In this document: positions 1 to 64,000 of the stretch, in pieces
How positions within the stretch are numbered: position 1 is the stretch's first letter
Layout: each line of letters starts with the position of its first letter
NCBI RefSeq assembly: GCF_014192415.1
Contig: NZ_JACHXY010000001.1
Location: 558,001 to 622,000, forward strand
Direction of reading: 5' to 3'
Source: Microbacterium proteolyticum
GTDB lineage: Bacteria; Actinomycetota; Actinomycetes; Actinomycetales; Microbacteriaceae
DNA length: 64,000 nucleotides
Notes under the pieces: model-generated
Databases searched by the model: none
Seen by the model: the letters and a program-made list of their open reading frames with translations, nothing else
What the model was told of the DNA's origin: nothing
Program-made: the position numbers and the translations under genes

Positions 1-1375
1 GCACGACCTCGACGCTGTGGAAGCGTTTGCCGACGGGGAATCCGGATGCCAGCTCCTGGGCCGGCGCCTCGGCGGTGATCGACGAGGGGGCGTACTGCGT
101 CATGAAGCCCGAGGGGAACTCGGCCGTGGCCAGGTAGTAGGTCGACAGCTCCGCGGGATCGGTGATCTCGCCGGGCTTGCGCGCCATGAGCGACGACCAC
201 TCGCGGTCGAAGTCGATGAGTTGCTGGGCGACGGGCCGGCGCTCCCGGTCGTACGTGCGCAGCAGCTCCGCCGACGCAAGGCCGGTGAGCACGTGGCCCA
301 GCTTCCAGCCGAGATTGAAGCCGTCCTGCATCGAGACGTTCATGCCCTGCCCCGCTTTGGCGCTGTGCGTGTGGCAGGCGTCACCGGTGAGGAAGACGCG
401 CGGGTGGTCGAGGTCGTCGACGAACTGGTCGGTGACCCGGTGACCCACCTCGTACACGCTGTGCCACGCGACCTGTTTCACGTCGATGGAGTACGGGTGA
501 AGGATCTCGTTCGCCCGACGGATCACCTCGTCGATCGGGGTCTGCCGCACGCGGTGGTTGTCGCCCTCGGCGACCTCGCCGAGGTCGATGTACATGCGGC
601 TGAGGTAGCCGCCCTCGCGCGGGATGTGCAGGATGTTCCCGGCGGCGGCGTTGATCGCGCACTTGATCCGCCAATCGGGGAAGTCGGTCTCGACGAGCAC
701 GTCCATGACGCCCCACGCGTGGCGCGCGGCAGCCCCCACGTGCGTGCGGCCGATCGCCTGGCGCACGCCGCTGCGTGCGCCGTCGCACCCGGCGACGTAC
801 TTCGCACGGATCGTCCGCTGACCCTCGGCCGTGCGCACACGGACCTCGACGTCGTCGGCGCCCACCTCGAGGCCCACGAACTCCACACCGTAGTCGGGCA
901 CGATGCGCGCGGGGCCGTGGGCCGCGGCCTCGGCGAAGTAGTCGAGCACCCGCGCCTGGTTGACGATGAGGTGCGGGAACTCGCTGATCTTGTAGCCGTA
1001 GTCCTCGGTGCGGGTGGTGCGCACGATCCGTTCGGGGTTCTCGGGGTCGGGGGCCCAGAAGTTCATCCACCCGATGTTGTACGCCTCGGCGGTGATGCGG
1101 TCGGCGAAACCGAACGCCTGGAAGGTCTCGACGCTGCGGGGTTGGATGCCGTCGGCCTGGCCGAGGGCGAGACGCCCCTCGCGCTTCTCGATGAGACGGG
1201 TCGTGAGGTGCGGGAACTGCGACAGCTGCGCCGCGAGAAGCATCCCGGCGGGACCCGAGCCGACGATGAGCACGTCGACCTCGTCGGGGAGTCGGTCAGG
1301 ACGATCGACACCCGTGCCGGCGGCGTTCTGCACGCGCGGGTCGCCCGAGACGTAGCCGTGGTGGTGGAACTGCAT
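1..1375 (-). CDS. FAD-dependent aromatic monooxygenase (phenol 2-monooxygenase / 3-hydroxybenzoate 4-hydroxylase type), 3' end outside window
   Basis: Class A flavoprotein hydroxylase, expected to hydroxylate a phenolic ring with NAD(P)H and O2. The ATG at 1375 follows CAGGAG. The protein opens with MQFHHHG and has the Rossmann motif GSGPAG at residues 39-44. Further on it has the DG-type motif of the family (CDGARSG) and the second FAD motif FLTGDACHTHSAKAGQGMN. The reading frame runs off the left edge after 458 codons, so the C-terminal thioredoxin-like domain typical of phenol hydroxylases cannot be seen. It diverges from an iclR gene across a strong inverted repeat, so local control is likely. 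Class is confident; the substrate is inferred only as a phenol or hydroxybenzoate. Confidence 0.85.
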   Translation of the reverse strand, partial: MQFHHHGYVSGDPRVQNAAGTGVDRPDRLPDEVDVLIVGSGPAGMLLAAQLSQFPHLTTRLIEKREGRLALGQADGIQPRSVETFQAFGFADRITAEAYNIGWMNFWAPDPENPERIVRTTRTEDYGYKISEFPHLIVNQARVLDYFAEAAAHGPARIVPDYGVEFVGLEVGADDVEVRVRTAEGQRTIRAKYVAGCDGARSGVRQAIGRTHVGAAARHAWGVMDVLVETDFPDWRIKCAINAAAGNILHIPREGGYLSRMYIDLGEVAEGDNHRVRQTPIDEVIRRANEILHPYSIDVKQVAWHSVYEVGHRVTDQFVDDLDHPRVFLTGDACHTHSAKAGQGMNVSMQDGFNLGWKLGHVLTGLASAELLRTYDRERRPVAQQLIDFDREWSSLMARKPGEITDPAELSTYYLATAEFPSGFMTQYAPSSITAEAPAQELASGFPVGKRFHSVEVV

Positions 1376-1437
1376 CGATTCTCCTGACGTCGATGTCGGG
1401 GGCATCGCGACCTCGCGATGCTTGCGGGCAGATCCGC

Positions 1438-1460
1438 CTGTGTTCTATATTCGAACACAG
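1438..1460. promoter_or_regulatory. Inverted-repeat operator between hydroxylase and iclR
   Basis: CTGTGTTC-N7-GAACACAG, perfect 8-base arms around an AT-rich spacer. It lies 63 bases upstream of the hydroxylase start and 35 bases upstream of the IclR start, in the only gap between the divergent genes. Autoregulation and control of the hydroxylase by the adjacent IclR protein is the simplest reading; this is inference. Confidence 0.7.
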
Positions 1461-1494
1461 TATTCTGCTAACGAACGAGAGAGTAGCCCGATCC

Positions 1495-2199
1495 ATGCCC
1501 GCACGGCAAGACTCCTCCCCCGCCTCGCAGACGCTGAGTCGCGGCATCCGCCTGCTCGAAGAGCTCGCCGACGCCCGGATCCCCCTGACCATCGACGAAC
1601 TGGCGGCCCGCGTCGAACTGCACCGCTCCGTCGCCTACCGGCTCCTGCGCACTCTCGAGGACCACGGCCTGGTGACCCGGGATGCCGCGGGCGCGGTGCG
1701 CCTGGGAACGGGCCTGGCAGTCCTCGCCGCGGGAGTCGCCGCCGACCTGCAGGCCGAGGCGCTTCCCGAACTCACCGCCGCGGCGAACGACCTCGGCATG
1801 ACCTGCTTCCTCGTCGTCCTCGACCACGACGAGTGCGTCACCCTCGCCAGCGTCGAGCCCCGCCACGCGGTCACCGCCGTCGCGCAACGCCCGGGGTCGC
1901 GGCATCCGGTCACCCGGGGCGCACCCGGCCGAGCGATCCTCGCGCAGCTCCCCCCGCGGCGCTGGCCCGACGGTGTCGACGCGCGCCTGGCGTCCGAGGT
2001 GGCGGACGCCGCCGAACGGGGGTGGGCGCGCAGTCATGACGAGGTGATCCCGACGCTCCGCGCGGTCGCGGTCCCCCTCGCGGTGAAGGGTCGGGAGCCC
2101 GCCGCGATCGCCGCCGTGCACGTGGCGACCGACCTCGACGACGCGGAGATCGCCGCGCGGCTCGAGGCGGCGGCATCCGCGATCCTCGAGGGTCTCTGA
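1495..2199 (+). CDS. IclR-family transcriptional regulator
   Basis: DNA-binding regulator of 234 aa. The N-terminal winged helix covers about residues 10-70 (TLSRGIRLLEELADARIPLT, then a recognition region containing HRSVAYRLLRTLEDHGLV). The C-terminal effector-binding domain has the family-typical segment RGAPGRAILAQLP. The frame is open from 1393, but the ATG at 1495 gives the normal family length and places the operator upstream of the gene. IclR proteins next to catabolic genes usually bind an aromatic acid; here the neighbour is a divergent phenolic hydroxylase. The ligand is unknown. Confidence 0.88.
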   Translation: MPARQDSSPASQTLSRGIRLLEELADARIPLTIDELAARVELHRSVAYRLLRTLEDHGLVTRDAAGAVRLGTGLAVLAAGVAADLQAEALPELTAAANDLGMTCFLVVLDHDECVTLASVEPRHAVTAVAQRPGSRHPVTRGAPGRAILAQLPPRRWPDGVDARLASEVADAAERGWARSHDEVIPTLRAVAVPLAVKGREPAAIAAVHVATDLDDAEIAARLEAAASAILEGL

Positions 2200-2386
2200 C
2201 CACAGCGGGCCGCGAGGCGGTACCCGGCGGCGCCAGGGCTCACGCCACCGGAGACGCCGGGGGCCGAGGGGCGGGGCGGGCCGGACTCCGGAGAAATCGG
2301 CGGGACCGTCCCGGCAGGGCCGAACGGGACGGAGAAGTCCGGAGTTCGGCGCACCGCCACCGATTCCCCCTCCCCTCGACGCGGCA

Positions 2387-2400
2387 GATCGTATATGATC
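2387..2400. promoter_or_regulatory. ATCGTATATGAT operator-like palindrome in the promoter of the TPP enzyme
   Basis: The palindrome GATCGTATATGATC lies about 116 bases before the start at 2516 and overlaps a -10-like TATGAT. It differs at one base from the perfect palindrome ATCGTATACGAT at 7384-7395. The shared site suggests one regulator, probably the GntR/FCD protein encoded at 8975. The rest of the 2200-2515 gap is GC-rich and holds nothing else I can support apart from a GAAAGG ribosome site before 2516. Confidence 0.6.
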
Positions 2401-2515
2401 ACTCCCGTCAGGCGCACGGGGTCGTGCGTCGCTGCTCGAAAAAAGGGCACGTAGCGCGAGAACCGCGCGAGACACACACGGCTCATTCCCGTTCCTGTTT
2501 CGCGAAAGGCTTCGC

Positions 2516-4168
2516 ATGCCCATCGTCTCCGCGCACGTCGCCCACACCCTCGGCCGCCACATCGACCACGTGTTCGGGGTGATGGGCAACGGCAACGCCC
2601 ATTTCCTCGACGTGGTGCACCGAGAGACCGACGTCACCTTCACCGCGATGCGTCACGAGGCCGGCGGAGTGGTCGCCGCCGACGCGCACTACCGCGCGTC
2701 GGGACGCATCGCCGCCGCCACCGCGACATACGGCGCCGGTTTCACCAACACCCTCACCGCCCTCGCCGAAGCAGCTCAGGCCCGCATCCCCCTGCTGCTG
2801 GTCGTGGGAGACGAGCCCACCTCGGGCCCCCGGCCGTGGGGCGTCGACCAGGTCGCCCTCGCCTCGGCGGTCGGCGTGCGCACGTACACGGTCGGCGATC
2901 GGGATGCCGCGGCCACCGTCCTCATCGCGCTCGAGCACGCCCTGACCTACCGCGTGCCGGTCGTGCTCGCCATCCCCTACGACGTCGTGACACGCGAGGC
3001 GGGTCCGCTCACGGATGCCGGGACCGTGACGCTGCCCGCTCCACTCGCCCCGCGGGGACCCGCGGCGGAGGCGACCCTGGACCGCATCGCCGACACCCTC
3101 GCCGGCGCCGCGCGTCCGTTCCTGCTCGCCGGCCGCGGCGCGTGGCTCGCCGGCGCGGGCTCGGCGCTCGGGCGTCTCGCCGAAGCGACCGGTGCGATCA
3201 CGGCATCCACCGCCCTCGGTCGCGGGATCTTCCCCGACACCGCCCACGACCTCGGCGTCACGGGGGGCTTCGGCGCCGAGGGCGCCATGGGTCTCGTGCG
3301 CGAGGCCGATGTCGCTGTCGTCTTCGGCGCGGGTCTCAACCAGTTCACGATGCGTTTCGGCGAGCTCTTCGCCCCGGGCACACAGGTCTTCCAGATCGAC
3401 GTCACCCCCACCGCCACGCACGCACAGGTGGGCGGGTTCGTACGGGCGGATGCCGCGCTCGCGGCCGAGGCCCTCGTTTCGCGCCTGCACTCCCATGGCG
3501 CGGTGTCTTCGGGGTGGCGTGACCGCGTCGAGGTGGCCCCTCTGCGCGAACAGGAGCCCGGCCACGGTCTCGCCCCCGACGGCCGCCTCGACCCCCGCTC
3601 AGCCGCCTCGCGCATCGCCGAACTGCTGCCCGAAGACCGCGTCGTCGTCTCCGACGGCGGCCATTTCCTCGGCTGGTCGAACATGTACTGGCCGGTCGCC
3701 TCACCCGATCGCGTCATGATGGTCGGCACCGCCTACCAGTCGATCGGCCTCGGCTTCCCCTCGGTCGCTGGAGCCATCGCCGCCCGCCCCGAATCGACCG
3801 TCGTGCTCACCACCGGCGACGGCGGGGGGCTCATGGCGATCGCCGACCTCGAGAGCGCGGTGCGCTCGGCGCGGGGCCACGGCATCGCGGTGGTGTGGAA
3901 CGACGCCGCCTACGGCGCCGAGATCAACCTGTACGGCCTCAAGGGCCTCGCTCGCGAGCCGATGCTGATCCCCGAGGTCGACTTCGCCGCCGTCGCGCGC
4001 GGCTTCGGCGCCGAGGGCGTCGTCGTGCGCGAGGTGGCCGATCTCGAGGCCCTGGCGGAGTGGACGCGACGCGATCCCGAGGAGCGTTCGTTCCTGCTGC
4101 TCGATCTGCGCATCAGCGGCGACGTCATCGCGCCGTACCAGCGCGAGATCATCAAGGTGAACGCGTAA
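2516..4168 (+). CDS. Thiamine pyrophosphate-dependent enzyme (acetolactate synthase / benzoylformate decarboxylase superfamily)
   Basis: A 550-aa protein with the three-domain layout of the superfamily. The N-terminal PYR domain has FGVMGNGN and the conserved activating Glu in MRHEAGG (about residue 45). A central domain follows. The C-terminal PP domain has the TPP/Mg motif GDGGG...N (TTGDGGGLMAIADLESA, then VVWNDAAYG). It lacks features that would separate synthase from decarboxylase by eye. The GAAAGG ribosome site is good. The operator shared with the hpa operon suggests a 2-oxoacid or aromatic side-chain substrate, for instance an arylpyruvate or arylglyoxylate; that is inference. The order of catabolic genes supports the pathway link, not a specific reaction. 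Confidence 0.85.
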   Translation: MPIVSAHVAHTLGRHIDHVFGVMGNGNAHFLDVVHRETDVTFTAMRHEAGGVVAADAHYRASGRIAAATATYGAGFTNTLTALAEAAQARIPLLLVVGDEPTSGPRPWGVDQVALASAVGVRTYTVGDRDAAATVLIALEHALTYRVPVVLAIPYDVVTREAGPLTDAGTVTLPAPLAPRGPAAEATLDRIADTLAGAARPFLLAGRGAWLAGAGSALGRLAEATGAITASTALGRGIFPDTAHDLGVTGGFGAEGAMGLVREADVAVVFGAGLNQFTMRFGELFAPGTQVFQIDVTPTATHAQVGGFVRADAALAAEALVSRLHSHGAVSSGWRDRVEVAPLREQEPGHGLAPDGRLDPRSAASRIAELLPEDRVVVSDGGHFLGWSNMYWPVASPDRVMMVGTAYQSIGLGFPSVAGAIAARPESTVVLTTGDGGGLMAIADLESAVRSARGHGIAVVWNDAAYGAEINLYGLKGLAREPMLIPEVDFAAVARGFGAEGVVVREVADLEALAEWTRRDPEERSFLLLDLRISGDVIAPYQREIIKVNA

Positions 4169-4393
4169 GCGCGGTCGGTCCCACCGCCGCCGCGACAGCT
4201 GTGGCGATCGCCGTGAACAGCCGCGCGCGACCCTCGATGTCCCACTGCGCCGCGGGATCGCGACCGTCGACGTTGCCCAGGACGTCGTCGCACCGCGCGT
4301 GGTGCCAGCGCGTCATCCGCTCGTTCGCCGCAGATGGTCGACCCCGCGCACGTGGAGCGACAACGCAAGACAGATAACGCCGGCCAGAGAAGG

Positions 4394-4450
4394 CACGGTT
4401 GCCCCAGATGGTCAGGTTCGAGAGGGACCGACCGACCATGTGAGGCGAAT
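4394..4450. repeat. GATGGTC intergenic repeat, copy 1 (in the 4169-4553 gap)
   Basis: The half-element GTTGCC-N3-GATGGTC at about 4400 is followed by its rough inverse GACCAT...GGCGAA near 4435. The same pair recurs after the endonuclease-like gene at 5619-5750. The rest of the 385-base gap has no credible gene; its open frames lack start signals and codon bias. Confidence 0.5.
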
Positions 4451-4553
4451 AACGCCGAGGGGCAGGCGACGCGTCACAGTGAGGAGCGGGATTCTCTCCA
4501 CAGATCGCGGATGCCGTACCGACGCGCGGCTCCCAAGGTGCGATGTTTCGGGG

Positions 4554-5522
4554 GTGAGAGCTGCATCCCTGCCCGCCGATCTGCCCGAGTCCTTCTCCGT
4601 CGGTGCGGCGTTGCAGCTCGGCGTGTCGCGGCGACGACTCCGGGCTGCCGACCTCTCCTCTCCCTTCTCCGGCGTACGGACACGCTCTGCCCCGCCGGAC
4701 GATGCGTTCGAGGCATCCGTTCGGCGTCGATCGGCCGAGTACGCCGCGCGGATGCGGGAGTGCGAGTTCCTCTGCCTGGTCGCCGCGGTGGTGGCGTGGG
4801 GCGCGCCGCTCCCCTCGTCGGTTTTTCGCATCCGCGACGGATCGAACCGGCTCGTCGAGCGCCCCCTCGACGTCGGTGTGCTCCTGCCCTCGCGCGCGAG
4901 CAGGGCCCGCGGAGTGCGCGGGACCTCGATCGCGGCGGGGATGGGCGGCGTCCGCACGGAACCCGTGAGCGGCCTGCGAGCAACGAGCCCGGCCACGACG
5001 TGGGCGATGATGGGCACCCTGCTGCAGCGGGACGACCTGGTCGCCCACGGCGACGCGTTCGTGCGCGAGCCGATGCGCTCGGGTGACCCACCGGCGCTCG
5101 CGACGACCGCCGAGCTCACGGCAGCCCTCGAGGCGGGGCGCCGCCGGGGTGCGGTCACGCTGCGCGAGGCACTGTCCCTGGTACGCACACGCTCGCGGTC
5201 GAGGAAGGAAACCGAGACGCGGTTGGTGCTGATGGCTGCGGGGCTTCCCGAGCCGTCGTTGAACTGGCCGGTGGTCGTGGAGGGAAGGGTGGTGGCGCTG
5301 ATCGATCTGGCCTATCCGGAGCGCAAGGTGGGCTTCGAGTACGAGGGCGAGCAGCACCTCACGGACCCGCGACAGTGGGCGCGCGACATCCGGCGCAACG
5401 AGATGCTCGCCGACCTCGGGTGGCGCATCATCCGCGTCACCGCCTCTGACCTCGCCGAGCACCGGGTGCAGTTCGTGGAGAGGGCGCGCGCCGCGGTCAC
5501 CGCGCGATCCCGCGCCCGCTAG
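4554..5522 (+). CDS. Endonuclease-fold (DUF559/Vsr-like) hypothetical protein
   Basis: A 322-aa protein of a type common in Microbacteriaceae. The function is not known. The C-terminal third has the restriction-like fold signature seen in DUF559 proteins: a hydrophobic strand with Asp (VVALIDLAYP), then FEYEGEQH, then RDIRRNEMLADLGWRIIRV. The Asp, Glu and Gln/His spacing fits a PD-(D/E)xK core. The N-terminal part starts with a short helix-turn-helix-like stretch (FSVGAALQLGVSRRRLRAA). The frame is open from 4299, but the upstream part is low-complexity Arg-rich and repeat-derived. The GTG at 4554, preceded by a G-rich stretch, is the likeliest start. The gene is flanked by GATGGTC repeats and separates two parts of the catabolic region, so it may be a later insertion. 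Confidence 0.7.
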   Translation: MRAASLPADLPESFSVGAALQLGVSRRRLRAADLSSPFSGVRTRSAPPDDAFEASVRRRSAEYAARMRECEFLCLVAAVVAWGAPLPSSVFRIRDGSNRLVERPLDVGVLLPSRASRARGVRGTSIAAGMGGVRTEPVSGLRATSPATTWAMMGTLLQRDDLVAHGDAFVREPMRSGDPPALATTAELTAALEAGRRRGAVTLREALSLVRTRSRSRKETETRLVLMAAGLPEPSLNWPVVVEGRVVALIDLAYPERKVGFEYEGEQHLTDPRQWARDIRRNEMLADLGWRIIRVTASDLAEHRVQFVERARAAVTARSRAR

Positions 5523-5618
5523 CATCCTGCCGCGCAGCCGCTGCGTCGGCGGCAGCCCGCAGCTGACCGAGCCGCGGCATCCGCTCACTTGCCTCGCATG
5601 GCCGCGCCACGCCCCACG

Positions 5619-5750
5619 GGCGACCACCCCAGGCAAACCAACCGACGGCCACACGTCCCGTTGCCGCTGATGGTCAGCAACACCGGGCATGACCGACCAT
5701 CCCCGGCGAACCAACCGACGACCCCGCGCCCCGTTGCCTCAGAGGATCGC
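5619..5750. repeat. GATGGTC intergenic repeat, copies 2-3 with direct repeat
   Basis: Two direct copies of a roughly 45-base segment (GACCAnCCC-GGC-AACCAACCGACG...CCCGTTGCC) start at 5622 and 5695, with GCTGATGGTCAGC between them. Pieces match the element at 4394-4450. Together they occupy much of the 5523-5919 gap; the remainder holds a short direct repeat CGGGTGACGGCT (about 5828-5853) and the transporter terminator. Confidence 0.55.
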
Positions 5751-5875
5751 CAGCGCCGGGCTTTGCGACCCTCTCGGGCACACGTATCTCGCCGCACCAC
5801 GACGCCCGCGCACGCAGTCTCGAGCTCGGGTGACGGCTCGGGTGACGGCTCCGATGCCCGCCCCGCTCACGCTGA

Positions 5876-5907
5876 CGGCCCCGCCACGCCGAAGCGCGAC
5901 GGGGCCG
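5876..5907 (-). terminator. Hairpin downstream of the MHS transporter
   Basis: CGGCCCCG and CGGGGCCG arms separated by 16 bases, 13 bases past the transporter stop at 5920. There is no clear T-run, as is usual in high-GC Actinobacteria. Confidence 0.5.
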
Positions 5908-5919
5908 CTCCCCCGCACG

Positions 5920-7302
5920 TCAGACCCGAGACAACCCGCGGATCGGGCTGACCTCCTGCTCGGCCTCGTGGTCGGGGCCGAGGGGGATGCCGCTTCGGTC
6001 GCGCAGGAGCAGTGTCGCGACGAGTCCGAGCACGGCCATGATCGCGAGGTACACCGTCACCGACACGGTCGTTCCGGTCAGATCCACCAGCGCCGTGGCG
6101 ATCGTGGGGGCGAACGCACCACCGCAGATCGCGCCGATGGCGTACGAGATCGAGACGCCGGAGAAGCGGATGGATGCCGGGAAGAGCTCGGCGTACAGCG
6201 CCGCCTGCGGGCCGTAGGTCAGGCCGAGTCCGACCGTCAGCAGCATCAGCCCGAGCGTGAGAAGCGCGAGGCTGCCCGAGTTCACCAGCGGGAACAGGGC
6301 GATGATCGCCACGAGCAACGCTATCCACCCGATGATGTAGGTGTTGCGACGCCCGATCCTGTCGCCCAGCCAGCCGCCGATCCAGGTGAAAACGAACCAC
6401 GACACCGCCGACAGGGTCACCGCGCCGAGCACGTCGGCGGTGGCGAGCCCCAGCGGGCCGTCGGGGTTGGTCGCGTACCGCTGGATGTAGCCACCGGTGG
6501 TCATGTAGCCCACGGCGTTGTTGCCGGCGAACACGAACGCGGCGATGATCACGAGCAGCGCGTGCTTGCGGAACAGCTGCACGATCGGCATGCGGGTCTG
6601 CTCCTTGCGTTCGGCGATCTCGACGAACACCGGGCTCTCCTCCACCTTCCGGCGCACGTAGTAGCCGATCAGGATGAGCACGAACGACAACAGGAACGGC
6701 ACGCGCCAGCCCCACGCGAGGAACGCGTCGCCGGGGGCGATGAGTGCCATGAGCGCGAGCATGCCGCTCGCGAGCAGCAAACCGAGGGGAACGCCGAGTT
6801 GCGGCGACGCGCCGAACAGGCTGCGCTTGGCCTTGGGGGCGTGCTCGACGGCCATGAGCACCGCGCCGCCCCACTCGCCACCGGCCGAGATGCCCTGCAG
6901 CACGCGCAGCAGGATCAGCAGCGCGGGAGCGGCGACGCCGATCACCTCGTACGTCGGCAGGACGCCGATGAGGGTGGTCGAAGCTCCCATGAGGATGAGC
7001 GTCAGCATCAGCACGACCCGGCGGCCGTACTTGTCGCCGAGGTGGCCCGCGAGGAAGGCGCCGAGCGGGCGGAACAGGAAGCTCAGACCCACGGTCAGGA
7101 ACGACAGGATCTGCGCGATACCGGGACCGGCGGGTGCGAAGAACAACTGCCCGAACACCAGCCCTGCGGCCGAGGCGTAGAGGAAGAAGTCGTACCACTC
7201 GACGGTGGTGCCGACAACGGTGGCGAAGACCACGCGGCGGCGGTCCGTCGATGTGGAGATGGTGCCGGTGGGCGTGAATCCCGGCGGTTGCGAGCGAGAC
7301 AT
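5920..7302 (-). CDS. MFS transporter, metabolite:H+ symporter (MHS) type
   Basis: A 460-aa polytopic membrane protein. The MHS-family opening is clear: VVGTTVEWYDFFLYASAAGLVFG, read here in two halves. It is followed by FRPLGAFLAGHLGDKYGRR, the loop 2-3 MFS motif. RVLQGISAGGEWGGA marks helix 4, and GDRIGRR the second-half loop motif. About 12 hydrophobic segments can be counted. The start is ATG with GAAGGAG. It is divergently transcribed from the homoprotocatechuate operon across the ATCGTATACGAT site, so uptake of the aromatic acid (for example 4-hydroxyphenylacetate or homoprotocatechuate) is the likely role. MHS members also carry shikimate, proline/betaine or citrate, so the substrate is inferred from context only. 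Confidence 0.88.
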   Translation of the reverse strand: MSRSQPPGFTPTGTISTSTDRRRVVFATVVGTTVEWYDFFLYASAAGLVFGQLFFAPAGPGIAQILSFLTVGLSFLFRPLGAFLAGHLGDKYGRRVVLMLTLILMGASTTLIGVLPTYEVIGVAAPALLILLRVLQGISAGGEWGGAVLMAVEHAPKAKRSLFGASPQLGVPLGLLLASGMLALMALIAPGDAFLAWGWRVPFLLSFVLILIGYYVRRKVEESPVFVEIAERKEQTRMPIVQLFRKHALLVIIAAFVFAGNNAVGYMTTGGYIQRYATNPDGPLGLATADVLGAVTLSAVSWFVFTWIGGWLGDRIGRRNTYIIGWIALLVAIIALFPLVNSGSLALLTLGLMLLTVGLGLTYGPQAALYAELFPASIRFSGVSISYAIGAICGGAFAPTIATALVDLTGTTVSVTVYLAIMAVLGLVATLLLRDRSGIPLGPDHEAEQEVSPIRGLSRV

Positions 7303-7383
7303 GGGGACTCCTTCGAGACGTCGTCGTCATGAACCCCGGACGTCGTCGTCGGTGACGAGGCGCGTGTTGCTGGGGCGTTGGTC

Positions 7384-7406
7384 ATCGTATACGATTTCAG
7401 ATACGA
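7384..7406. promoter_or_regulatory. ATCGTATACGAT operator with an extra half-site in the divergent hpa/MHS promoter
   Basis: A perfect 12-base palindrome, ATCGTATACGAT, occupies 7384-7395. A second ATACGA at 7401-7406 repeats the core 12 bases downstream in direct orientation. It sits between the transporter start (7302) and the fusion gene start (7422), overlapping possible -10 sequences. The match at 2388-2399 makes it a shared operator. The GntR/FCD regulator encoded in the operon at 8975 is the best candidate. Confidence 0.68.
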
Positions 7407-7421
7407 CGCAAGGGAGCTTCC

Positions 7422-8975
7422 ATGACCGACCGCACCGACCCCCGGTTCACCGTCCTCGACGGGCGCCCGGGCAAGATCGTGGCCGTCCACCTCTCGTACG
7501 CCTCGCGCGCCGACCAGAGGGGCCGACGCCCCGCGGCCCCGTCCTACTTCTTCAAGCCGTCGAGCTCACTCGCCCCCTCGGACGCCGAGATCGTCCGCCC
7601 GGCCGGCACCGAACTCCTGGCGTTCGAGGGCGAGATCGCGTTGATCATCGGCGAGCCCGCACGGTGGGTGACTCCGGATGCCGCGTGGAGCCACGTGGCA
7701 TCCCTCACCGCCGCGAACGACTTCGGCCTGTACGACCTGCGCGCGAACGACAAGGGCTCCAACGTGCGGTCGAAGGGCGGCGACGGCTACACGCCGCTCG
7801 GTCCGGGACTCATCGACGCCCGCGCGGTCGACCCCACGGCCCTGCGCCTGCGCGCCTGGGTCGACGGCGACCTCGTGCAGGACGACACCACCGCAGGCCT
7901 CATCTTCCCGCTCGCGCAGATCATCGCCGACCTGTCGCAGCACTTCACCCTCGAGACCGGCGATGTCATCCTCACCGGCACCCCCGCGGGCTCGTCGGTG
8001 GTCGTTCCCGGTCAGACCGTCGAGGTGCAGGTGGATGCCGGGGCGCACTCGACCGGCCGGCTCCGCACCACGGTGGTGCAGGGTTCGCGGAGCTTCGACG
8101 CCGGGCTCGGCTCGCTCCCCGCGGTCGACGACACCCAGCGCACCGAGGCGTGGGGCTCGCCCGAGGCCGCGGCCGCCGGAGCCCTGGCGAGGACAGGGGA
8201 TCACCCCGGAACAGGGCACCCCGACGCGGATCGTCCTGTTCTCGCCGGATCCCCTGTCCTTGCGCCGCACGCCGCCCGACCCTCCCTCACCCCCGAGCTG
8301 CGCGAGAAGCTGTCGCGCGTCCCCGTCGCCGCCCTCAGCGGACAGCTCCGCAAACGCGGCTTGAACGACGTCACGATCGACGGCGTCCGCGCCCTCACGC
8401 CCGGCAGCCGCTTCGTCGGCACGGCCCGGACCCTCCGCTTCCTCCCCCACCGCGAAGACCTCTTCGCGAGCCGCGGCGGCGGTCAGAACGCGCAGAAGCG
8501 CGCGTTCGACGCGGTCGGCGAGGGCGAGGTCATCGTCATCGAGGCCCGCGGCGAGACCGGATCGGGCACGCTCGGCGACATCCTCGCCGTCCGCGCCCAC
8601 GCGCGGGGAGCGGCCGCGATCGTCACCGACGGCGGCGTCCGCGACGCCGAGGCGGTGGCCGCGGTCGGCATCCCCGTCTTCACCGCCGGGCCGCACCCGG
8701 CGGTGCTCGGTCGCCGGCACGTCCCCTGGGAGACCGACGTGGCCGTCGGCTGCGGCGGCACGACCGTCGAACCCGGCGACATCCTCGTCGGCGACGGCGA
8801 CGGCGTCATCGTCGTCCCTCCCGCGATCGCCGAGGAGGTGGTAGATGCCGCTCTCGCGCAAGAAGAGGAGGACGCCTGGATCGCCGGGCAGGTGGCATCC
8901 GGTCATCCCCTCGACGGACTCTTCCCGATGAACACCGACTGGCGCGCCCGTTACGAGAGCGAAAGGAACGCCTGA
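7422..8975 (+). CDS. Fusion of fumarylacetoacetate hydrolase-family domain and RraA-like (HMG aldolase fold) domain
   Basis: A 517-aa two-domain protein, first gene of the homoprotocatechuate operon. Residues about 20-230 form a FAH-family domain with SYFFKPSSSL, the acidic metal pair in FEGEIALIIG, KGGDGYTPLGP and LETGDVILTGTPAG. Residues about 285-510 form an RraA/4-hydroxy-4-methyl-2-oxoglutarate aldolase-like domain with AALSGQLRKRG, ALTPGSRFVGTA, GDILAVRAHARGAAAIVTDGG and RD. Canonical HpaG is instead two FAH domains (OPET decarboxylase plus HHDD isomerase). The RraA half may supply the decarboxylase step, since RraA-fold enzymes act on oxo-acid enolates; this is inference. The linker, about residues 255-285, is encoded by a palindromic element. 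Ribosome site AAGGGAG. Confidence 0.85.
   Translation: MTDRTDPRFTVLDGRPGKIVAVHLSYASRADQRGRRPAAPSYFFKPSSSLAPSDAEIVRPAGTELLAFEGEIALIIGEPARWVTPDAAWSHVASLTAANDFGLYDLRANDKGSNVRSKGGDGYTPLGPGLIDARAVDPTALRLRAWVDGDLVQDDTTAGLIFPLAQIIADLSQHFTLETGDVILTGTPAGSSVVVPGQTVEVQVDAGAHSTGRLRTTVVQGSRSFDAGLGSLPAVDDTQRTEAWGSPEAAAAGALARTGDHPGTGHPDADRPVLAGSPVLAPHAARPSLTPELREKLSRVPVAALSGQLRKRGLNDVTIDGVRALTPGSRFVGTARTLRFLPHREDLFASRGGGQNAQKRAFDAVGEGEVIVIEARGETGSGTLGDILAVRAHARGAAAIVTDGGVRDAEAVAAVGIPVFTAGPHPAVLGRRHVPWETDVAVGCGGTTVEPGDILVGDGDGVIVVPPAIAEEVVDAALAQEEEDAWIAGQVASGHPLDGLFPMNTDWRARYESERNA
8190..8260. repeat. Palindromic element inside the FAH-RraA linker coding sequence
   Basis: The arms AGGACAGGGGATC (8190-8202) and GATCCCCTGTCCT (8248-8260) are perfectly complementary over 13 bases. 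An inner pair, GAACAGG (8209-8215) and CCTGTTC (8235-8241), nests within. It is architecturally like the intergenic palindromes elsewhere in the window (70-85 bases, two nested stems) but lies in frame in a gene. Confidence 0.8.
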
Positions 8976-9667
8976 TGGATGCCACGACCCCCGCGACCTC
9001 CCGCAGCAAGTCGCAACAGGCCTATCACTGGGTCAAGGAACGCATCGCGTCGCAGGAGTTCACCCCCGGCTACCGCCTCGTGCTCGGCACGATCGCGGGC
9101 GAGCTCGACATGAGCGTCGTGCCGGTACGCGAGGCCATCCGACAGCTGGAGGCCGAGGGCCTGGTGATGTTCGAGCGCAACGTCGGCGCGCGCGTCTCGA
9201 TGGTCGACGACACCGCCTACCGCTTCAGCATGCAGGCGCTCAGCCTGCTCGAGGGGGCGGCGACCGCGCTCTCCGCACGTGCCCTCACCGCGAACGACGT
9301 GCGCCGCGCGCGCGAGATCAACGAGTTGATGGTCGAGACCCTCGAACACTTCGACCCGCGGGCGTTCACCGCACTGAACCAGGAGTTCCACGCCATCCTG
9401 TTCGCCAAGTGCGCCAATCCGCGCATGCTCGAACTCGTGCAGGCCGAGTGGGCGCGCCTCGGGCACCTGCGCGACTCCACCTTCAGCTTCGTACCGGGCC
9501 GCGCTGCGGAGTCGGTGCGCGAGCACGAGAACATCCTCGTGCTCATCGAGAACGCAGCGCCCCTCGCCGAGATCGAGAAGGTCTCGCGGCGCCACCGTTC
9601 GGCCACCCTCGACGCCTACATGATCCACGAGCACCCCGACGAAGTCCTCGGCCTCCCCGCTTTCTGA
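8975..9667 (+). CDS. GntR-family regulator, FCD subfamily
   Basis: A 230-aa regulator. The N-terminal winged helix has HWVKERIASQEFTPGYRLVL and VVPVREAIRQLEAEGLV (about residues 15-75). The C-terminal all-helical FCD effector domain contains an Asn/His-rich metal-binding stretch (ALNQEFHAILFAKC). The ATG overlaps the previous stop as TGATG and follows AAAGGAA, so it is translationally coupled to the FAH-RraA gene. A regulator encoded within the operon, plus two ATCGTATAyGAT sites, suggests it represses the hpa, transporter and TPP-enzyme promoters until a pathway acid binds. The regulon is inferred. Confidence 0.88.
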   Translation: MDATTPATSRSKSQQAYHWVKERIASQEFTPGYRLVLGTIAGELDMSVVPVREAIRQLEAEGLVMFERNVGARVSMVDDTAYRFSMQALSLLEGAATALSARALTANDVRRAREINELMVETLEHFDPRAFTALNQEFHAILFAKCANPRMLELVQAEWARLGHLRDSTFSFVPGRAAESVREHENILVLIENAAPLAEIEKVSRRHRSATLDAYMIHEHPDEVLGLPAF

Positions 9668-9757
9668 TCTCCGGATGCCGTCCACCCGACGCCCCCGCAG
9701 CACCGTCGCCCCGGGCCGTACGCCACCGGCATCCACCCCTCCATCGAAGGAGCTCGC

Positions 9758-11284
9758 ATGACCACCCCGCTCACCACCACCCGCCGCACCCCGGCCGACC
9801 TCCCGGAGCGCATTCAGCACTACATCGGCGGCCGCTCCGTCGACTCGGTCGACGCCGACACGTTCGACGTGCTCGACCCGGTGACCAACCGGGTCTACCT
9901 GACCGCCGCCGCGGGCAAGAAGGCCGACATCGACCTCGCCGTCGCCGCCGCGCGGAAGGCCTTCACCGAGGGACCATGGCCGCGGATGCTCCCCCGCGAG
10001 CGCTCGCGCGTGCTGCACCGCATCGCCGACATCGTCGAGTCGCGCGACGAACGTCTCGCCGAGCTCGAGAGCTTCGACTCCGGACTCCCGATCACGCAGG
10101 CGCTGGGCCAGGCTCGCCGTGCGGCCGAGAACTTCCGCTTCTTCGCCGACCTGATCGTCGCCCAGACCGATGACGCGTTCAAGGTACCCGGCCGTCAGCT
10201 CAACTACGTCAACCGCAAGCCGATCGGCGTCGCCGGTCTCATCACGCCGTGGAACACGCCCTTCATGCTCGAGTCGTGGAAGCTCGGCCCCGCCCTCGCG
10301 ACCGGCAACACCGTCGTGCTCAAACCGGCCGAGTTCACGCCGCTGTCGGCGTCGCTGTGGGCAGGGATCTTCGAGGAGGCGGGCCTGCCGGAGGGCGTGT
10401 TCAACCTCGTCAACGGCCTCGGCGAAGACGCCGGGGACGCTCTCGTGAAGCACCCCGAGGTGCCGCTCATCTCGTTCACCGGCGAGAGCAGCACCGGCAA
10501 GCTCATCTTCGGCAACGCCGCGCCCTTCCTGAAGGGGCTGTCGATGGAGCTCGGCGGAAAGAGTCCCGCGATCGTCTTCGCCGACGCCGACCTGGATGCC
10601 GCGATCGACGCCACCATCTTCGGGGTGTTCTCGCTCAACGGCGAGCGCTGCACCGCGGGCAGCCGCATCCTGGTGGAGCGCTCGGTGTACGACGAGTTCG
10701 TCGAGCGTTACGCCGCCCAAGCCGACCGCGTGAAAGTCGGCTACCCCGACGACCCCGAGACCGAGGTCGGGGCCCTCGTTCATCCCGAGCACTACGCGAA
10801 GGTCATGTCGTACGTGGAACTCGGCGAGGCCGAGGGACGCCTGGTCGCCGGCGGCGGCCGTCCCGAGGGCTTCGACGAGGGCAACTTCGTCCGCCCCACG
10901 GTGTTCGCCGACGTCGCCCCCGACGCGCGCATCTTCCAGGAGGAGATTTTCGGCCCCGTCGTCGCGATCAGCCCGTTCGACACCGACGACGAAGCCCTCG
11001 CCCTGGCGAACGACACGAAGTACGGCCTCGCCGCCTACGTCTGGACCAGCGACCTCAGACGTGCCCACAACTTCGCGCAGAACGTCGAGGCCGGCATGGT
11101 GTGGCTGAACTCCAACAACGTCCGCGACCTCCGCACCCCGTTCGGCGGGGTGAAGGCATCGGGGCTGGGACACGAGGGCGGCTACCGCTCCATCGACTTC
11201 TACACCGACCAGCAGGCCGTGCACATCACGCTCGGCCCCGCCCACAACCCCACCTTCGGCAAGGCGCCGGGACAGGCGCACTGA
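9758..11284 (+). CDS. hpaE: 5-carboxymethyl-2-hydroxymuconate semialdehyde dehydrogenase
   Basis: A 508-aa NAD-dependent aldehyde dehydrogenase that oxidises the ring-cleavage semialdehyde of homoprotocatechuate to 5-carboxymethyl-2-hydroxymuconate. ALDH landmarks: GLITPWNTPF (catalytic Asn), VLKPAEFTPLSA (cofactor Lys), FTGESSTGK, MELGGKSP (general base Glu) and NGERCTAGSR (catalytic Cys). The C-terminal signature FGGVKASGLGHEGG follows. HpaE assignment rests on overall resemblance and on hpaD/hpaH/hpaI downstream. Ribosome site GAAGGAG. A 90-base gap separates it from the regulator gene. Confidence 0.9.
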   Translation: MTTPLTTTRRTPADLPERIQHYIGGRSVDSVDADTFDVLDPVTNRVYLTAAAGKKADIDLAVAAARKAFTEGPWPRMLPRERSRVLHRIADIVESRDERLAELESFDSGLPITQALGQARRAAENFRFFADLIVAQTDDAFKVPGRQLNYVNRKPIGVAGLITPWNTPFMLESWKLGPALATGNTVVLKPAEFTPLSASLWAGIFEEAGLPEGVFNLVNGLGEDAGDALVKHPEVPLISFTGESSTGKLIFGNAAPFLKGLSMELGGKSPAIVFADADLDAAIDATIFGVFSLNGERCTAGSRILVERSVYDEFVERYAAQADRVKVGYPDDPETEVGALVHPEHYAKVMSYVELGEAEGRLVAGGGRPEGFDEGNFVRPTVFADVAPDARIFQEEIFGPVVAISPFDTDDEALALANDTKYGLAAYVWTSDLRRAHNFAQNVEAGMVWLNSNNVRDLRTPFGGVKASGLGHEGGYRSIDFYTDQQAVHITLGPAHNPTFGKAPGQAH

Positions 11285-11365
11285 GCGAGGTCACACGTTC
11301 CGCCCGAGATCACCCGTTCTGCACCGCCGAAGACGCGTCATCTCGGAACGATCCTGCGACCTCGC
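11285..11365. repeat. Complex palindrome between hpaE and hpaD
   Basis: The outer arms are GCGAGGTC (11285-11292) and GACCTCGC (11358-11365). An inner stem pairs CGTTCC (11296-11301) plus CCGAGAT (11304-11310) with ATCTCGGAACG (11340-11350). It could act as an mRNA stabiliser or processing hairpin inside the operon, or be another member of the intergenic palindrome class; its CGAGATCAC core resembles the element at 56966-57025. Confidence 0.6.
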
Positions 11366-11417
11366 CGCACACCCCGCACCCCCGGCATCCATTCCTCCTC
11401 ACACGCAAGGACGCGAC

Positions 11418-12605
11418 ATGACAGACCGCAGCCAGATGACCCGTACCTCCTCGGGCTTCTTCGTCTCGCAAGAGGCCCCCATCCAGGCCGAGAACCCCAT
11501 CCCCACCCCCTCCTCCCCGGCGCCCGACATCCTTCGCTGCGCCTACATGGAGCTCGTCGTCACCGACCTCGCGGCATCCCGTGTCTTCTACGTCGACATC
11601 CTGGGCCTGCACATCACCGAGGAGGACGACGAGGCCATCTACCTCCGCTCCACCGAGGAGTTCATCCACCACAACCTGGTCCTGCGCCAGGGACCGATCG
11701 CCGCGGTCGCCGCGTTCTCGTACCGCGTCCGCAGCACGGAAGACCTCGACAGGGCCGTCGCGTTCTACACCGAGCTCGGCTGCGAGGTGCGCCGCGAGTC
11801 GAACGGGTTCACGAAGGGCATCGGCGACTCCGTGCGCGTGGTCGACCCGCTCGGCTTCCCGTACGAGTTCTTCTTCGACACCGAGCACCAGGAGCGCCTG
11901 TCGTGGCGCTACGACCTGTACTCCCCCGGCGAGCTCGTGCGCCTCGACCACTTCAACCAGATCACCCCCGACGTGCCCCGGGCGGTGAACTTCATGCAGT
12001 CGCTCGGCTTCCGCGTCACCGAGGACATCCAGGACGAAGACGGCGTCGTGTACGCCGCGTGGATGCGCCGCAAGCCCACCGTGCACGACACCGCCATGAC
12101 CGGCGGCGACGGCCCCCGGATGCACCACGTGTGCTTCGCCACCCACGAGAAGCACAACATCCTCGCCATCTGCGACAAGCTCGGCGCGCTCCGCCGATCG
12201 GATGCCATCGAGCGCGGCCCCGGCCGCCACGGCGTCTCGAACGCGTTCTACCTGTACCTGCGCGATCCCGACGGCCACCGCGTCGAGGTCTACACGCAGG
12301 ACTATTACACCGGCGACCCCGACAACCCGGTCGTGACGTGGGACGTGCACGACAACCAGCGCCGAGACTGGTGGGGTAACCCGGTCGTTCCGTCGTGGTA
12401 CACCGAGGGCTCGCTGGTGCTCGACCTCGACGGCACCCCGCAGCCCGTACGCGCCCGCACCGATTCGAGCGAGATGGCCGTGACGATCGGCGCCGACGGC
12501 TTCAGCTACACGCGCCCGCCCGAGGAGGTCGGGGCCGGGACGTCGGCATCCGCTTCCTCCGACTCCCGACCCTCCGGCGAGTTCAAGCTCGGCAACCAGC
12601 TCTGA
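11418..12605 (+). CDS. hpaD: 3,4-dihydroxyphenylacetate (homoprotocatechuate) 2,3-dioxygenase
   Basis: A 395-aa extradiol dioxygenase of the vicinal-oxygen-chelate superfamily, close to the Arthrobacter MndD / Brevibacterium HPCD type. It opens homoprotocatechuate to 5-carboxymethyl-2-hydroxymuconate semialdehyde with Fe(II) or Mn(II). Two repeated beta modules are visible: residues about 30-150 begin CAYMELVVTDLAASRVFY, and 170-330 contain LDHFNQITPDV. The likely metal ligands are the His in LDHFNQ, the His in MHHVCFATH and the Glu in HRVEVYTQDY. The C-terminal tail, rich in Ser/Ala/Gly, is typical of this subgroup. Ribosome site AAGGA; start ATG. Confidence 0.92.
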   Translation: MTDRSQMTRTSSGFFVSQEAPIQAENPIPTPSSPAPDILRCAYMELVVTDLAASRVFYVDILGLHITEEDDEAIYLRSTEEFIHHNLVLRQGPIAAVAAFSYRVRSTEDLDRAVAFYTELGCEVRRESNGFTKGIGDSVRVVDPLGFPYEFFFDTEHQERLSWRYDLYSPGELVRLDHFNQITPDVPRAVNFMQSLGFRVTEDIQDEDGVVYAAWMRRKPTVHDTAMTGGDGPRMHHVCFATHEKHNILAICDKLGALRRSDAIERGPGRHGVSNAFYLYLRDPDGHRVEVYTQDYYTGDPDNPVVTWDVHDNQRRDWWGNPVVPSWYTEGSLVLDLDGTPQPVRARTDSSEMAVTIGADGFSYTRPPEEVGAGTSASASSDSRPSGEFKLGNQL

Positions 12606-12621
12606 GCCGCATCCCGTCGTG

Positions 12622-12703
12622 ACACAACGCAGGAGTTCTCGCCACCCCGCCGCGGGTGAGGGCATCGGCGCGGCTGCTTCGCGCGTGACCTCCTGCGTTG
12701 TGT
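12622..12703. repeat. ACACAACGCAGGAG palindromic repeat, copy A
   Basis: Perfect 14-base arms ACACAACGCAGGAG (12622-12635) and CTCCTGCGTTGTGT (12690-12703). The 54-base GC-rich interior is poorly conserved among copies. It sits directly after the hpaD stop. Confidence 0.85.
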
Positions 12704-12763
12704 TCGCGCAAGCGTCTGCGCCGACTGCGGACGCGGATTCGCCCCGGTACCCGCTCGACCCGA

Positions 12764-12846
12764 GACACAACGCAGGAGATCCTTCGGCGATCGAGCCGGA
12801 GGCGGCCGGTTCCGCCCGTGACACCCGCGATCTCCTGCGTTGTGTC
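12764..12846. repeat. ACACAACGCAGGAG palindromic repeat, copy B
   Basis: 17-base perfect arms: GACACAACGCAGGAGAT (12764-12780) with its exact complement at 12830-12846. It is tandem to copy A in the hpaD-hpaH gap and ends 20 bases before the hpaH start, so it could shape that 5' region. Confidence 0.87.
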
Positions 12847-12866
12847 CGCCGAAACGAAAGGACCCC

Positions 12867-13652
12867 ATGCTCACCGACGCACAGATCGACGCCATCGCCG
12901 CCGAGCTCGCCGCCGCCGACCGCGCGCACGCGGTCATCCCGCGGATCACCGCGCGGTATCCGGATGCCGTGATCGAGGACTCGTACGCCATTCAGGGTCG
13001 CTGGCGCGACACGCAGATCGCCGCCGGCCGCACCCTCGTGGGGCGCAAGATCGGGCTGACCTCCAAAGCCATGCAGCAGGCGACGGGCATCACCGAGCCC
13101 GATTACGGCGTGATGTTCGACGACACCGTGTACCGCTCGGGAGACGAGATCCCGGTCGCTCTCTTCTCGAACGTGCGCGTCGAGGTCGAGCTCGCCTTCG
13201 TGCTGAAGACGCCGTTGGAGGGGCCCGACTGTACGCTCGACGACGCCCTCGCCGCGATCGACTACGCCGTGCCCGCGCTCGAGGTACTGAACTCCCACAT
13301 CGAGCTCGAGGGACGGACGATCGTCGACACCATCAGCGACAACGCCGCCTACGGCGCGATGGTGCTCGGCGACGTCCGCAAGCGCCCCGACGAGATCGAC
13401 CTGCGGTGGGTTCCGGGCGTCCTCAGCCGCAACGGCGAGATCGAGGAGACCGGCGTCGCCGCCGGTGTCCTCGGCCACCCCGCGACCGGTGTCGCGTGGC
13501 TGGCGAACAAGTTCCACCAGCACGGCGCGCGCCTGGAGGCTGGCGAGATCATCCTGGCAGGATCGTTCACGCGCCCGATGTGGGTGTCGCAGGGCGATGA
13601 CGTGCTGTGCGACTACGGACCGATGGGAACGATCTCGTGCCGCTTCGTCTGA
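12867..13652 (+). CDS. hpaH: 2-oxo-hept-4-ene-1,7-dioate hydratase
   Basis: A 261-aa member of the hydratase/decarboxylase family (MhpD/HpaH), related in fold to FAH. It hydrates the dienoate intermediate to 4-hydroxy-2-oxoheptane-1,7-dioate. Conserved parts seen: GRKIGLTSKAMQ, the metal-binding VEVELAFVL (Glu pair), ALEVLNSHIE and GHPATGVAWLANKF. The start chosen is ATG at 12867 after AAAGGA; an upstream in-frame ATG at 12840 would begin inside repeat B and has no ribosome site. Its 3' end overlaps the aldolase start. Confidence 0.9.
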   Translation: MLTDAQIDAIAAELAAADRAHAVIPRITARYPDAVIEDSYAIQGRWRDTQIAAGRTLVGRKIGLTSKAMQQATGITEPDYGVMFDDTVYRSGDEIPVALFSNVRVEVELAFVLKTPLEGPDCTLDDALAAIDYAVPALEVLNSHIELEGRTIVDTISDNAAYGAMVLGDVRKRPDEIDLRWVPGVLSRNGEIEETGVAAGVLGHPATGVAWLANKFHQHGARLEAGEIILAGSFTRPMWVSQGDDVLCDYGPMGTISCRFV

Positions 13653-14437
13653 GCCCCACCTTCCGCGCCGCCCTCGCGGCATCCGATCGTCCGCTGGCCG
13701 GCATGTGGGTGTGTTCGGGCAGCGCGGTCGTCACCGAGGTCGCTGCCGGCTCCGGCCTCGACTGGCTGCTGCTCGACATGGAGCATTCCGCGACCTCGCT
13801 GGAGTCGGTGCTGACCCAGTTGCAGGTCGCCGCCGCCTACCCGGTGACCCCGGTCGTCCGGGTGCCGTGGAACGACCCCGTGACCATCAAGCGGGTGCTC
13901 GACCTCGGCGCGCAGAACCTCATCGTGCCCATGATCTCCACCGCCGACGAGGCGCGCGCGGCCGTCGCGGCGACGCGCTATCCGCCGGCGGGCATCCGCG
14001 GGGTCGGCAGCGCCCTCGCCCGAAGCGCCCGCTGGAACCGCGTCGACGGCTACCTCGCCGAGGCGGTCGAGCACGTCTCGCTGACGGTGCAGATCGAGAC
14101 GGCCTCCGGCGTCGCGAACGCCACCGAGATCGCCGCCGTCGACGGGGTGGATGCCGTCTTCGTCGGCCCCTCCGACCTCTCGGCATCCATGGGGCTCCTG
14201 GGGCAGCAGTCGCACCCCGAGGTCGTGGCGGCGGTGCACGCCGTCTTCGCCGCCTGTCGGGATTCCGGGACCCCGGTCGGCGTGAATGCCTTCGATCCCG
14301 CGGTGGCCGAGGCGTACCTCGACGCGGGCGCCGATTTCGTCGCCGTCGGCGCCGACGTCGCCCTGCTCGCCCGGGCGTCGGAGGCACTCGCGGCACGCTT
14401 CGTCGCGCCGCGGGCCGAGGACCGCGCCAGCTACTGA
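13637..14437 (+). CDS. hpaI: 4-hydroxy-2-oxoheptane-1,7-dioate aldolase
   Basis: A 266-aa class II pyruvate aldolase (HpcH/HpaI family) that splits the last intermediate to pyruvate and succinic semialdehyde. Visible motifs: LLLDMEHSAT (active-site His), VRVPWNDPVTIKRVLDLGAQ, IVPMISTADEA, then QIETASGVAN with the metal-binding Glu, VDAVFVGPSDLSASMG with the metal-binding Asp, and FVAVGADVALL. The GTG start at 13637 overlaps the end of hpaH by 16 bases and follows GGGAA, which implies coupling. Last gene of the operon; a strong hairpin follows within eight bases. Confidence 0.9.
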   Translation: MPLRLSPTFRAALAASDRPLAGMWVCSGSAVVTEVAAGSGLDWLLLDMEHSATSLESVLTQLQVAAAYPVTPVVRVPWNDPVTIKRVLDLGAQNLIVPMISTADEARAAVAATRYPPAGIRGVGSALARSARWNRVDGYLAEAVEHVSLTVQIETASGVANATEIAAVDGVDAVFVGPSDLSASMGLLGQQSHPEVVAAVHAVFAACRDSGTPVGVNAFDPAVAEAYLDAGADFVAVGADVALLARASEALAARFVAPRAEDRASY

Positions 14438-14444
14438 GGGCACG

Positions 14445-14480
14445 CGAAGGGGGCCGGACGATCTCGTCCGGCCCCCTTCG
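14445..14480. terminator. Strong bidirectional hairpin between hpaI and the acidic-protein gene
   Basis: 17-base perfect arms (14445-14461 and 14464-14480) with core GGGGGCCGGACGA and a two-base loop. The genes on both sides converge on it. Confidence 0.85.
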
Positions 14481-14487
14481 TCAGGAG

Positions 14488-14967
14488 TCACTCGTCTTCG
14501 TCGTCGCCCTCGTCGTCGCCGATGATCTCGATGTCCTCGACCTCGAGGTCGGGCGTCAACTGCACGTGCACGAGCGCGTCGGGGAACGACGTCTCGCCCG
14601 CGAAGACCACGATGATCGCGTCGGCGAACACGCCCACGCCGATCGCTTCGAGGTCGGTGCGGAGGTCGACGTCGGCGTCGAGTTCGCCGTCGTCCAGGGC
14701 GTCTTCGATGTCGCTCGCGACCTCTTCGACGATCGCGCGCCAGCGATCCTCGCTCACCGTGAGGATGTCCTTCAAGCCCGACATGATGGCGTCGAGATCG
14801 GGGGCGTCCTCATCGTCGATCTCCGGGTCGAGGTCGACCTCGACCTCGACACCCGCAGCCTCCAGGTGCGCCGCACCGATGACGCTGTCTTCGTCGATCT
14901 GGGCGTCGTCGAGAAGGCCGCTCTCGGTGACGCGGCGGAGGAGGTCGTTCAGCACAGACTCAGTCAT
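14488..14967 (-). CDS. Conserved-type acidic hypothetical protein
   Basis: A 159-aa strongly acidic protein that I do not recognise. It starts MTESVLNDLLRRVTESG and contains a long Asp/Glu-rich middle. A hydrophobic beta-like segment, GVFADAIIVVFAGETSF, leads to a tail ending DDEGDDEDE. There is no signal peptide or membrane helix. The ATG at 14967 is preceded by GGGAAGG; the longer frame from 15009 lacks a ribosome site. It lies downstream of folD on the same strand (125-base gap), so co-transcription is possible. Its role is unknown. Confidence 0.65.
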   Translation of the reverse strand: MTESVLNDLLRRVTESGLLDDAQIDEDSVIGAAHLEAAGVEVEVDLDPEIDDEDAPDLDAIMSGLKDILTVSEDRWRAIVEEVASDIEDALDDGELDADVDLRTDLEAIGVGVFADAIIVVFAGETSFPDALVHVQLTPDLEVEDIEIIGDDEGDDEDE

Positions 14968-15092
14968 GAGAAAACCTTCCCACGTCGCGCGGGTGCGCGC
15001 CTCCCCCATTGCGCCGGAGTATCCGTCTGTTCAGTCGGCGGCATGGCACGGTTCACCGGTGGATGCTCATGGACGCGTCGCGCACCCCGGCC

Positions 15093-15974
15093 TCACGCCG
15101 ACGCGCGCTCGGCGGCCTCGACGACGTTTGTCATCAGCAGGGCCACCGTCATCGGTCCGACGCCCCCCGGATTGGGCGAGACGAAGCCCGCCACCCCGGC
15201 GACGTCCGGGTGCACGTCGCCGTACACGCGCGACCTGCCGGTGTCGGGGTCCGTCTCACGGGTGACGCCCACGTCGAGCACGGCGGCTCCGGGCTTGACG
15301 TCTTCGGCGCGGACGATGTGCTTCACACCGGCGGCGGCCACGATCACGTCGGCTTCCCGCAGGTGCTTCGACAGGTCGGCGGTGCCGGTGTGGGTCAGCG
15401 TCACGGTCGCGTTGATCTCGCGGCGGGTCAGCAGCAGGCCGATCGAGCGGCCGATGGTCACCCCACGCCCGACGACGACGACCTCCTTGCCCTTCAGGTC
15501 GTAGTCGTTTCGGAGCAGCAGCTCGATCACGCCCCGCGGCGTGCAGGGCAGCGGGGTGAGGATCGGCGCGTTGACGTTGAGAACCAGGCGGCCGAGGTTG
15601 GTGGGGTGCAGGCCGTCGGCATCCTTGGCCGGATCGATGCGCTCGAGCACCCGATCGGTGTCGATGTGCTTCGGCAGCGGCAACTGCACGATGTACCCGT
15701 GGCACGCGGGGTCGGCGTTGAGCCGGTCGATGACGGCCTCGACCTCTTCCTGCGTGGCCTCTGCGGGCAGCTCGACCTGGATCGAGTTCATGCCGATCGC
15801 CTCGGACTGCTTGTGCTTCATCCCGACGTACAGCTGCGAGGCCGGGTCGGCGCCCACGAGCACCGTGGCGATACCCGGCACGATGCCGCGCTCGCGCAGA
15901 GCGGCGACCCGCTCAGCCAGTTCGTCCTTGATCGCCGCGGAGGCGGCCTTACCGTCGAGAATCGTCGCCGTCAT
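15093..15974 (-). CDS. folD: Bifunctional methylene-THF dehydrogenase / methenyl-THF cyclohydrolase
   Basis: A 293-aa cytosolic one-carbon enzyme interconverting 5,10-methylene-THF and 10-formyl-THF. Clear motifs: [14 protein letters not shown] (the catalytic Lys region), [43 protein letters not shown] (NADP-binding) and [19 protein letters not shown]. Normal family length. It lies downstream of glyA on the same strand; the gap contains two GAGAAACGC palindromes. Supply of formyl-THF links it to purH and purN, also in this window. Read-through from the ZTP-controlled glyA promoter is plausible. Confidence 0.97.
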
Positions 15975-16049
15975 GGCATCCCTCGTTCTGTGGTGTGCGG
16001 GTCGTGGGGGTTCTGTGTCGAGAAGGTGACGGCGGGTGTGCGCTGCCGT

Positions 16050-16116
16050 CGAGAAACGCGATTGCCGGGAGGAAACGCCTCGTCGGGGCGTTTCTCCCCG
16101 CCGATCGCGTTTCTCG
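16050..16116. repeat. GAGAAACGC palindromic repeat, copy 1
   Basis: The arms CGAGAAACGCGAT (16050-16062) and ATCGCGTTTCTCG (16104-16116) are perfect. The inner stem GAAACGCC/GGCGTTTC gives a 67-base double hairpin. Copies 1 and 2 fill most of the 381-base folD-glyA gap. Confidence 0.88.
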
Positions 16117-16208
16117 CGAAAGTGGTGGCGGCGGTTCCCGGATGCCGAGATGTGCCGCGGCGCGGAGCGCGTCGCCGGACGACGCGGTGTCCGTGCGTGC
16201 GCTGCTGT

Positions 16209-16275
16209 CGAGAAACGCGATTGCCAGGACGAAACGCCTCGTCGGGGCGTTTCTCGCCGCCGATCGCGTTTCTCG
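16209..16275. repeat. GAGAAACGC palindromic repeat, copy 2
   Basis: Same 67-base length and same 13-base arms as copy 1 (16209-16221, 16263-16275), with only a few interior differences. The flanking sequence also matches partly (GTGCGCTG before each copy), so a larger unit has duplicated. Confidence 0.88.
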
Positions 16276-16355
16276 CGAGGGCGGTGGCGGCGACCGACAG
16301 ACGCCGGATGCCGGGACGAGGCCGCGAGAGAACCGCGACCCCGCCCCGGCGGGGC

Positions 16356-17630
16356 TCACTGCTGCAGGTCGGGGTACAGCGGGAAGGCGTCGGCGAGCTT
16401 CGCGACGCGTGCCCGCAGGGCCTCGACGTCGGCGCCGGGGATCAGCGCGAGCGCGATGATGTCGGCCACCTCGGTGAACTCCGCGTCGTCGAAGCCGCGG
16501 GTCGCGAGCGCCGGGGTGCCGATGCGCAGACCCGAGGTCACCATCGGCGGGCGCGGGTCGTTGGGGACGGCGTTGCGGTTGACCGTGATGTGGATCTCGT
16601 GCAGCAGGTCTTCGGCCTGCTTGCCGTCGATCTCGGCCTCGCGCAGGTCGACGAGCACGAGGTGCACGTCGGTGCCACCCGAGCGCACGGCGATGCCGGC
16701 GTTCTTGACGTCGTCCTGGGTGAGACGGTCGGCGAGGATCGACGCGCCCCGCAGGGTGCGCTCCTGACGCTCCTTGAACTCCGGCGTCAGCGCGAGCTTG
16801 AACGCCGTCGCCTTGGCGGCGATGACGTGCATGAGCGGACCGCCCTGCTGGCCGGGGAAGACCGCGGTGTTGATCTTCTTGGCGAGGGCTTCGTCGTTGG
16901 TGAGGATGAGGCCCGAGCGGGGGCCGCCGATGGTCTTGTGCACCGTGGTCGAGACGACGTGGGCGTGCGGGATCGGCGAGGGGTGCACGCCCGCGGCGAC
17001 GAGACCGGCGAAGTGCGCCATGTCGACCCACAGCAGGGCGCCCACCTCGTCGGCGATCGCGCGGAAGGCTTCGAAGTCGAGCTGGCGGGGGTAGGCCGAC
17101 CAGCCGGCGATGATGACCTTCGGCTTGTGCTCGAGGGCGAGACGGCGCACCTCGTCCATGTCGATGATCGAGGTCTCGGGGTCGACGCCGTACGCGACGA
17201 TGTCGTAGAGACGGCCCGAGAAGTTGATCTTCATGCCGTGGGTCAGGTGACCGCCCTGGTCGAGGGCGAGACCGAGGAGCGTGTCGCCGGGGCGGGCGAT
17301 GGCGTGCAGCACCGCCGCGTTCGCCGAGGCACCCGAGTGCGGCTGGACGTTGGCGTACCCGGCGCCGAACAGGGTCTTGGCCCGCTCGATCGCGAGCGAC
17401 TCGGCCACGTCGACCTCTTCGCAGCCGCCGTAGTACCGACGACCCGGGTAGCCCTCGGCGTACTTGTTGGTGAGCACCGAGCCCTGCGACTGCAGCACCG
17501 AGACGGGGACGAAGTTCTCGGACGCGATCATCTCGAGGAAGCCGCGCTGACGATCGAGCTCGCGCTGCAGAACCTCGGCGATCTCGGGGTCGACCTCGGA
17601 GAGGGGGGCGTTGAAGTACGGATCGGTCAT
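16356..17630 (-). CDS. glyA: Serine hydroxymethyltransferase
   Basis: A 424-aa PLP enzyme converting serine and THF to glycine and methylene-THF. Motifs: [11 protein letters not shown] at the N-terminus, [41 protein letters not shown] and the PLP lysine in [16 protein letters not shown]. The C-terminal substrate Arg lies in [18 protein letters not shown]. The ATG at 17630 follows AAGGAGATCGC. A ZTP riboswitch lies in its 5' leader, and folD is downstream, so gene expression follows folate/purine status. Confidence 0.98.
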
Positions 17631-17689
17631 GCGATCTCCTTGACGATGGTTCGGGATGCCACGGACTCGGCGAATCCGCGGAGATACCG

Positions 17690-17775
17690 CATCGACCCAG
17701 GCGTACGGTCGAATACCGTCAAGCGGTCGCTCCCCGGTGGTGTCCCACCTCAACGCCAGTCGCGACGCTGCCACA
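17690..17775 (-). promoter_or_regulatory. ZTP (pfl) riboswitch in the glyA leader
   Basis: Read on the minus strand, the leader contains the hallmark pieces in order: GTCGCGACTGGCG, then GGTGG...ACCACCGGGGAGCGAC, a variable hairpin (ACGGT/ACCGT) and CGCCTGGG. P1 pairs GTCGC with GCGAC, and the pseudoknot pairs GGCG with CGCC. This is the ZTP/ZMP-sensing aptamer known upstream of glyA, folD and purH. The aptamer ends about 60 bases before the ATG. The remaining leader can form GCGG-N5-CCGC. The rest of the 17631-17973 gap holds no gene. Confidence 0.93.
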
Positions 17776-17973
17776 TTACCGGTTTCCCCCGCGGTACGCC
17801 GAGTGCATCCTGCGGGTTCCCGGGGAGTCGGCGGGGGCGGGGGCGCACCTCTGCCCGCGCGGAAGACCCCGTCGCGCCGGAGGCACCGCCCCCGGGCGGC
17901 GGACGGCCGAAAGAGCGCGTCCGCGCGGAGCCGGCCGGCACCGCACCATCGCAGACGACGTACCATCGAAGAC

Positions 17974-18360
17974 GTGTCCGACACTCCCCGCGTCCGTGCC
18001 GCTGCGCCCCTCGATCCGGGCATGCGCCCCCGCCCCACCGCGATCGAGATCATCAGCGTCGCCTGCGGTCTCGTCGCTTTCATCACGATGGCCATCTGGG
18101 GCTTCACGGCCTGGCCGCTGCCCTGGAACATCGTCGCCGGGCTCGGTGCACCCGCCCTCGCCATCGTCGTGTGGGCGCTGTTCGTCTCCCCCCGCGCGGT
18201 GCTCGCCGTGCACCCCTTCATCCGCGCGATCGTCGAGCTCTTCGTCTACGCCGCGGCCACCATCGCCTGGTGGAGCATGGGCCAGGCGTGGATCGGACTC
18301 GCCTTCGCCGTCGTCGCGGTGACCGTGGGCGCGGTGAACGGCCGCCGGCGCTTGGCGTGA
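17974..18360 (+). CDS. Small membrane protein, YrdB/DUF2568-like
   Basis: A 128-aa protein with four hydrophobic segments from about residue 25: [20 protein letters not shown], then [20 protein letters not shown], then [19 protein letters not shown], then a last helix ending VNGRRRLA. The pattern and length fit DUF2568. The GTG start at 17974 follows TACCAT by seven bases, which looks like a leaderless start; a downstream ATG ([10 protein letters not shown]) is an alternative. The 3' end overlaps the next start as GTGA. Function unknown. Confidence 0.75.
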
Positions 18361-19721
18361 GCACCGACGTCGTCGCCCTGCTGCGCGCGGAACTCGGCGA
18401 GCGGGTCGACGTCGACCCCGCAGCCCTCGACGCGGCACGGTCCGACAAGTCGGGTCACGCAGCCTCGGGCCTCCCCCTCGCCGTCGTGCACGCGGCGTCC
18501 GTGGCCGACGTGCAGGCGACGTTGCGCATCGCCTCGGCCACCGGCACCCCCGTCGTCCCGCGCGGCGCCGGCACGGGACTCGCGGGAGGTGCCAACACCG
18601 GCGGTGGCGAGATCAGCCTGTCGGTGCGCGGGATGGACCGGGTGATCGAGGTGCGACCCGACGACCTCCTCGCGGTCGTCGAACCCGGCATCCTCAACGC
18701 CGACCTGAATGCGCTGCTCGAACCGCACGGCGTCTGGTGGGCGCCCGACCCGGCCAGCCGCGCCATCTCGACGGTCGGCGGCAACATCGCCACCGGTGCC
18801 GGCGGTTTGCTCTGCGCGAAGTACGGCGTGGTGCGCGACGCGGTGCTCGGTGTCGACCTCGTCCTCGCGGACGGACGCCTGCTGCGCCTCGGTCATCGCA
18901 GCGTGAAGGGCGTCACCGGCCTCGACCTCACCTCGCTGGTCATCGGATCGGAGGGGACGCTCGGTGTGGTGGTCGGCGCCACCCTCAAGCTCCGCCGCCT
19001 CGTCGAGGGCGAGCGTGTCACGCTGACAGCGCTGTTCGACGGCGTCCGGGCCGCCGCCGTCGCCTCGGCCGGGGTCACGGCATCCGGTGCGCAGCCCGCG
19101 GTCATGGAGCTGATGGATGCCACGAGCCTCGCGGCCGTGCACCGATTGCTGTCGCTGCCGGCTCCTCCCCCGGGCGCGGCGCAGCTGACGGTGCAGACGG
19201 ACGGGCCCGTCGCCGCCGCCGAGGCCCGCGCGATCGCCGACGTCCTCCGCGCGGCCGGCGGCACCGTGACCGTCGCCGCCGACGCCGCCGAGGGCGAGGA
19301 GCTGCTGGCGATCCGCCGCGCCATGCACCCGGCGATGGAGACGCTGGGCACGACGCTCATCGAGGACGTCTCCGTCCCCCGCAGCGCACTGCCCGACATG
19401 TTCGACGAGATCGCGCGCATCGAGCGGCAGTTCGGACTCGTGATCCCGGCCGTCGCTCACGCGGGCGACGGCAATCTGCATCCGAACTTCGTATTCGAGG
19501 GCCCCGACGTCCCCCCGGTGGTGTGGGATGCCGCCGAGGAGCTCTTCCGCGCGGCCCTCGCACTGGGTGGCACGCTGACCGGTGAGCACGGCATCGGGGT
19601 GCTGAAGCGTCGCTGGCTGGCTGACGAGCTGGGCGACGACCAGTGGCGACTGCAACGCGACATCGCCCGGGTGTTCGACCCGCTCGGAATCCTGAACCCC
19701 GGCAAGGTCTTCGCGTCCTGA
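18357..19721 (+). CDS. FAD-linked 2-hydroxyacid oxidase/dehydrogenase, GlcD type
   Basis: A 454-aa flavoprotein of the vanillyl-alcohol-oxidase fold, expected to oxidise glycolate, D-lactate or a similar 2-hydroxyacid. The N-terminal FAD domain has VVPRGAGTGLAGGANT, STVGGNIATGAGG and GVVRDAVLGVDLVLADG. The C-terminal cap domain has the metal/substrate motif VIPAVAHAGDGNLHP and TGEHGIGVLKR. The GTG start overlaps the previous stop (GTGA). No Fe-S partner gene (glcF) is adjacent. The exact substrate is not decidable by eye. Confidence 0.88.
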   Translation: MSTDVVALLRAELGERVDVDPAALDAARSDKSGHAASGLPLAVVHAASVADVQATLRIASATGTPVVPRGAGTGLAGGANTGGGEISLSVRGMDRVIEVRPDDLLAVVEPGILNADLNALLEPHGVWWAPDPASRAISTVGGNIATGAGGLLCAKYGVVRDAVLGVDLVLADGRLLRLGHRSVKGVTGLDLTSLVIGSEGTLGVVVGATLKLRRLVEGERVTLTALFDGVRAAAVASAGVTASGAQPAVMELMDATSLAAVHRLLSLPAPPPGAAQLTVQTDGPVAAAEARAIADVLRAAGGTVTVAADAAEGEELLAIRRAMHPAMETLGTTLIEDVSVPRSALPDMFDEIARIERQFGLVIPAVAHAGDGNLHPNFVFEGPDVPPVVWDAAEELFRAALALGGTLTGEHGIGVLKRRWLADELGDDQWRLQRDIARVFDPLGILNPGKVFAS

Positions 19722-19825
19722 GGGTCGGGGGTCGCGCCGGCGTGATGAGAACGTGACGTGGCTCCCGGCGAATGCGCAGCGCTCTCCAATAGCATGGGAA
19801 GACTGACTTGTGGGGGGTTTGACCA

Positions 19826-21217
19826 ATGACCGACGGTACCGACGGCGCCACGTACGCCTGGGCTCCGGCCGAGCCGAAGGCGCGTAAGAACCGCTCCGGC
19901 CTGTGGATCGGCATCCCCGCCGGCGCCACGGCCGTGGCCCTCATCGCCGCCTCGCTGGTCCTGATCGCGCCCGGCGCGTCCGTCGCCGGTGTGCAGATCG
20001 GCGGCCTGACCGCCGGAGCCGCGGCTCAGGCCATCGAGACCCGCCTGGCGCAGACGACGGTCACCGTCGAGAGCCCCGCCGGAGAAGTGACCGTCACCGG
20101 CGCCGATCTCGGCGCCACGGTCGACGCCGCAGCCCTCGCCGACAAGGCGTTCTCCGACAACCCCATGTGGAAGCCCGCATCGTGGTTCCCGCAGGGCACC
20201 GGTGTCGCGGTCGCGGTCGATGCCGCCGACGCGGCCGCGACCCTGCGCGACCGTGCCCCCGGAGCGTTCCGCGCGCCGGTCGACGCCTCGCTCGCCTACG
20301 ACGCCGGTTCCGAGACCTATGTGACCATCCCCGCCGAGGCCGGCGAGGGGATCGACGCCACCGTCGTCGCCGCCGCACTGCAGTCCGCGTTCGACGCCGG
20401 CACCCCCTCGACCACGGTCGAGGCCGGCCTGGTCGCTGTCGACGCCCCCGTCTCGACCGAAGAAGCCGACGCCGCCGTGGCGAAGCTCAACGGCATCCTC
20501 GACTCCGCGGGCTTCTACATCGGCGACGAGCGCACGGTGCCCGTCGACCGCGCCACGGCGGCATCCTGGATCACCGTCACCCCCGACGGCACGGGCGAGT
20601 TCGCCATCTCGGCCGATGAAGCCGCCATTCAGAACGCCGTCTCGGGTCTCGCCGGCAGCGTCGACCGCGCCGCGGTCAATGCCGACGTCATCGTCGACAG
20701 CGGCGGCGAGGTCATCAAGGCCCTCACCGAGGGCCAGACCGGTCGCTCGCTCGGTGACACCAGCGGCATCGCCGCGGCTTTCGCGTCGCAGCTCGCCGAC
20801 GGCAATGCGCGTTTCGGTCTCACCGTCGCCGAGACGCCCTTCGACACCAAGAAGACCGAGCGTCGCATCGAGGTCAACCTCAGCGCGCAGTCGGTCACCC
20901 TGTACGAGAACGGGCAGGTCTATCGCAACTGGTCCATGTCTTCGGGCAAGAGCGGTTGGGAGACCCACACCGGCGACTACCGCATCGGCTGGAAGACGTC
21001 GATGCAAGACATGGGGTGCGTCCCGGGCTACGACTGGTGCACCAAAGATGTTCCGTGGGTCGCCTACTTCAACGGCGATGAGGCGTTCCACGGCACGTAC
21101 TGGCACAACAACTTCGGCACCCCGATGAGCCACGGCTGCGTGAACCTCACGGTGAACAACGCCAAAGAGCTGTACGACTGGGCCTACCAGGGCACCGAGG
21201 TCTCGGTCCACTACTGA
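19826..21217 (+). CDS. Membrane-anchored L,D-transpeptidase (YkuD domain)
   Basis: A 463-aa cell-wall enzyme that makes 3-3 or lipoprotein-type crosslinks in peptidoglycan. A short Lys/Arg-rich cytoplasmic part is followed by one transmembrane segment (about residues 25-48). Two repeated putative peptidoglycan-binding/spacer modules cover about 55-330. The YkuD catalytic domain begins RRIEVNLSAQSVTLYENGQ and carries the active site HGTYWHNNFGTPMSHGCVNL with catalytic Cys and His. A GGGGGG stretch lies before the ATG. Confidence 0.93.
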   Translation: MTDGTDGATYAWAPAEPKARKNRSGLWIGIPAGATAVALIAASLVLIAPGASVAGVQIGGLTAGAAAQAIETRLAQTTVTVESPAGEVTVTGADLGATVDAAALADKAFSDNPMWKPASWFPQGTGVAVAVDAADAAATLRDRAPGAFRAPVDASLAYDAGSETYVTIPAEAGEGIDATVVAAALQSAFDAGTPSTTVEAGLVAVDAPVSTEEADAAVAKLNGILDSAGFYIGDERTVPVDRATAASWITVTPDGTGEFAISADEAAIQNAVSGLAGSVDRAAVNADVIVDSGGEVIKALTEGQTGRSLGDTSGIAAAFASQLADGNARFGLTVAETPFDTKKTERRIEVNLSAQSVTLYENGQVYRNWSMSSGKSGWETHTGDYRIGWKTSMQDMGCVPGYDWCTKDVPWVAYFNGDEAFHGTYWHNNFGTPMSHGCVNLTVNNAKELYDWAYQGTEVSVHY

Positions 21218-21231
21218 GCCCGTGACCTCTC

Positions 21232-21264
21232 GAGGGGGTGGACGCCATCGGCATCCACCCCCTC
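21232..21264 (+). terminator. Terminator after the L,D-transpeptidase
   Basis: GAGGGGGTGGACGCC-N3-GGCATCCACCCCCTC, arms paired apart from one position. It begins 14 bases after the stop. Confidence 0.8.
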
Positions 21265-21382
21265 TGTCGTCGCCGGGGCATGGTGGCTGATCGGCGCGCA
21301 CGGCTCGTCCCGGCGGGGGTGTGCCGACCGCGGCGCGGTCCGCCGGCAGGCCGCGAGAACGGGCCGTTCTGCACCCGGCGGA

Positions 21383-21462
21383 CACAACGCAGGACTTTCC
21401 CCCTCGCCGCCGCGTCAGCCGCCGGATCCCCGCGGATCCGCCGACGCGACTCCTGCGTTGTG
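21383..21462. repeat. ACACAACGCAGGAG palindromic repeat, copy C
   Basis: The arms CACAACGCAGGA (21383-21394) and TCCTGCGTTGTG (21451-21462) are perfect. With copy D and the intervening tandem repeat it fills the 623-base gap between two convergent transcription units (21218-21840). Confidence 0.83.
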
Positions 21463-21548
21463 CCCGCGCACGGCGCCCGGGGACAGGGCGAGCACGGGCT
21501 GCAGGAGTGATGGCAGGCCGCCCACTCAGCGCCTGCGGTCTCCCCGTG

Positions 21549-21619
21549 CCACGGCGGGCCACCCCCATGCCGACTGCCCGACGGGCCACGGCGGACCGCC
21601 CCATGCCGACTGCCGACGG
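21549..21619. repeat. Tandem repeat, two units of about 37 bases
   Basis: GCCACGGCGGnCC followed by CCCCATGCCGACTGCC and CGACGG occurs twice in a row, with three or four differences. It lies between palindromes C and D. Confidence 0.7.
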
Positions 21620-21702
21620 ACACGACGCAGGACTCCGGCCCCGTCCGCCGCGTCAGCGCCCGCCCCCGACCTGTGCAGCGCGCACAACTCCTGCATTGTG
21701 TC
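21619..21702. repeat. ACACAACGCAGGAG palindromic repeat, copy D (diverged)
   Basis: The arms GACACGACGCAGGA (21619-21632) and TCCTGCATTGTGTC (21689-21702) pair with one mismatch. Copies C and D are each followed by a GGCGAGCAC-rGGGTGCA-like tail, evidence of a segmental duplication. Confidence 0.75.
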
Positions 21703-21782
21703 CGCGCGAGGCACCTGACGAGTGGGGCGAGCACAGGGTGCAAGAGCTGTGCTCCGACCCGCTGGAGTCACGGTCGGCATGG

Positions 21783-21829
21783 AACGCCAGAGGGGGCGGA
21801 TGCACATGGCATCCGCCCCCTCTGGCGTT
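21783..21829. terminator. Very strong hairpin downstream of icd
   Basis: 21-base perfect arms (21783-21803 and 21809-21829) with core GAGGGGGCGGATGC and a five-base loop. It lies 11 bases beyond the icd stop. Its symmetry suits termination from both sides. Confidence 0.88.
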
Positions 21830-21840
21830 CGGGCCGCGAC

Positions 21841-24060
<2,220 letters not shown>

Positions 24061-24120
24061 GTCAGATCTCTCCGTAGAGGCGGCCAGGGTTGCGTTTCAG
24101 CCTATCGCACGTCGGCAAAG

Positions 24121-24136
24121 TCTCTTGATATCGAGA
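24121..24136. promoter_or_regulatory. TCTCTTGATATCGAGA operator-like site upstream of icd
   Basis: A near-palindrome centred on GATATC. The same 16 bases occur on the minus strand at 59237-59252 before sucC. The regulator is not identified. Confidence 0.65.
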
Positions 24137-24278
24137 TAGTTCGGGGTTGCCCCCTCGGGGATCTGCGTCGCTGTTTCGGGTGAACGCGCGGGTGCGTGTC
24201 GCCGGCGGGCGGATGACGGGGACGCATGCGAGGGCATGCGATCTTGGGACTGCGCTGCCGGGCCGCTAGCCTGGGCGC

Positions 24279-24731
24279 ATGGCTGACCTGCGTCTCGTCG
24301 AACTGTCCGCCGCCACGATCGTGGCGGTGAACACTCTGTCGCTCAAGCCCGGCCAGGAGCAGTTCCTCGCTCCGGTCAGCTACGGCATCGCCGCGACCGT
24401 CAGCAATCCGCAGACGTCGTGGCAGCGCGTCGTGCTCGACGCCGACGAGGTCGTCGGCTTCGTCAGCGCCAACTTCGACCCCGACGCCCACGAAGAGCAC
24501 TTCCGCTCGGTGCTCTGGCGCATCAACGTCGACGCCGACGAGCAGGGCCGCGGCGTCGGCAGTTACGCCCTCGCCGCCGTTCTCGAAGAGGCACGCGGCC
24601 GCGGCATGGACCACGTCGACGTCATCTACGAACCCGGCGTCGGCGGCCCCGAGGCGTTCTTCGAACGCGTCGGCTTCGAGGCGGTCGGCGAGACCGAGTA
24701 CGGCGAGATCATCGCGCGCGTGCGGGTCTGA
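24279..24731 (+). CDS. GNAT-family N-acetyltransferase
   Basis: A 150-aa GNAT-fold protein. Motif A, the acetyl-CoA pyrophosphate loop, reads RINVDADEQGRGVGSYALAA. The preceding strand is VVLDADEVVGFVSANFDP, and the C-terminal strand contains FFERVGFEAVGETEYGE. The substrate cannot be predicted. The ATG follows TAGCCT by six bases, which fits a leaderless promoter. It converges with the end of the RiPP operon. Confidence 0.88.
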   Translation: MADLRLVELSAATIVAVNTLSLKPGQEQFLAPVSYGIAATVSNPQTSWQRVVLDADEVVGFVSANFDPDAHEEHFRSVLWRINVDADEQGRGVGSYALAAVLEEARGRGMDHVDVIYEPGVGGPEAFFERVGFEAVGETEYGEIIARVRV

Positions 24732-24770
24732 CCCGACCGGCGAGGCGATCCCTCCTCCGCCGCCCCCGCA

Positions 24771-24785
24771 AGCGCCGACGGCGCT
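24771..24785 (-). terminator. Short hairpin at the end of the RiPP operon
   Basis: AGCGCC-N3-GGCGCT, just past the last transporter gene. It is weak and there is no T-run. Confidence 0.35.
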
Positions 24786-24789
24786 CGGA

Positions 24790-25566
24790 TCACCGTACGT
24801 CTCGCCGCAGGAACGACCACGCGCCCGCGGCGAGCGCGGTGGCTACCCACGCGGTCGCTAGAGCGGACGCCATTTCCTGCGTCGGCCCGACGGCCTCGCC
24901 GACACCGAGGGCCGCGAGATCGAGCCCGGCGCCGCGGAGCATCGTGGGCAGCGGCATCCAGGCCGCGATGTCCGGCCACGGGGAAGCCGCCATGAGCGCG
25001 GCGCTGATCGAGAAGGGGGCGACGAACAGCGCCGGCAGATGCGCCTGGACGACGAGCCCCACGCCGAGACCCCAGACCGCGGCGGCCGCGCCCACGGCGA
25101 GGATCGCCAGGACACCACCGAGGTCCACGCCGGCGAGACCGAAGGTCGGCACCAGCGCAAGACGTCCGCCGAGCACCGCCGCGGCGGCGACCATCGCTCC
25201 GCCCAGCGCCGTGAACGGCACCCGACCGACGAGCGCCCAGGGGCGCGACTGCAGCGTCGCCCTCTGCGCGACCACCCCGGAGCGACGGTCCAGCGTGTAC
25301 CGGAACGAGCCGTAGATCGCGGCCATGACGGCGGCATAGACGCCGATCACCGCCGACAACGGCCCGACCACGAGCATCTTCACGTCATCGGGCGCGCCGG
25401 CGACGTCAGCGGGGATGCTCGCGGCGATGGACGCGGAGAGCACGAGCGTGGCCGCAGCGATCCCACCCAGGGGCAGGTCGACCTCGAAGCTCCGCCCCTG
25501 AGCGGCGAGAGTGCGACCCGCGCGGCGCAGCAGGGAGGGACGGGTGACCACGGAAGCGGCCGTCAC
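24790..25566 (-). CDS. mpaT3: Daptide-cluster ABC-2 type permease subunit (second)
   Basis: A 258-aa integral membrane protein with six hydrophobic stretches, for instance LPLGGIAAATLVLSASIAA, AVIGVYAAVMAAIYGSF and AILAVGAAAAVWGLGVGLVV. The layout is that of ABC-2 exporter permeases. The GTG start overlaps the preceding permease stop as GTGA. With the ATPase and first permease it should form the exporter for the mature peptides and possibly give self-protection. Subunit lettering follows the Microbacterium paraoxydans daptide cluster by analogy and is not secure. Last gene of the operon. Confidence 0.8.
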   Translation of the reverse strand: MTAASVVTRPSLLRRAGRTLAAQGRSFEVDLPLGGIAAATLVLSASIAASIPADVAGAPDDVKMLVVGPLSAVIGVYAAVMAAIYGSFRYTLDRRSGVVAQRATLQSRPWALVGRVPFTALGGAMVAAAAVLGGRLALVPTFGLAGVDLGGVLAILAVGAAAAVWGLGVGLVVQAHLPALFVAPFSISAALMAASPWPDIAAWMPLPTMLRGAGLDLAALGVGEAVGPTQEMASALATAWVATALAAGAWSFLRRDVR

Positions 25567-26288
25567 GCGAACCGCCGTCGTCCGACGATCCACGCACCCG
25601 TCGTCAGTGCGAGGGCCCAGGCCAGAGCCACGGCCAACCCGCCGCCCGGCGGGAGCAGCACGGGATGGTTCTGAGGCGACGCCAGCGCAGCGAGCGACAA
25701 CCCCGGCAGGAAGCGGGCCACGTCGGGCGCGGTGCCGAGCAGGGCGAGCTCGAAGGCGATCGGGCCTGCCAGCACCAGGGCTGCCGCGGCGTAGTAGTTG
25801 CCCACGATCCAGCCGACCGCGGCACCGAAGACCGACCCCAGCGCCGTCGCGGGAAGCGCTCCGAGCGCCGTGCGGAACACCGCCGGGGAAGGGGCGAACG
25901 TGAGACCGTTCACGCTCATCACCACGGCGACGACACCGCACCATAGGAGGGTCAGGCCCGCGGTGAGGATCAGTCCGACGACCATCGCCGCGAGGACCTT
26001 GCCCACGAACGCGCGCGCGAACCCGACCTGGACGACCGTCCGGCCCATGGATCCGTAATAGAACTCGCGGGTCACGCCGAACGCCCCCGCGAACGCCGCC
26101 ACCACGAAGGTCCACGCGACCGGGGCGAAGAGCAGACCCGCGGCGGTCTCGGCATCCAGGCTCGTCATCCGCCCGAGGGTGTCGTCGCTGGTGAGGACGA
26201 TGACGGGGACGAACCCCGCCAGCAGCAGGACGGCGAGGGTATTGAATCCACTGCGCGCGCGCAGGATCTCGGCACGCATCGCCCTCAT
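25563..26288 (-). CDS. mpaT2: Daptide-cluster ABC-2 type permease subunit (first)
   Basis: A 241-aa membrane protein. It opens MRAMRAEILRARSGFNTLAV, the amphipathic start typical of ABC-2 permeases. About six transmembrane segments follow, including AAGLLFAPVAWTFVVAAFAG and AAALVLAGPIAFELALLG. The extracellular-loop-adjacent FGVTREFYYGSMGRTVVQV matches permeases of bacteriocin and lantibiotic immunity exporters. The ATG overlaps the ATPase stop (TGATG). Six helices per permease suggest a one ATPase (dimer) plus two permeases complex. Confidence 0.82.
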   Translation of the reverse strand: MRAMRAEILRARSGFNTLAVLLLAGFVPVIVLTSDDTLGRMTSLDAETAAGLLFAPVAWTFVVAAFAGAFGVTREFYYGSMGRTVVQVGFARAFVGKVLAAMVVGLILTAGLTLLWCGVVAVVMSVNGLTFAPSPAVFRTALGALPATALGSVFGAAVGWIVGNYYAAAALVLAGPIAFELALLGTAPDVARFLPGLSLAALASPQNHPVLLPPGGGLAVALAWALALTTGAWIVGRRRFA

Positions 26289-27004
26289 CACGCGCGACTC
26301 CCCTCGACGAGGTCGAAGTAGCGATCCTCGAGGGAATCTCCGGGGCCGCACACGAGGTCGCCGAGCGCGCCGGAATACAGCACCCGACGCTGGAGGATGA
26401 CGACTTCGTCGACGGTGTGCTCGAGTTCGGCGAGCTGATGGCTCGACACCAGGACCGATCCCCCGCCCTCCGCGAAGGCCCGCAGGTAGCGACGCAACCA
26501 CCGGATGCCGTCCGGGTCCAGACCGTTGGAGGGTTCGTCGAGGACGAGCGTGCGAGGCGAGCCGATGAGGGCGGCCGCGAGCCCGAGCCTCTGCACCATG
26601 CCCGTCGAGAAGGATTTCACTCGTCGCCGGGCGTCGTCGGCGAGTCCGACCTCGTCGAGAACCTCGTCGACACGCCGGCGGGGGGCGCCGACGGCGAGGC
26701 GGGCGATCTCGAGGTGTCGCCGCGCGGTGATGCCGGTCTCGAAGCCGAATCCGTCCATCTGCACACCGATGTGGGCCGATGGCTGTACGAGACGGCGGAA
26801 CGGCAGGCCGTCGACGAGCGACTCGCCCTCGGTCGGGGCGGACAGGCCGACGACGGTGCGCAGCGTCGTGGACTTCCCCGCTCCGTTCGGGCCGAGCAGT
26901 CCCACGATGCTGCCGCGACGCACGGCGAACGAGACGTCATCGACGGCCGTGCGGGATCCGTATCTCTTGGTGAGGTGGCGCACCTCGATAGCGGGGTCGA
27001 TCAT
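26288..27004 (-). CDS. mpaT1: Daptide-cluster ABC transporter ATP-binding protein
   Basis: A 238-aa ATPase. Walker A GPNGAGKST is at residues 38-46. A Q-loop region follows (HIGVQMDGFG). The signature is FSTGMVQRLGLA in place of the usual LSGGQ form, as in other antibiotic-peptide exporters. Walker B is TLVLDEPSNGLDPDG, and the switch His lies in VSSHQLAELEH. The ATG overlaps the protease stop (ATGA). It should energise export by the two following ABC-2 permeases. Confidence 0.93.
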   Translation of the reverse strand: MIDPAIEVRHLTKRYGSRTAVDDVSFAVRRGSIVGLLGPNGAGKSTTLRTVVGLSAPTEGESLVDGLPFRRLVQPSAHIGVQMDGFGFETGITARRHLEIARLAVGAPRRRVDEVLDEVGLADDARRRVKSFSTGMVQRLGLAAALIGSPRTLVLDEPSNGLDPDGIRWLRRYLRAFAEGGGSVLVSSHQLAELEHTVDEVVILQRRVLYSGALGDLVCGPGDSLEDRYFDLVEGSRA

Positions 27005-28692
27005 TGTCGGGTCTCTTTCGTATCGGTGTCCGGCGGGCGCAGGAACGAGAGGAGGACAGACGCCGGCTCGACGACGTGGGTCGTCCACGCCGCCTCGAGC
27101 GCGGAGCGGGAGCCGATGCGAAGGCTCGCGCGGCCGGCAGCGGGCAACTCGGCGCTCTCGGCGACGTCGACGGCGCCGATGGCGACGGCGTCCACGTCGA
27201 CTCCGCTCACCTCGACGGGCGAGAACGCCGAGAGGGGCGCTGCCCGGGGGCGCAGCGCCGTCGCCCGCGCGGTCCCGGTCGCGACCTGCGCGGAGAGGAT
27301 CCCGCTCGTCGACAGGTCGACCGGGGTGCCGTCGGCCACGGGGAGCGGCGCGGGCGAACCAGCCGTCGACACGAGGAGCACCCGGTCGTCGACCACGACG
27401 AAGCCGGTCGTGCGGACGTCGTCGACCGGGGTGAAGGCCGCCGCGCCGAGGGCGACCGCGGTCACGGACGCCGCCAGCAGGACGAATCGGACGCGCCCCC
27501 TGCCCCGCCTCCAGCACGCCGCGAGCCATCGCGCGACGCGGACACCGACGGCGATCACGACGAACGCTTGAAGGGCGAGGACGAGGAACGCGCCCACCGG
27601 TCCCGTGCCGGCGAGCGCGCGCACCGTCCGTTCGACGGCGAGCCACACGATCACGGCGGGCACCAGGGCGCTGAGCACCCCGAAGGGCACGCTCCATCGA
27701 CGCGGGAACGCCCGAGAGACCGCCGAGCCGCCGAAGAGGACGCGACGCAGGGCGTCCGCGGCGTCGTCCATCGTGCGGGCGCGCAGACGGGGCTCGTCCA
27801 GCGCGCTCATGAGCGCCACGTACCCGTCGAATCGGACGAAGGGGACGAGGTTGACGACGACCACGGTGCCGCACGTGCACGCCACGACGAGCAGCGCCCG
27901 ACGCAGGTCGGAGTCGGGAACGGCGAGCGCCCCCAGGGCTGCGGCCCCGCCGAGGACGGCGTGGACCGCCGGACCCGCCAAGGCGACGGCGACGCGGGAG
28001 GCGCGCGAGGGAAGGCGCCACGCGTCGGTGACGTCGACGAAGAACGCCGGCCCGAGGTACAACAGAATGACCCCGGCTCGCCGCGGCCGTGCACCCGCAT
28101 GCGAAAGCGTCACGCCGTGCGCGGCCTCATGGGCGACGGTCGCGGCGATCATCACCGCCGCGACGAGGACCACGTCGACCAGCGGGAGCGGAGCCGTGAG
28201 CGCGCGCGCCGCCGTCTCGGCCTGCCACAGCAGCGCGACCACACCCAGCACGACCACCGCCGCGAGCGGCCACACCAGCCACCGACGCAGGAGCGGCCGC
28301 AACAACCGAAGCAGACGATCGAAGAGGAGGGGGGCGCGCAGCGTGGCGAGCTGGATCGTCAGCGGCGGCCGGTAGGTCAGGCGCCCGGCGGGACGCCGCT
28401 GCGCACCCTCGAGCAGACCGGCCCGCCGGAACCGCTCCACGAGTGCGGCGAACGCTTCCGGCTCCTGATCGGGGGCGAAGCGCCGGCGCAGGTCGTCGAC
28501 GGCGGCGGCGCCGTCCATCGCACGCAGGGTCGCCGCGACGGTCGAGGACGCCCGCGACACCGGCACGCCGTCGACGCTGACGAGCCAATGCCCGCCGTCG
28601 GCCGCGGGCTCGATGCGCACGGTGTCGGCGAGCCGCGGCGGTACCGCGGCGTGCGGTGCAGGGGCGTGCGGGGGGAGCACATCACGTGACAT
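27001..28692 (-). CDS. mpaP: M50-type membrane zinc protease with N-terminal PqqD/RRE-like domain (daptide leader peptidase candidate)
   Basis: A 563-aa protein. Residues about 25-100 resemble a PqqD-type winged helix (RRE), with HWLVSVDGVPVSRASSTVAA and ALVERFRRAGLL. A membrane region follows. The zinc motif HEAAH is at residues 188-192 and the second M50 motif, NLVPFVRFDG, at 281-290. Further helices lead to a C-terminal domain with one hydrophobic segment and a beta-rich tail. The start is ATG at 28692 after GGAGG, overlapping the methyltransferase end; a codon at 28713 has no ribosome site. It probably removes the leader at the membrane before export, as proposed for MpaP in daptide clusters. 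Confidence 0.88.
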   Translation of the reverse strand: MSRDVLPPHAPAPHAAVPPRLADTVRIEPAADGGHWLVSVDGVPVSRASSTVAATLRAMDGAAAVDDLRRRFAPDQEPEAFAALVERFRRAGLLEGAQRRPAGRLTYRPPLTIQLATLRAPLLFDRLLRLLRPLLRRWLVWPLAAVVVLGVVALLWQAETAARALTAPLPLVDVVLVAAVMIAATVAHEAAHGVTLSHAGARPRRAGVILLYLGPAFFVDVTDAWRLPSRASRVAVALAGPAVHAVLGGAAALGALAVPDSDLRRALLVVACTCGTVVVVNLVPFVRFDGYVALMSALDEPRLRARTMDDAADALRRVLFGGSAVSRAFPRRWSVPFGVLSALVPAVIVWLAVERTVRALAGTGPVGAFLVLALQAFVVIAVGVRVARWLAACWRRGRGRVRFVLLAASVTAVALGAAAFTPVDDVRTTGFVVVDDRVLLVSTAGSPAPLPVADGTPVDLSTSGILSAQVATGTARATALRPRAAPLSAFSPVEVSGVDVDAVAIGAVDVAESAELPAAGRASLRIGSRSALEAAWTTHVVEPASVLLSFLRPPDTDTKETRQ

Positions 28693-29503
28693 CGGCGCCT
28701 CCGTCGTCGGCACGGGTGTGCAGCAGCACCATGCCCTCGCCCGGGACGGCCCCGTTCGTGCGCACCGGGATCGCCGCAGGCCGGGCGAATCCGGCTTCCC
28801 GCAGCTCGGCGGACACCGTCGCCGCGTCGAGGAGCTGCAGACGCGTGGTCAATACGCGCACGGGGCCGGGTGACGCGGGCAGCGGGAGCGGCATCCAGTT
28901 GACGATGCGTGCTGCGCCGCCCGCCTCGACCTGCTGGGATTGCAGATAGGCCTTGCGTCCGCGTGCCGTCTCGACGGCGATCTCCTGATCGGCGGAAGCG
29001 CGTAGCCGGGTGACCGCGACGGGCCCCGCGACCGAGAGCAGCACGCTCCCAGTGGGAGCGAGGTGCCGACGGACGGCGGCGTAGAGGCGTCGACGGTCCG
29101 CTCCGCCGAGCAGCGTGATGGAGGTCGCGCCGAGCACGACGAGATCGAAGACTCGCTCGAGATCGAACGCGCACATGTCGGCGACGACGAACGTGCAGGG
29201 CGCCTGCGGGGGGACGGCGTCGCGCAGCCGTGCGAGCATGTCGGCCGAGAGGTCGAGGGCGGTGACGCGCGCGCCGGACCGCAGCAGCGGGACGGTGAGC
29301 CGACCGGTCCCGGCGGCGAGGTCGAGCACCTCGGGACCGCTGCGGCGCGCGACGGCGAGCACCTCACGGATCTCGGATCGGTCCGGCCCGACGAGATCGT
29401 CGTAGAACCGTGCGCCGTCGCCGGCGTACACGTCGCTCGGGTCGGCGACGCATCCGGCTTCCGCCAGGCGGTGGCGCACGGAGTCGGTCAGCGGTGCGGT
29501 CAT
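28682..29503 (-). CDS. mpaM: SAM-dependent methyltransferase (daptide N,N-dimethylation candidate)
   Basis: A 273-aa class I methyltransferase. Motif I, VLDLAAGTGRLTVPLL, starts near residue 59. The acidic motif II is VTALDLSADMLARL. Motif III/IV is FDLVVLGATSITLL. The ATG at 29503 follows AGGAG; the longer frame from 29734 reads through the third precursor and is artefactual. In the described daptide pathway this enzyme dimethylates the new C-terminal amine left after oxidative decarboxylation and transamination of threonine. Position right after the precursors supports that role. Confidence 0.9.
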   Translation of the reverse strand: MTAPLTDSVRHRLAEAGCVADPSDVYAGDGARFYDDLVGPDRSEIREVLAVARRSGPEVLDLAAGTGRLTVPLLRSGARVTALDLSADMLARLRDAVPPQAPCTFVVADMCAFDLERVFDLVVLGATSITLLGGADRRRLYAAVRRHLAPTGSVLLSVAGPVAVTRLRASADQEIAVETARGRKAYLQSQQVEAGGAARIVNWMPLPLPASPGPVRVLTTRLQLLDAATVSAELREAGFARPAAIPVRTNGAVPGEGMVLLHTRADDGGADVT

Positions 29504-29534
29504 GGCTCCTCGTGGGGTGTAGCGGTGGACCGTC

Positions 29535-29565
29535 GAGGGGGACACGCGGGCGGCGTCTCCCCCTC
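29535..29565 (-). promoter_or_regulatory. Hairpin after the last precursor gene (possible attenuator)
   Basis: GAGGGGGACACGC and GCGTCTCCCCCTC arms with one mismatch, in the gap between the third precursor and the methyltransferase. It could terminate part of transcription or protect the precursor mRNA 3' end. Confidence 0.6.
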
Positions 29566-29573
29566 GGCGGCGT

Positions 29574-29696
29574 TCAGGTTGCGATGGCGACCGTCGCGGC
29601 GGCGATGGCGATGATGTAGCTGGCGTGCTCCCACCACTCCATCGGCGCGTCGAGGGCGTCGAGTTCCTCGAAGCCCAGAGCGAGATCGTTCGGCAT
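29574..29696 (-). CDS. mpaA3: Daptide-type precursor peptide 3
   Basis: A 40-aa peptide on the minus strand. The leader begins MPNDLALG and contains the shared FEELDALDAP motif (residues 9-18). The core starts near MEWWEHASY and continues as a hydrophobic helix-forming stretch ending ATVAIAT. It has no Cys. Thr is the last residue, as required for conversion to the dimethyl-diaminopropane C-terminus in daptides. A perfect AGGAGGTGA site lies six bases before the ATG. Confidence 0.9.
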   Translation of the reverse strand: MPNDLALGFEELDALDAPMEWWEHASYIIAIAAATVAIAT

Positions 29697-29725
29697 GTGT
29701 CACCTCCTCGGTGCGGTAGAGGAAG

Positions 29726-29747
29726 GGATGCCACGGTCGCGGCATCC
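29726..29747 (-). promoter_or_regulatory. GGATGCC hairpin between precursors 2 and 3
   Basis: GGATGCC (29726-29732) and GGCATCC (29741-29747) with an eight-base loop. It may tune relative precursor levels or be a spacer element. Confidence 0.45.
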
Positions 29748-29758
29748 GTCGCGAGTTC

Positions 29759-29887
29759 TCAGGTGGCGGAAAGGGCGATGAGCCCGAGGGCCACGCCGTA
29801 GCTGAAGCCGCGGAACCAATCCCATCCGTCGTCAGGGGCGTCCATCGAGTCGAGCTCGACGAACTCCAGGGTGGAAGTCATGTGCAT
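29759..29887 (-). CDS. mpaA2: Daptide-type precursor peptide 2
   Basis: A 42-aa peptide if read from the first ATG (MHMTSTLEF) or 40 aa from the second ATG at 29881; the AGGAGGTGA site is four and ten bases away respectively. The leader motif is FVELDSMDAP. The core region has DDGWDWFRGFSYG and the C-terminus LGLIALSAT. No Cys; the terminal residue is Thr. The more diverged, Trp/Phe-rich core suggests a distinct product from the same enzymes. Confidence 0.9.
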   Translation of the reverse strand: MHMTSTLEFVELDSMDAPDDGWDWFRGFSYGVALGLIALSAT

Positions 29888-29927
29888 GTCACCTCCTCGA
29901 AGGTCGTGGGGTCGACCGGTTCGACCC

Positions 29928-30065
29928 TCACGTGGCGATAGCGACGCCGATACCGACGACGGCGAGTCCGCCCAGGACGCCCTGATAGAAGCTCTCCCAG
30001 CTCGGGGTCTCCAGGGCGTCGAGCTCCTCGAACTGCAGCTGCGGCGAAAGAGCGAGAGACGTCAT
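29928..30065 (-). CDS. mpaA1: Daptide-type precursor peptide 1
   Basis: A 45-aa peptide. Leader MTSLALSPQLQ plus the FEELDALETP motif; core PSWESFYQGV, then a Gly/Val/Ile-rich helix ending GVAIAT. The ATG overlaps the stop of the oxidative-decarboxylase gene (ATGA) yet also has its own AGGAGGTGA nine bases upstream. All three precursors share FxELDxx(D/E)xP, a Trp shortly after it, a hydrophobic core and terminal Ala-Thr. This is the daptide precursor pattern. Confidence 0.9.
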   Translation of the reverse strand: MTSLALSPQLQFEELDALETPSWESFYQGVLGGLAVVGIGVAIAT

Positions 30066-31276
30066 GTGTGGTCACCTCCTCTCGATCTCATCGGGATGGT
30101 CTCCGGGGGCGAGTCGTGACGCGTCGACGCACGCGGGGTCGGAGCCCACCGGGCCCCCTCGAGCACCGCGCGCACGTCGGGCGCCGTTATCCCGGGCAGA
30201 GCGGGTGCCCGCCCGCCCCACCACCGCTCCACGCGGACCGCCATCGACGTCAGGGCGTCCGGGTCGGGTCGGGTCGCGAGAGGGAGCGCCCATCGCGTGA
30301 CCAGAGCATCGATGCCGGCCGACGGAGCCGTCGGGAGCCGCGTCTCGCGGACCACCTCGCGCCAGAACGCCTTCAACGGCCGCGACGCTCCCCAGCGGGG
30401 GTCGCCGTCCTCGATGCATCGCCACACGCCGGCGACGATCGACGCCGTCGCGCGCATCTTCGTCGTGCGGGCGACGAAGGACACCTCGTTGGCGAGGTAC
30501 CAGTGACGTGGGCTGAAGGACGCGCGCCCGCGCAAGGCCGCCGTGCGCTGCGTGGCCGCGCTCCAGCGCGCGACCCTCAGCCGCGCCGCGGGTGACAGGG
30601 GTCCGTCGCCGAGCCCGATAAGGGCACGGCCGATCGCGACGGCGTGCGCGTGCGCCCGGGGGTGCGCACGTTCCGCCGTGCTGGCACCGGCCAAACGCAG
30701 GAGCGCTTCGAGGCATCCCGTCCGGACCTGCACTCCCGCGAGCGTGGTGTAGTGATCGGCGTCCAGTACGGCGTGGCGCGGGCGAAGGCTTTCGCCGACG
30801 ATCAAGCGCTGCCCGTGATCCGTGCGGACGATCGCGACGGCGTTCGTCTCGGCGGACGTGCCGACGGTGGTGGGAACGGCGATGACGTCGATCGCTGCGA
30901 CGTCGGGGGGCGGCAGCGGCACGACCGCGACACGCTCCGACCGATCGAGCGCCCACCTGAGCGTGCGGGGCGACGCGATACCGACCGCGGCGACCGCCGC
31001 CGTGTCGATCGTCGTGCCCCCTCCCACCGCGACGACCGTCTCGACCCGGGCGTCCCGAAGGCGTGCAGAGATGGCGGCGACGGCCGAGGCGTCGACGCGG
31101 GCGGTGTCGAGGGCGACGACGACCGCAGGATGCGCGACGGCGTCGGCCAGATGCGCGAGCCGCGCGTCGACCACGACAGCCGTCCGACGTCCCGCCGTCA
31201 CCGCCGCGCATACCGAACGGGCGACGGAGAACCCGGCGACGAGCGTCGAGCGTCGCGGGTGCACGATTGCGCTCAC
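30062..31276 (-). CDS. mpaC: Iron-containing alcohol dehydrogenase-like protein (daptide oxidative decarboxylase candidate)
   Basis: A 404-aa member of the Fe-ADH/dehydroquinate-synthase-like superfamily. NAD-binding GGGTTID is at residues 85-91, and the family motif PTTVGTSAE at 135-143. The usual metal-ligand segment (D-x3-H followed by two later His) is not clear: the aligned region reads GVQVRTGCLEALL, without the Asp/His pair. In daptides this protein oxidises and decarboxylates the C-terminal Thr to an aminoketone with help from the RRE accessory protein. GTG start overlapping the aminotransferase stop (GTGA). Assignment rests on family plus cluster context. Confidence 0.88.
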   Translation of the reverse strand: MSAIVHPRRSTLVAGFSVARSVCAAVTAGRRTAVVVDARLAHLADAVAHPAVVVALDTARVDASAVAAISARLRDARVETVVAVGGGTTIDTAAVAAVGIASPRTLRWALDRSERVAVVPLPPPDVAAIDVIAVPTTVGTSAETNAVAIVRTDHGQRLIVGESLRPRHAVLDADHYTTLAGVQVRTGCLEALLRLAGASTAERAHPRAHAHAVAIGRALIGLGDGPLSPAARLRVARWSAATQRTAALRGRASFSPRHWYLANEVSFVARTTKMRATASIVAGVWRCIEDGDPRWGASRPLKAFWREVVRETRLPTAPSAGIDALVTRWALPLATRPDPDALTSMAVRVERWWGGRAPALPGITAPDVRAVLEGARWAPTPRASTRHDSPPETIPMRSRGGDHT

Positions 31277-32523
31277 GACCACCGCTCCGCCATTCGGGCA
31301 AGGCCCACCCGGATCGCCGCGTCGAGTTCCGCGAAGTCGGCGTCGGTGTAACCGTAGGCGGGGAGGAGCTGGATGCCGTCGACCCCCGGATGCACGATCG
31401 CCCCGGCCGTGTGGATTGCGGCCACCAGCTCGGCGACGCGCGCAGCGGGCAAGCGGGGCTCGACAGGGTCCGCCAGCGCCAGGCCGAGGAAGGCGCCGCG
31501 ACCCCGGACCTCGATGGCGAGACCGTCGCGCAGGAGGCCGTCGGCGAGCGCCCGGACCCCCGCGCTCACGCGGGCGATGGCATCCCGCATCCCGCACCCG
31601 CGGAACTCCTCCGCGACCGCGCTGACGGCAGCGGCGCACGTCGGCGTCCCGGCCTGGGTCTCGCCGTGCACGAACACGGCGCCGCGGTCGGCGAACTCCG
31701 CCGCGACGCGCGCACCGACGAGCACCGCCGCGGCTCCGACCGCTCCGTTGGTGAGGGCCTTGGACAGCACCAGCAGGTCGGGCGAACGCGTCCACTCCCT
31801 TGAGGCGAAGAGCGGCCCGGTGCGACCGAATCCCGTCGCGACCTCATCGGCGACGAGCAGGAAGCCGTGCTCGTCGCGGAGGTCCAGAACCGTCTCGACG
31901 AACGCTCTCGAAAGCGGGTGAGCGCCGGTGCCGAGCACCGGCTCGACGACGACGGCGGCCACGCGGGGCCCCTCGCGTCGCAGCAGCGCCCTGAGCTCCG
32001 CACCCTCGTCGCGATGGTCGACGTGACGCACCGTGCGCCGGTCGAGTGCGTACGCACCCTGGCCGAGGGCGTCGCCGCTGAGCGCGTGGCTGCCGTACAT
32101 CGTGCCGTGGTAGCTGCTGCGCAGGCCCACGACGAGCGTGCGCGCACCCTCGCCGCGCTCCCCCTGGTACTGCCTGACGAGCTTCATCACCGCGTCATTG
32201 GCCGCACCGCCCGACGTCGAGAAGATCACGCGGCGGTACGACTCGCGCCCCGTCAGGTCGAGCAGGGCGTCCGCAGCCTCGAGCGCGGGGCGGTGAACGG
32301 TCCGGAAGAGCGTGAGGTACGACGCGTCGCGCAGCGCTTTCGCGATCGCATCCGCGACGCCTTCGTGGCCGTAGCCGAGGGGCACGTTCCACAGGCCGCT
32401 CGTCGCGCATAGGCGCTCCGACCCGTCGGCGTAGCGGATGCGGTGGCCGCGCGCCGAGACGGCGATCCGATCGGCGCCGAATCTCGCATCGGCGCGCACC
32501 AGGGCCGGCCAGACGGGACTCAC
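31273..32523 (-). CDS. mpaD: Class III PLP-dependent aminotransferase (daptide C-terminal transaminase candidate)
   Basis: A 416-aa fold-type I PLP enzyme. Residues: GGAANDAVMKLVRQY at the phosphate-binding turn, VVGLRSSYHGTMYGSHALSG, VVVEPVLGTG, the PLP Asp in LLVADEVATGFGRTG (residue 226) and the PLP lysine in LSKALTNG (K255). In the daptide route it aminates the ketone made from the decarboxylated C-terminal Thr, giving a second amine terminus. The GTG start overlaps the accessory-protein stop. The longer frame from 32679 is out-of-frame tail of the upstream gene. Confidence 0.92.
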   Translation of the reverse strand: MSPVWPALVRADARFGADRIAVSARGHRIRYADGSERLCATSGLWNVPLGYGHEGVADAIAKALRDASYLTLFRTVHRPALEAADALLDLTGRESYRRVIFSTSGGAANDAVMKLVRQYQGERGEGARTLVVGLRSSYHGTMYGSHALSGDALGQGAYALDRRTVRHVDHRDEGAELRALLRREGPRVAAVVVEPVLGTGAHPLSRAFVETVLDLRDEHGFLLVADEVATGFGRTGPLFASREWTRSPDLLVLSKALTNGAVGAAAVLVGARVAAEFADRGAVFVHGETQAGTPTCAAAVSAVAEEFRGCGMRDAIARVSAGVRALADGLLRDGLAIEVRGRGAFLGLALADPVEPRLPAARVAELVAAIHTAGAIVHPGVDGIQLLPAYGYTDADFAELDAAIRVGLARMAERWS

Positions 32524-33629
32524 GCGTTTCCTTTGACGACGACGGGCGCCGAGGGACCGGGCCCCGATGCCCTCGGCCCGGGAACCGGTGACGACGATAC
32601 TTCGCGCGCGGAGCGGGCGAACCGGGATGCCAGGGGTACGCCGGCACGGACTCCGAGACGCTCCGCGGCCTCGGCGCACAAGTGCGCGGCGGACGTCGCG
32701 GATATCCGCTTCATCCGCGCGAGACGCTGCGCGGCACTGTCGGGATCGCTGGAGGTCTGCAGGATCGCCACGACCGCGGCGGTCGTGTCGGAGAGGCGCT
32801 GCCGTCGACGGGTGCGCAGGTCGGCGAGGAGCACTCCCGCCGCCGTCTCCACGAGGAAGGCGTCCTCTGGCCGGGGCCGCGCGTCACCCTCCGACTCCGC
32901 GTCCGCAGACCATCCGAACCCGTCGACCCGCCCCTCACCGGGTCGGATCCCGAGCACGCCCCACACCTCTGCGGCACGCAGGTAGCGCGCGAGCCACGGC
33001 CGGGAGGCGAGTCCGTCGACGAGGACGGGTTCAGCGACGACGTCCGTCAGGGCCGTCCACCGCGGGCGGGCGGCCCACAGGTCGTCGACGGCGGTGTCGA
33101 CGGAGCCGAGGTGCTCGCCCTGGGCGCCCGCGGTGATGCGACCATCGGCGTGGATGTGGAGAGCATTCGGCGGGGCGACGTCGAACGGTGCGTCGACCGC
33201 GTCGGCATCAGCGAGCCGCAGTCTCGGGTCGACGAGCGGGCCGGCGAAGACGCCCGCGTCTCGAGCGAGGTCGGCGTCGTCGAGGAAAGCGCGCCATCCG
33301 TCGAGGTCGAAGAAGCGCATGGCGGTGGGACCCACGAGCTCGACGTAGGCCGCCGAGGCGTAGTGCTGCAGCTCGACCGTGTGACCGGCGACGTGGAGCG
33401 TGTCGCCGATGTCGTCGAACGCTCCCCGGTAGCCGATGACCCGCGCCGCCGTCTCAACCGGGCGGGCATCGGGGACGAGCAGGACGTCGTCCGCGCCGAG
33501 CGCGACCGCGACCCGACCGGCGGGCGCGCCCGGAGCACAGAAGACCGCACGCCGGAAGGACCGGTGTCGCCCCGTGATCCATTCCACGACGAGGCGCGCG
33601 TCGCGCTCGTCGACCGCTCCTCCGGTCAC
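32520..33629 (-). CDS. mpaB: RRE-containing accessory protein (daptide MpaB type)
   Basis: A 369-aa protein, first gene of the RiPP operon. Residues 1-250 are of unknown fold, with no catalytic motif I recognise. Residues about 255-330 look like a winged-helix RRE: EDAFLVETAAGVLLADL, three beta-like strands, then helices through AHLCAEAAERLGV. The tail is Pro/Ser-rich. The GTG at 33629 follows GGGGAGGTG; the longer frame from 33716 has no ribosome site. In the described class the C-terminal RRE binds the leader and delivers it to the oxidative decarboxylase. Confidence 0.83.
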   Translation of the reverse strand: MTGGAVDERDARLVVEWITGRHRSFRRAVFCAPGAPAGRVAVALGADDVLLVPDARPVETAARVIGYRGAFDDIGDTLHVAGHTVELQHYASAAYVELVGPTAMRFFDLDGWRAFLDDADLARDAGVFAGPLVDPRLRLADADAVDAPFDVAPPNALHIHADGRITAGAQGEHLGSVDTAVDDLWAARPRWTALTDVVAEPVLVDGLASRPWLARYLRAAEVWGVLGIRPGEGRVDGFGWSADAESEGDARPRPEDAFLVETAAGVLLADLRTRRRQRLSDTTAAVVAILQTSSDPDSAAQRLARMKRISATSAAHLCAEAAERLGVRAGVPLASRFARSAREVSSSPVPGPRASGPGPSAPVVVKGNA

Positions 33630-33706
33630 AAGACACCTCCCCTCGCCGCAGCTCCGCGCTCGTCCGGAGTGCGGAGGTCCCCGCTGAGACAGAGGACTGA
33701 GAAGAA

Positions 33707-33716
33707 ATGTATACAT
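33707..33716. promoter_or_regulatory. Palindrome in the RiPP operon promoter region
   Basis: ATGTATACAT, a perfect 10-base palindrome in an AT-rich island about 80 bases upstream of the operon start. On the minus strand TGTATACAT could serve as an extended -10. No regulator gene lies in the cluster. Confidence 0.45.
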
Positions 33717-33832
33717 GCCTCATGGGCGGCGCGCGGTGAGGAGTTCCGATTCACCCGGTCGCCCGGAAGCGATCACCTCAGCAGCCCGGCGGGCCGCTCG
33801 TCGGCACGCGGGCGCCACGCCATCACGGCCGA

Positions 33833-33874
33833 GGGATGCCACGTACACCGGGCGGCGCAGGGACGTGGCATCCC
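33833..33874 (-). terminator. Terminator of the ABC exporter operon
   Basis: GGGATGCCACGT (33833-33844) and ACGTGGCATCCC (33863-33874), perfect 12-base arms, 12 bases past the exporter stop. Confidence 0.8.
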
Positions 33875-33886
33875 CTGGAGGCGAGG

Positions 33887-35704
33887 TCAGACGAGCGACT
33901 CGCGCCAGGCGGCGTGGAGCTGTGCGAATTTGCCCGTACCCGCGATGAGGGCGGCGGGACTGTCGTCTTCGATGATGCGCCCGTGCTCCATCACCAGCAC
34001 ACGATCGGCGATGGCCACCGTCGACAGGCGGTGGGCGATGATGATCGCGGTGCGGTCGGCCAGCAGGGTCTGCAGCGCGTCTTGGATGAGACGCTCGCTC
34101 GGGATGTCGAGCGACGCCGTGGCCTCGTCGAGGATCAGTACCGACGGGTCGGCGAGGAACGCCCGGGCGAACGAGATCAGCTGACGCTGGCCCGCCGAGA
34201 CGCGTCCACCGCGCTTGTTCACGTCGGTGTCGTAGCCGTCGGGCAGTTTCGCGATGAACGCATCGGCGCCCACCGCGCGAGCCGCGGCGCGGATCTCGTC
34301 CATCGTCGCATCCGGCTTTCCGAGCGCGATGTTGTCGGCGACGGTCCCGCTGAACAGGTACGCCTCCTGAGTGACCATCACGATGGCGCGGCGCAGGTCT
34401 TTCGGGTGCAACCGGCGCAGATCGACGTCGTCGAGAGTCACTGAGCCCCGGGTCGGGTCGTAGAACCGCGACACGAGTTTGGCAAGCGTCGACTTGCCGG
34501 CACCGGTGGTGCCCACGAGCGCGATCGTCTGCCCGGCGGGGATGTCGAGCGAGAAGTGCGGAAGGATGACGCGATCGTCGGAGTAGCCGAAGGTGACCTC
34601 GTCGAAGCGCACATTCCCCTTCGCCGTCCACAGGTCGACAGGGTCGCTCGGGTCGGGAACGGTCGGCTCCTCTTCGAGGACACCGGACACTTTCTCGAGA
34701 GCGGCCGTGGCCGATTGGTAGGAGTTGAGGAAGAACGCCACCTCCTGCAGAGGCGAGAAGAAGTTGCGTACGTACAGCACGGCCGCCGTGAGCACACCGA
34801 TCTCCAGCGGACCGGCGATCACTCGCCCACCGCCCCACAGCAGCACGAGGGCGACCGAGACCGCGGCGACGGCCATGATGCCCGGCTCGAACGTTCCGAA
34901 GAGCTTGATCGAGCGCATGTTGACGTCGCGGTAGTCGGCGGCGAGCGTGCCGAAGTCGTCGTCGTTGCGCGGCTCTTTACGGAACGCCTTCACCGCGCGG
35001 ATACCCGTCATCGTCTCGACGAACTTCACGATGACCTGCGCGCTGATCACACGGGACTCCCGGTAGATCACCTGCGAGCGCATGTAGAACCAGCGCATGA
35101 GCAGGTACATCGGGATACCCATGACGGTGAGGATCAGCCCCGACTGCCAGTCGATGAGGAAGAGCGCGATGAGGGTGAACAAGCCGTAGAGCACACCCGA
35201 GACGAGCTCGTTCAGACCGCCGTCGAGCAGCTCGCGGATCGTGTCGAGGTCGCTCGTCTGACGCGAGATGATGCGGCCCGACGTGTAGGACTCGTGGAAC
35301 TCGAGGCTGAGCTTCTGCGTGTGCAGGAAGATGCGTTTGCGGAGGTCGAGCATCACCGCCTGCGTCAGCCGGGCGGCGACGACGACGTACCACCCGATGA
35401 GCACGGCACCACCGATGCCGGCGAGCAGATACACGCCGACCACCCCGTAGGTGGGCATCCACTCGCTGCGCTCGATGACGGCGGGCAGGGCGTTGTCGAT
35501 ACCGAAGGCGATGAGCGCGGGGCCGGCGACGCGCAGCGCCGTCGACACCACCAGCACGGCCGCGGCGAGCACGAGCTGTCCGCGCAGCGGCGACACGAGC
35601 GTGCCGAGCAGCCGCAGCGAACGTTGACGGATCGCGCGGCTCTCCGCACGGGTGTAGTCGGAGCGGTCTTCGCCGCTGGTTCCGGAGACGGTCGCGGTGG
35701 TCAT
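33887..35704 (-). CDS. ABC exporter half-transporter with canonical ATPase site residues
   Basis: A 605-aa fused membrane/ATPase protein. Residues about 30-330 contain six transmembrane helices, with exporter features such as [23 protein letters not shown]. The nucleotide-binding domain has Walker [10 protein letters not shown], the Q-loop [12 protein letters not shown], the signature [14 protein letters not shown] and Walker [14 protein letters not shown] with its catalytic Glu and a switch His in AHRLSTV. The ATG overlaps the partner's stop (ATGA). With the partner it forms a heterodimeric multidrug/lipid-type exporter. It is separate from the RiPP operon and has its own leader and terminator. 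Confidence 0.9.
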
Positions 35705-37557
35705 CGGGTCGCCTCCTTCTCGGTGCGGGCGTCATCGGGGATCACCGGGATGGCTCCGGTCCGCGCCTCGCGCTCGGCCTCTTCGAGGCTCGAGATGACG
35801 TATCGGTAGTGATCGCTCTCGCGCAGCAGGTCGGAGTGCGTGCCGACGGCGGTGATGCGGCCGTCCTCGAGCAGGGCGACACGGTCGGCCAGGGTGACCG
35901 TCGACGGGCGGTGCGCGACGACGAGGGCGGTGGTCTCGCTGAGCACCTCGCGCAGGGCGTCCTCGACGAGGGCTTCGGTGTCGACGTCGAGCGCCGACAG
36001 CGGGTCGTCGAGCACGAGCACGGCCGGTCTCGCGGCTACCGCGCGGGCGAGGGCGAGACGCTGGCGCTGGCCGCCCGAAAGGCTCAGACCCTCTTCGCCG
36101 ATGACCGTGTCGAGTCCGTCGGGCAGGTCGTAGACGAAGTGCGCCTGGGCGACCTGCAGCGCTTCGCGCAGGATCTCCTCCGACTCGGGCGACCCGGGCA
36201 CGAGGTCTTCGCGCCCCAGAAGCACGTTATCGCGCACCGTCTGAGAGAACAGCGTCGCGTCTTCGAAGGCCATCCCGACGTGGCGGCGGAGCTCGGCGAG
36301 CGTGAGGTCGCGCACGTCGACGCCGTCGATCAGCACGCGTCCGCCCGTGACGTCGTACAGGCGACCGGGCAGGGTCGTGAGCGTCGTCTTGCCCGACCCG
36401 GTGAGGCCCACGAGCGCCATCGTCTCGCCCGGGCGCAGCACCAAGTCGACGCCGTCGAGCAGATCGGGCTCGGTGTCGGCGGCATCCTGGTATCGGAAAC
36501 GCGCCCCCTCGAACGTGAGCTCGCCACGGGGGGCGGCGATGGTGCGGGGGTTCTCGGGGTCGACGATGGTGTTCTCCTCGTCGAAGACCTCGAAGATGCG
36601 GTCGGTCGCGGTGCGCGCGTCGAGCAGGAACGAGAACAGGAAGCCGATCGACTCCATCGGCCACCGCAGCACCGTGGCCATGGCGAAGAACGCCACCAGC
36701 TCGGCGACCTGCAGCTGACCCGATTGGGTCAGCACGATACCCGCACCGAGGCACACGGCGAAGGCGATGTCGGGCAGCAGCACGAGCCAGAACCAGATCC
36801 AGCCGATCGCGCGGGCCTTGTCGATCTCTGTCTCGCGAAGCGACTCCGCCTGGCGGGTGAACTTCTGCAGCGCGTGCTTCCCGCGCCCGAAAGCCTTGAG
36901 CACACGGATGCCGTGCACGCTCTCTTCCACCGAGGTGGCGAGGTCGCCCGCCTGGTCCTGGCTCTGACGGGTCAGTGCGCCGTAGCGTTTCTCGAACCGG
37001 AAACCGACGTAGATGACCGGGGCGGAGGTGACCAGGAACAGTGCGCCCAGCAGCCAGTGCCACCGGAACAGCAGCACCGCGCCGATCATGATCGTGAGCA
37101 TGTTGACCACGAGCAGGATGACGCCGAAGGCGAGCCAGCGGCGGAGCATGCTGATGTCCTGCATCATGCGCGACAGCAGCTGCCCCGACTGCCAGCGATC
37201 GTGGAAGGCCACCGGAAGCCGCTGCAGACGCGAGTAGAAGGACTGACGCAGGTCGTACTCGACCTTGGTCGCGGGCGCGAGCACGAACCAACGCCGCAGC
37301 CACACCATCGCGGCTTCAGCGAGGCCGAGGCCGAGTACCGCGAGCGAGCCCCAGACGAGGGCGCCGGCGTCGAGCGAGGCAATGGGGCCGGCGACGATCT
37401 GCTCGAGCACGAGCGGGATGGCGAGCGCGAGCAGACTCGCGACGAGAGCCGTGGCGGCACCGGCGATGAGGCGAGGCAGCACGGGGCGCGCGATGGGAAG
37501 CAACCGCGCGAGAGCGCGCAGTGTCGACAGGCGGGGTGGCGGCGAAGCGGTGGTCAT
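35701..37557 (-). CDS. ABC exporter half-transporter with degenerate Walker B
   Basis: A 618-aa partner of the next gene. Membrane domain about residues 20-330 (six helices; [20 protein letters not shown]). ATPase domain: Walker [10 protein letters not shown], signature [16 protein letters not shown] and Walker [14 protein letters not shown], where Asp replaces the catalytic Glu. One degenerate and one canonical site is the hallmark of heterodimeric exporters such as BmrCD or TM287/288. Start ATG at 37557 after GAGGATC; the frame from 37749 is out of use because a separate leader ORF occupies that region. Confidence 0.9.
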
Positions 37558-37614
37558 GATCCTCGTGGGGTCGAAGCGGGCGCCGGGGTGGGGCGCGGGG
37601 AGGGATGCCGGGGC

Positions 37615-37631
37615 GCGACGAAAGTCGTCGC
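37615..37631 (-). promoter_or_regulatory. Hairpin between leader ORF and exporter genes
   Basis: GCGACGA-N3-TCGTCGC, perfect seven-base arms, about 40 bases after the leader ORF stop and 58 bases before the exporter start. It is a possible attenuator stem. Confidence 0.5.
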
Positions 37632-37669
37632 TCGGGCGGTGCCGGTGCGCCGGAGCGCGACACGGAACC

Positions 37670-37744
37670 CTAGAGGCGTCGGCCGGGGCGCGCAGCGACG
37701 GAGGGCGCGGCGACCACGGCGACGAGGGCGTCGGTTCGGTACAT
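37670..37744 (-). CDS. 24-aa leader peptide upstream of the ABC exporter
   Basis: A short ORF: ATG at 37744 preceded by AAGGAGG with five-base spacing, stop TAG at 37670. The peptide reads [14 protein letters not shown] then [10 protein letters not shown]. The ribosome site is the best in this part of the window although the product is tiny, which is typical of regulatory leader ORFs before multidrug ABC genes (bmrB before bmrCD is the known example). A hairpin follows. Ribosome stalling by a translation inhibitor could then induce the exporter; inference. Confidence 0.7.
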
Positions 37745-37795
37745 GGCATCCTCCTTCATCGTGTGGAGCTTCCGCCGGGGGGACGGCAGCCCTCC

Positions 37796-37825
37796 AGAAT
37801 ATCCCTGGGAGATCGCTGGGGGCAA
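37796..37825 (-). promoter_or_regulatory. Promoter of the leader/ABC exporter operon
   Basis: Minus strand TTGCCC (37825-37820), an 18-base spacer, then TATTCT (37801-37796). The predicted transcript starts about 45 bases before the leader ATG. Confidence 0.55.
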
Positions 37826-37929
37826 GAGCGTCTTCGACACCCGAGCTCTCGCTCCCGTTCGGTCGTGACGCTCGACGGGCGGTCAGCCGCGTCCGGCTCC
37901 CGGCGCGCCGCGTGCACGGGCCCGCACGA

Positions 37930-38427
37930 TCACGCCGCGCGCTCTCGCGCGAGCAGGCTCTCTTTCACGCTCGTGCCCCAGGCGAAGCCGCCCATGCTCC
38001 CGTCGCCGCGCAGCACGCGGTGACAGGGCACGAAGAGCGCGACCGCGTTGCGCGCGCACACGGACGCCGCGGCACGCACCGCCGTCGGCGAGCCGAGCGC
38101 CGAGGCGAATCCGGTGTAGGTCAGCGGGGCACCCGGCGCGATCTCGCGCAGCGCCTTCCAGCCCGCGAGTTGCATCGTCGTCCCCCGCTGAGCCACGACG
38201 ACCTCGTCGATCGCCGCGAGGTCACCGGCGTAGTACGCGCGCACCGCGTCGGCGGCGATGGTCTCGCCCGCGACGATGTCGGTCGGCCGGTGAGCAGGGC
38301 GCAGCCGGGCGAGCACGGCGTCGACCTCGGCCGTCCACCCCGACACGATCACGTGATCGGCGTCGTCGGCCAGGATGGCGAACGGGCCGTCGGGGGTGTC
38401 GACGAACTGAAGGGTCGCGGTGGTCAT
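37930..38427 (-). CDS. ogt: Methylated-DNA--protein-cysteine methyltransferase
   Basis: A 165-aa suicide DNA repair protein that moves O6-methyl groups from guanine to its own Cys. The active site is VPCHRV with Cys135, flanked by NAVALF upstream and [11 protein letters not shown] downstream; the Arg finger region is [13 protein letters not shown]. Normal length for Ogt/AGT. The start overlaps the stop of the Ada-AlkA gene (ATGA), so both repair genes form one adaptive-response operon. Confidence 0.95.
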
Positions 38428-40061
38428 GCGAGGGTCTCGCTCTCTGTTTCGGGACGGGATGCGGGGAATCCGGCGGGGATCTCGACGGCGAGGCCGGAGA
38501 CGACGACGTCGGCACGGCCGCTGCGGGGCGCCCGGCGCGGTCGCGCCGCAGCGACCACTGCCGCCGTTTCGGCCGGTGCACGCCATGCCTGCGTGACGGG
38601 AGCTGCGTACCAGTAGTGGGCCATGGCGTAGCTGCGCCACGGAGCGAGGCGCTCGGACCACGCCGTGAAGCCCTGTGGGTCGGAGGGCAGCCCGAGGGCG
38701 GCGGCACCCGCGCGCGCCGCGACGTCGCCGGGAAGCAGGACGTCGGGATCGCCGAGGACCCGCATGCGCACGTAGTCGGCGGTCCACGGTCCGATCCCGC
38801 GCATCGCGAGGAGCCGCTCGCGCTGTTCGACCCCGTCGTCGCCCGGGCTGAGGGTGAGGCGGCCGTCGGCGAGGGCGTCCGCCGCTTCGACGATCGCCCG
38901 CATCCGCGCAGCCGGACCGCGCAGCACCTCCAGCCCCCGCTCGGCGATGACCGCGGGCGTGGGGAACAGCGTCATCGGCTCGGGCCCCACCGCGACGGAC
39001 TCCCCGAGTTCGGCCGTCAGACGCCCCTGCATCGTCCGGGCGGATGCCACGCTGATCTGCTGGCCGATCATGGCCCGCAGCAGCATCTCGTCGGCGTCGA
39101 TCGCACCCGGAACCCGCACACCGGGGATGGCCGCGACGGCGGGGGCGAGTTCGGGATGCTGCGAGAGCGACTCATCGACGGCCAGGGGGTCGGCGTCGAG
39201 GTCGAAGAGGCGTCGCACGCGCGAGATGAGGGTGCCCAGGTCGGCGAGGGCCGACAACCGGGCTCGCAGGCGTAGGCGCCCGTCGTCGGCGAGACGTACC
39301 TCGAACCACGCCGGCCCGCCCGGCAAGCGCACGACGCGCGCGAAGGAGCGGGCGCCGCCCACCTCGACACCCGGGATGGCGTGTGCGCGCATCCATCCGA
39401 ACAGGCCCACCGTGTCGATCGGGCCGCGCACCGGGAGGGCGAGGTCGATCTCACCCGCCGACGCCTCGATCCCCGAGGCGTGCGAGCGCCGGGCGCGAAG
39501 GTCGCGCGGCGGCATCCCGAACACCTCGCCGATGGTGTCGGTGAACTGCCGCACGCTCGAGAAACCCGCGGAGAACGCCACGTCGGCCGAAGAGAGCTCC
39601 GTGCCCACCAGCAGGGCCCGCGCGGTGTGTGCACGGTGGGCGCGAGCGAGCGCGAGGGGCCCGGCGCCGAGCTCGGCCTGCAGCAGACGGCTGAGGTGCC
39701 GCGACGAGTAGCCCAGCCGGCCGGCGAGCCCCGGCACGCCCTCGCGATCGACGACGCCGTCGGCGATGAGCCGCATGGCGCGCGCCACGACGTCTCCGCG
39801 GACGTCCCACAGCGGAGAGCCGGGCGCGGCCTCGGGCAGGCACCGCTTGCACGCCCGGTACCCGGCCTCGTGCGCGGCGGCCGAGGTGGCGTAGAACGTG
39901 ACGTTCTGTTCTTTCGGCGTGCGCGCCGGGCAGCTCGGGCGACAGTAGATGCCCGTCGAGCGCACCGCGGTGACGAACTGCCCGTCGAAGCGGCGATCGC
40001 GCGACTGGATGACGCGGTACCGCTCGGTGAAGCCGGGAGCATCGACGATGGTGGGGGTCAT
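38424..40061 (-). CDS. Ada-type regulator fused to AlkA DNA-3-methyladenine glycosylase
   Basis: A 545-aa three-part protein. The N-terminal Ada zinc domain senses methyl phosphotriesters, with Cys40, Cys44, Cys71 and Cys74 ([20 protein letters not shown]). An AraC-type helix-turn-helix covers about 85-185 ([35 protein letters not shown]). The C-terminal AlkA glycosylase has the HhH motif [18 protein letters not shown] and the catalytic Asp in VLLPGD. It both activates the alkylation response and excises methylated bases. This fusion is well known in Actinobacteria. ATG at 40061; coupled to ogt. Confidence 0.94.
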
Positions 40062-40575
40062 GGCATCCACCCTGCCACCGACCTCCGACATCGGCTGGCG
40101 GAAATCGGACACGGGTGTGGACGGGCCTCGCGCCACCGCGCCACCGCGCCGCCGCCCCGCTCCGGTCTCGACGACGAGTTCGACCCATCGGCTCACGTCC
40201 GACTCGCGGAGGTCCCGTGCGGCGCGGCAGCGCGGTTGCAGGGGCAGCCCGTCGCCCGGGCGGCTGGACTCCGCCGTCCACGACGACTCGGGCGTGAAGA
40301 CGGAGACGCCGCTGCGGCTGGCGTCCTCGGCGGCGCCCTCGGCAGAGGTCGGTCCGACGCGGCAGAGGGCGAGGTCGAGGAACTCCCGCGCTCTCTCGGT
40401 TGCCGGGGAACCGGATGCCCGTGCGCCGCCGTGCGCGGTGTGCCCGGCGAAGCCGCCTACCGCTCCCTCCCCCACGCCCCTCCACCCGCCCGACGCCCGC
40501 GGTCGAGCACTCCGGCTTCCGGGCGGACAACGCAACCCCCATGCGATGTCGGTGGCCCTCGATAACGTGACCGGC
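40062..40575. other. 514-base gap between ada-alkA and the flavoprotein gene
   Basis: Open frames here are extensions of flanking frames with Arg/Pro/Ser-rich translations and no ribosome sites. The only features I can support are the two divergent promoters. A TAACGT seven bases before the ATG at 40576 fits a leaderless promoter. Confidence 0.5.
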
Positions 40576-42003
40576 ATGAGCGAACGCGAATACGACCTCA
40601 TCGTCATCGGTGCCGGCCCCGTCGGCGAGAACGTCGCCGACCGCGCCGTGCAGGCCGGTCTCACCGCAGCCATCGTCGAGTCGGAACTCGTCGGCGGCGA
40701 GTGCTCGTACTGGGCCTGCATGCCGTCCAAAGCTCTGCTGCGCAGCGCCGCCGTCCTCCGCGCTGCACGCGACGTCGACGGGGCGAAGCAGGCCGTCACC
40801 GGCGACCTCGACGTCGAAGCCGTTCTGCGCCGCCGCGACACGATGACCAGCAACTACGACGACTCCGGCCAGGTTCAGTGGCTCCAGGGCGCGGGGATCG
40901 ACCTGGTGCGCGGCCACGGCACCCTCACCGGCGAGAAGACCGTGCGCGTCACGGCCGCCGACGGCGGCGTCACCGACCTCGTCGCCCGGCATGCCGTCGC
41001 GGTCTGCACGGGTTCGGCGGCACTCCTGCCCGACATCCCGGGCCTCACCGACATCTCCCCTTGGACGAGCCGCGAGGCCACCGCCGTCGAGCAGATCCCC
41101 GCATCGATCGCGATCATCGGCGGGGGCGTCGTCGGCGCCGAGATAGCGACCGCTTTCCGAAGCCTCGGCTCGCAGGTCACGATCATCGCGCGCTCCGGGT
41201 TGCTCGGCGGCAACGAGCCGTTCGCGGGCGAACTCGTGGCCACGTCGCTCCGTGACCGCGGCGTCACCGTCAAGACGGGGGCCGACACGACCGCCGCCCG
41301 TCGCGATGACGACGGCCGCGCCGTTCTCGAGCTCTCAGACGGCACGACCGTCACCGCCGACGAGGTGCTCGTCGCCGTCGGTCGCACCCCCCGCACGCAA
41401 GATCTCGGACTGGATGCCGTGGGCCTCGAGGCCGGCTCGTGGCTCGACGTCGACGACACGTTGCTCGTGCGCGGCTTCGACTGGCTCTACGCGGTGGGAG
41501 ACGTCAATCACCGCGCGCTGCTCACCCACCAGGGCAAGTACCAGGCCCGCGCCGCCGGCGACGTGATCGCCGCCCGCGCGCAGGGCACCGACGTCGACGA
41601 CGCTCCATGGGGCGCGCACGTCGCCACCGCCGATCACGACGCGGTCCCCCAGGTGACGTTCACCGATCCCGAAGTGGCATCCGTCGGTCTCACTGCCGCC
41701 AAAGCGGAACAGAAGGGGCTGAACGCGAAAGTCCTCGACTACGACCTCGCGAGCATCGCCGGATCGAGCGAGCAGTCCGACGCGTACGTGGGCAAGGCCC
41801 GCGTGATCGTCGACCTCGACCGCGGTGTGCTCGTCGGAGCCACCTTCGTCGGCCCCGACATCGCCGAGTTGCTCCACTCCGCCACCATCGCCATCGTCGG
41901 CGAGGTGCCCGTGAAGCGCCTCTGGCACGCGGTGCCGTCGTACCCGACAGTGAGTGAGGTGTGGCTCCGTCTGCTCGAGACGCTCGGCCGCGACTCCGCC
42001 TGA
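40576..42003 (+). CDS. Pyridine nucleotide-disulfide oxidoreductase (lipoamide dehydrogenase / mercuric reductase family)
   Basis: A 475-aa class I flavoprotein disulfide reductase. The N-terminal FAD motif is [15 protein letters not shown]. The redox-active disulfide is in [17 protein letters not shown] (C-x4-C). The NAD motif is [17 protein letters not shown], the second FAD motif LYAVGDVN, and there is a C-terminal dimerisation domain. The His-Glu active-site pair of Lpd is not obvious ([16 protein letters not shown] keeps one His). It may act on a low-molecular-weight thiol or a quinone. The start is leaderless-type; an in-frame ATG at 40546 ([10 protein letters not shown]) is less likely. 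Confidence 0.88.
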
Positions 42004-42094
42004 CGGCGAGTGCGCGGCCGGGAGCGGCGATACGTAATCCCGACGAAGTCGGTCGCGGTAGCGCGCGGCCGGGACGGCAGGGTTCCGACGCGTT

Positions 42095-42159
42095 GAGAAA
42101 CGCCCTATCGTGCGAGACACGCCTCATCCCGCCGTTTCTCACTCGTCGAGGCGTTTCTC
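42095..42159. repeat. GAGAAACGC palindromic repeat, copy 3
   Basis: GAGAAACGCC (42095-42104) and GGCGTTTCTC (42150-42159) as arms. The interior is partly eroded relative to copies 1 and 2, with CGTTTCTC also present near 42134. Confidence 0.78.
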
Positions 42160-42226
42160 GTCGAGATTCCCGGGCCTGCGCGACGAGTCGAGGCCGGTGG
42201 TCTTCCGGTCGGCGTAGGGTCGCAGC

Positions 42227-42745
42227 ATGCCTCGCACTGTTGCCCTCATCCGCGGGGTCGGAGGCCCCACGGCGCTGAAGATGCCCGCGCTGCGCGAGGT
42301 GCTGGCATCCGCAGGTCTCGGCGAGGTCGCGACGCTGCAGGTGGCGGGCAACGTCGTGCTCGACGCTGCCGGGCGCGCATCCGACGACATTGCGCAGGCG
42401 ATCCGCGGCGCCGTGCGCGGCGCGTTCGGCTTCGACCTTCCCGTGGTCGTGCGCACGCACGAGGAACTCGTCGCCACCGTGTCGCGGAACCCGTACGCGG
42501 ATGCCGCAGAGGGGCGGTGGGTGCAGACCGTGTTCCTCGACCGCCGACCGTCGTCAGCGACCCTGGCGCTGCCCGACGGCCTCCCCGAAGAGGCCGTTCT
42601 CGACGGCCGCGAGGTGTTCGTGAGGTATCCCGAAGGCATCGGTGGATCGAAGCTGCAGGCCGGCTGGTTCGAGAAGCGACTGGGGGTCGTCGGTACAGCC
42701 CGCAACGCCAATACGGTGGCGAAGCTCATCGAGATGAGCGCCTGA
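42227..42745 (+). CDS. DUF1697 family protein
   Basis: A 172-aa protein starting VALIRGVGGPTALKMPALREVL, the N-terminal signature of DUF1697 (usual form ALLRGINVGG). A central part with FGFDLPVVVRTHEELVATV follows, and the C-terminal KRLGVVGTARNANTVAKLI. Family function is unknown. The ATG follows TAGGGT by six bases, a leaderless-type start. It is flanked on both sides by GAGAAACGC palindromes. Confidence 0.88.
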   Translation: MPRTVALIRGVGGPTALKMPALREVLASAGLGEVATLQVAGNVVLDAAGRASDDIAQAIRGAVRGAFGFDLPVVVRTHEELVATVSRNPYADAAEGRWVQTVFLDRRPSSATLALPDGLPEEAVLDGREVFVRYPEGIGGSKLQAGWFEKRLGVVGTARNANTVAKLIEMSA

Positions 42746-42801
42746 CGCTGCTCGCACGGCGTCGGTCGGCGCGGATGCCCCGCACAGCGTCATCCCCCAT
42801 C

Positions 42802-42866
42802 GAGAAACGCCCTCGCGCGGAGGAAACGCCCCGTCAAGGCGTTTCTTCCACGCCGAAGCGTTTCTC
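42802..42866. repeat. GAGAAACGC palindromic repeat, copy 4
   Basis: GAGAAACGC (42802-42810) and GCGTTTCTC (42858-42866), with the inner stem GAAACGCC/GGCGTTTC intact. Confidence 0.83.
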
Positions 42867-42890
42867 ACGCCACGCCGCACCCCGCGCCGC

Positions 42891-42963
42891 ACCGCACTCC
42901 AACCCCGCACCCCAACCCCACACCGCACCCCAACCCCGCACCCCAACCCCACACCGCACCCCA
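42891..42963. repeat. 31-base C-rich tandem repeat
   Basis: About 2.3 copies of a unit beginning ACCGCACCCCAACCCCGC, at 42891, 42922 and 42953. The strand is nearly devoid of G and T, unlike anything else in the window. Confidence 0.8.
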
Positions 42964-42981
42964 GGCCCCGCACACGCAACA

Positions 42982-43011
42982 CCGCCCCCGCGACCGAAGT
43001 CACGAGGGCGG
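42982..43011 (-). terminator. Terminator of the purN-purH unit
   Basis: CCGCCCCCGCGAC and GTCACGAGGGCGG arms with two mismatches and a four-base loop, 15 bases past the purH stop. Confidence 0.6.
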
Positions 43012-43026
43012 CGAACAGGCGACGCG

Positions 43027-44637
43027 TCAGTGGAAGAAGTGACGCTCGCCGGTGAAGAACATGGTCACACCGGCCGCGCGCGCGGCGTCGATCACCTCGG
43101 CATCCCGCACCGAACCACCGGGCTGGATGATCGCCGAGATCCCGGCGTCGATGAGCACCTGCGGGCCGTCGGCGAAGGGGAAGAAGGCATCGGATGCCGC
43201 GATCGAACCGGCTGCGCGATCACCGGCGCGCTCGACGGCGAGGCGGCACGAGTCGACGCGGTTGACCTGACCCATGCCGATGCCGACCGTGGCCGAGCCC
43301 TGGGCGAGCACGATGGCGTTCGACTTCACCGCGCGGCACGACTTCCACGCGAAGATGAGACTCTCCATGTCCGCCTCAGCGGGACGTTCGCCGGAAACGA
43401 GTTCCCAGTCCTTCGCGACGGATTCGATGTCGTCGGGGAACCGGTCGGCATCCTGCAGCAGGAGTCCGCCCGAAACGAGACGCACGTCCATGCGCTCCTG
43501 CTGCCAGTCGACGGGCAAGCGCAGCACGCGCAGGTTCTTCTTCAGCGCGAACACCTCGAGCGCCTGGGGCTCGAAGTCGGGCGCGATGATGACCTCGGTG
43601 AAGATGTCGCGCAGGTTCTCGGCCATCTTCAGCGTCACGGTGCGGTTCGCGGCGATGACGCCACCGAATGCCGACACCGGGTCGCACTCGTGGGCGCGCA
43701 GGTGCGCCGAGGCGATCGGGTCGAGCGCGTTGGGGGCGGCGACGGCGATGCCGCAGGGGTTCGCGTGCTTGATGATCGCCACCGCGGGCTTGACCATGTC
43801 GAAGGCGGCGCGGAGGGCGGCATCGGCGTCGACATAGTTGTTGTACGACATCTCCTTGCCCTGCAGCTGCGCGGCCTGGGCGATGCCGTGCCCACCGACG
43901 CGCGAGTAGATCGCGGCGCGCTGGTGCGAGTTCTCGCCGTAGCGCAGCGTCGACAGGCGCTCGGCCTGGATGGTGAGGTGCGCGGGCAGGTCGATGTCGT
44001 CGCCGAGCGTGCCCTCGGCGAACCACGTCGACACGGCGGTGTCGTACGCGGCGGTGTGCGAGAACGCGCGCGCGGCGAGTTCGCGGCGCTGCACGAGCGA
44101 CGTGCCGCCGTCGGTGCGCAGGGCGTCGATGATCGCCGGGTACGACTCGGGCGAGACGACGATGGCGACGTTGGCGTGGTTCTTCGCCGAGGCGCGCACC
44201 ATGGCGGGGCCGCCGATGTCGATCTGCTCCACGACGTCGTCGCCCTCGGCACCGGATGCCACGGTCTCCACGAACGGATAGAGGTTGACCACGACGAGCT
44301 CGAAGGGGTGGATGCCGAGCTCCTCGAGCTGCGCCTCGTGCGAGGCCAGCCGCAGGTCGGCGAGGAGACCCGCGTGCACCTTGGGGTGCAGGGTCTTCAC
44401 GCGTCCGTCGAGCGACTCGGGGAAGCCGGTGACGGCCGAGACGTCGGTGACGTCGTAGCCGGCGTCGCGCAGCAGCGTGGCCGAGCCGCCGGTGGAGACG
44501 ATCTCGACGCCGGCGGCGGCGAGCGCTTCGCCGAGCTGGAGAAGACCGGTCTTGTCACTCACCGACACCAGCGCGCGGCGGATCGGGACGACGTCGCGGG
44601 GACGGTAGTCGGCGGGGTCGTGGCGGGGTCCGGCCAT
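43027..44637 (-). CDS. purH: Bifunctional AICAR formyltransferase / IMP cyclohydrolase
   Basis: A 536-aa enzyme for the last two steps of IMP synthesis. The N-terminal IMP cyclohydrolase starts [20 protein letters not shown] and has [14 protein letters not shown] and [15 protein letters not shown]. The C-terminal AICAR transformylase has [59 protein letters not shown] and [10 protein letters not shown]. Complete and of normal length. It follows purN on the same strand and uses the formyl-THF pool fed by folD. Confidence 0.98.
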
Positions 44638-44702
44638 GGCTTTCGGCTCCTGTGTCTCGAGTCGGATTCGTGATGCGCGACGGGCCGGCGCCCGCCGGCG
44701 GG

Positions 44703-45302
44703 TCAGGCGGTTCGGGATGCCGTGGCGGCGAGGTCGAGCTCGCCCTCGGCGATGCGTCGGACGACGTCGATCAGCAGGCGTCGCTCGACGGGCTTGATGC
44801 GCTCGTGCAGGGCGTCTTCGTCGTCGCCGGGCAGCACGGGGATGCGCTCCTGGGCGAGGATCGGACCGGTGTCGACGCCCGAGTCCACGACGATCACGCT
44901 CGCGCCGGTCTGCTCGACCCCCGCGGCGAGCGCGTCGCGCACGCCGTGCGCGCCGGGGAACTCGGGCAGGTAGGCGGGGTGCGTGTTGATCATGCGGGGT
45001 TGCCACGCGGCGACGAGGTCGGCGGGCAGCAGGCGCATGAGGCCGCTCAGTACGACGAGGTCGGGCCGCCACACGGCGAGCTGAGCCCCGAGTTCGGCGC
45101 CCCACTCCTCGCGAGAGTCGAACGCCCCGTAGGGCACGAGGAAGGTCGGGATGCCGAAGTGCTCGGCGTGGGCGAAGCCGTCGGCCTCGCGATCCGCACC
45201 GACCGCGACCACGCGCGCCGGGAAGTCGGGGGCGGATGCCGCCTCGAGCAGGGCGCGGAGGTTGGAGCCGGTGCCGGAGATGAGAACGGCGACCGTGAGC
45301 AC
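44703..45302 (-). CDS. purN: Phosphoribosylglycinamide formyltransferase
   Basis: A 199-aa folate-dependent GAR transformylase. Motifs: [16 protein letters not shown] (phosphate loop), [13 protein letters not shown], the catalytic segment [21 protein letters not shown] (Asn, His) and [13 protein letters not shown] (Asp). The GTG start at 45302 lies six bases after TAGACT, consistent with a leaderless promoter. Upstream DUF6350 and downstream purH give the usual actinobacterial gene order. Confidence 0.97.
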
Positions 45303-45389
45303 GCGCCCAGTCTACGCAGGTGCGTCGACGCTCATACGGTCGGACGGGGTCGTGGGCGGGAGGCGTCCGAGGTGCGGTTCGTCGCCCCC

Positions 45390-47084
45390 TCAGCGCCGGT
45401 GGTCGGAGCCGTCGGTGCTGTCGCCGTCGGCCGCCGCCCAGGCCGCGCGGATACGTGCCCGCACGTCGTCGTCTGGCGCGGCATCCGGGGTCGATGGCGG
45501 CGAGTCCGGCGTCGGAGGGTCGCTCGGCGGCAGGTCCGCGGGCTTCGCCGAAGCCTTCGCCTTCTTCGTCGACGCTCCCGCGCCGGCCGGGGCCATCCCC
45601 TTCGGCGAGGCCGCGAGGGCGACGCCGTCCGTCGAACCGTCGACCGTCGACGGCGCCCCGCTCGGGGTCGTACCCGCCGACACGGCATCCGTCGGCTCGT
45701 CCGCGTCGCCTGCGCCCCACCCCGGCAGATGCCCCCACCCCGACGGTGCAGTGGCCGGCGCCGCCACGGAGGTCGGGTCGGTGGAGGGCCACGACGTGAA
45801 GTCCGAACGAGCGCCGGACGACACGAACGCCGAGTCACCGACCGGACGGGAGGCGACGTCGTACCGGTCATCGTCGACGTCGTCCCCGCCCGCGCGCGGG
45901 CTCAGCAGCAGGATCGCGAGCCCGACGAGCACCTCGAGTCCGAGCGCGAGCGCGAGAGGGCCGGGCTCGGGTCCCGTGTCGGCGAGGCGTCCCGGACCGA
46001 TCGAGCCCGACGAGGCGAGGGCGGCGAGCGCACCGACACCTCCCGTGAGCACGGCGACGGCGAGCGTCACCACCAGGCGCGGGCCGAACGGTTCGGGGCC
46101 GGTGGTGCGCGGCATCCGGGATCGCAGCATCCATCCGGTCAGCGCTCCCACGGTGATGGGCAGCAGCACGAGCAGCAGAAGCCACGATGAGGTCGAGTCC
46201 GGCACGGCGCCGAGCACCGGGATGCCGGGGAGTGCGCCGACCTGCGTCGCGGCCGGGGTCACGGCGGTGTCGGTGCCCAGCGCGAATCCGGGACCGGCCG
46301 TGAAGGCCACCGCCCATACGACGAGGGTGGGCAGGTACATGAGCTGGCCGAGGGCGATGACGGTCGCGCCGATGGCATCCGCGTTGCTCGCCTGGTACAG
46401 GCCGATGACCTGGGCGGAGCGGGCGATGAGGCCCGCGACCACCACGACGCCGCCGACGGCGACGAGTCCGAGGGTGGTGAAGGCGAGTCCCCTCACGACG
46501 AGTGCGGGGACGTCGGCCCACGCGTGCGGGAGCCGTCGGATGCGTGCGCGCAGGGCGTCGACCGGGCCGTCGTCGCCGACGCGCCAGGCCCCGGCGAACG
46601 CGCCCAGGAACGACGGCACGAAGAACAGCAGCGACGGCAGCAGGATGGCCAGCCACACCTCGGATGCCACCAGCTCCGCGTTGGCGGTCAGCCCCACGAG
46701 TACCGCGATCCCGGCGAAGACCACCGAACCGGAGAGCCACCCGGTGATCGCTGCACCGGCGGCGGCCGCGCGCGCTCCGGAGCGGGCGGCGAACAGGGCG
46801 GTGAAGGCCGCGAAGGCGAGCGGCGCGAGCGACAACGTGAACGATGAGAACGTCGGATCGATGCCGGTCGCCGCAAGGTACGCGTCGGGCAGGGTGACCG
46901 AGACCGGCACGAGGTGGCCGAGATGCCAGATGGAGGCCGAGGCCGGCCACAGCGCTGTCCAGTCGGGGTCGCCGACGCCGAAGACCCACAGCAGTGCGAG
47001 GGGTGCGAGGATCACCGCGATGCCGCCCGCGGCGGCCAGCACGGCGTCGAGGGCGGCGAGGAGGGCGACGAGAAGGCGATGCAT
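45390..47084 (-). CDS. DUF6350 multi-pass membrane protein (PerM-like)
   Basis: A 564-aa membrane protein. It begins [20 protein letters not shown], and about nine hydrophobic helices fill residues 1-400. The cytoplasmic tail of about 160 residues is rich in Pro, Ser, Asp and Ala, and ends [20 protein letters not shown]. Proteins of this family consistently precede purN in Actinobacteria; the mycobacterial member PerM is linked to cell division. The TAGGGT 11 bases before the ATG may be its -10. Function here is inferred from family only. Confidence 0.85.
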
Positions 47085-47124
47085 GGGCGAGAGGAACCCT
47101 ACCCGGGCAGCCGGAGCCCGCCTC

Positions 47125-47994
47125 TCAGGCGCGGCGGCGTCGCCGCACTCCCCGATCCTCTGACAGCCCGGCGGCCGCGAGGACGACGACCCCGACCAGG
47201 GTCGCGAGGAGCGCCATCAGCAGGGCCTTGCCCGTCACCCGCGCGACCCGCTTCACGAGGCGCCCCCGCCGAGAGGTCCCCCAGCCCGTCGAAGGAGCCG
47301 CGCCGGATGCAGCCGCCGAACCCTCCCGCGCCTCGCGCCAGCGCTCCCATACGATGTCCGCCAGCCGCGGGTCGGCTCCGATCGGCTCCGAGGTCAGGTC
47401 GGCCTCGGCCTTCTCGATCACGCGCGAGAAGTGCCCGGGGGCGAGCACGTAGCTCGCGGCCACGGTCCGCTCCCCCGCGGTGCGCGCCGCGCCCACGGCA
47501 TCCGGGATGCGCGGTTCGGATGCCGCGGCGTACGCCGTCACGATGGGACCGGCGACACCGGCATCGGTCATGAGCGCCGCCATCCGCTCGACGTCGACGA
47601 CCGCTCCCGGGCGCGTGGAACCGGCGGCGGCGAGAACGACCGTATCGGTGGCGCCGGCACCGGTGGCGCGCACGCGGTCGGCGAGGATCTTGGCGAGCAC
47701 CGGGTGCGGGCCGAGGGCGCGGGCGATGGGCAAGCCCCCGGCGGCCTCCACGAGGTCGACCTCGGTGTGATACCCGGTCGACAGCAGCAGCGGCACGATG
47801 ACGATGTCGTCCGTGCGCTCGCGCGCCGCGGCCACCACGTCGGTGACGAAGGGCCCGTGCACGTCGACGTAGGCCTCGTGCACCTCGACGCCCGCGGGTG
47901 CGGTCTCGCGCAGCACGTCGAGCAGGGCGCGGATGACCACGCGTCCTTCTTCGAACCGGGTGCCGTGGGCGCAGGCGATGAGTACGGCGGTCAT
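47125..47994 (-). CDS. Sirohydrochlorin chelatase-like protein (CbiX/SirB type)
   Basis: A 289-aa protein, last gene of the nitrite/siroheme operon. The N-terminal chelatase repeat has IACAHGTRFEEG (metal His), DVHGPFVTDVV and VPLLLSTGYHTEVDL (second His). A related second half follows through VLAPGHFSRVIEKA. The C-terminus is unusual: a Ser/Ala-rich linker and one transmembrane helix (KALLMALLATLVGVVVLAAAG) ending in a run of Arg, which may tether it to the membrane. Its role is iron insertion into sirohydrochlorin for the NirB siroheme. The ATG overlaps the previous stop. Confidence 0.87.
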   Translation of the reverse strand: MTAVLIACAHGTRFEEGRVVIRALLDVLRETAPAGVEVHEAYVDVHGPFVTDVVAAARERTDDIVIVPLLLSTGYHTEVDLVEAAGGLPIARALGPHPVLAKILADRVRATGAGATDTVVLAAAGSTRPGAVVDVERMAALMTDAGVAGPIVTAYAAASEPRIPDAVGAARTAGERTVAASYVLAPGHFSRVIEKAEADLTSEPIGADPRLADIVWERWREAREGSAAASGAAPSTGWGTSRRGRLVKRVARVTGKALLMALLATLVGVVVLAAAGLSEDRGVRRRRRA

Positions 47995-49130
47995 GAGTCC
48001 TCCTCGTCGACCAGGTCGAGCCGGTAGCCGCGTTTGTAGACGGTGCGGATCAGGTCGATGCCGCCGAGCGCCTCGCGCGTGCGGGCGACGGCCACCTCGA
48101 CCGCGTGTCCGCTCGCCTCGGCGCTCGACAGCGCGGCGACCAGGTCGGTGCGCGAGACGACCGCGCCGGGGTGACGTGCGAGGGCTCGCAGGATCTCCAC
48201 CCCCGTGCGCGGCAGGGCCGTGAAGACGCCGTCGAGCACGATCCCGGCGGAGCGGACGCCGAGGCGACCGACGGTCGTGGGGATCGCGGGCGCGTCGGGC
48301 CCGCCGTAGTGCGTCACGACCGCGCGGACGAGCGCACCGAGGCGCCCCCGGTCGGGGACCAGCGGATGTATCCCGGCGTCGAGCAGGGGGCCGGCGGTGA
48401 TGGGACCGACCGCGGCCATCAGCACCCGGCCGTCGCGGGCTCGGGATGCCACCCCCTCGAGCGCGTCGGCGCGCTCGGCGGCGAGGATCCACTCGCGGGC
48501 CGCGGGGGCGGAGGTGAACAGCACGGCGTCGACCTCGCCGCGGGCGACCTGGCGGGTGGAGGCGGCGACGACCTCGGGATCGGGCGGCGGGCCCCACCGG
48601 TAGATGGTGAGGCTCGTCACGCGGGCGCCCGCCGCCTCGAACGCCTCGTCGAGGCCGTCGGCACCGGAGCCATGGTGCTGCACGGCGACGTGGAGCCCCG
48701 CGATCCCCTCGGCGACGAGGAAGTCGCGCAGCTCCGCCGCGGTCTCGCTCTCGGCCACCCAGTCGGCCTCGAACCCCGCCTGTTGGATCGCCCCACGCGC
48801 CTTCGGTCCGCGCGCGACGATGCGGGCGCCCTCGAGCACGGCGCTCAGGTCGTCGTGCAGTCCCGCTTCGTCGGCGGTCTCCATCCAGCCGCGGAAGCCG
48901 ACGCCGGTGGTCGCCACCACCACGTCGGGCGGATCGGCGACGAGCTGACGCGTCTGCGAGACGAGTTCGTCGTCGTCGACGTGCGGGATGATCGTCAGCG
49001 CCGGAGCCACGCGCACGCGGGCGCCGTGACGTTCGAGGGCCGCCGACAGCTCCCCCGACCGCCGGTCCACGGGAAGCAGCACGGTGCACCCCTGGAGCAC
49101 CGTGCTGATCGTCCGGACGGGAACGGTCAC
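47991..49130 (-). CDS. nnaR: HemD-like / winged-helix regulator of nitrite assimilation (NnaR type)
   Basis: A 379-aa protein. Residues about 10-265 form a uroporphyrinogen-III synthase-like domain (VLLPVDRRSGELSAALERHG, VVVATTGVGFRGWME, VLFTSAPAAREWI, AAVGPITAGPLLDAGI). Residues about 285-375 form an OmpR/PhoB-type winged helix (LPRTGVEILRALARHPGAVV, then VAVARTREALGG and TVYKRGYRL). This architecture is that of NnaR, the co-regulator of nitrate/nitrite assimilation. It may also retain or have lost synthase activity. GTG start coupled to the methyltransferase gene (GTGA). Confidence 0.88.
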   Translation of the reverse strand: MTVPVRTISTVLQGCTVLLPVDRRSGELSAALERHGARVRVAPALTIIPHVDDDELVSQTRQLVADPPDVVVATTGVGFRGWMETADEAGLHDDLSAVLEGARIVARGPKARGAIQQAGFEADWVAESETAAELRDFLVAEGIAGLHVAVQHHGSGADGLDEAFEAAGARVTSLTIYRWGPPPDPEVVAASTRQVARGEVDAVLFTSAPAAREWILAAERADALEGVASRARDGRVLMAAVGPITAGPLLDAGIHPLVPDRGRLGALVRAVVTHYGGPDAPAIPTTVGRLGVRSAGIVLDGVFTALPRTGVEILRALARHPGAVVSRTDLVAALSSAEASGHAVEVAVARTREALGGIDLIRTVYKRGYRLDLVDEEDS

Positions 49131-50359
49131 CCGGCCCCCTCGCCCGCCATCGCGGGCACCGGCATCAGCAGGTCGGCGCGGGCCACCTCACCGAACACCA
49201 GCACCGCCGGGTTGGCCAGGCGGTGGGTCTCGGCATCCTGGATCGCCGTGCCGAGGGTCGTGCGGATCGTGCGCTGGGCGGGCGTGTGGCCGTTCTCGAC
49301 GAAGGCGACGGGACGCGACTCGGGGGCCCCTGCGGCGCGGGCCGCGGCGACGAACCGGGGCAGGGCGCTCACCCCCATCAGCGCGACCACCGTGGCGGTG
49401 TCGTCGCGAAGGGCGGCGAGGGTGGCCTCGCTCGGCGTCTCCTGACCGTTCACAACGTGCAGAGTACCGGCCACGCCCCGATGCGTGACGGGGACACCCG
49501 CGGCCGAGGGCACGGCGATGGCGCTCGAGATGCCGGGGACGACCTCGACGGGGATGCCGGCGGCCCGGCACGCGATGACCTCTTCGCCGCCGCGGCCGTA
49601 GACGAAGGGATCGCCGCCCTTGAGGCGCACGACCCTCAGGCCTCGCGCGGCGCGGTCGACGATGAGGGCGTTGATCTCGTCCTGCGGCACGGGGTGGTGC
49701 TGGGGGCGCTTGCCGACGTCGATGAGCTCGACGTCGTCGCCGAGTTCGGCGAGCACGCCGGTGGGGCCGAGACGGTCGTGCACGACGACGTCGGCCTCGG
49801 CGAGCAGCGCGCGAGCGCGGACGGTCAGCAGATCGACCGGGCCGGGGCCGCCGCCGACGAGCGCGACACCCCCCACGGGTGTGCGCCGTCGGCGGCGGAG
49901 CGGAAGGGCGCCCTCGGCGAGGCGAGAGGCGATGGCGTCGCGCACGGCGACGCTGCGGCGGGGATCGGCCCCGGCGGTCGACACGACGCCGACCATGACG
50001 TCGCCGCTGGTGGTCTCGGCGGCCAGGCGCGCGGTGCCCTTGCCCCCGTGCCCGGCGTTCACGCACCACACGCGCCGCGTCTCGGCCGCGTCGACCACGA
50101 GCGCATCGACGGATGCCGAGCCCGTGGCCGTGTGGCAGAACCAGGCGTCGTCGAGATCACCGGCGTCGAACGGGCGCGCGAGCCACTCGATGTCGCCGGC
50201 GGAGGCGAGGGCTGCGAGCCTCTCGGTCGCCTCCGGCGCGACGATGCGCACGCGCGCCCCCGCCGCACGGAGGCGCTCGATACGCCGTTCTGCGACGCGC
50301 CCGGCGCCCACGCAGACGACGAGTCGGTCGGTGAGGTCGAGGCCGGCGAGAGCGATCAT
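49127..50359 (-). CDS. cysG: Siroheme synthase: precorrin-2 dehydrogenase plus uroporphyrinogen-III C-methyltransferase
   Basis: A 410-aa two-domain protein. Residues about 1-145 resemble the CysG N-terminal NAD-dependent dehydrogenase (LVVCVGAGRVAERRIERL). Residues about 160-400 are SUMT, with VALVGGGPGPVDLLTVRA, VVHDRL, RLKGGDPFVYGRGGEE, VVPGISSAIAVPSAAGVPVTHRG and TVVALMGV. The middle ferrochelatase/dimerisation part of full-length CysG (about 457 aa) is short, matching the separate chelatase gene downstream. ATG overlapping the nirD stop. Confidence 0.9.
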   Translation of the reverse strand: MIALAGLDLTDRLVVCVGAGRVAERRIERLRAAGARVRIVAPEATERLAALASAGDIEWLARPFDAGDLDDAWFCHTATGSASVDALVVDAAETRRVWCVNAGHGGKGTARLAAETTSGDVMVGVVSTAGADPRRSVAVRDAIASRLAEGALPLRRRRRTPVGGVALVGGGPGPVDLLTVRARALLAEADVVVHDRLGPTGVLAELGDDVELIDVGKRPQHHPVPQDEINALIVDRAARGLRVVRLKGGDPFVYGRGGEEVIACRAAGIPVEVVPGISSAIAVPSAAGVPVTHRGVAGTLHVVNGQETPSEATLAALRDDTATVVALMGVSALPRFVAAARAAGAPESRPVAFVENGHTPAQRTIRTTLGTAIQDAETHRLANPAVLVFGEVARADLLMPVPAMAGEGAG

Positions 50360-50823
50360 CGGGGGTCTCCTGGGATCTTCACGAGCACATCGCCGTCTGC
50401 GACGGCCACCGGGTAGACGGCGAGCGACTGCGGGTCCTTGCCCTGGGTGTCGAGGCAGCCACCTGTGCGCAGGTCGAACACCTGCTTGTACATGGGGGAT
50501 GCCACGGTGGGCACACCCGCGCGATCACCGACGATGCCCCGCGACATGATCGCCGCGCCGCTGAACGGATCGATCTGGTCGGTGGCGTAGAGCCGGCCGT
50601 CGAAGGTGCGGAACAACGCGATCTGCCGGTCGCCGATGAGAGCGGCGGCCCCGCGCTCGACGAGCAGGTCGTCGACGCGGCAGACGCGCACCCAGCCCGC
50701 GGCGGGGGTCGCAGCGGCCACCGGGGTCGCGGTCCCCGCGGTAGAGGGCTCCGCCGGCGCCACCGGCAGGGTGGAGGAGTGAGGTGTCATGGCATCCGTC
50801 CTCGTGGCATCCACGATCGTCAT
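50356..50823 (-). CDS. nirD: Nitrite reductase small subunit
   Basis: A 155-aa partner of NirB. A variable Thr/Pro/Ala-rich N-terminus of about 40 residues precedes the Rieske-like NirD fold: WVRVCRVDDLLVERG, IALFRTFDGRLYATDQIDPF, VASPMYKQVFDLRTGGCLD and YPVAVADGDVLVKI. The Cys/His cluster ligands of true Rieske proteins are replaced, as is normal for NirD. The ATG at 50823 overlaps the nirB stop (ATGA); a second ATG 11 codons later is possible. Confidence 0.93.
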   Translation of the reverse strand: MTIVDATRTDAMTPHSSTLPVAPAEPSTAGTATPVAAATPAAGWVRVCRVDDLLVERGAAALIGDRQIALFRTFDGRLYATDQIDPFSGAAIMSRGIVGDRAGVPTVASPMYKQVFDLRTGGCLDTQGKDPQSLAVYPVAVADGDVLVKIPGDPR

Positions 50824-53477
50824 GAGCGCACCGCCAGCGTGGTGCCGCCGATGAACACGGCTCCCGAGGCGCGCTCCTCGGCCGTGGCGGGGCGGGCCTG
50901 GCCGCGCTCGGCGACGTAGGCGAGCGAGGGGTCGGCGACCTCGGGGGCGTTGACGAAGCTCTGGAAGCGCTTGAGCTTCTCGGGGTCGGCGAGCGTCGCC
51001 GCCCACTCGTCCTCGTACGCATCGATGTGAGAGGCCATGGCCCGGTCGAGGTCGTCGGCGATGCCGAGGCTGTCGTCGAACACGACCGCTTTCAGCGCGT
51101 CGAGGCCGCCCTCGTAGTCCTGCATCCACGGTGCGGTGCGCTGCAGCCGGTCGGCGGTGCGGATGTAGAACATCAAGAACCGGTCGATCGCGCGCAGCAG
51201 CCCCTCGTCGTCGAGGCCCTCGGCGAAGAGCACCGCGTGGCGCGGGGTGAATCCGCCGTTGCCGCCGACGTACATGTTCCAGCCGGCCTCGGTCGCGATG
51301 ACCCCGACGTCCTTGCCGCGGGCCTCGGCGCACTCGCGCGCGCAGCCCGAGACCCCGAACTTGATCTTGTGCGGAGAGCGCAGGCCCCGGTAGCGCAGCT
51401 CGAGCTGCACGGCCATGCCGACGGAGTCCTGCACGCCATAGCGGCACCACGTCGAACCAACGCACGACTTCACGGTGCGAAGCGACTTCCCGTACGCGTG
51501 TCCCGACTCGAAGCCGGCGTCGACCAGGCGCTTCCAGATGTCGGGCAGCTGGTCCAGACGCGCTCCGAACAGGTCGATCCGCTGGCCGCCGGTGATCTTC
51601 GTGTACAGCCCGAAGTCCCGCGCCACCTCGCCGATGACGACGAGCCCCTCGGGCGTGACCTCTCCGCCCGGGATGCGCGGCACCACGCTGTAGCTGCCGT
51701 CGCGCTGGATGTTCGCCATGACGTGGTCGTTGGTGTCCTGCATAGTCGCGAGCTCGCCGTCGAGCACGTGCCCCGAGTACAGGCTCGCCAGGATGCTCGC
51801 GAGCGCCGGCTTGCAGATGTCGCAGCCGCGGCCGGTGCCGAAGCGCTCGACGATCGAGGTGAAGGTCGTCAGTCCCGAGACGCGGACGGCATCGAAGAGC
51901 TGCGCGCGGGTGAAAGCGAAATGCTCGCACAGGCCGTTCGAGACTTCCTTTCCGGATGCCGCGAGCTCGGTCGCCACGAGCTTCTTGACGAGCGTGAAGC
52001 ACGAGCCGCACGCCGCTCCCGCCTTCGTGCAGGCCTTGACCTCGGCGGCATCCGCGCAGTCGTGCTCGGTCACCGCATCCCGAACCGTCCCCGCGGTCAC
52101 GCCGTTGCACGAGCAGATGATGGCGTCGGCCGGCAGGTCGCCCTGCGGGGCCGGGGCGAGGTCGGAGGGCATGAGGTACGCCGCCGGGTCGCCGCCGAGG
52201 GCGCGACCGACGAGGGGGCGGAGCGACGTGTACGCCGACGCGTCGCCGACGAGGATGCCACCGAGCAGGGTCTGCGCGTCGTCGCTCAGCACGAGCTTCT
52301 TGTAGACGCCCGACACCGGATCGGCGTAGGTGACGTCGAGGGCGTTCGGCGTCTCGGCGAACGCGTCGCCGAAGCTGGCGACCTCGACGCCCGAGAGTTT
52401 GAGCTTGGCCGAGGTGTCGAAGCCGGGGAACGACGCCGCGCCTCCCAGCAGGCGGGTCGCGGCGACCTCGGCCATCGCGTAACCCGGGGCGACGAGACCG
52501 ATGCACTGGCCGTCGAAGCTCGCGACCTCGCCGATCGCGAGGATCGAGGGGTCGGAGGTGTCGCAGCCCTCGTCGATCACGACACCGCCGCGGGCGTCGA
52601 CGGCGAGCTCCGCGGTGCGGGCGAGTTCGTCGCGGGGGCGCACACCGACCGTGAAGACGACGATGTCGACGGCCTCCCACGTGCCGTCGCGCAGTTCGAT
52701 GCCGCACACGGCGCCGGACTTGTCGGCATCCACCCTGGTCGTCACCGAGCTCGTGCGCACCTCGATACCGCGGGATTCGATGAGCCGCTGCAACGCCTTC
52801 GCGCCGCCCAGGTCGAGCTGGGCCGACATCAGGCGCTCGTTCGACTGCAGCACGAACGGCGAGACGCCCTCGGCCTGCAGCGCCCCGGCTGCCTCGAGGC
52901 CGAGCAGGCCCCCACCGACGACAGCGCCGCGCAGGGGACGACCCAGCTGCGCCGTGCGCTTCGCGACCCAGTCGCGCATGCCGGCGACGTCGTCGAGCGT
53001 GCGGTAGACGAAGCAGCCCTGGTGGTCGAACCCGTCCAGAGCGAGCCTCGCGGCGTAGGAGCCGGTCGCCAGCACGAGGCGGTCGTAGGAGTGCGTGGAG
53101 CCGCCGGCGGTGGTGACGGTGCGGGCCGCGCGGTCGATCTTGGTGACGCGTGCGTCGGTCTCGACGCGCACGCGCTCGTGATCGAGCACGGTGGGGTCGA
53201 GGGCGAGGTCGTCCGGCGTCTTGCCGCTGAAGTAGCCGGTCAGGCCCACCCGGTCGTAGGGGCCGCGCGCCTCGTCGCCGAGCACCGTGACCGACCAACG
53301 ACCGTCGGTGTCGCGGCTGGTGAGGCTCTCGACGAATCGGTGCGCCACCATGCCCGCGCCGACGACGACGACGGATCCGGATGACGCAGGGTGGAGCACG
53401 TCGTCACCGTACGCGGTGGACTTTGCGCGGCGGTCAGCGGCGTGTTTCGTACCGGTTGCGGGGTTCGTGCGGGCCAT
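50820..53477 (-). CDS. nirB: Assimilatory nitrite reductase [NAD(P)H] large subunit
   Basis: An 885-aa enzyme reducing nitrite to ammonium. The N-terminal FAD/NAD module has SVVVVGAGMVAHRFVESL and GAVVGGGLLGLEAAGAL. The [2Fe-2S] Bfd-like segment is IICSCNGVTAGTV through CTKAGAACGSC. The C-terminal siroheme/[4Fe-4S] domain has SCVGSTWCRYG and GVSGCARECAEA, supplying four Cys. Complete. The ATG follows TAGCGT by six bases, a leaderless-type start. It heads a five-gene, overlap-coupled operon that also makes its siroheme. Confidence 0.97.
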   Translation of the reverse strand: MARTNPATGTKHAADRRAKSTAYGDDVLHPASSGSVVVVGAGMVAHRFVESLTSRDTDGRWSVTVLGDEARGPYDRVGLTGYFSGKTPDDLALDPTVLDHERVRVETDARVTKIDRAARTVTTAGGSTHSYDRLVLATGSYAARLALDGFDHQGCFVYRTLDDVAGMRDWVAKRTAQLGRPLRGAVVGGGLLGLEAAGALQAEGVSPFVLQSNERLMSAQLDLGGAKALQRLIESRGIEVRTSSVTTRVDADKSGAVCGIELRDGTWEAVDIVVFTVGVRPRDELARTAELAVDARGGVVIDEGCDTSDPSILAIGEVASFDGQCIGLVAPGYAMAEVAATRLLGGAASFPGFDTSAKLKLSGVEVASFGDAFAETPNALDVTYADPVSGVYKKLVLSDDAQTLLGGILVGDASAYTSLRPLVGRALGGDPAAYLMPSDLAPAPQGDLPADAIICSCNGVTAGTVRDAVTEHDCADAAEVKACTKAGAACGSCFTLVKKLVATELAASGKEVSNGLCEHFAFTRAQLFDAVRVSGLTTFTSIVERFGTGRGCDICKPALASILASLYSGHVLDGELATMQDTNDHVMANIQRDGSYSVVPRIPGGEVTPEGLVVIGEVARDFGLYTKITGGQRIDLFGARLDQLPDIWKRLVDAGFESGHAYGKSLRTVKSCVGSTWCRYGVQDSVGMAVQLELRYRGLRSPHKIKFGVSGCARECAEARGKDVGVIATEAGWNMYVGGNGGFTPRHAVLFAEGLDDEGLLRAIDRFLMFYIRTADRLQRTAPWMQDYEGGLDALKAVVFDDSLGIADDLDRAMASHIDAYEDEWAATLADPEKLKRFQSFVNAPEVADPSLAYVAERGQARPATAEERASGAVFIGGTTLAVRS

Positions 53478-53602
53478 GCCCCGACGCTAAGCAACGGAGG
53501 TTTCCCCCGCCGTCGCCCCGGCGTTACCCCCGGCGAACGTTTCTCTCACGGGGCCGCGTCGTCCCTGTGAGGTTTGCGCCCCCGGCATCCGCCGCTCCCT
53601 CA

Positions 53603-53677
53603 CCCGTCGAGTGTCCAGAACACGCCGCATCCACCCGGCGCGCAGCGGCGTGTCTCGGACACTCGACACTCGACGGG
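53603..53677. repeat. GTCGAGTGTCC palindromic repeat, copy 1
   Basis: GTCGAGTGTCC near 53606-53616 pairs with GGACACTCGAC at 53657-53667. The inner stem is ACACGCCGC/GCGGCGTGT. With copy 2 it fills most of the 325-base gap before nirB; nothing else is evident there. Confidence 0.75.
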
Positions 53678-53716
53678 CGGTGCCCGCCTCGACGCCGCGC
53701 GGCGGTCGCGGCCCAC

Positions 53717-53776
53717 CTCGAGTGTCCGCAACACGCCGCCTCCCCGGAGGCGCAGCGGCATGTGCTGGACACTCAA
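53717..53776. repeat. GTCGAGTGTCC palindromic repeat, copy 2
   Basis: CTCGAGTGTCC (53717-53727) and GGACACTCAA (53767-53776). The inner ACACGCCGCC...GCGGCATGTG stem is slightly eroded. It ends 27 bases past the deazaflavin-oxidoreductase stop. Confidence 0.7.
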
Positions 53777-53802
53777 CGGGCGGGGCGGGCGCCCGCACCG
53801 GG

Positions 53803-54240
53803 TTACTCGGCCGGCTCCAGCACGAACAGCTCGATACGCCGATCCGTCTTCTTCTGGTACTCGTCGTAGTCGGGCCAGACCTCGGTCGCGTAGCCCCACC
53901 ACTCCTCGCGCTCGGCCCCCTCGGCCTGGTGCGCGTCGTACTCCTTCTTCACGTCGCCGTCCTGCAGGGCGACGCGGGGGTTCTTCACGAGGTTGTAGAA
54001 CCACGCGGGATGCTCCGGGGCGCCTCCCTTGGATGCCACGACCGCGTACTTCCCGTCGTGCTCGACGCGCATGAGGGCGGTCTTCCGCAGGCCCCCGGTT
54101 TTGGCGCCGACGGTGGTGAGGACGATGATGGGTACGCCCCGCATGTCGGCGGACTCCTGGCCCCCCGTGGCTTCGAACGTCTCCGCCTGCTGACGGGCCC
54201 ATTCGCTGGTGCTGGGTAGATACTCTCCTGAGAGTGACAT
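53803..54240 (-). CDS. Nitroreductase/quinone reductase, deazaflavin (F420)-dependent type (DDN family)
   Basis: A 145-aa split-beta-barrel protein. Family marks: [43 protein letters not shown] and the Trp/Tyr-rich ending [20 protein letters not shown]. It is related to mycobacterial Ddn, which uses reduced F420 to reduce quinones. The ATG follows TATCGT by seven bases (leaderless-type). Physiological substrate unknown. Confidence 0.9.
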
Positions 54241-54305
54241 AGCTCACACGATACGTCGGCGTCTTCCCCTCCGGTCTAGCCCCTCCCCCTTTTTCTGGAG
54301 CCTTC

Positions 54306-55757
54306 ATGAGCGCTTCCGCTCCCGAGACCACCGCCACCTCCGCACCGAAGAACCGCCTCGACCGGTTCTTCGAGATCACCGCCCGCGGCTCCACCGTCGG
54401 TGCCGAAGTACGCGGCGGCGTGGTGACGTTCGTCACGATGGCGTACATCGTCATCCTGAATCCGATCATCCTGTCGGGGACCCCCGACGTCGCGGGCAAC
54501 GCCCTCGGCTTCCCGCAGGTCGCGGCGGTCACCGCCCTGACGGCCGGCGTCATGACGATGCTGTTCGGCCTCGTCACGCGCCTGCCCTTCGCGTTCGCCG
54601 CGGGGCTGGGCATCAACTCGTTCCTGGCCGTCGGCATCGTCGGCGGGGTCACGTGGCCCGAGGCGATGGGGCTCGTCGTGATCAACGGCCTCATCATCGT
54701 GCTGCTCGCCGTCACCGGCCTTCGCCGCATGATCTTCGAGGCCGTGCCGCTCGCGCTGAAGACCGCCATCACGGTCGGCATCGGCCTGTTCATCGCGTTC
54801 ATCGGCTTCGTCGACAGCGGCCTGGTCACCTCGACCGGCCTCAACTCTCCCCCGGTCGGTCTCGGTGTCGGCGGCTCCATCACGACGATCCCCACCGCCC
54901 TGTTCGTGCTGACACTCGTCATCACTTCCGTGCTGCTCGTGCGCAAGGTCAAGGCCGCGCTGCTCATCGGCCTGCTCTCGGGCACGGTCATCGCCGTGAT
55001 CGTCGAAGCGGTCGCGCACCTCGGTGCCCGCGCCGACGGCAACCCCGGAGGCTGGGGCCTCAGCGTCCCCACCCTGCCGGCACAGCTCGTGAGCCTCCCC
55101 GACCTTTCGCTCGTCGGCCAGGTCGACCTGGCCGGTTCGTTCGGCCGCATCGGCGTGCTCGCCGCCCTCATGCTCGTCTTCACGCTCGTGTTCACGAACT
55201 TCTTCGACGCCATGGGCACCATGACCGGCCTGTCCCGCGAGGCGGGACTCGCCGCCCCCGACGGCACGTTCCCGCGCCTGCGTTCGGCACTGGTGATCGA
55301 GGGCATCGGCGCTGTCGCGGGCGGCGCCACCTCGTCGTCGTCCAACACCGTGTTCATCGAATCGGGATCGGGTATCGGCGAGGGCGCCCGCACGGGCCTC
55401 GCGAACGTCGTGACCGGAGCCCTGTTCCTTCTCGCGATGTTCTTCACGCCGCTGACGAGCATCGTGCCCACCGAGATCGCTGCGGCAGCCCTCGTCATCG
55501 TCGGGGCGCTGATGATGGGCCAGATCCGCCACGTCGACCTCAGCGACCTGTCCGTGCTCATCCCGGTCTTCCTCACCGTCACCGTGATGCCCCTGACGTA
55601 CTCGATCGCGAACGGCATCGGCGCGGGCTTCGTCAGCTGGGTGCTGATCCAGGCTCTGTCCGGTCGTGCGCGCCGGGTGAGCCCGCTGCTGTGGATCGTC
55701 GCCGCCGGCTTCGTCGTCTTCTTCGCCCGAGGCCCGGTCGAGGCGCTGCTCGGCTGA
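54306..55757 (+). CDS. NCS2-family purine permease (AzgA/GhxP-like)
   Basis: A 483-aa polytopic transporter. Marks of the AzgA-like NCS2 branch: an N-terminal RFFEITARGSTVGAEVRGG, FVTMAYIVILNP, the helix 3 motif FAFAAGLGINSFLA, ALKTAITVGIGLFIAFIGF, TNFFDAMGTMTGLSREAGL and GGATSSSSNTVFIESGSGIGEGARTG. About 13-14 helices. Likely substrates are adenine, hypoxanthine or guanine. No purine-salvage gene is adjacent. Followed by a strong terminator. Confidence 0.92.
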   Translation: MSASAPETTATSAPKNRLDRFFEITARGSTVGAEVRGGVVTFVTMAYIVILNPIILSGTPDVAGNALGFPQVAAVTALTAGVMTMLFGLVTRLPFAFAAGLGINSFLAVGIVGGVTWPEAMGLVVINGLIIVLLAVTGLRRMIFEAVPLALKTAITVGIGLFIAFIGFVDSGLVTSTGLNSPPVGLGVGGSITTIPTALFVLTLVITSVLLVRKVKAALLIGLLSGTVIAVIVEAVAHLGARADGNPGGWGLSVPTLPAQLVSLPDLSLVGQVDLAGSFGRIGVLAALMLVFTLVFTNFFDAMGTMTGLSREAGLAAPDGTFPRLRSALVIEGIGAVAGGATSSSSNTVFIESGSGIGEGARTGLANVVTGALFLLAMFFTPLTSIVPTEIAAAALVIVGALMMGQIRHVDLSDLSVLIPVFLTVTVMPLTYSIANGIGAGFVSWVLIQALSGRARRVSPLLWIVAAGFVVFFARGPVEALLG

Positions 55758-55766
55758 GCCGGGCAC

Positions 55767-55814
55767 CCGAGGGGGTGCCGGATGCCACGGCATCCGGCAC
55801 CTCGCCCTCGGGGT
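55767..55814 (+). terminator. Terminator after the purine permease
   Basis: The inner stem GGTGCCGGATGCC (55774-55786) pairs with GGCATCCGGCACC (55789-55801); outer CCGAGGG pairs with CCCTCGG. It begins ten bases past the stop. The rest of the 55758-56323 gap has no gene I can support. Confidence 0.85.
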
Positions 55815-56240
55815 TTCGGCCGGTGAGCGCCGCGCGCCGCCGCCAGATCACGAGATCTGCCCGAGCACACACGTCGCGACCGTCCACGTCGGGTGCCCTC
55901 GACGCGATCGCGCGCTCTCGCCCGACGCGCGTCGGTGCAGCGCTCCCTCCGCGCCACCGCCCTCCGGCGCCGGAACCGCACCCGTCCGTTGACACCGCGC
56001 CTGTTCGCTGCCCCGCACGCACATCGCCGACGAGCCGACGCGGTCTCGCACAGCGGGGCCCGAACCATGACGCGCCGACCGCCCCGACCGCACCTCCGAC
56101 GATGAGAAGACGGCGGGTGCCGCCGAAGCCCCGACCCATCTGCGCAACGCCGCAACCGCGGTGCGTCGCTCGCTCGGCGGGTATCGGGAGCGTGCGTCAC
56201 GCCTCTCGCCGAGGATGAGAGCCCCGTGAGACGTCTCTCA

Positions 56241-56254
56241 TGTTGGCGCTAACA
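56241..56254. promoter_or_regulatory. LacI-family-type operator upstream of the secreted zincin
   Basis: TGTTGGCGCTAACA differs at one position from the common actinobacterial LacI-family operator TGTTAGCGCTAACA. A perfect GAGACGTCTC palindrome lies just upstream (56228-56237). The downstream leader also contains an ACGGATGC-N7-GCATCCGT hairpin (56281-56303). No lacI gene is nearby. Confidence 0.55.
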
Positions 56255-56323
56255 CGACAACTTCGGCCTACCGTCGTCACACGGATGCAACGACCGCATC
56301 CGTCGCTTCGAAGGAGAAGACCC

Positions 56324-56923
56324 ATGCAGAAGACGAACATGTCCCCTTGTCGTCATCGCACCGTCCTGGCCGCCGCACTCGCGGTGGCGGGGATCCTCGG
56401 AACGGGAGCACTCGCCGCCCCACCCGCCATCGCCGCCGAGGGTGAGATCACGTACACCCTGCACACCGCCGAGAACCCCACAGCGGATCAGCAGGACGCG
56501 TACGATCGCATCCGCGCGGCGATGGACGCCGCGGTTGCCCGCTACAACAACCTGTCCGACCTCACCAAGCAGCTCAACGTGTACTACGCGCCGGGCGTAC
56601 CGACCGCCGAGGCCAGCGGCAACGGCGACATCCGCTTCGGCGACAATCGCTCGTTCATGAGCGAGCGCACCGCGCTGCACGAGATGTCGCACACGCTCGG
56701 CGTCGGCCAGAGCGGCGGGTTCTGGAACAACTGCGGTTCGGGCACGTGGACCGGCCCCCAGGCATCCGCACTCATCAAGAGCTGGGAGGGCGAGAACGCC
56801 ACGATCTCGTGCGGTGGCGGACACTTCTGGCCCTACGGCCTGAACTACGACAACGAGTGGTCTGAGCAGAACGCGAACCGTCACGTCGACATCGTCGAGG
56901 CGATGAAAGCCGACGGTATGTGA
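56324..56923 (+). CDS. Secreted zinc-binding protein with HExxH motif
   Basis: A 199-aa exported protein. The signal peptide is residues 1-38: basic start, then VLAAALAVAGILGTGALAA, cleavage after AIA-A. The mature part contains RTALHEMSHTLGVGQ (His119, Glu120, His123), an HExxHxxG zinc motif in which the usual third His/Asp of metzincins is Gln. A later His in GGGHFWPYGLNYDNEW may be the third ligand. Cys residues at about 137 and 163 could form a disulfide. Similar small secreted proteins occur with carbohydrate-binding domains in Actinobacteria. Ribosome site GAAGGAG. Confidence 0.8.
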   Translation: MQKTNMSPCRHRTVLAAALAVAGILGTGALAAPPAIAAEGEITYTLHTAENPTADQQDAYDRIRAAMDAAVARYNNLSDLTKQLNVYYAPGVPTAEASGNGDIRFGDNRSFMSERTALHEMSHTLGVGQSGGFWNNCGSGTWTGPQASALIKSWEGENATISCGGGHFWPYGLNYDNEWSEQNANRHVDIVEAMKADGM

Positions 56924-56965
56924 GGCTCCGGCCTCCGCGCCCGCGCGGCGAAAGCACGTGCGGCA

Positions 56966-57025
56966 CGAGATCACGCGCTGGGCCGCTCCTCGACCCGGCG
57001 ATCTCGCGCCGATCGTGTGATCTCG
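56966..57025. repeat. CGAGATCACGCG palindrome
   Basis: CGAGATCACGCG (56966-56977) and CGTGTGATCTCG (57014-57025), one mismatch. The architecture is like the other intergenic palindromes; the core is shared with the hpaE-hpaD element (CGAGATCAC). Confidence 0.6.
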
Positions 57026-57060
57026 CGCGGCGAGCGGCGTCGGCGCCGCACGAGGAACGT

Positions 57061-57096
57061 GATAGGGCCCGGATGCCATGGCATCCGGGCCCTATC
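57061..57096. terminator. Perfect 36-base palindromic terminator between zincin and sucD
   Basis: GATAGGGCCCGGATGCCA at 57061-57078 is followed immediately by its exact complement. It lies ten bases past the sucD stop and serves convergent genes. Confidence 0.88.
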
Positions 57097-57105
57097 TGCG
57101 AAGCG

Positions 57106-58008
57106 TCAGAGCGCTTCGATGATCTCGCGCATCAACGACGCGGCCTCAGAGGGCGTCTTGCCGACCTTGACACCGGCGGCCTCGAGGGCCTCCTTCTTCG
57201 CCTGAGCGGTACCGGCCGAGCCGGAGACGATGGCACCGGCGTGGCCCATGGTCTTGCCCTCGGGGGCGGTGAAGCCCGCGACGTAGCCGACGACCGGCTT
57301 GGTGACGTTCGCCTTGATGAAGTCGGCGGCGCGCTCTTCGGCGTCTCCACCGATCTCGCCGATCATGACGATGGCCTTGGTCTCGGGGTCGGCCTCGAAC
57401 GCCGCGAGGGCGTCGATGTGCGTGGTGCCGATGACCGGGTCGCCGCCGATGCCGATGGCGGTCGAGAAGCCGAGGTCGCGCAGCTCGAACATCATCTGGT
57501 AGGTCAGGGTGCCCGACTTCGACACGAGGCCGATCGGGCCCTTGCCGGTGATGTTCGCGGGCGTGATGCCCACGAGCGCCTCGCCGGGGGTGATGATGCC
57601 GGGGCAGTTCGGGCCGATGATGCGGGTCTTCTCGCCCTTCGACTTCGCGTACGCCCAGGCCTCGGCGGTGTCGCCGACGGGCACGCCCTCGGTGATCACG
57701 ACGAGCAGCGGGATCTCGGCGTCGATGGCCTCGACCATCGCGTCCTTCGTGAAGGCCGGGGGCACGAACGCGATCGACACGTCGGCACCGGTCTCGCGGA
57801 TGGCCTCTTCGACCGACGCGTAGACGGGGAGCTCGACGTCGTTGCCGGACGCGTCTTTGTGCGTGACCGTGGTGCCGGCCTTGCGCGCGTTCACGCCGCC
57901 GACGACCTGCGTGCCGGCTTTGAGCATGAGGGCGGTGTGCTTGGTGCCTTCGCCGCCGGTGATGCCCTGGACGATGACCTTGGAGTCCTTGTTGAGGTAG
58001 ATCGACAT
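57106..58008 (-). CDS. sucD: Succinyl-CoA synthetase alpha subunit
   Basis: A 300-aa TCA cycle enzyme subunit. The N-terminal CoA-binding Rossmann domain has [19 protein letters not shown] and [11 protein letters not shown]. The ligase domain has [26 protein letters not shown] and the phospho-His segment [13 protein letters not shown]. Start ATG after GAGAGAA, 19 bases behind sucC. Complete. Confidence 0.98.
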
Positions 58009-58027
58009 TTCTCTCTGTCCCTGTCCC

Positions 58028-59191
58028 TTACGCGTTGGCGAGTTCGGCGGCCTGGTCGGCGCCCTCGTCCATACCGGCCGCGAGGGTGACGAGCGGGTGG
58101 TTGGCGGCGGCGAGGATCTCGCGACCCTCCTCGACCTGGTTGCCGTCGAGGCGCACGACGAGGGGCTTGGTCGCGGTGTCTCCGAGGATCTCGAGGGCCT
58201 TCACGATGCCCTCGGCCACGGCGACGCACGAGGTGATCCCGCCGAAGACGTTGACGAACACGCTCTTGACCTGCTCGTCACCGAGGATGACGTCGAGACC
58301 GGCGGCCATGACGGTCGCCGAGGCGCCGCCGCCGATGTCGAGGAAGTTGGCCGGCTTGACGCCGTTGTGCTTCTCGCCCGCGTAGGCGACGACGTCGAGG
58401 GTCGACATGACCAGACCCGCGCCGTTTCCGATGATGCCGACCTGGCCGTCGAGCTTGACGTAGTTGAGGTCGTGCTGCTTGGCCTTGGCCTCGAGCGGGT
58501 CGGCCGCGTCCTTGTCTTCCAGCGCCTCGTGGTCGGGGTGGCGGAAGCCGGCGTTCTCGTCGATCGAGACCTTGCCGTCGAGGGCGATGATGTCGCCGTC
58601 TTCGCTCTGGATGAGGGGGTTCACCTCGACGAGAGTGGCGTCTTCGCCCTTGTAGACGTTGAAGAGCTTGACGAACACGTCGGCGACCTTGGGCGCCAAC
58701 TCGTCATCGAACTTCGCGGCCTTGGCGATCTCGAGGGCCTTCTCGGGCGTGATGCCGTCGAGCGGGTCGACCTCGACCCGCGCCAACGCCTCGGGACGCT
58801 CGACGGCGAGCTCTTCGATCTCCATGCCGCCCTCGACGCTCGAGAGCGAAAGGTAGGAGCGGTTGGCGCGGTCGAGCAGCACCGAGAAGTAGAACTCCTT
58901 GGCGATGCGAGCGCCGGCGGCGACCATGACGCGCTTGACGACGTGGCCCTTGATGTCGAGACCGAGGATGGCCTGGGCCGCCTCGAACGCCTCGTCGGGG
59001 GTCTTGGCGACCTTCACGCCGCCGGCCTTGCCGCGGCCTCCGGTCTTGACCTGAGCCTTGACGACGACGACTCCACCGAGCTTCTCAGCGGCCGCCTTCG
59101 CCTCCTCAGGGGTGTCGGCGATGATGCCGGCGAGTACCGGCACCTCGTACTTCTCGAACAGATCACGTGCCTGGTACTCGTAGAGATCCAC
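58028..59191 (-). CDS. sucC: ADP-forming succinyl-CoA synthetase beta subunit
   Basis: A 387-aa subunit carrying the ATP-grasp domain. It starts (V/M)[14 protein letters not shown], then [52 protein letters not shown] and [19 protein letters not shown]. The GTG at 59191 preceded by GAAGGA gives the standard N-terminus; the longer frame to 59557 is non-coding. A TCTCTTGATATCGAGA site lies 46-61 bases upstream, shared with icd. Confidence 0.98.
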
Positions 59192-59236
59192 GGACAATCC
59201 TTCGCTGGGCGATCGGTGGTGGGAGGAGGCGAACTC

Positions 59237-59252
59237 TCTCGATATCAAGAGA
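59237..59252. promoter_or_regulatory. TCTCTTGATATCGAGA operator-like site upstream of sucCD (minus-strand reading)
   Basis: The 16 bases are identical to those at 24121-24136 before icd, in opposite orientation relative to the plus strand. Near-palindromic around GATATC. Confidence 0.68.
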
Positions 59253-59399
59253 TCTTCGCCAATCCACAACCCTACCCGACGGGGCTGAAACCCCCCGACC
59301 CCCTCCCCTTCGAACGGAGGGATGCCACCGCTCCGCGCCCACGCGTGCATTGCATCCCTGCGGGGGCTAGCCTCTCCCCATCCGACGACGGGAGCCCTC

Positions 59400-60428
59400 G
59401 TGCATGCTGCCTCCTTCTCGCGCACGGGCGACCCGTCGGTCATCGAGTGGGGCGAGCTGCCCGATCCCGTGCCGGGGCCCGGGCAGGTGCGGGTGCGTCC
59501 GCAGGCTGTGGCCGTGGATGCCGTGGACACGCTGGTGCGCTCCGGACGCTGGAGCACTCCGTTGGCGTTCCCCGTGGCGGTGGGCCGCGATCTCGTCGGC
59601 GTCGTCGATGCGGTGGGGGCGGGTGTCGGCGACCTCTCCCCCGGCGATCGCGTCTGGACGAGCTCCGCGGGCTACGCCGGACGCCCCGGCGCGACCGCCG
59701 AGCTCGTCGTCGTCGACCGCGACCGGCTGTACGACGTGCCGGATGCCGCCGACCCCGTCGCCCTCGTCGCCTCGCTGCATCCCGCGACCACCGCCGTCGC
59801 CGCACTGCACCTGCGCGCGGGAGTGCGGCCGGGCGAAACGCTCGTCGTGGTCGGGGCGAACGGCGCGGTCGGCGCGGCGCTCGTGCAGGAGGGCGTGGCC
59901 TCCGGCGCCGACGTCGTCGCGGTCGTCCGGGATCCGCGCTCCGCCGTGGTGCTGAGTGCATGGGGCGCCGAGGTGGTCGTCGCCGACGCGGGTGCCGCGG
60001 CCGATGCCGTCGCGGAGCACCGTCCGCATGGCATCCATGTGTTCGTCGACACCACCGGTCGCGCCGATACGGCAGCCGCCGTCCGCCACCTCGCCCGCCG
60101 CGGGCGGGTGATCGTTCTGGCCGGGCGCACGTCGGCCGAGATCGACCTGTGGGGGCTGCAGGTACGCGAACTGCGCGTCGAAGGGTTCATCCTCAGCGCG
60201 CTCGACGCCTCAGAACTGCGAGGAGTCGCGGGCCGAGTGAACGCACGATGGGCCGCGGGCCGGCCCTTGACCGCCCACGTCGGCGAGGTGCTCGGATTCG
60301 CGGATGCCGCTGACGCGCACCGGCGCATGGAGGCGGGCGACCTGCCGCGCACCGACGACGGCTTCGTCGGACGGTTCGTGCTCGTGCCGGGCGCTACTTC
60401 TTCGGGCGCACCACGAACCACGCGATGA
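59400..60428 (+). CDS. Zinc-independent alcohol dehydrogenase / quinone oxidoreductase-like protein (MDR)
   Basis: A 342-aa medium-chain dehydrogenase/reductase. The N-terminal GroES-like domain has [19 protein letters not shown] and SPGDRVWT. The Rossmann motif is [17 protein letters not shown]. Cys zinc ligands are absent, which places it with quinone oxidoreductases. The GTG at 59400 follows GGGAG; the ATG at 59404 is out of frame. Its 3' end overlaps the convergent small membrane-protein gene by 35 bases. Substrate unknown. Confidence 0.87.
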
Positions 60429-60606
60429 CCGCGCCGACGATGCCGACGAAGAGTCCGATCGAGATGCCGAACCCCACCCCGATCGAGGGCACGAGCAGGC
60501 CGAGCACAGGACCCGCGATCACGCCGACGACGACCCCGATGATAATGTATCGCGTCAATCCGGCGTCTGCCGCTGCTGCCTTATCGCCCGCTGCTTTCTC
60601 ACCCAT
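60394..60606 (-). CDS. Small two-helix membrane protein
   Basis: A 70-aa protein: a polar N-terminus (MGEKAAGDKAAAADAG), then two hydrophobic helices (YIIIGVVVGVIAGPVLGLLV and [20 protein letters not shown]) ending RPKK. The ATG follows TACGGT by six bases, a leaderless-type start with no ribosome site. It overlaps the convergent MDR gene end. Not recognised functionally. Confidence 0.7.
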   Translation of the reverse strand: MGEKAAGDKAAAADAGLTRYIIIGVVVGVIAGPVLGLLVPSIGVGFGISIGLFVGIVGAVIAWFVVRPKK

Positions 60607-60717
60607 GCCGCGACCGTAGCGAGGGACTTCGGTCGGCTTCCAGACCTTGACGGGGATGACCCGGACGCCCGCATCGGTACGCTCGATCGCACCGTCGTCT
60701 CCTCGAAAGGCGCGCAC

Positions 60718-61125
60718 ATGCCCTCCGCCGTCAGGCTCATCCGCTCCTCCGACCTCGCCGACACCGCGGAATACGCCTACGCCGCCACCGCGCCGGCGAA
60801 CGCGCGCCTCATCTTCCTCGCCGGCTCGTGCCCGCTCGACGGAGAGGGCGCCACCGTCGGTGTCGGCGATTACGCGGAGCAGGCCGCGCAGTGCATCGCG
60901 AACATGCGCACGGCGTTGGCCGAGGCGGGCGCCGAGATCACCGATGTGATCAGCACGCGCGTGCTCGTCGCCTCAGCGAAGCAGGCCGATCTCGTCGCGG
61001 CCTGGGGCGTCGTGCGCGACGCCTTCGGCCCTCACGACGTCCCGAGCACCCTGCTCGGGGTCACCGTGCTCGGCTACGACGACCAGCTCGTCGAGATCGA
61101 GGCGGTCGCCGCCCTGCTCGACTGA
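60718..61125 (+). CDS. RidA/YjgF/UK114 family protein
   Basis: A 135-aa trimeric-type Rid protein. Marks: LIFLAGSCPLDGEGA, EQAAQCIANMRTALAEAGAEITDVISTRVLVA and the C-terminal GYDDQLVEIEAVAAL. True RidA proteins have a catalytic Arg in a R-(T/C)-x-V strand; here STRVLVA retains Arg. The expected role is hydrolysis of reactive enamine/imine intermediates. The ATG at 60718 follows GAAAGG. Confidence 0.85.
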   Translation: MPSAVRLIRSSDLADTAEYAYAATAPANARLIFLAGSCPLDGEGATVGVGDYAEQAAQCIANMRTALAEAGAEITDVISTRVLVASAKQADLVAAWGVVRDAFGPHDVPSTLLGVTVLGYDDQLVEIEAVAALLD

Positions 61126-61141
61126 GCACCGGCGCGACGCA

Positions 61142-61213
61142 CTACTCGGCGACGAGCCGATCGCGCAGCGGACCCGGGAAGACGAACGCGATCAGGGGAA
61201 GATCGTCGCGCAT
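61142..61213 (-). CDS. Possible 23-aa peptide coupled to the response-regulator gene
   Basis: The ATG at 61213 shares a base with the response regulator stop (TGATG). The peptide reads MRDDLPLIAFVFPGP then LRDRLVAE and ends with TAG. It could equally be a remnant or chance ORF; there is no independent ribosome site. Confidence 0.3.
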   Translation of the reverse strand: MRDDLPLIAFVFPGPLRDRLVAE

Positions 61214-61815
61214 CAGATCCACCCCCTCTCGCGCGCGTGGATCGTCGCCTGCTGCCGACTCGCGAGCCCGAGCTTGCCGAGCACCGACGACACGTGGTTG
61301 CGCACGGTTCCCGCCGACAGGTGCAGCGCCGCCGCGATCTCGGCGACCGTCTCGCCGCGAGCTCCAGCCCGCAGTACGTCGAGCTCCCGGTCGGTGAGGG
61401 GACTGCGCTCGTCGCTCAGAGCGTCGGCGGCGATCTCGGGGTCGACGTAGCGGCGACCGGCGGCGACCTCGCGGATGACCGCGGCCACGTCATCCGCCGG
61501 CCGCGACTTCGGCAGGAACCCGTCGACGCCCGCACCGAGCGCGCGCCGCAGGACGCCCGGCCGCGCGTGGCGCGTGACGATCACGCAGCGCGAGGGAACG
61601 CTTCGCAGGATCCGCGCGGCCGTGTCGACGCCGTCCAGCCCAGGCATCTCGAGGTCGAGCAGGCACACGTCGGGTCGCAGGCGCTCGGCCTCGGCGAGCG
61701 CGCTTTCGCCGTCGCGGCATTCCGCGACGACCTCGAGGTCGTCTTCCAGTCGCAGCAGTGCGGCGAGCGCCGTGCGGATCATGTCCTCGTCGTCGGCGAT
61801 GAGCACGCGGATCAT
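61213..61815 (-). CDS. NarL/LuxR-type response regulator (DesR-like)
   Basis: A 200-aa protein. Receiver domain with acidic pocket DDE at 8-10, phospho-acceptor Asp54 in CLLDLEMPG and the switch Lys in FLPKSRPADD. The C-terminal LuxR helix-turn-helix is SPLTDRELDVLRAGARGETV followed by EIAAALHLSAGTVRNHVSSVLGKL (read in parts). The ATG overlaps the kinase stop (ATGA). It probably binds the CCGTGACATTCGTCACGG palindromes at 62983 and 63741. Confidence 0.93.
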   Translation of the reverse strand: MIRVLIADDEDMIRTALAALLRLEDDLEVVAECRDGESALAEAERLRPDVCLLDLEMPGLDGVDTAARILRSVPSRCVIVTRHARPGVLRRALGAGVDGFLPKSRPADDVAAVIREVAAGRRYVDPEIAADALSDERSPLTDRELDVLRAGARGETVAEIAAALHLSAGTVRNHVSSVLGKLGLASRQQATIHARERGWI

Positions 61816-62966
61816 GCCGTCACCCCCTCGGGCACGCGGACCGTGAGGCGGAAGCGGTCGTCGAGCCGGGTGGCATCCATCGTCCCTCCGACGGTCCCGA
61901 CGCGCTCGGCGATTCCCGAGAGGCCTGCCCCATCACCCACCGGCGAGGCCGCGCGGCGCGAGTCGTTCTCGACTGTCAGCACCCACGCCCCCTGGTGACG
62001 GGCGAGGGAGAGGGATGCCGAGCCCCCTGCGCCGTGCTTGAGCACGTTCGTCGTCGATTCGCGGACGACCGGGCCGAGTACGTCGGCGGGCGCCCCGCCC
62101 GCCTCGCCGTCGATGAGCAGGTCGACGGTGAGTCCCGCGGCGCGCAACAGGTCTGCGGCGTTGGCGAGTTCGTCGGGGAGGGGGACGCCTCGGAACCGCG
62201 CCGCGAGGTCGCGGGTGCCGCGGCGCGCTTCGTCGACGCTCGTGCGTGCCGCGCGCACCTGTTCGACGGCGGCGTCGGGGTCGCGGTCCATCATCTTCTC
62301 GGCGAGTTCGAGTTGCAGCGCGATCACCTGCAGGTGATGCCCCTGCAGGTCGTGCAGGTCGCCCGCGAGGCGAAGTCGTTCCTGAGCGGCGGCGAGGCGT
62401 CCCTCGGCGCGGCGCGCGCGGTCGAGTTCGCGCACGATGTCCCACCACCAGAGCGACGTGGCCGACAGCGGCGGAAGCATCGCGACGAAGAGCGCCAGCC
62501 CGAAGAACGCGGCGACGGAGGGGGTGAGGCGCGTGGTGTCCACGATCCAGGCAGCCACGATCGCGACGATGAGCAGCATCACGAGGCGCAGCCGGATGCC
62601 GCTGCGCCACCGCACGAGACAGAGAGCCTGCGCCGCGAGGGCGACCGCGACCAGCAGCGAACCGACGGTCGCACCGGTCAAGGCGCCGAACGCGACGCCG
62701 ACGATGACCAGGGGCCAGACGGGGCGTGAGGTGTCGGGATCGTCCAGCGGCTCGCGCCGGTAGCGCAGGAGCAGCAGGACAGCGGATGCCGTGGCCCCGA
62801 CCGCGCCGACCAGGTAGAGCCCGATGGCCAGCGGCGAGGCGCCCGGCACGACGACCGCGGCCCAGATGACCAGGGCGAAAACCTGCAGCGACAGGATCGA
62901 GGCGACGGTGTACCACCACGTGACGCGGACGTCGCGGGCGTAGGTGGCGGCGGAGGAGGTGCTCAC
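61812..62966 (-). CDS. Sensor histidine kinase (HisKA_3, DesK-like)
   Basis: A 384-aa membrane kinase. About five to six N-terminal transmembrane helices form the sensor, followed by a coiled stretch (ELDRARRAEGRLAAAQERLR). The phospho-acceptor His lies in LAGDLHDLQGHHLQVIALQL. The ATPase domain has VVRESTTNVLKHG (N-box) and GAGLSGIAERV (G-box). The GTG at 62966 lies seven bases after TACAGT and looks leaderless; the GTG at 62975 would lie within that -10. The stimulus is unknown, though DesK relatives sense membrane state. Confidence 0.9.
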   Translation of the reverse strand: MSTSSAATYARDVRVTWWYTVASILSLQVFALVIWAAVVVPGASPLAIGLYLVGAVGATASAVLLLLRYRREPLDDPDTSRPVWPLVIVGVAFGALTGATVGSLLVAVALAAQALCLVRWRSGIRLRLVMLLIVAIVAAWIVDTTRLTPSVAAFFGLALFVAMLPPLSATSLWWWDIVRELDRARRAEGRLAAAQERLRLAGDLHDLQGHHLQVIALQLELAEKMMDRDPDAAVEQVRAARTSVDEARRGTRDLAARFRGVPLPDELANAADLLRAAGLTVDLLIDGEAGGAPADVLGPVVRESTTNVLKHGAGGSASLSLARHQGAWVLTVENDSRRAASPVGDGAGLSGIAERVGTVGGTMDATRLDDRFRLTVRVPEGVTA

Positions 62967-62982
62967 CCCGGCCACTGTACGG

Positions 62983-63000
62983 CCGTGACATTCGTCACGG
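62983..63000. promoter_or_regulatory. Two-component operator, site 1
   Basis: CCGTGACATTCGTCACGG: GTGAC and GTCAC arms around ATTC with flanking CCG/CGG. It sits at about -17 to -34 of the proposed leaderless kinase promoter. A 23-base stretch including it is identical at site 2. Confidence 0.72.
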
Positions 63001-63009
63001 GTGGGCGGA

Positions 63010-63570
63010 TCAGTCGCTGTGCAGAACCCGGCCGAAGAGGAGCATGTCGCGACGCCGGTCGCCGATGCGGTGATAGCTGCGCAGCAGCCCCTCGCGCTCG
63101 TATCCGGCTCGCTCGGCGGTGCGGATGGACGGCGCGTTCCACGGCTCGATGTACAACCCGATGCGGAACAGGCCCGGAACCGACGCGCCGAAGGCCGTCA
63201 GGGCGTTGAGCGCATCGGCCGCGAGCCCTCGGCCGCGAAAGGAGGGAGCGACGACGTAGCCCGCGGTGGACCGGCCCGCGCCGAGCTCGGCGGTCCAGAG
63301 ACCGCAGTGTCCGACGGCCTCCCCTGTCGCGGCATTCGCCATGGTGAAAGAGAAGCCGGCCCTCTCGCCGTGACGGCCGCGCTGCTGGGCGATCCACGCG
63401 CGCGCGTGCTGCTCGGTGGCATCGGCGGGGAGGGTGCCCGTCTGCGCGATGTACGGGTCGGTCGCCAATTCGCGCACCATCTTGACGTCGCGGTCGGTCA
63501 CCTCGCGCAACAGGATGCCGCCGTGGGCGGGCGGCGTGGCAGGCCAGGGCGGAAGTGAGATCGGCGGCAT
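63010..63570 (-). CDS. GNAT-family N-acetyltransferase (RimJ/RimL-like)
   Basis: A 186-aa acetyltransferase. It starts ILLREVTDRDVKMVRELATD, has GEAVGHCGLW, then acetyl-CoA motif A, TAGYVVAPSFRGRGLAADAL. The RimJ-type ending is RIGLYIEPWNAPSIRTAERAG followed by GLLRSYHRIGDRRRDMLLFGR. Probably acts on a protein N-terminus or small molecule. It lies between the two operator copies. Confidence 0.9.
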   Translation of the reverse strand: MPPISLPPWPATPPAHGGILLREVTDRDVKMVRELATDPYIAQTGTLPADATEQHARAWIAQQRGRHGERAGFSFTMANAATGEAVGHCGLWTAELGAGRSTAGYVVAPSFRGRGLAADALNALTAFGASVPGLFRIGLYIEPWNAPSIRTAERAGYEREGLLRSYHRIGDRRRDMLLFGRVLHSD

Positions 63571-63740
63571 GGGTCCATCCTGCCCGTGCCGCGGGTCGAT
63601 CTCTCCTCCCGACGTCGCGGTGATCGTCTGGCAGGTCGTTCAGCGCGCGATCGGGTGATGGCGGGAGGAGGGTCAGGGAGCGGAGGAGGCATTCGTCCTT
63701 CTCGGTCCTCCCGTCGCCAGATCTCCTCCCTTCCCCCCTG

Positions 63741-63758
63741 CCGTGACATTCGTCACGG
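63741..63758. promoter_or_regulatory. Two-component operator, site 2
   Basis: The same CCGTGACATTCGTCACGG as site 1, 117 bases before the gene at 63875 and 171 bases before the GNAT start on the other strand. The remaining 63571-63874 gap is purine/pyrimidine-biased (GGAGGAGG, CCTCCTCCC runs) without a gene. Confidence 0.72.
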
Positions 63759-63874
63759 GTGGCCCGCCGCATCCTCCCGCGCGGTCGTGACACCGCGACA
63801 CTGCCGCCGGGCGGCCGGAACCGATCGGATGGACTCACCGCGGAACACGCCGCACATCACCCCCAGGAGCAGCA

Positions 63875-64000
63875 ATGTCGAACCCCCTCAGTGATCTCGT
63901 CCTCGGCTTCCAGGGCCTCGTCGAAGACGTGCCCGACCTCGTGCAACCGATCGTCGTCGCCCTCGCGGGGGCCGTGCCGTTCATCGAGGGCGAGGGGGCC
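63875..64000 (+). CDS. Start of a small membrane-protein gene (small multidrug-export-like), truncated by window edge
   Basis: Only 42 codons are visible. The ATG follows AGGAG; the N-terminus is MSNPLSDLVLGFQGLVEDVP, then QPIVVALAGAVPFIEGEGA. The last segment resembles the first helix of small multidrug-export family proteins (PFIEGEGA-type). It is the probable target of operator site 2. The call is tentative because most of the gene is missing. Confidence 0.6.
   Translation, partial: MSNPLSDLVLGFQGLVEDVPDLVQPIVVALAGAVPFIEGEGA

Follow-up and report, generated by a model that had tools for sequence, protein, structure and literature searches.

Sequence analysis of a complete daptide-type gene cluster with three predicted precursors in Microbacterium proteolyticum

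The window, i.e. the whole stretch of 64,000 nt that was analysed, is chromosomal DNA of Microbacterium proteolyticum. Its open reading frames reveal a run of daptide genes on the minus strand (24790-33629) in the order B-D-C-A1-A2-A3-M-P-T1-T2-T3, the order already given in the initial annotation. That annotation counted nine protein genes, while its own list holds eight, plus the three precursors. GTGA or ATGA overlaps, said to join almost all genes, are present at six of the ten junctions (B/D, D/C, C/A1, P/T1, T1/T2 and T2/T3), but not at M/P, which overlap by 11 nt, or at A1/A2, A2/A3 and A3/M, which are separated by 46, 62 and about 70 nt, respectively.

DapB (32520-33629, minus strand like all features below) is an MpaB-type accessory protein of 369 aa with a C-terminal RRE and a GTG start. 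Its score against NF041823 is 221.5, which is above the cut-off of 150. The gene had previously been drawn too long, with a start at 33716, where the ATG lacks a Shine-Dalgarno sequence. Since the GTG at 33629 has GGGGAGGTG upstream of it and the two closest DapB homologues on other contigs have lengths of 368 and 369 aa, as this start gives, position 33629 is most likely the correct one. In the predicted model the C-terminal domain is RRE-like, with modest scores. Beyond the RRE, neither Foldseek nor VIA-align found a convincing match for the N-terminal part, which was modelled together with the rest of the protein, so that the result is no evidence of a new fold.

The class III aminotransferase DapD (31273-32523, 416 aa) matches PF00202 and exceeds the cut-off of NF041821 (552.5, cut-off 450). 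Its Lys255 is kept in 49 of 50 loci. DapC (30062-31276, 404 aa) is assigned as an oxidative decarboxylase of the Fe-ADH fold (PF00465: 62.7, cut-off 31.3) that has lost its metal site. The metal-site residues are replaced in all 48 loci compared, in all of which Glu190 and Arg194 are present; substituted metal ligands are also described for the metal-independent TfDapC (PMC12338566). The best NCBIfam match of DapC is the daptide model NF041822, at 280.5 bits under a curated cut-off of 300. The same shortfall was observed for L032, L074, L076, L069 and L071, including all three clade mates scored, so that the NCBI cut-off for daptide dehydrogenases misses all four scored clade members.

The initial annotation had pointed to the possibility that the closest homologues of the enzymes lie outside daptide clusters. 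A homologue search for DapC, the enzyme with the weakest model score, yielded 73 matches among the 7998 scored candidates sharing most words, many of them unnamed, and the daptide reading was kept. Named matches with at least 59% identity are Microbacterium proteins called 'iron-containing alcohol dehydrogenase' or, in one source, NADP-dependent alcohol dehydrogenase. At about 45% identity, most named matches are Microbacterium entries called 'daptide-type RiPP biosynthesis dehydogenase', and the most distant of the 73 is a daptide dehydrogenase of Streptomyces. Eight of the matches, counting the DapC of the window itself, are on contigs with the same lengths as contigs of the daptide loci read. 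Sub-threshold DapC as a different enzyme was thus rejected, since the relatives' DapC also fall short and the homologue search agrees.

Three short open reading frames of 45, 42 and 40 aa follow, all ending in Ala-Thr as first annotated. Precursor A1 (29928-30065, 45 aa, predicted core SWESFYQGVLGGLAVVGIGVAIAT) scores 89.1 against NF041805 (MpaA1 family), A2 (29759-29887, predicted core DDGWDWFRGFSYGVALGLIALSAT) 61.2 against NF041806 (MpaA2 family) and A3 (29574-29696, 40 aa, predicted core MEWWEHASYIIAIAAATVAIAT) 83.5 against NF041807 (MpaA3 family), each with a cut-off of 40. A2 has two candidate starts, 29887 and 29881, with a good ribosome site at each, and is accordingly 42 or 40 aa long. 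The leaders carry ELExMEAP-like motifs (ELDALETP, ELDSMDAP and ELDALDAP), with Leu at -7 and Leu or Met at -4 in all three. For MpaA1, a change to Ala at either position abolished processing (PMC10036551). The calculated [M+H]+ values of the predicted products are 2377.33, 2600.33 and 2401.27.

A computed hairpin (29529-29571) lies immediately past the stop codon of A3. Stems of at least 8 bp were found after A3 in 45 of 46 loci, compared to one of 46 after A1, the latter stretch being a stronger control than z-scores. The z-scores, which are rough and based on mononucleotide shuffles, are below -3 in 27 of 46 loci and in none of the 46 controls.

Downstream, the SAM methyltransferase DapM (28682-29503, 273 aa) scores 243.4 against NF041820 (cut-off 175). 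DapP (27001-28692, 563 aa), an RRE-M50 intramembrane metalloprotease, reaches 370.9 against NF041824 (cut-off 300), while its Pfam M50 score of 24.6 is below the cut-off of 27.2; HExxH is present in 46 of 46 loci. The ABC ATPase T1 (26288-27004, 238 aa) matches PF00005 with 97.6. T2 (25563-26291, 242 aa) is a putative ABC-2 permease, whose PF12698 match (E 0.0048) is below cut-off. T3 (24790-25566, 258 aa) has no Pfam match and is a putative permease by its hydrophobic sequence and its position adjoining T1/T2.

At the Gln position of the T1 Q-loop, Asp was found in 48 of 49 loci, the remaining one showing a gap. By analogy with the 'E-loop' of LanF, this Asp was considered as a possible sign of an immunity pump. 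TIGR03740, the NCBIfam model that T1 matches best, gives 185.5, which is under its cut-off of 309.75. Like the LanFEG ABC transporters of lantibiotic immunity (PMC5786555), which protect the producer by expelling the peptide from its membrane, T1-T3 comprise one ATPase and two permease genes within a peptide operon, but T1 fails the TIGR03740 cut-off and is thus no member, so that the comparison is a functional one only. The daptide papers handle the transporter as an exporter (PMC10036551, PMC12338566).

Each of the five enzymes (DapB, D, C, M and P) and of the three precursors has a match among the NCBI daptide models, and seven of these eight matches lie above the curated cut-off, which bears out the class first proposed. 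The three precursors and the RRE protein, for which a search against known daptide clusters had been suggested, all score above the cut-offs of these models. The locus also shows the hallmarks of the pathway: each precursor ends in Thr and has Leu at -7 of its leader, DapC has lost its metal site and DapP carries HExxH. Among 51 distinct loci read, with the order counted by hand, 40 have the full order B-D-C-A-M-P-T1-T2-T3; four are in order up to T2, two are ended by contig ends and five are irregular. Eight model matches and a gene order that recurs across the genus indicate that the arrangement is more than chance. Judged by its sequence, the locus is a complete daptide gene cluster, a further member of a class known from a 2023 publication and not new in kind. 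The class already counts 1,034 published putative clusters (PMC12338566).

The mpa cluster of M. paraoxydans DSM 15019 has the same genes, with precursors of the MpaA1, MpaA2 and MpaA3 families (PMC10036551). Two loci, L036 and L040, are likely mpa-type: the Dmp masses calculated from their cores (2363.3, 2232.3 and 2339.3) coincide with the three ions published for M. paraoxydans (PMC10036551), and their A1 leader, ELDPMEAP, contains every residue named in the mpa mutants. Their gene order is that of the window, but their chromosomal site differs. Identities of the window proteins to L036 are 42% (B), 59% (D), 45% (C), 52% (M), 46% (P) and 74% (T1). The cores are 67%, 45% and 73% identical, and the predicted masses differ. 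As described in PMC12338566, tfDap of Thermobifida fusca and saDap of Streptomyces azureus share DapA, B, C, D, M, P and transporter genes with the window, and their DapC likewise has substituted metal ligands. Both encode YcaO, and tfDap also a dehydratase and a monooxygenase, none of which was found in the cluster of the window; they have five and four precursors, respectively, compared to three here.

Of 295 genomes from the genus, 49 yielded a DapB match, a patchy distribution, and the cluster sits at a chromosomal site that five relatives leave unoccupied. The DapB gene lies on a 1.8 Mb contig, flanked by genus-core genes, and a comparison with 72,556 plasmid records gave one distant match, on a Streptomyces plasmid. 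A plasmid-borne cluster was rejected on these grounds.

Based on the model matches, the gene order, the masses of L036/L040, the leader residues and the loss of the DapC metal site, we consider it highly probable that this is a complete chromosomal daptide cluster whose three precursors are processed by the M. paraoxydans route, to peptides in which a positively charged dimethyl-diaminopropane likely takes the place of the terminal carboxylate. For this strain we infer chemistry, cleavage, export and activity as follows. The RRE of DapB would bind the leader through its ELDxL/M motif and present the C-terminal Thr to DapC, which would oxidise and decarboxylate it to a ketone using NAD(P), probably without a metal. 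DapD would transaminate the ketone, DapM would add two methyl groups and DapP would cleave after the last Pro of the leader. T1-T3 may carry the peptides out of the cell or remove them from the membrane of the producer itself.

A daptide-type pathway in which transamination or methylation ends prematurely or proceeds further, giving products that end in aminoacetone or a primary, monomethyl or trimethyl amine, is improbable, although every step has its own enzyme, TfDapM made a trimethyl product in vitro (PMC12338566) and DapM and DapC share 52% and 45% identity with the L036 enzymes. DapM and DapD exceed the daptide cut-offs, the mpa-type relative with enzymes of about 50% identity has calculated masses that fit the published dimethyl products, and the assigned ORFs from 24279 to 37749 include neither a YcaO nor another tailoring gene. 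Even less credible is a relic or silent cluster, with genes intact yet unexpressed or in the course of being lost, as the patchy distribution might suggest. The reading frames are intact, and core dN/dS inside the window's clade is 0.14-0.15 for A1 and A2; the value of 0.79 for A3, which results from very low synonymous change in its core, lends no support.

Beyond the dimethylated-daptide assignment, three consecutive precursors occur in 46 of 51 loci, i.e. in every locus with a readable interval (L042, L059, L080, L081 and L082 were left out before counting), by a search that required the motif and a final Thr and would miss precursors lacking these. Because this arrangement is shared by almost all of the relatives examined, the three peptides are likely to act on membranes as a team. 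Against red cells, certain combinations of the three peptides from M. paraoxydans were more lytic than the individual ones (PMC10036551). A more far-reaching proposal, which we regard as tentative and rather doubtful, is that microbacterial daptides form an obligate three-part system. Anciently separate A1, A2 and A3 would have to co-assemble in the membrane, and selection would keep their cores almost unchanged. The hairpin that follows A3 would set the amount of precursor relative to the enzymes encoded downstream, and T1-T3 would extract the complex from the producer's membrane. If three lineages are maintained together throughout the genus and outside it, their natural function is probably tied to the whole set and not to one peptide, and the conserved trio could matter more than the cluster as one divergent member of its class.

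Several results count against this proposal. With clades assigned by identity, without a tree, and with L044 and L063 also left out of the core and orthology statistics, nearest-neighbour orthology from clade II to III held for 24/29 (A1), 7/29 (A2) and 29/29 (A3), from clade III to II for 4/5, 0/5 and 4/5, and from clade III to I for 5/5, 3/5 and 5/5. Orthology toward the distant clade III is thus weak, above all for A2. Core conservation, from which core pairs of unequal length were left out (28/406 for clade II A1, 6/10 for clade III A2), is not above that of the leader for A3 in clade I (0.86 vs 0.88) or for A1 (0.75 vs 0.77) and A3 (0.89 vs 0.97) in clade III, and T1 conservation equals that of the cores inside clade II (0.83). 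Across the daptide class, precursor number and gene order are described as little conserved (PMC10036551).

A side observation concerns the A3 core of clade I, where synonymous change is very low (pS 0.083, compared to 0.37 in the leader).

The daptide cluster occupies 33629 down to 24790 on the minus strand and comprises eight protein genes and three precursor genes. From 33629, the gene order is DapB (RRE), DapD, DapC, A1, A2, A3, DapM, DapP, an ABC ATPase and two putative permeases, with GTGA or ATGA overlaps at six of the ten gene junctions. The host genome is 3.48 Mb in length, consists of nine contigs (the window lies on a contig of 1.8 Mb) and features a single DapB match. The nearest named loci found are those of Microbacterium sp. 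VKM Ac-2923 and Leaf151, with a DapB identity of 85%. The assignment to the daptide class of RiPPs in the initial annotation was borne out, since daptide models are the best NCBIfam matches for DapB, DapD, DapC, DapM and DapP. In addition, A1, A2 and A3 match the separate NCBIfam models MpaA1, MpaA2 and MpaA3, respectively. The finding is sound and correctly classed, and the kind of cluster is ordinary; what is added here is a conserved set of three peptides and the tests suggested by this set.

Within the genus, 49 of the 295 genomes gave a DapB match, which was above the cut-off in 46. The comparison loci read amount to 52 rows and 51 distinct loci, L033 and L073 being the same record. The interval from DapC to DapM was readable in 46 of the 51 loci and contained three precursors in a row in all 46. 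A pattern search yielded the trio in 44 of these, while it missed the A2 of L044 and L063, which has Gln before the core; here, the trio was found by a separate check. The five loci outside this count (L042, L059, L080, L081 and L082) have a different gene order or missing genes. Based on identity, the loci were grouped into clade I, to which the window belongs (n = 9), clade II (n = 31, 29 in the statistics), a distant clade III (n = 5) and L069. The nearest clade II peptide of each clade I precursor was of its own kind in 27 of 27 cases, and in the reverse direction in 87 of 87. Towards clade III this test was weaker, most of all for A2. In a search outside the genus, the precursor model matched in nine of 398 sampled family genomes, two of the nine being in Microbacterium. 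Three of the six fetched loci (L103, L104 and L105) carry by eye A1-, A2- and A3-like precursors in the same order, with an A2 core near that of the window. L106 and L107 feature three precursors each, of a more distant kind, and matches in L108 were limited to DapB and an ABC ATPase.

Within clades I and II, core similarity exceeded leader similarity in five of six comparisons, and core dN/dS values were 0.11–0.15 in five of six, with 0.79 for clade I A3. For clade III, cores were more similar than leaders in one of three comparisons. Mean core identities in clade II (0.82, 0.83 and 0.91) are above those of B, C, M and P (0.57–0.67) and D (0.76), and on par with that of the ABC ATPase T1 (0.83). 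The passages of PMC10036551 considered here describe little conservation in the number of precursors and in gene order across the class, and also report that mixtures of the M. paraoxydans peptides (1 + 3, 2 + 3 and 1 + 2 + 3) are more hemolytic than single peptides. The passages of PMC10036551 and PMC12338566 considered here hold no description of a trio conserved at the genus level. As a separate observation, synonymous change is nearly absent from the clade I A3 core (29576–29696; pS 0.083), in contrast to its leader (0.37).

Product masses were calculated for each core found, with a cut after the motif and conversion of the terminal Thr to Dmp, a dimethyl-diaminopropane-type C-terminus. 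The predicted masses for the window are 2377.33, 2600.33 and 2401.27. Among all loci computed, L036 and L040 alone reproduce all three ions given for the published M. paraoxydans cluster mpa (2363, 2232 and 2339; PMC10036551, in the part considered). With Asp and Gln but neither Glu nor Lys, the amino acids published there for compound 1 also agree with the A1 core of these two loci. In the A1 leader of both, ELDPMEAP, each of the residues altered in the published mutants is present. Masses, compound 1 residues and leader together thus indicate that L036 and L040 probably carry mpa itself, or else a twin cluster that gives the same products. Their precursors are likely the counterparts of A1, A2 and A3 of the window.

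Fe-type alcohol dehydrogenases have metal ligands that include one Asp and one His. At this place, the window DapC reads LEALLR, compared to LDVLVH in two of the three relatives of known structure that were compared, and Glu and Arg were observed in 48 of 48 relatives. TfDapC of Thermobifida fusca is described, in the part of PMC12338566 considered, as having substituted metal ligands and as active without added metal. DapC is also the sole daptide-model match below the NCBIfam cut-off (280.5, with 300 bits as the cut-off of NF041822). Values below 300 were likewise obtained for the clade I DapCs scored (L032, 286.9; L074, 271.3; L076, 266.8) and for L069 (283.8) and L071 (285.9), while L034 (373.8) and L036 (362.2) clear the cut-off. 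Judged from these scores, the NF041822 cut-off seems to divide one real family. It excludes the scored clade I DapCs, that of the window (30062–31276) included, and public annotation therefore lists them as plain alcohol dehydrogenases; close relatives of the window DapC bear the NCBI name 'iron-containing alcohol dehydrogenase'.

HExxH is present in DapP in 46 of 46 cases, and DapD has its Lys in 49 of 50. The predicted structure of DapB was built with 34 sequences and has a mean pLDDT of 85.6. Lasso B1 proteins, MibB, TbtB and PqqD, which are RRE-bearing, fill the top eight VIA-align rows for its C-terminal domain (249–326), at modest Z values of 6.1 to 3.9; the best Foldseek E-value was 0.04. 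Counted back from the cut, position −7 is Leu in the leaders of A1, A2 and A3 alike, and position −4 is either Leu or Met. For MpaA1, Ala at −7 or −4 abolished processing, according to the part of PMC10036551 considered. The A2 of many clade II loci (L034, L037, L043, L045 and others) is without Pro before the predicted cut, with MEAL followed by NDTDD, so that judging by sequence the protease site may differ in these; in L044 and L063, Gln is the residue before the predicted cut. Two adjacent DapB-like genes occur in 12 of the 51 loci (L034, L037, L039, L041, L050, L051, L052, L053, L056, L057, L060 and L078, the last with fragmented genes), the extra copy being about 30–34% identical to DapB of the window. 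T1 (26288–27004) has Asp at the expected Q-loop Gln position, as found in 48 of 49 loci, with a gap in the remaining one.

The cluster is flanked by a gene that is acetyltransferase-like by eye (24279–24731) and by an ABC exporter pair (33887–37749). Both flanks belong to the core of the genus, the former being present in 98 of 99 genomes and the first gene of the exporter pair in 97 of 99. By hand count, at least one flanking gene lies beside the cluster in all nine clade I loci and both do in six; neither was found beside it in any of the 42 other loci within the sequence stretch covered. In five cluster-free relatives (L083–L086 and L090), no more than roughly 100–320 bp separates the aligned flanks, and the absent stretch has its edges at 24719–24742 and 33858–33889. 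L087–L089 have 1.4–2.6 kb of other DNA at the site, and more distant relatives (within L091–L102) have longer inserts that by eye resemble sugar-transport and glycosidase operons. The interval 24731–33887 is a flexible site, which is near-empty or holds the daptide cluster or other operons depending on the genome. With the near-empty state and the other inserts, it is therefore likely that the cluster came or went as a single unit. No recombinase gene was seen in the cluster.

A strong, long RNA hairpin (29529–29571) follows directly 3′ of the A3 stop. The main-text passages of PMC10036551 and PMC12338566 considered make no mention of it. A stem of at least 8 bp was observed after A3 in 45 of 46 loci, compared to one of 46 in an equal length after A1. 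The sequence varies between clades while the shape is kept (compared over L032–L079), and a run of T downstream was found in few loci. The hairpin may terminate transcription in part or stabilise the transcript, which would set the levels of the precursors relative to those of the downstream genes.
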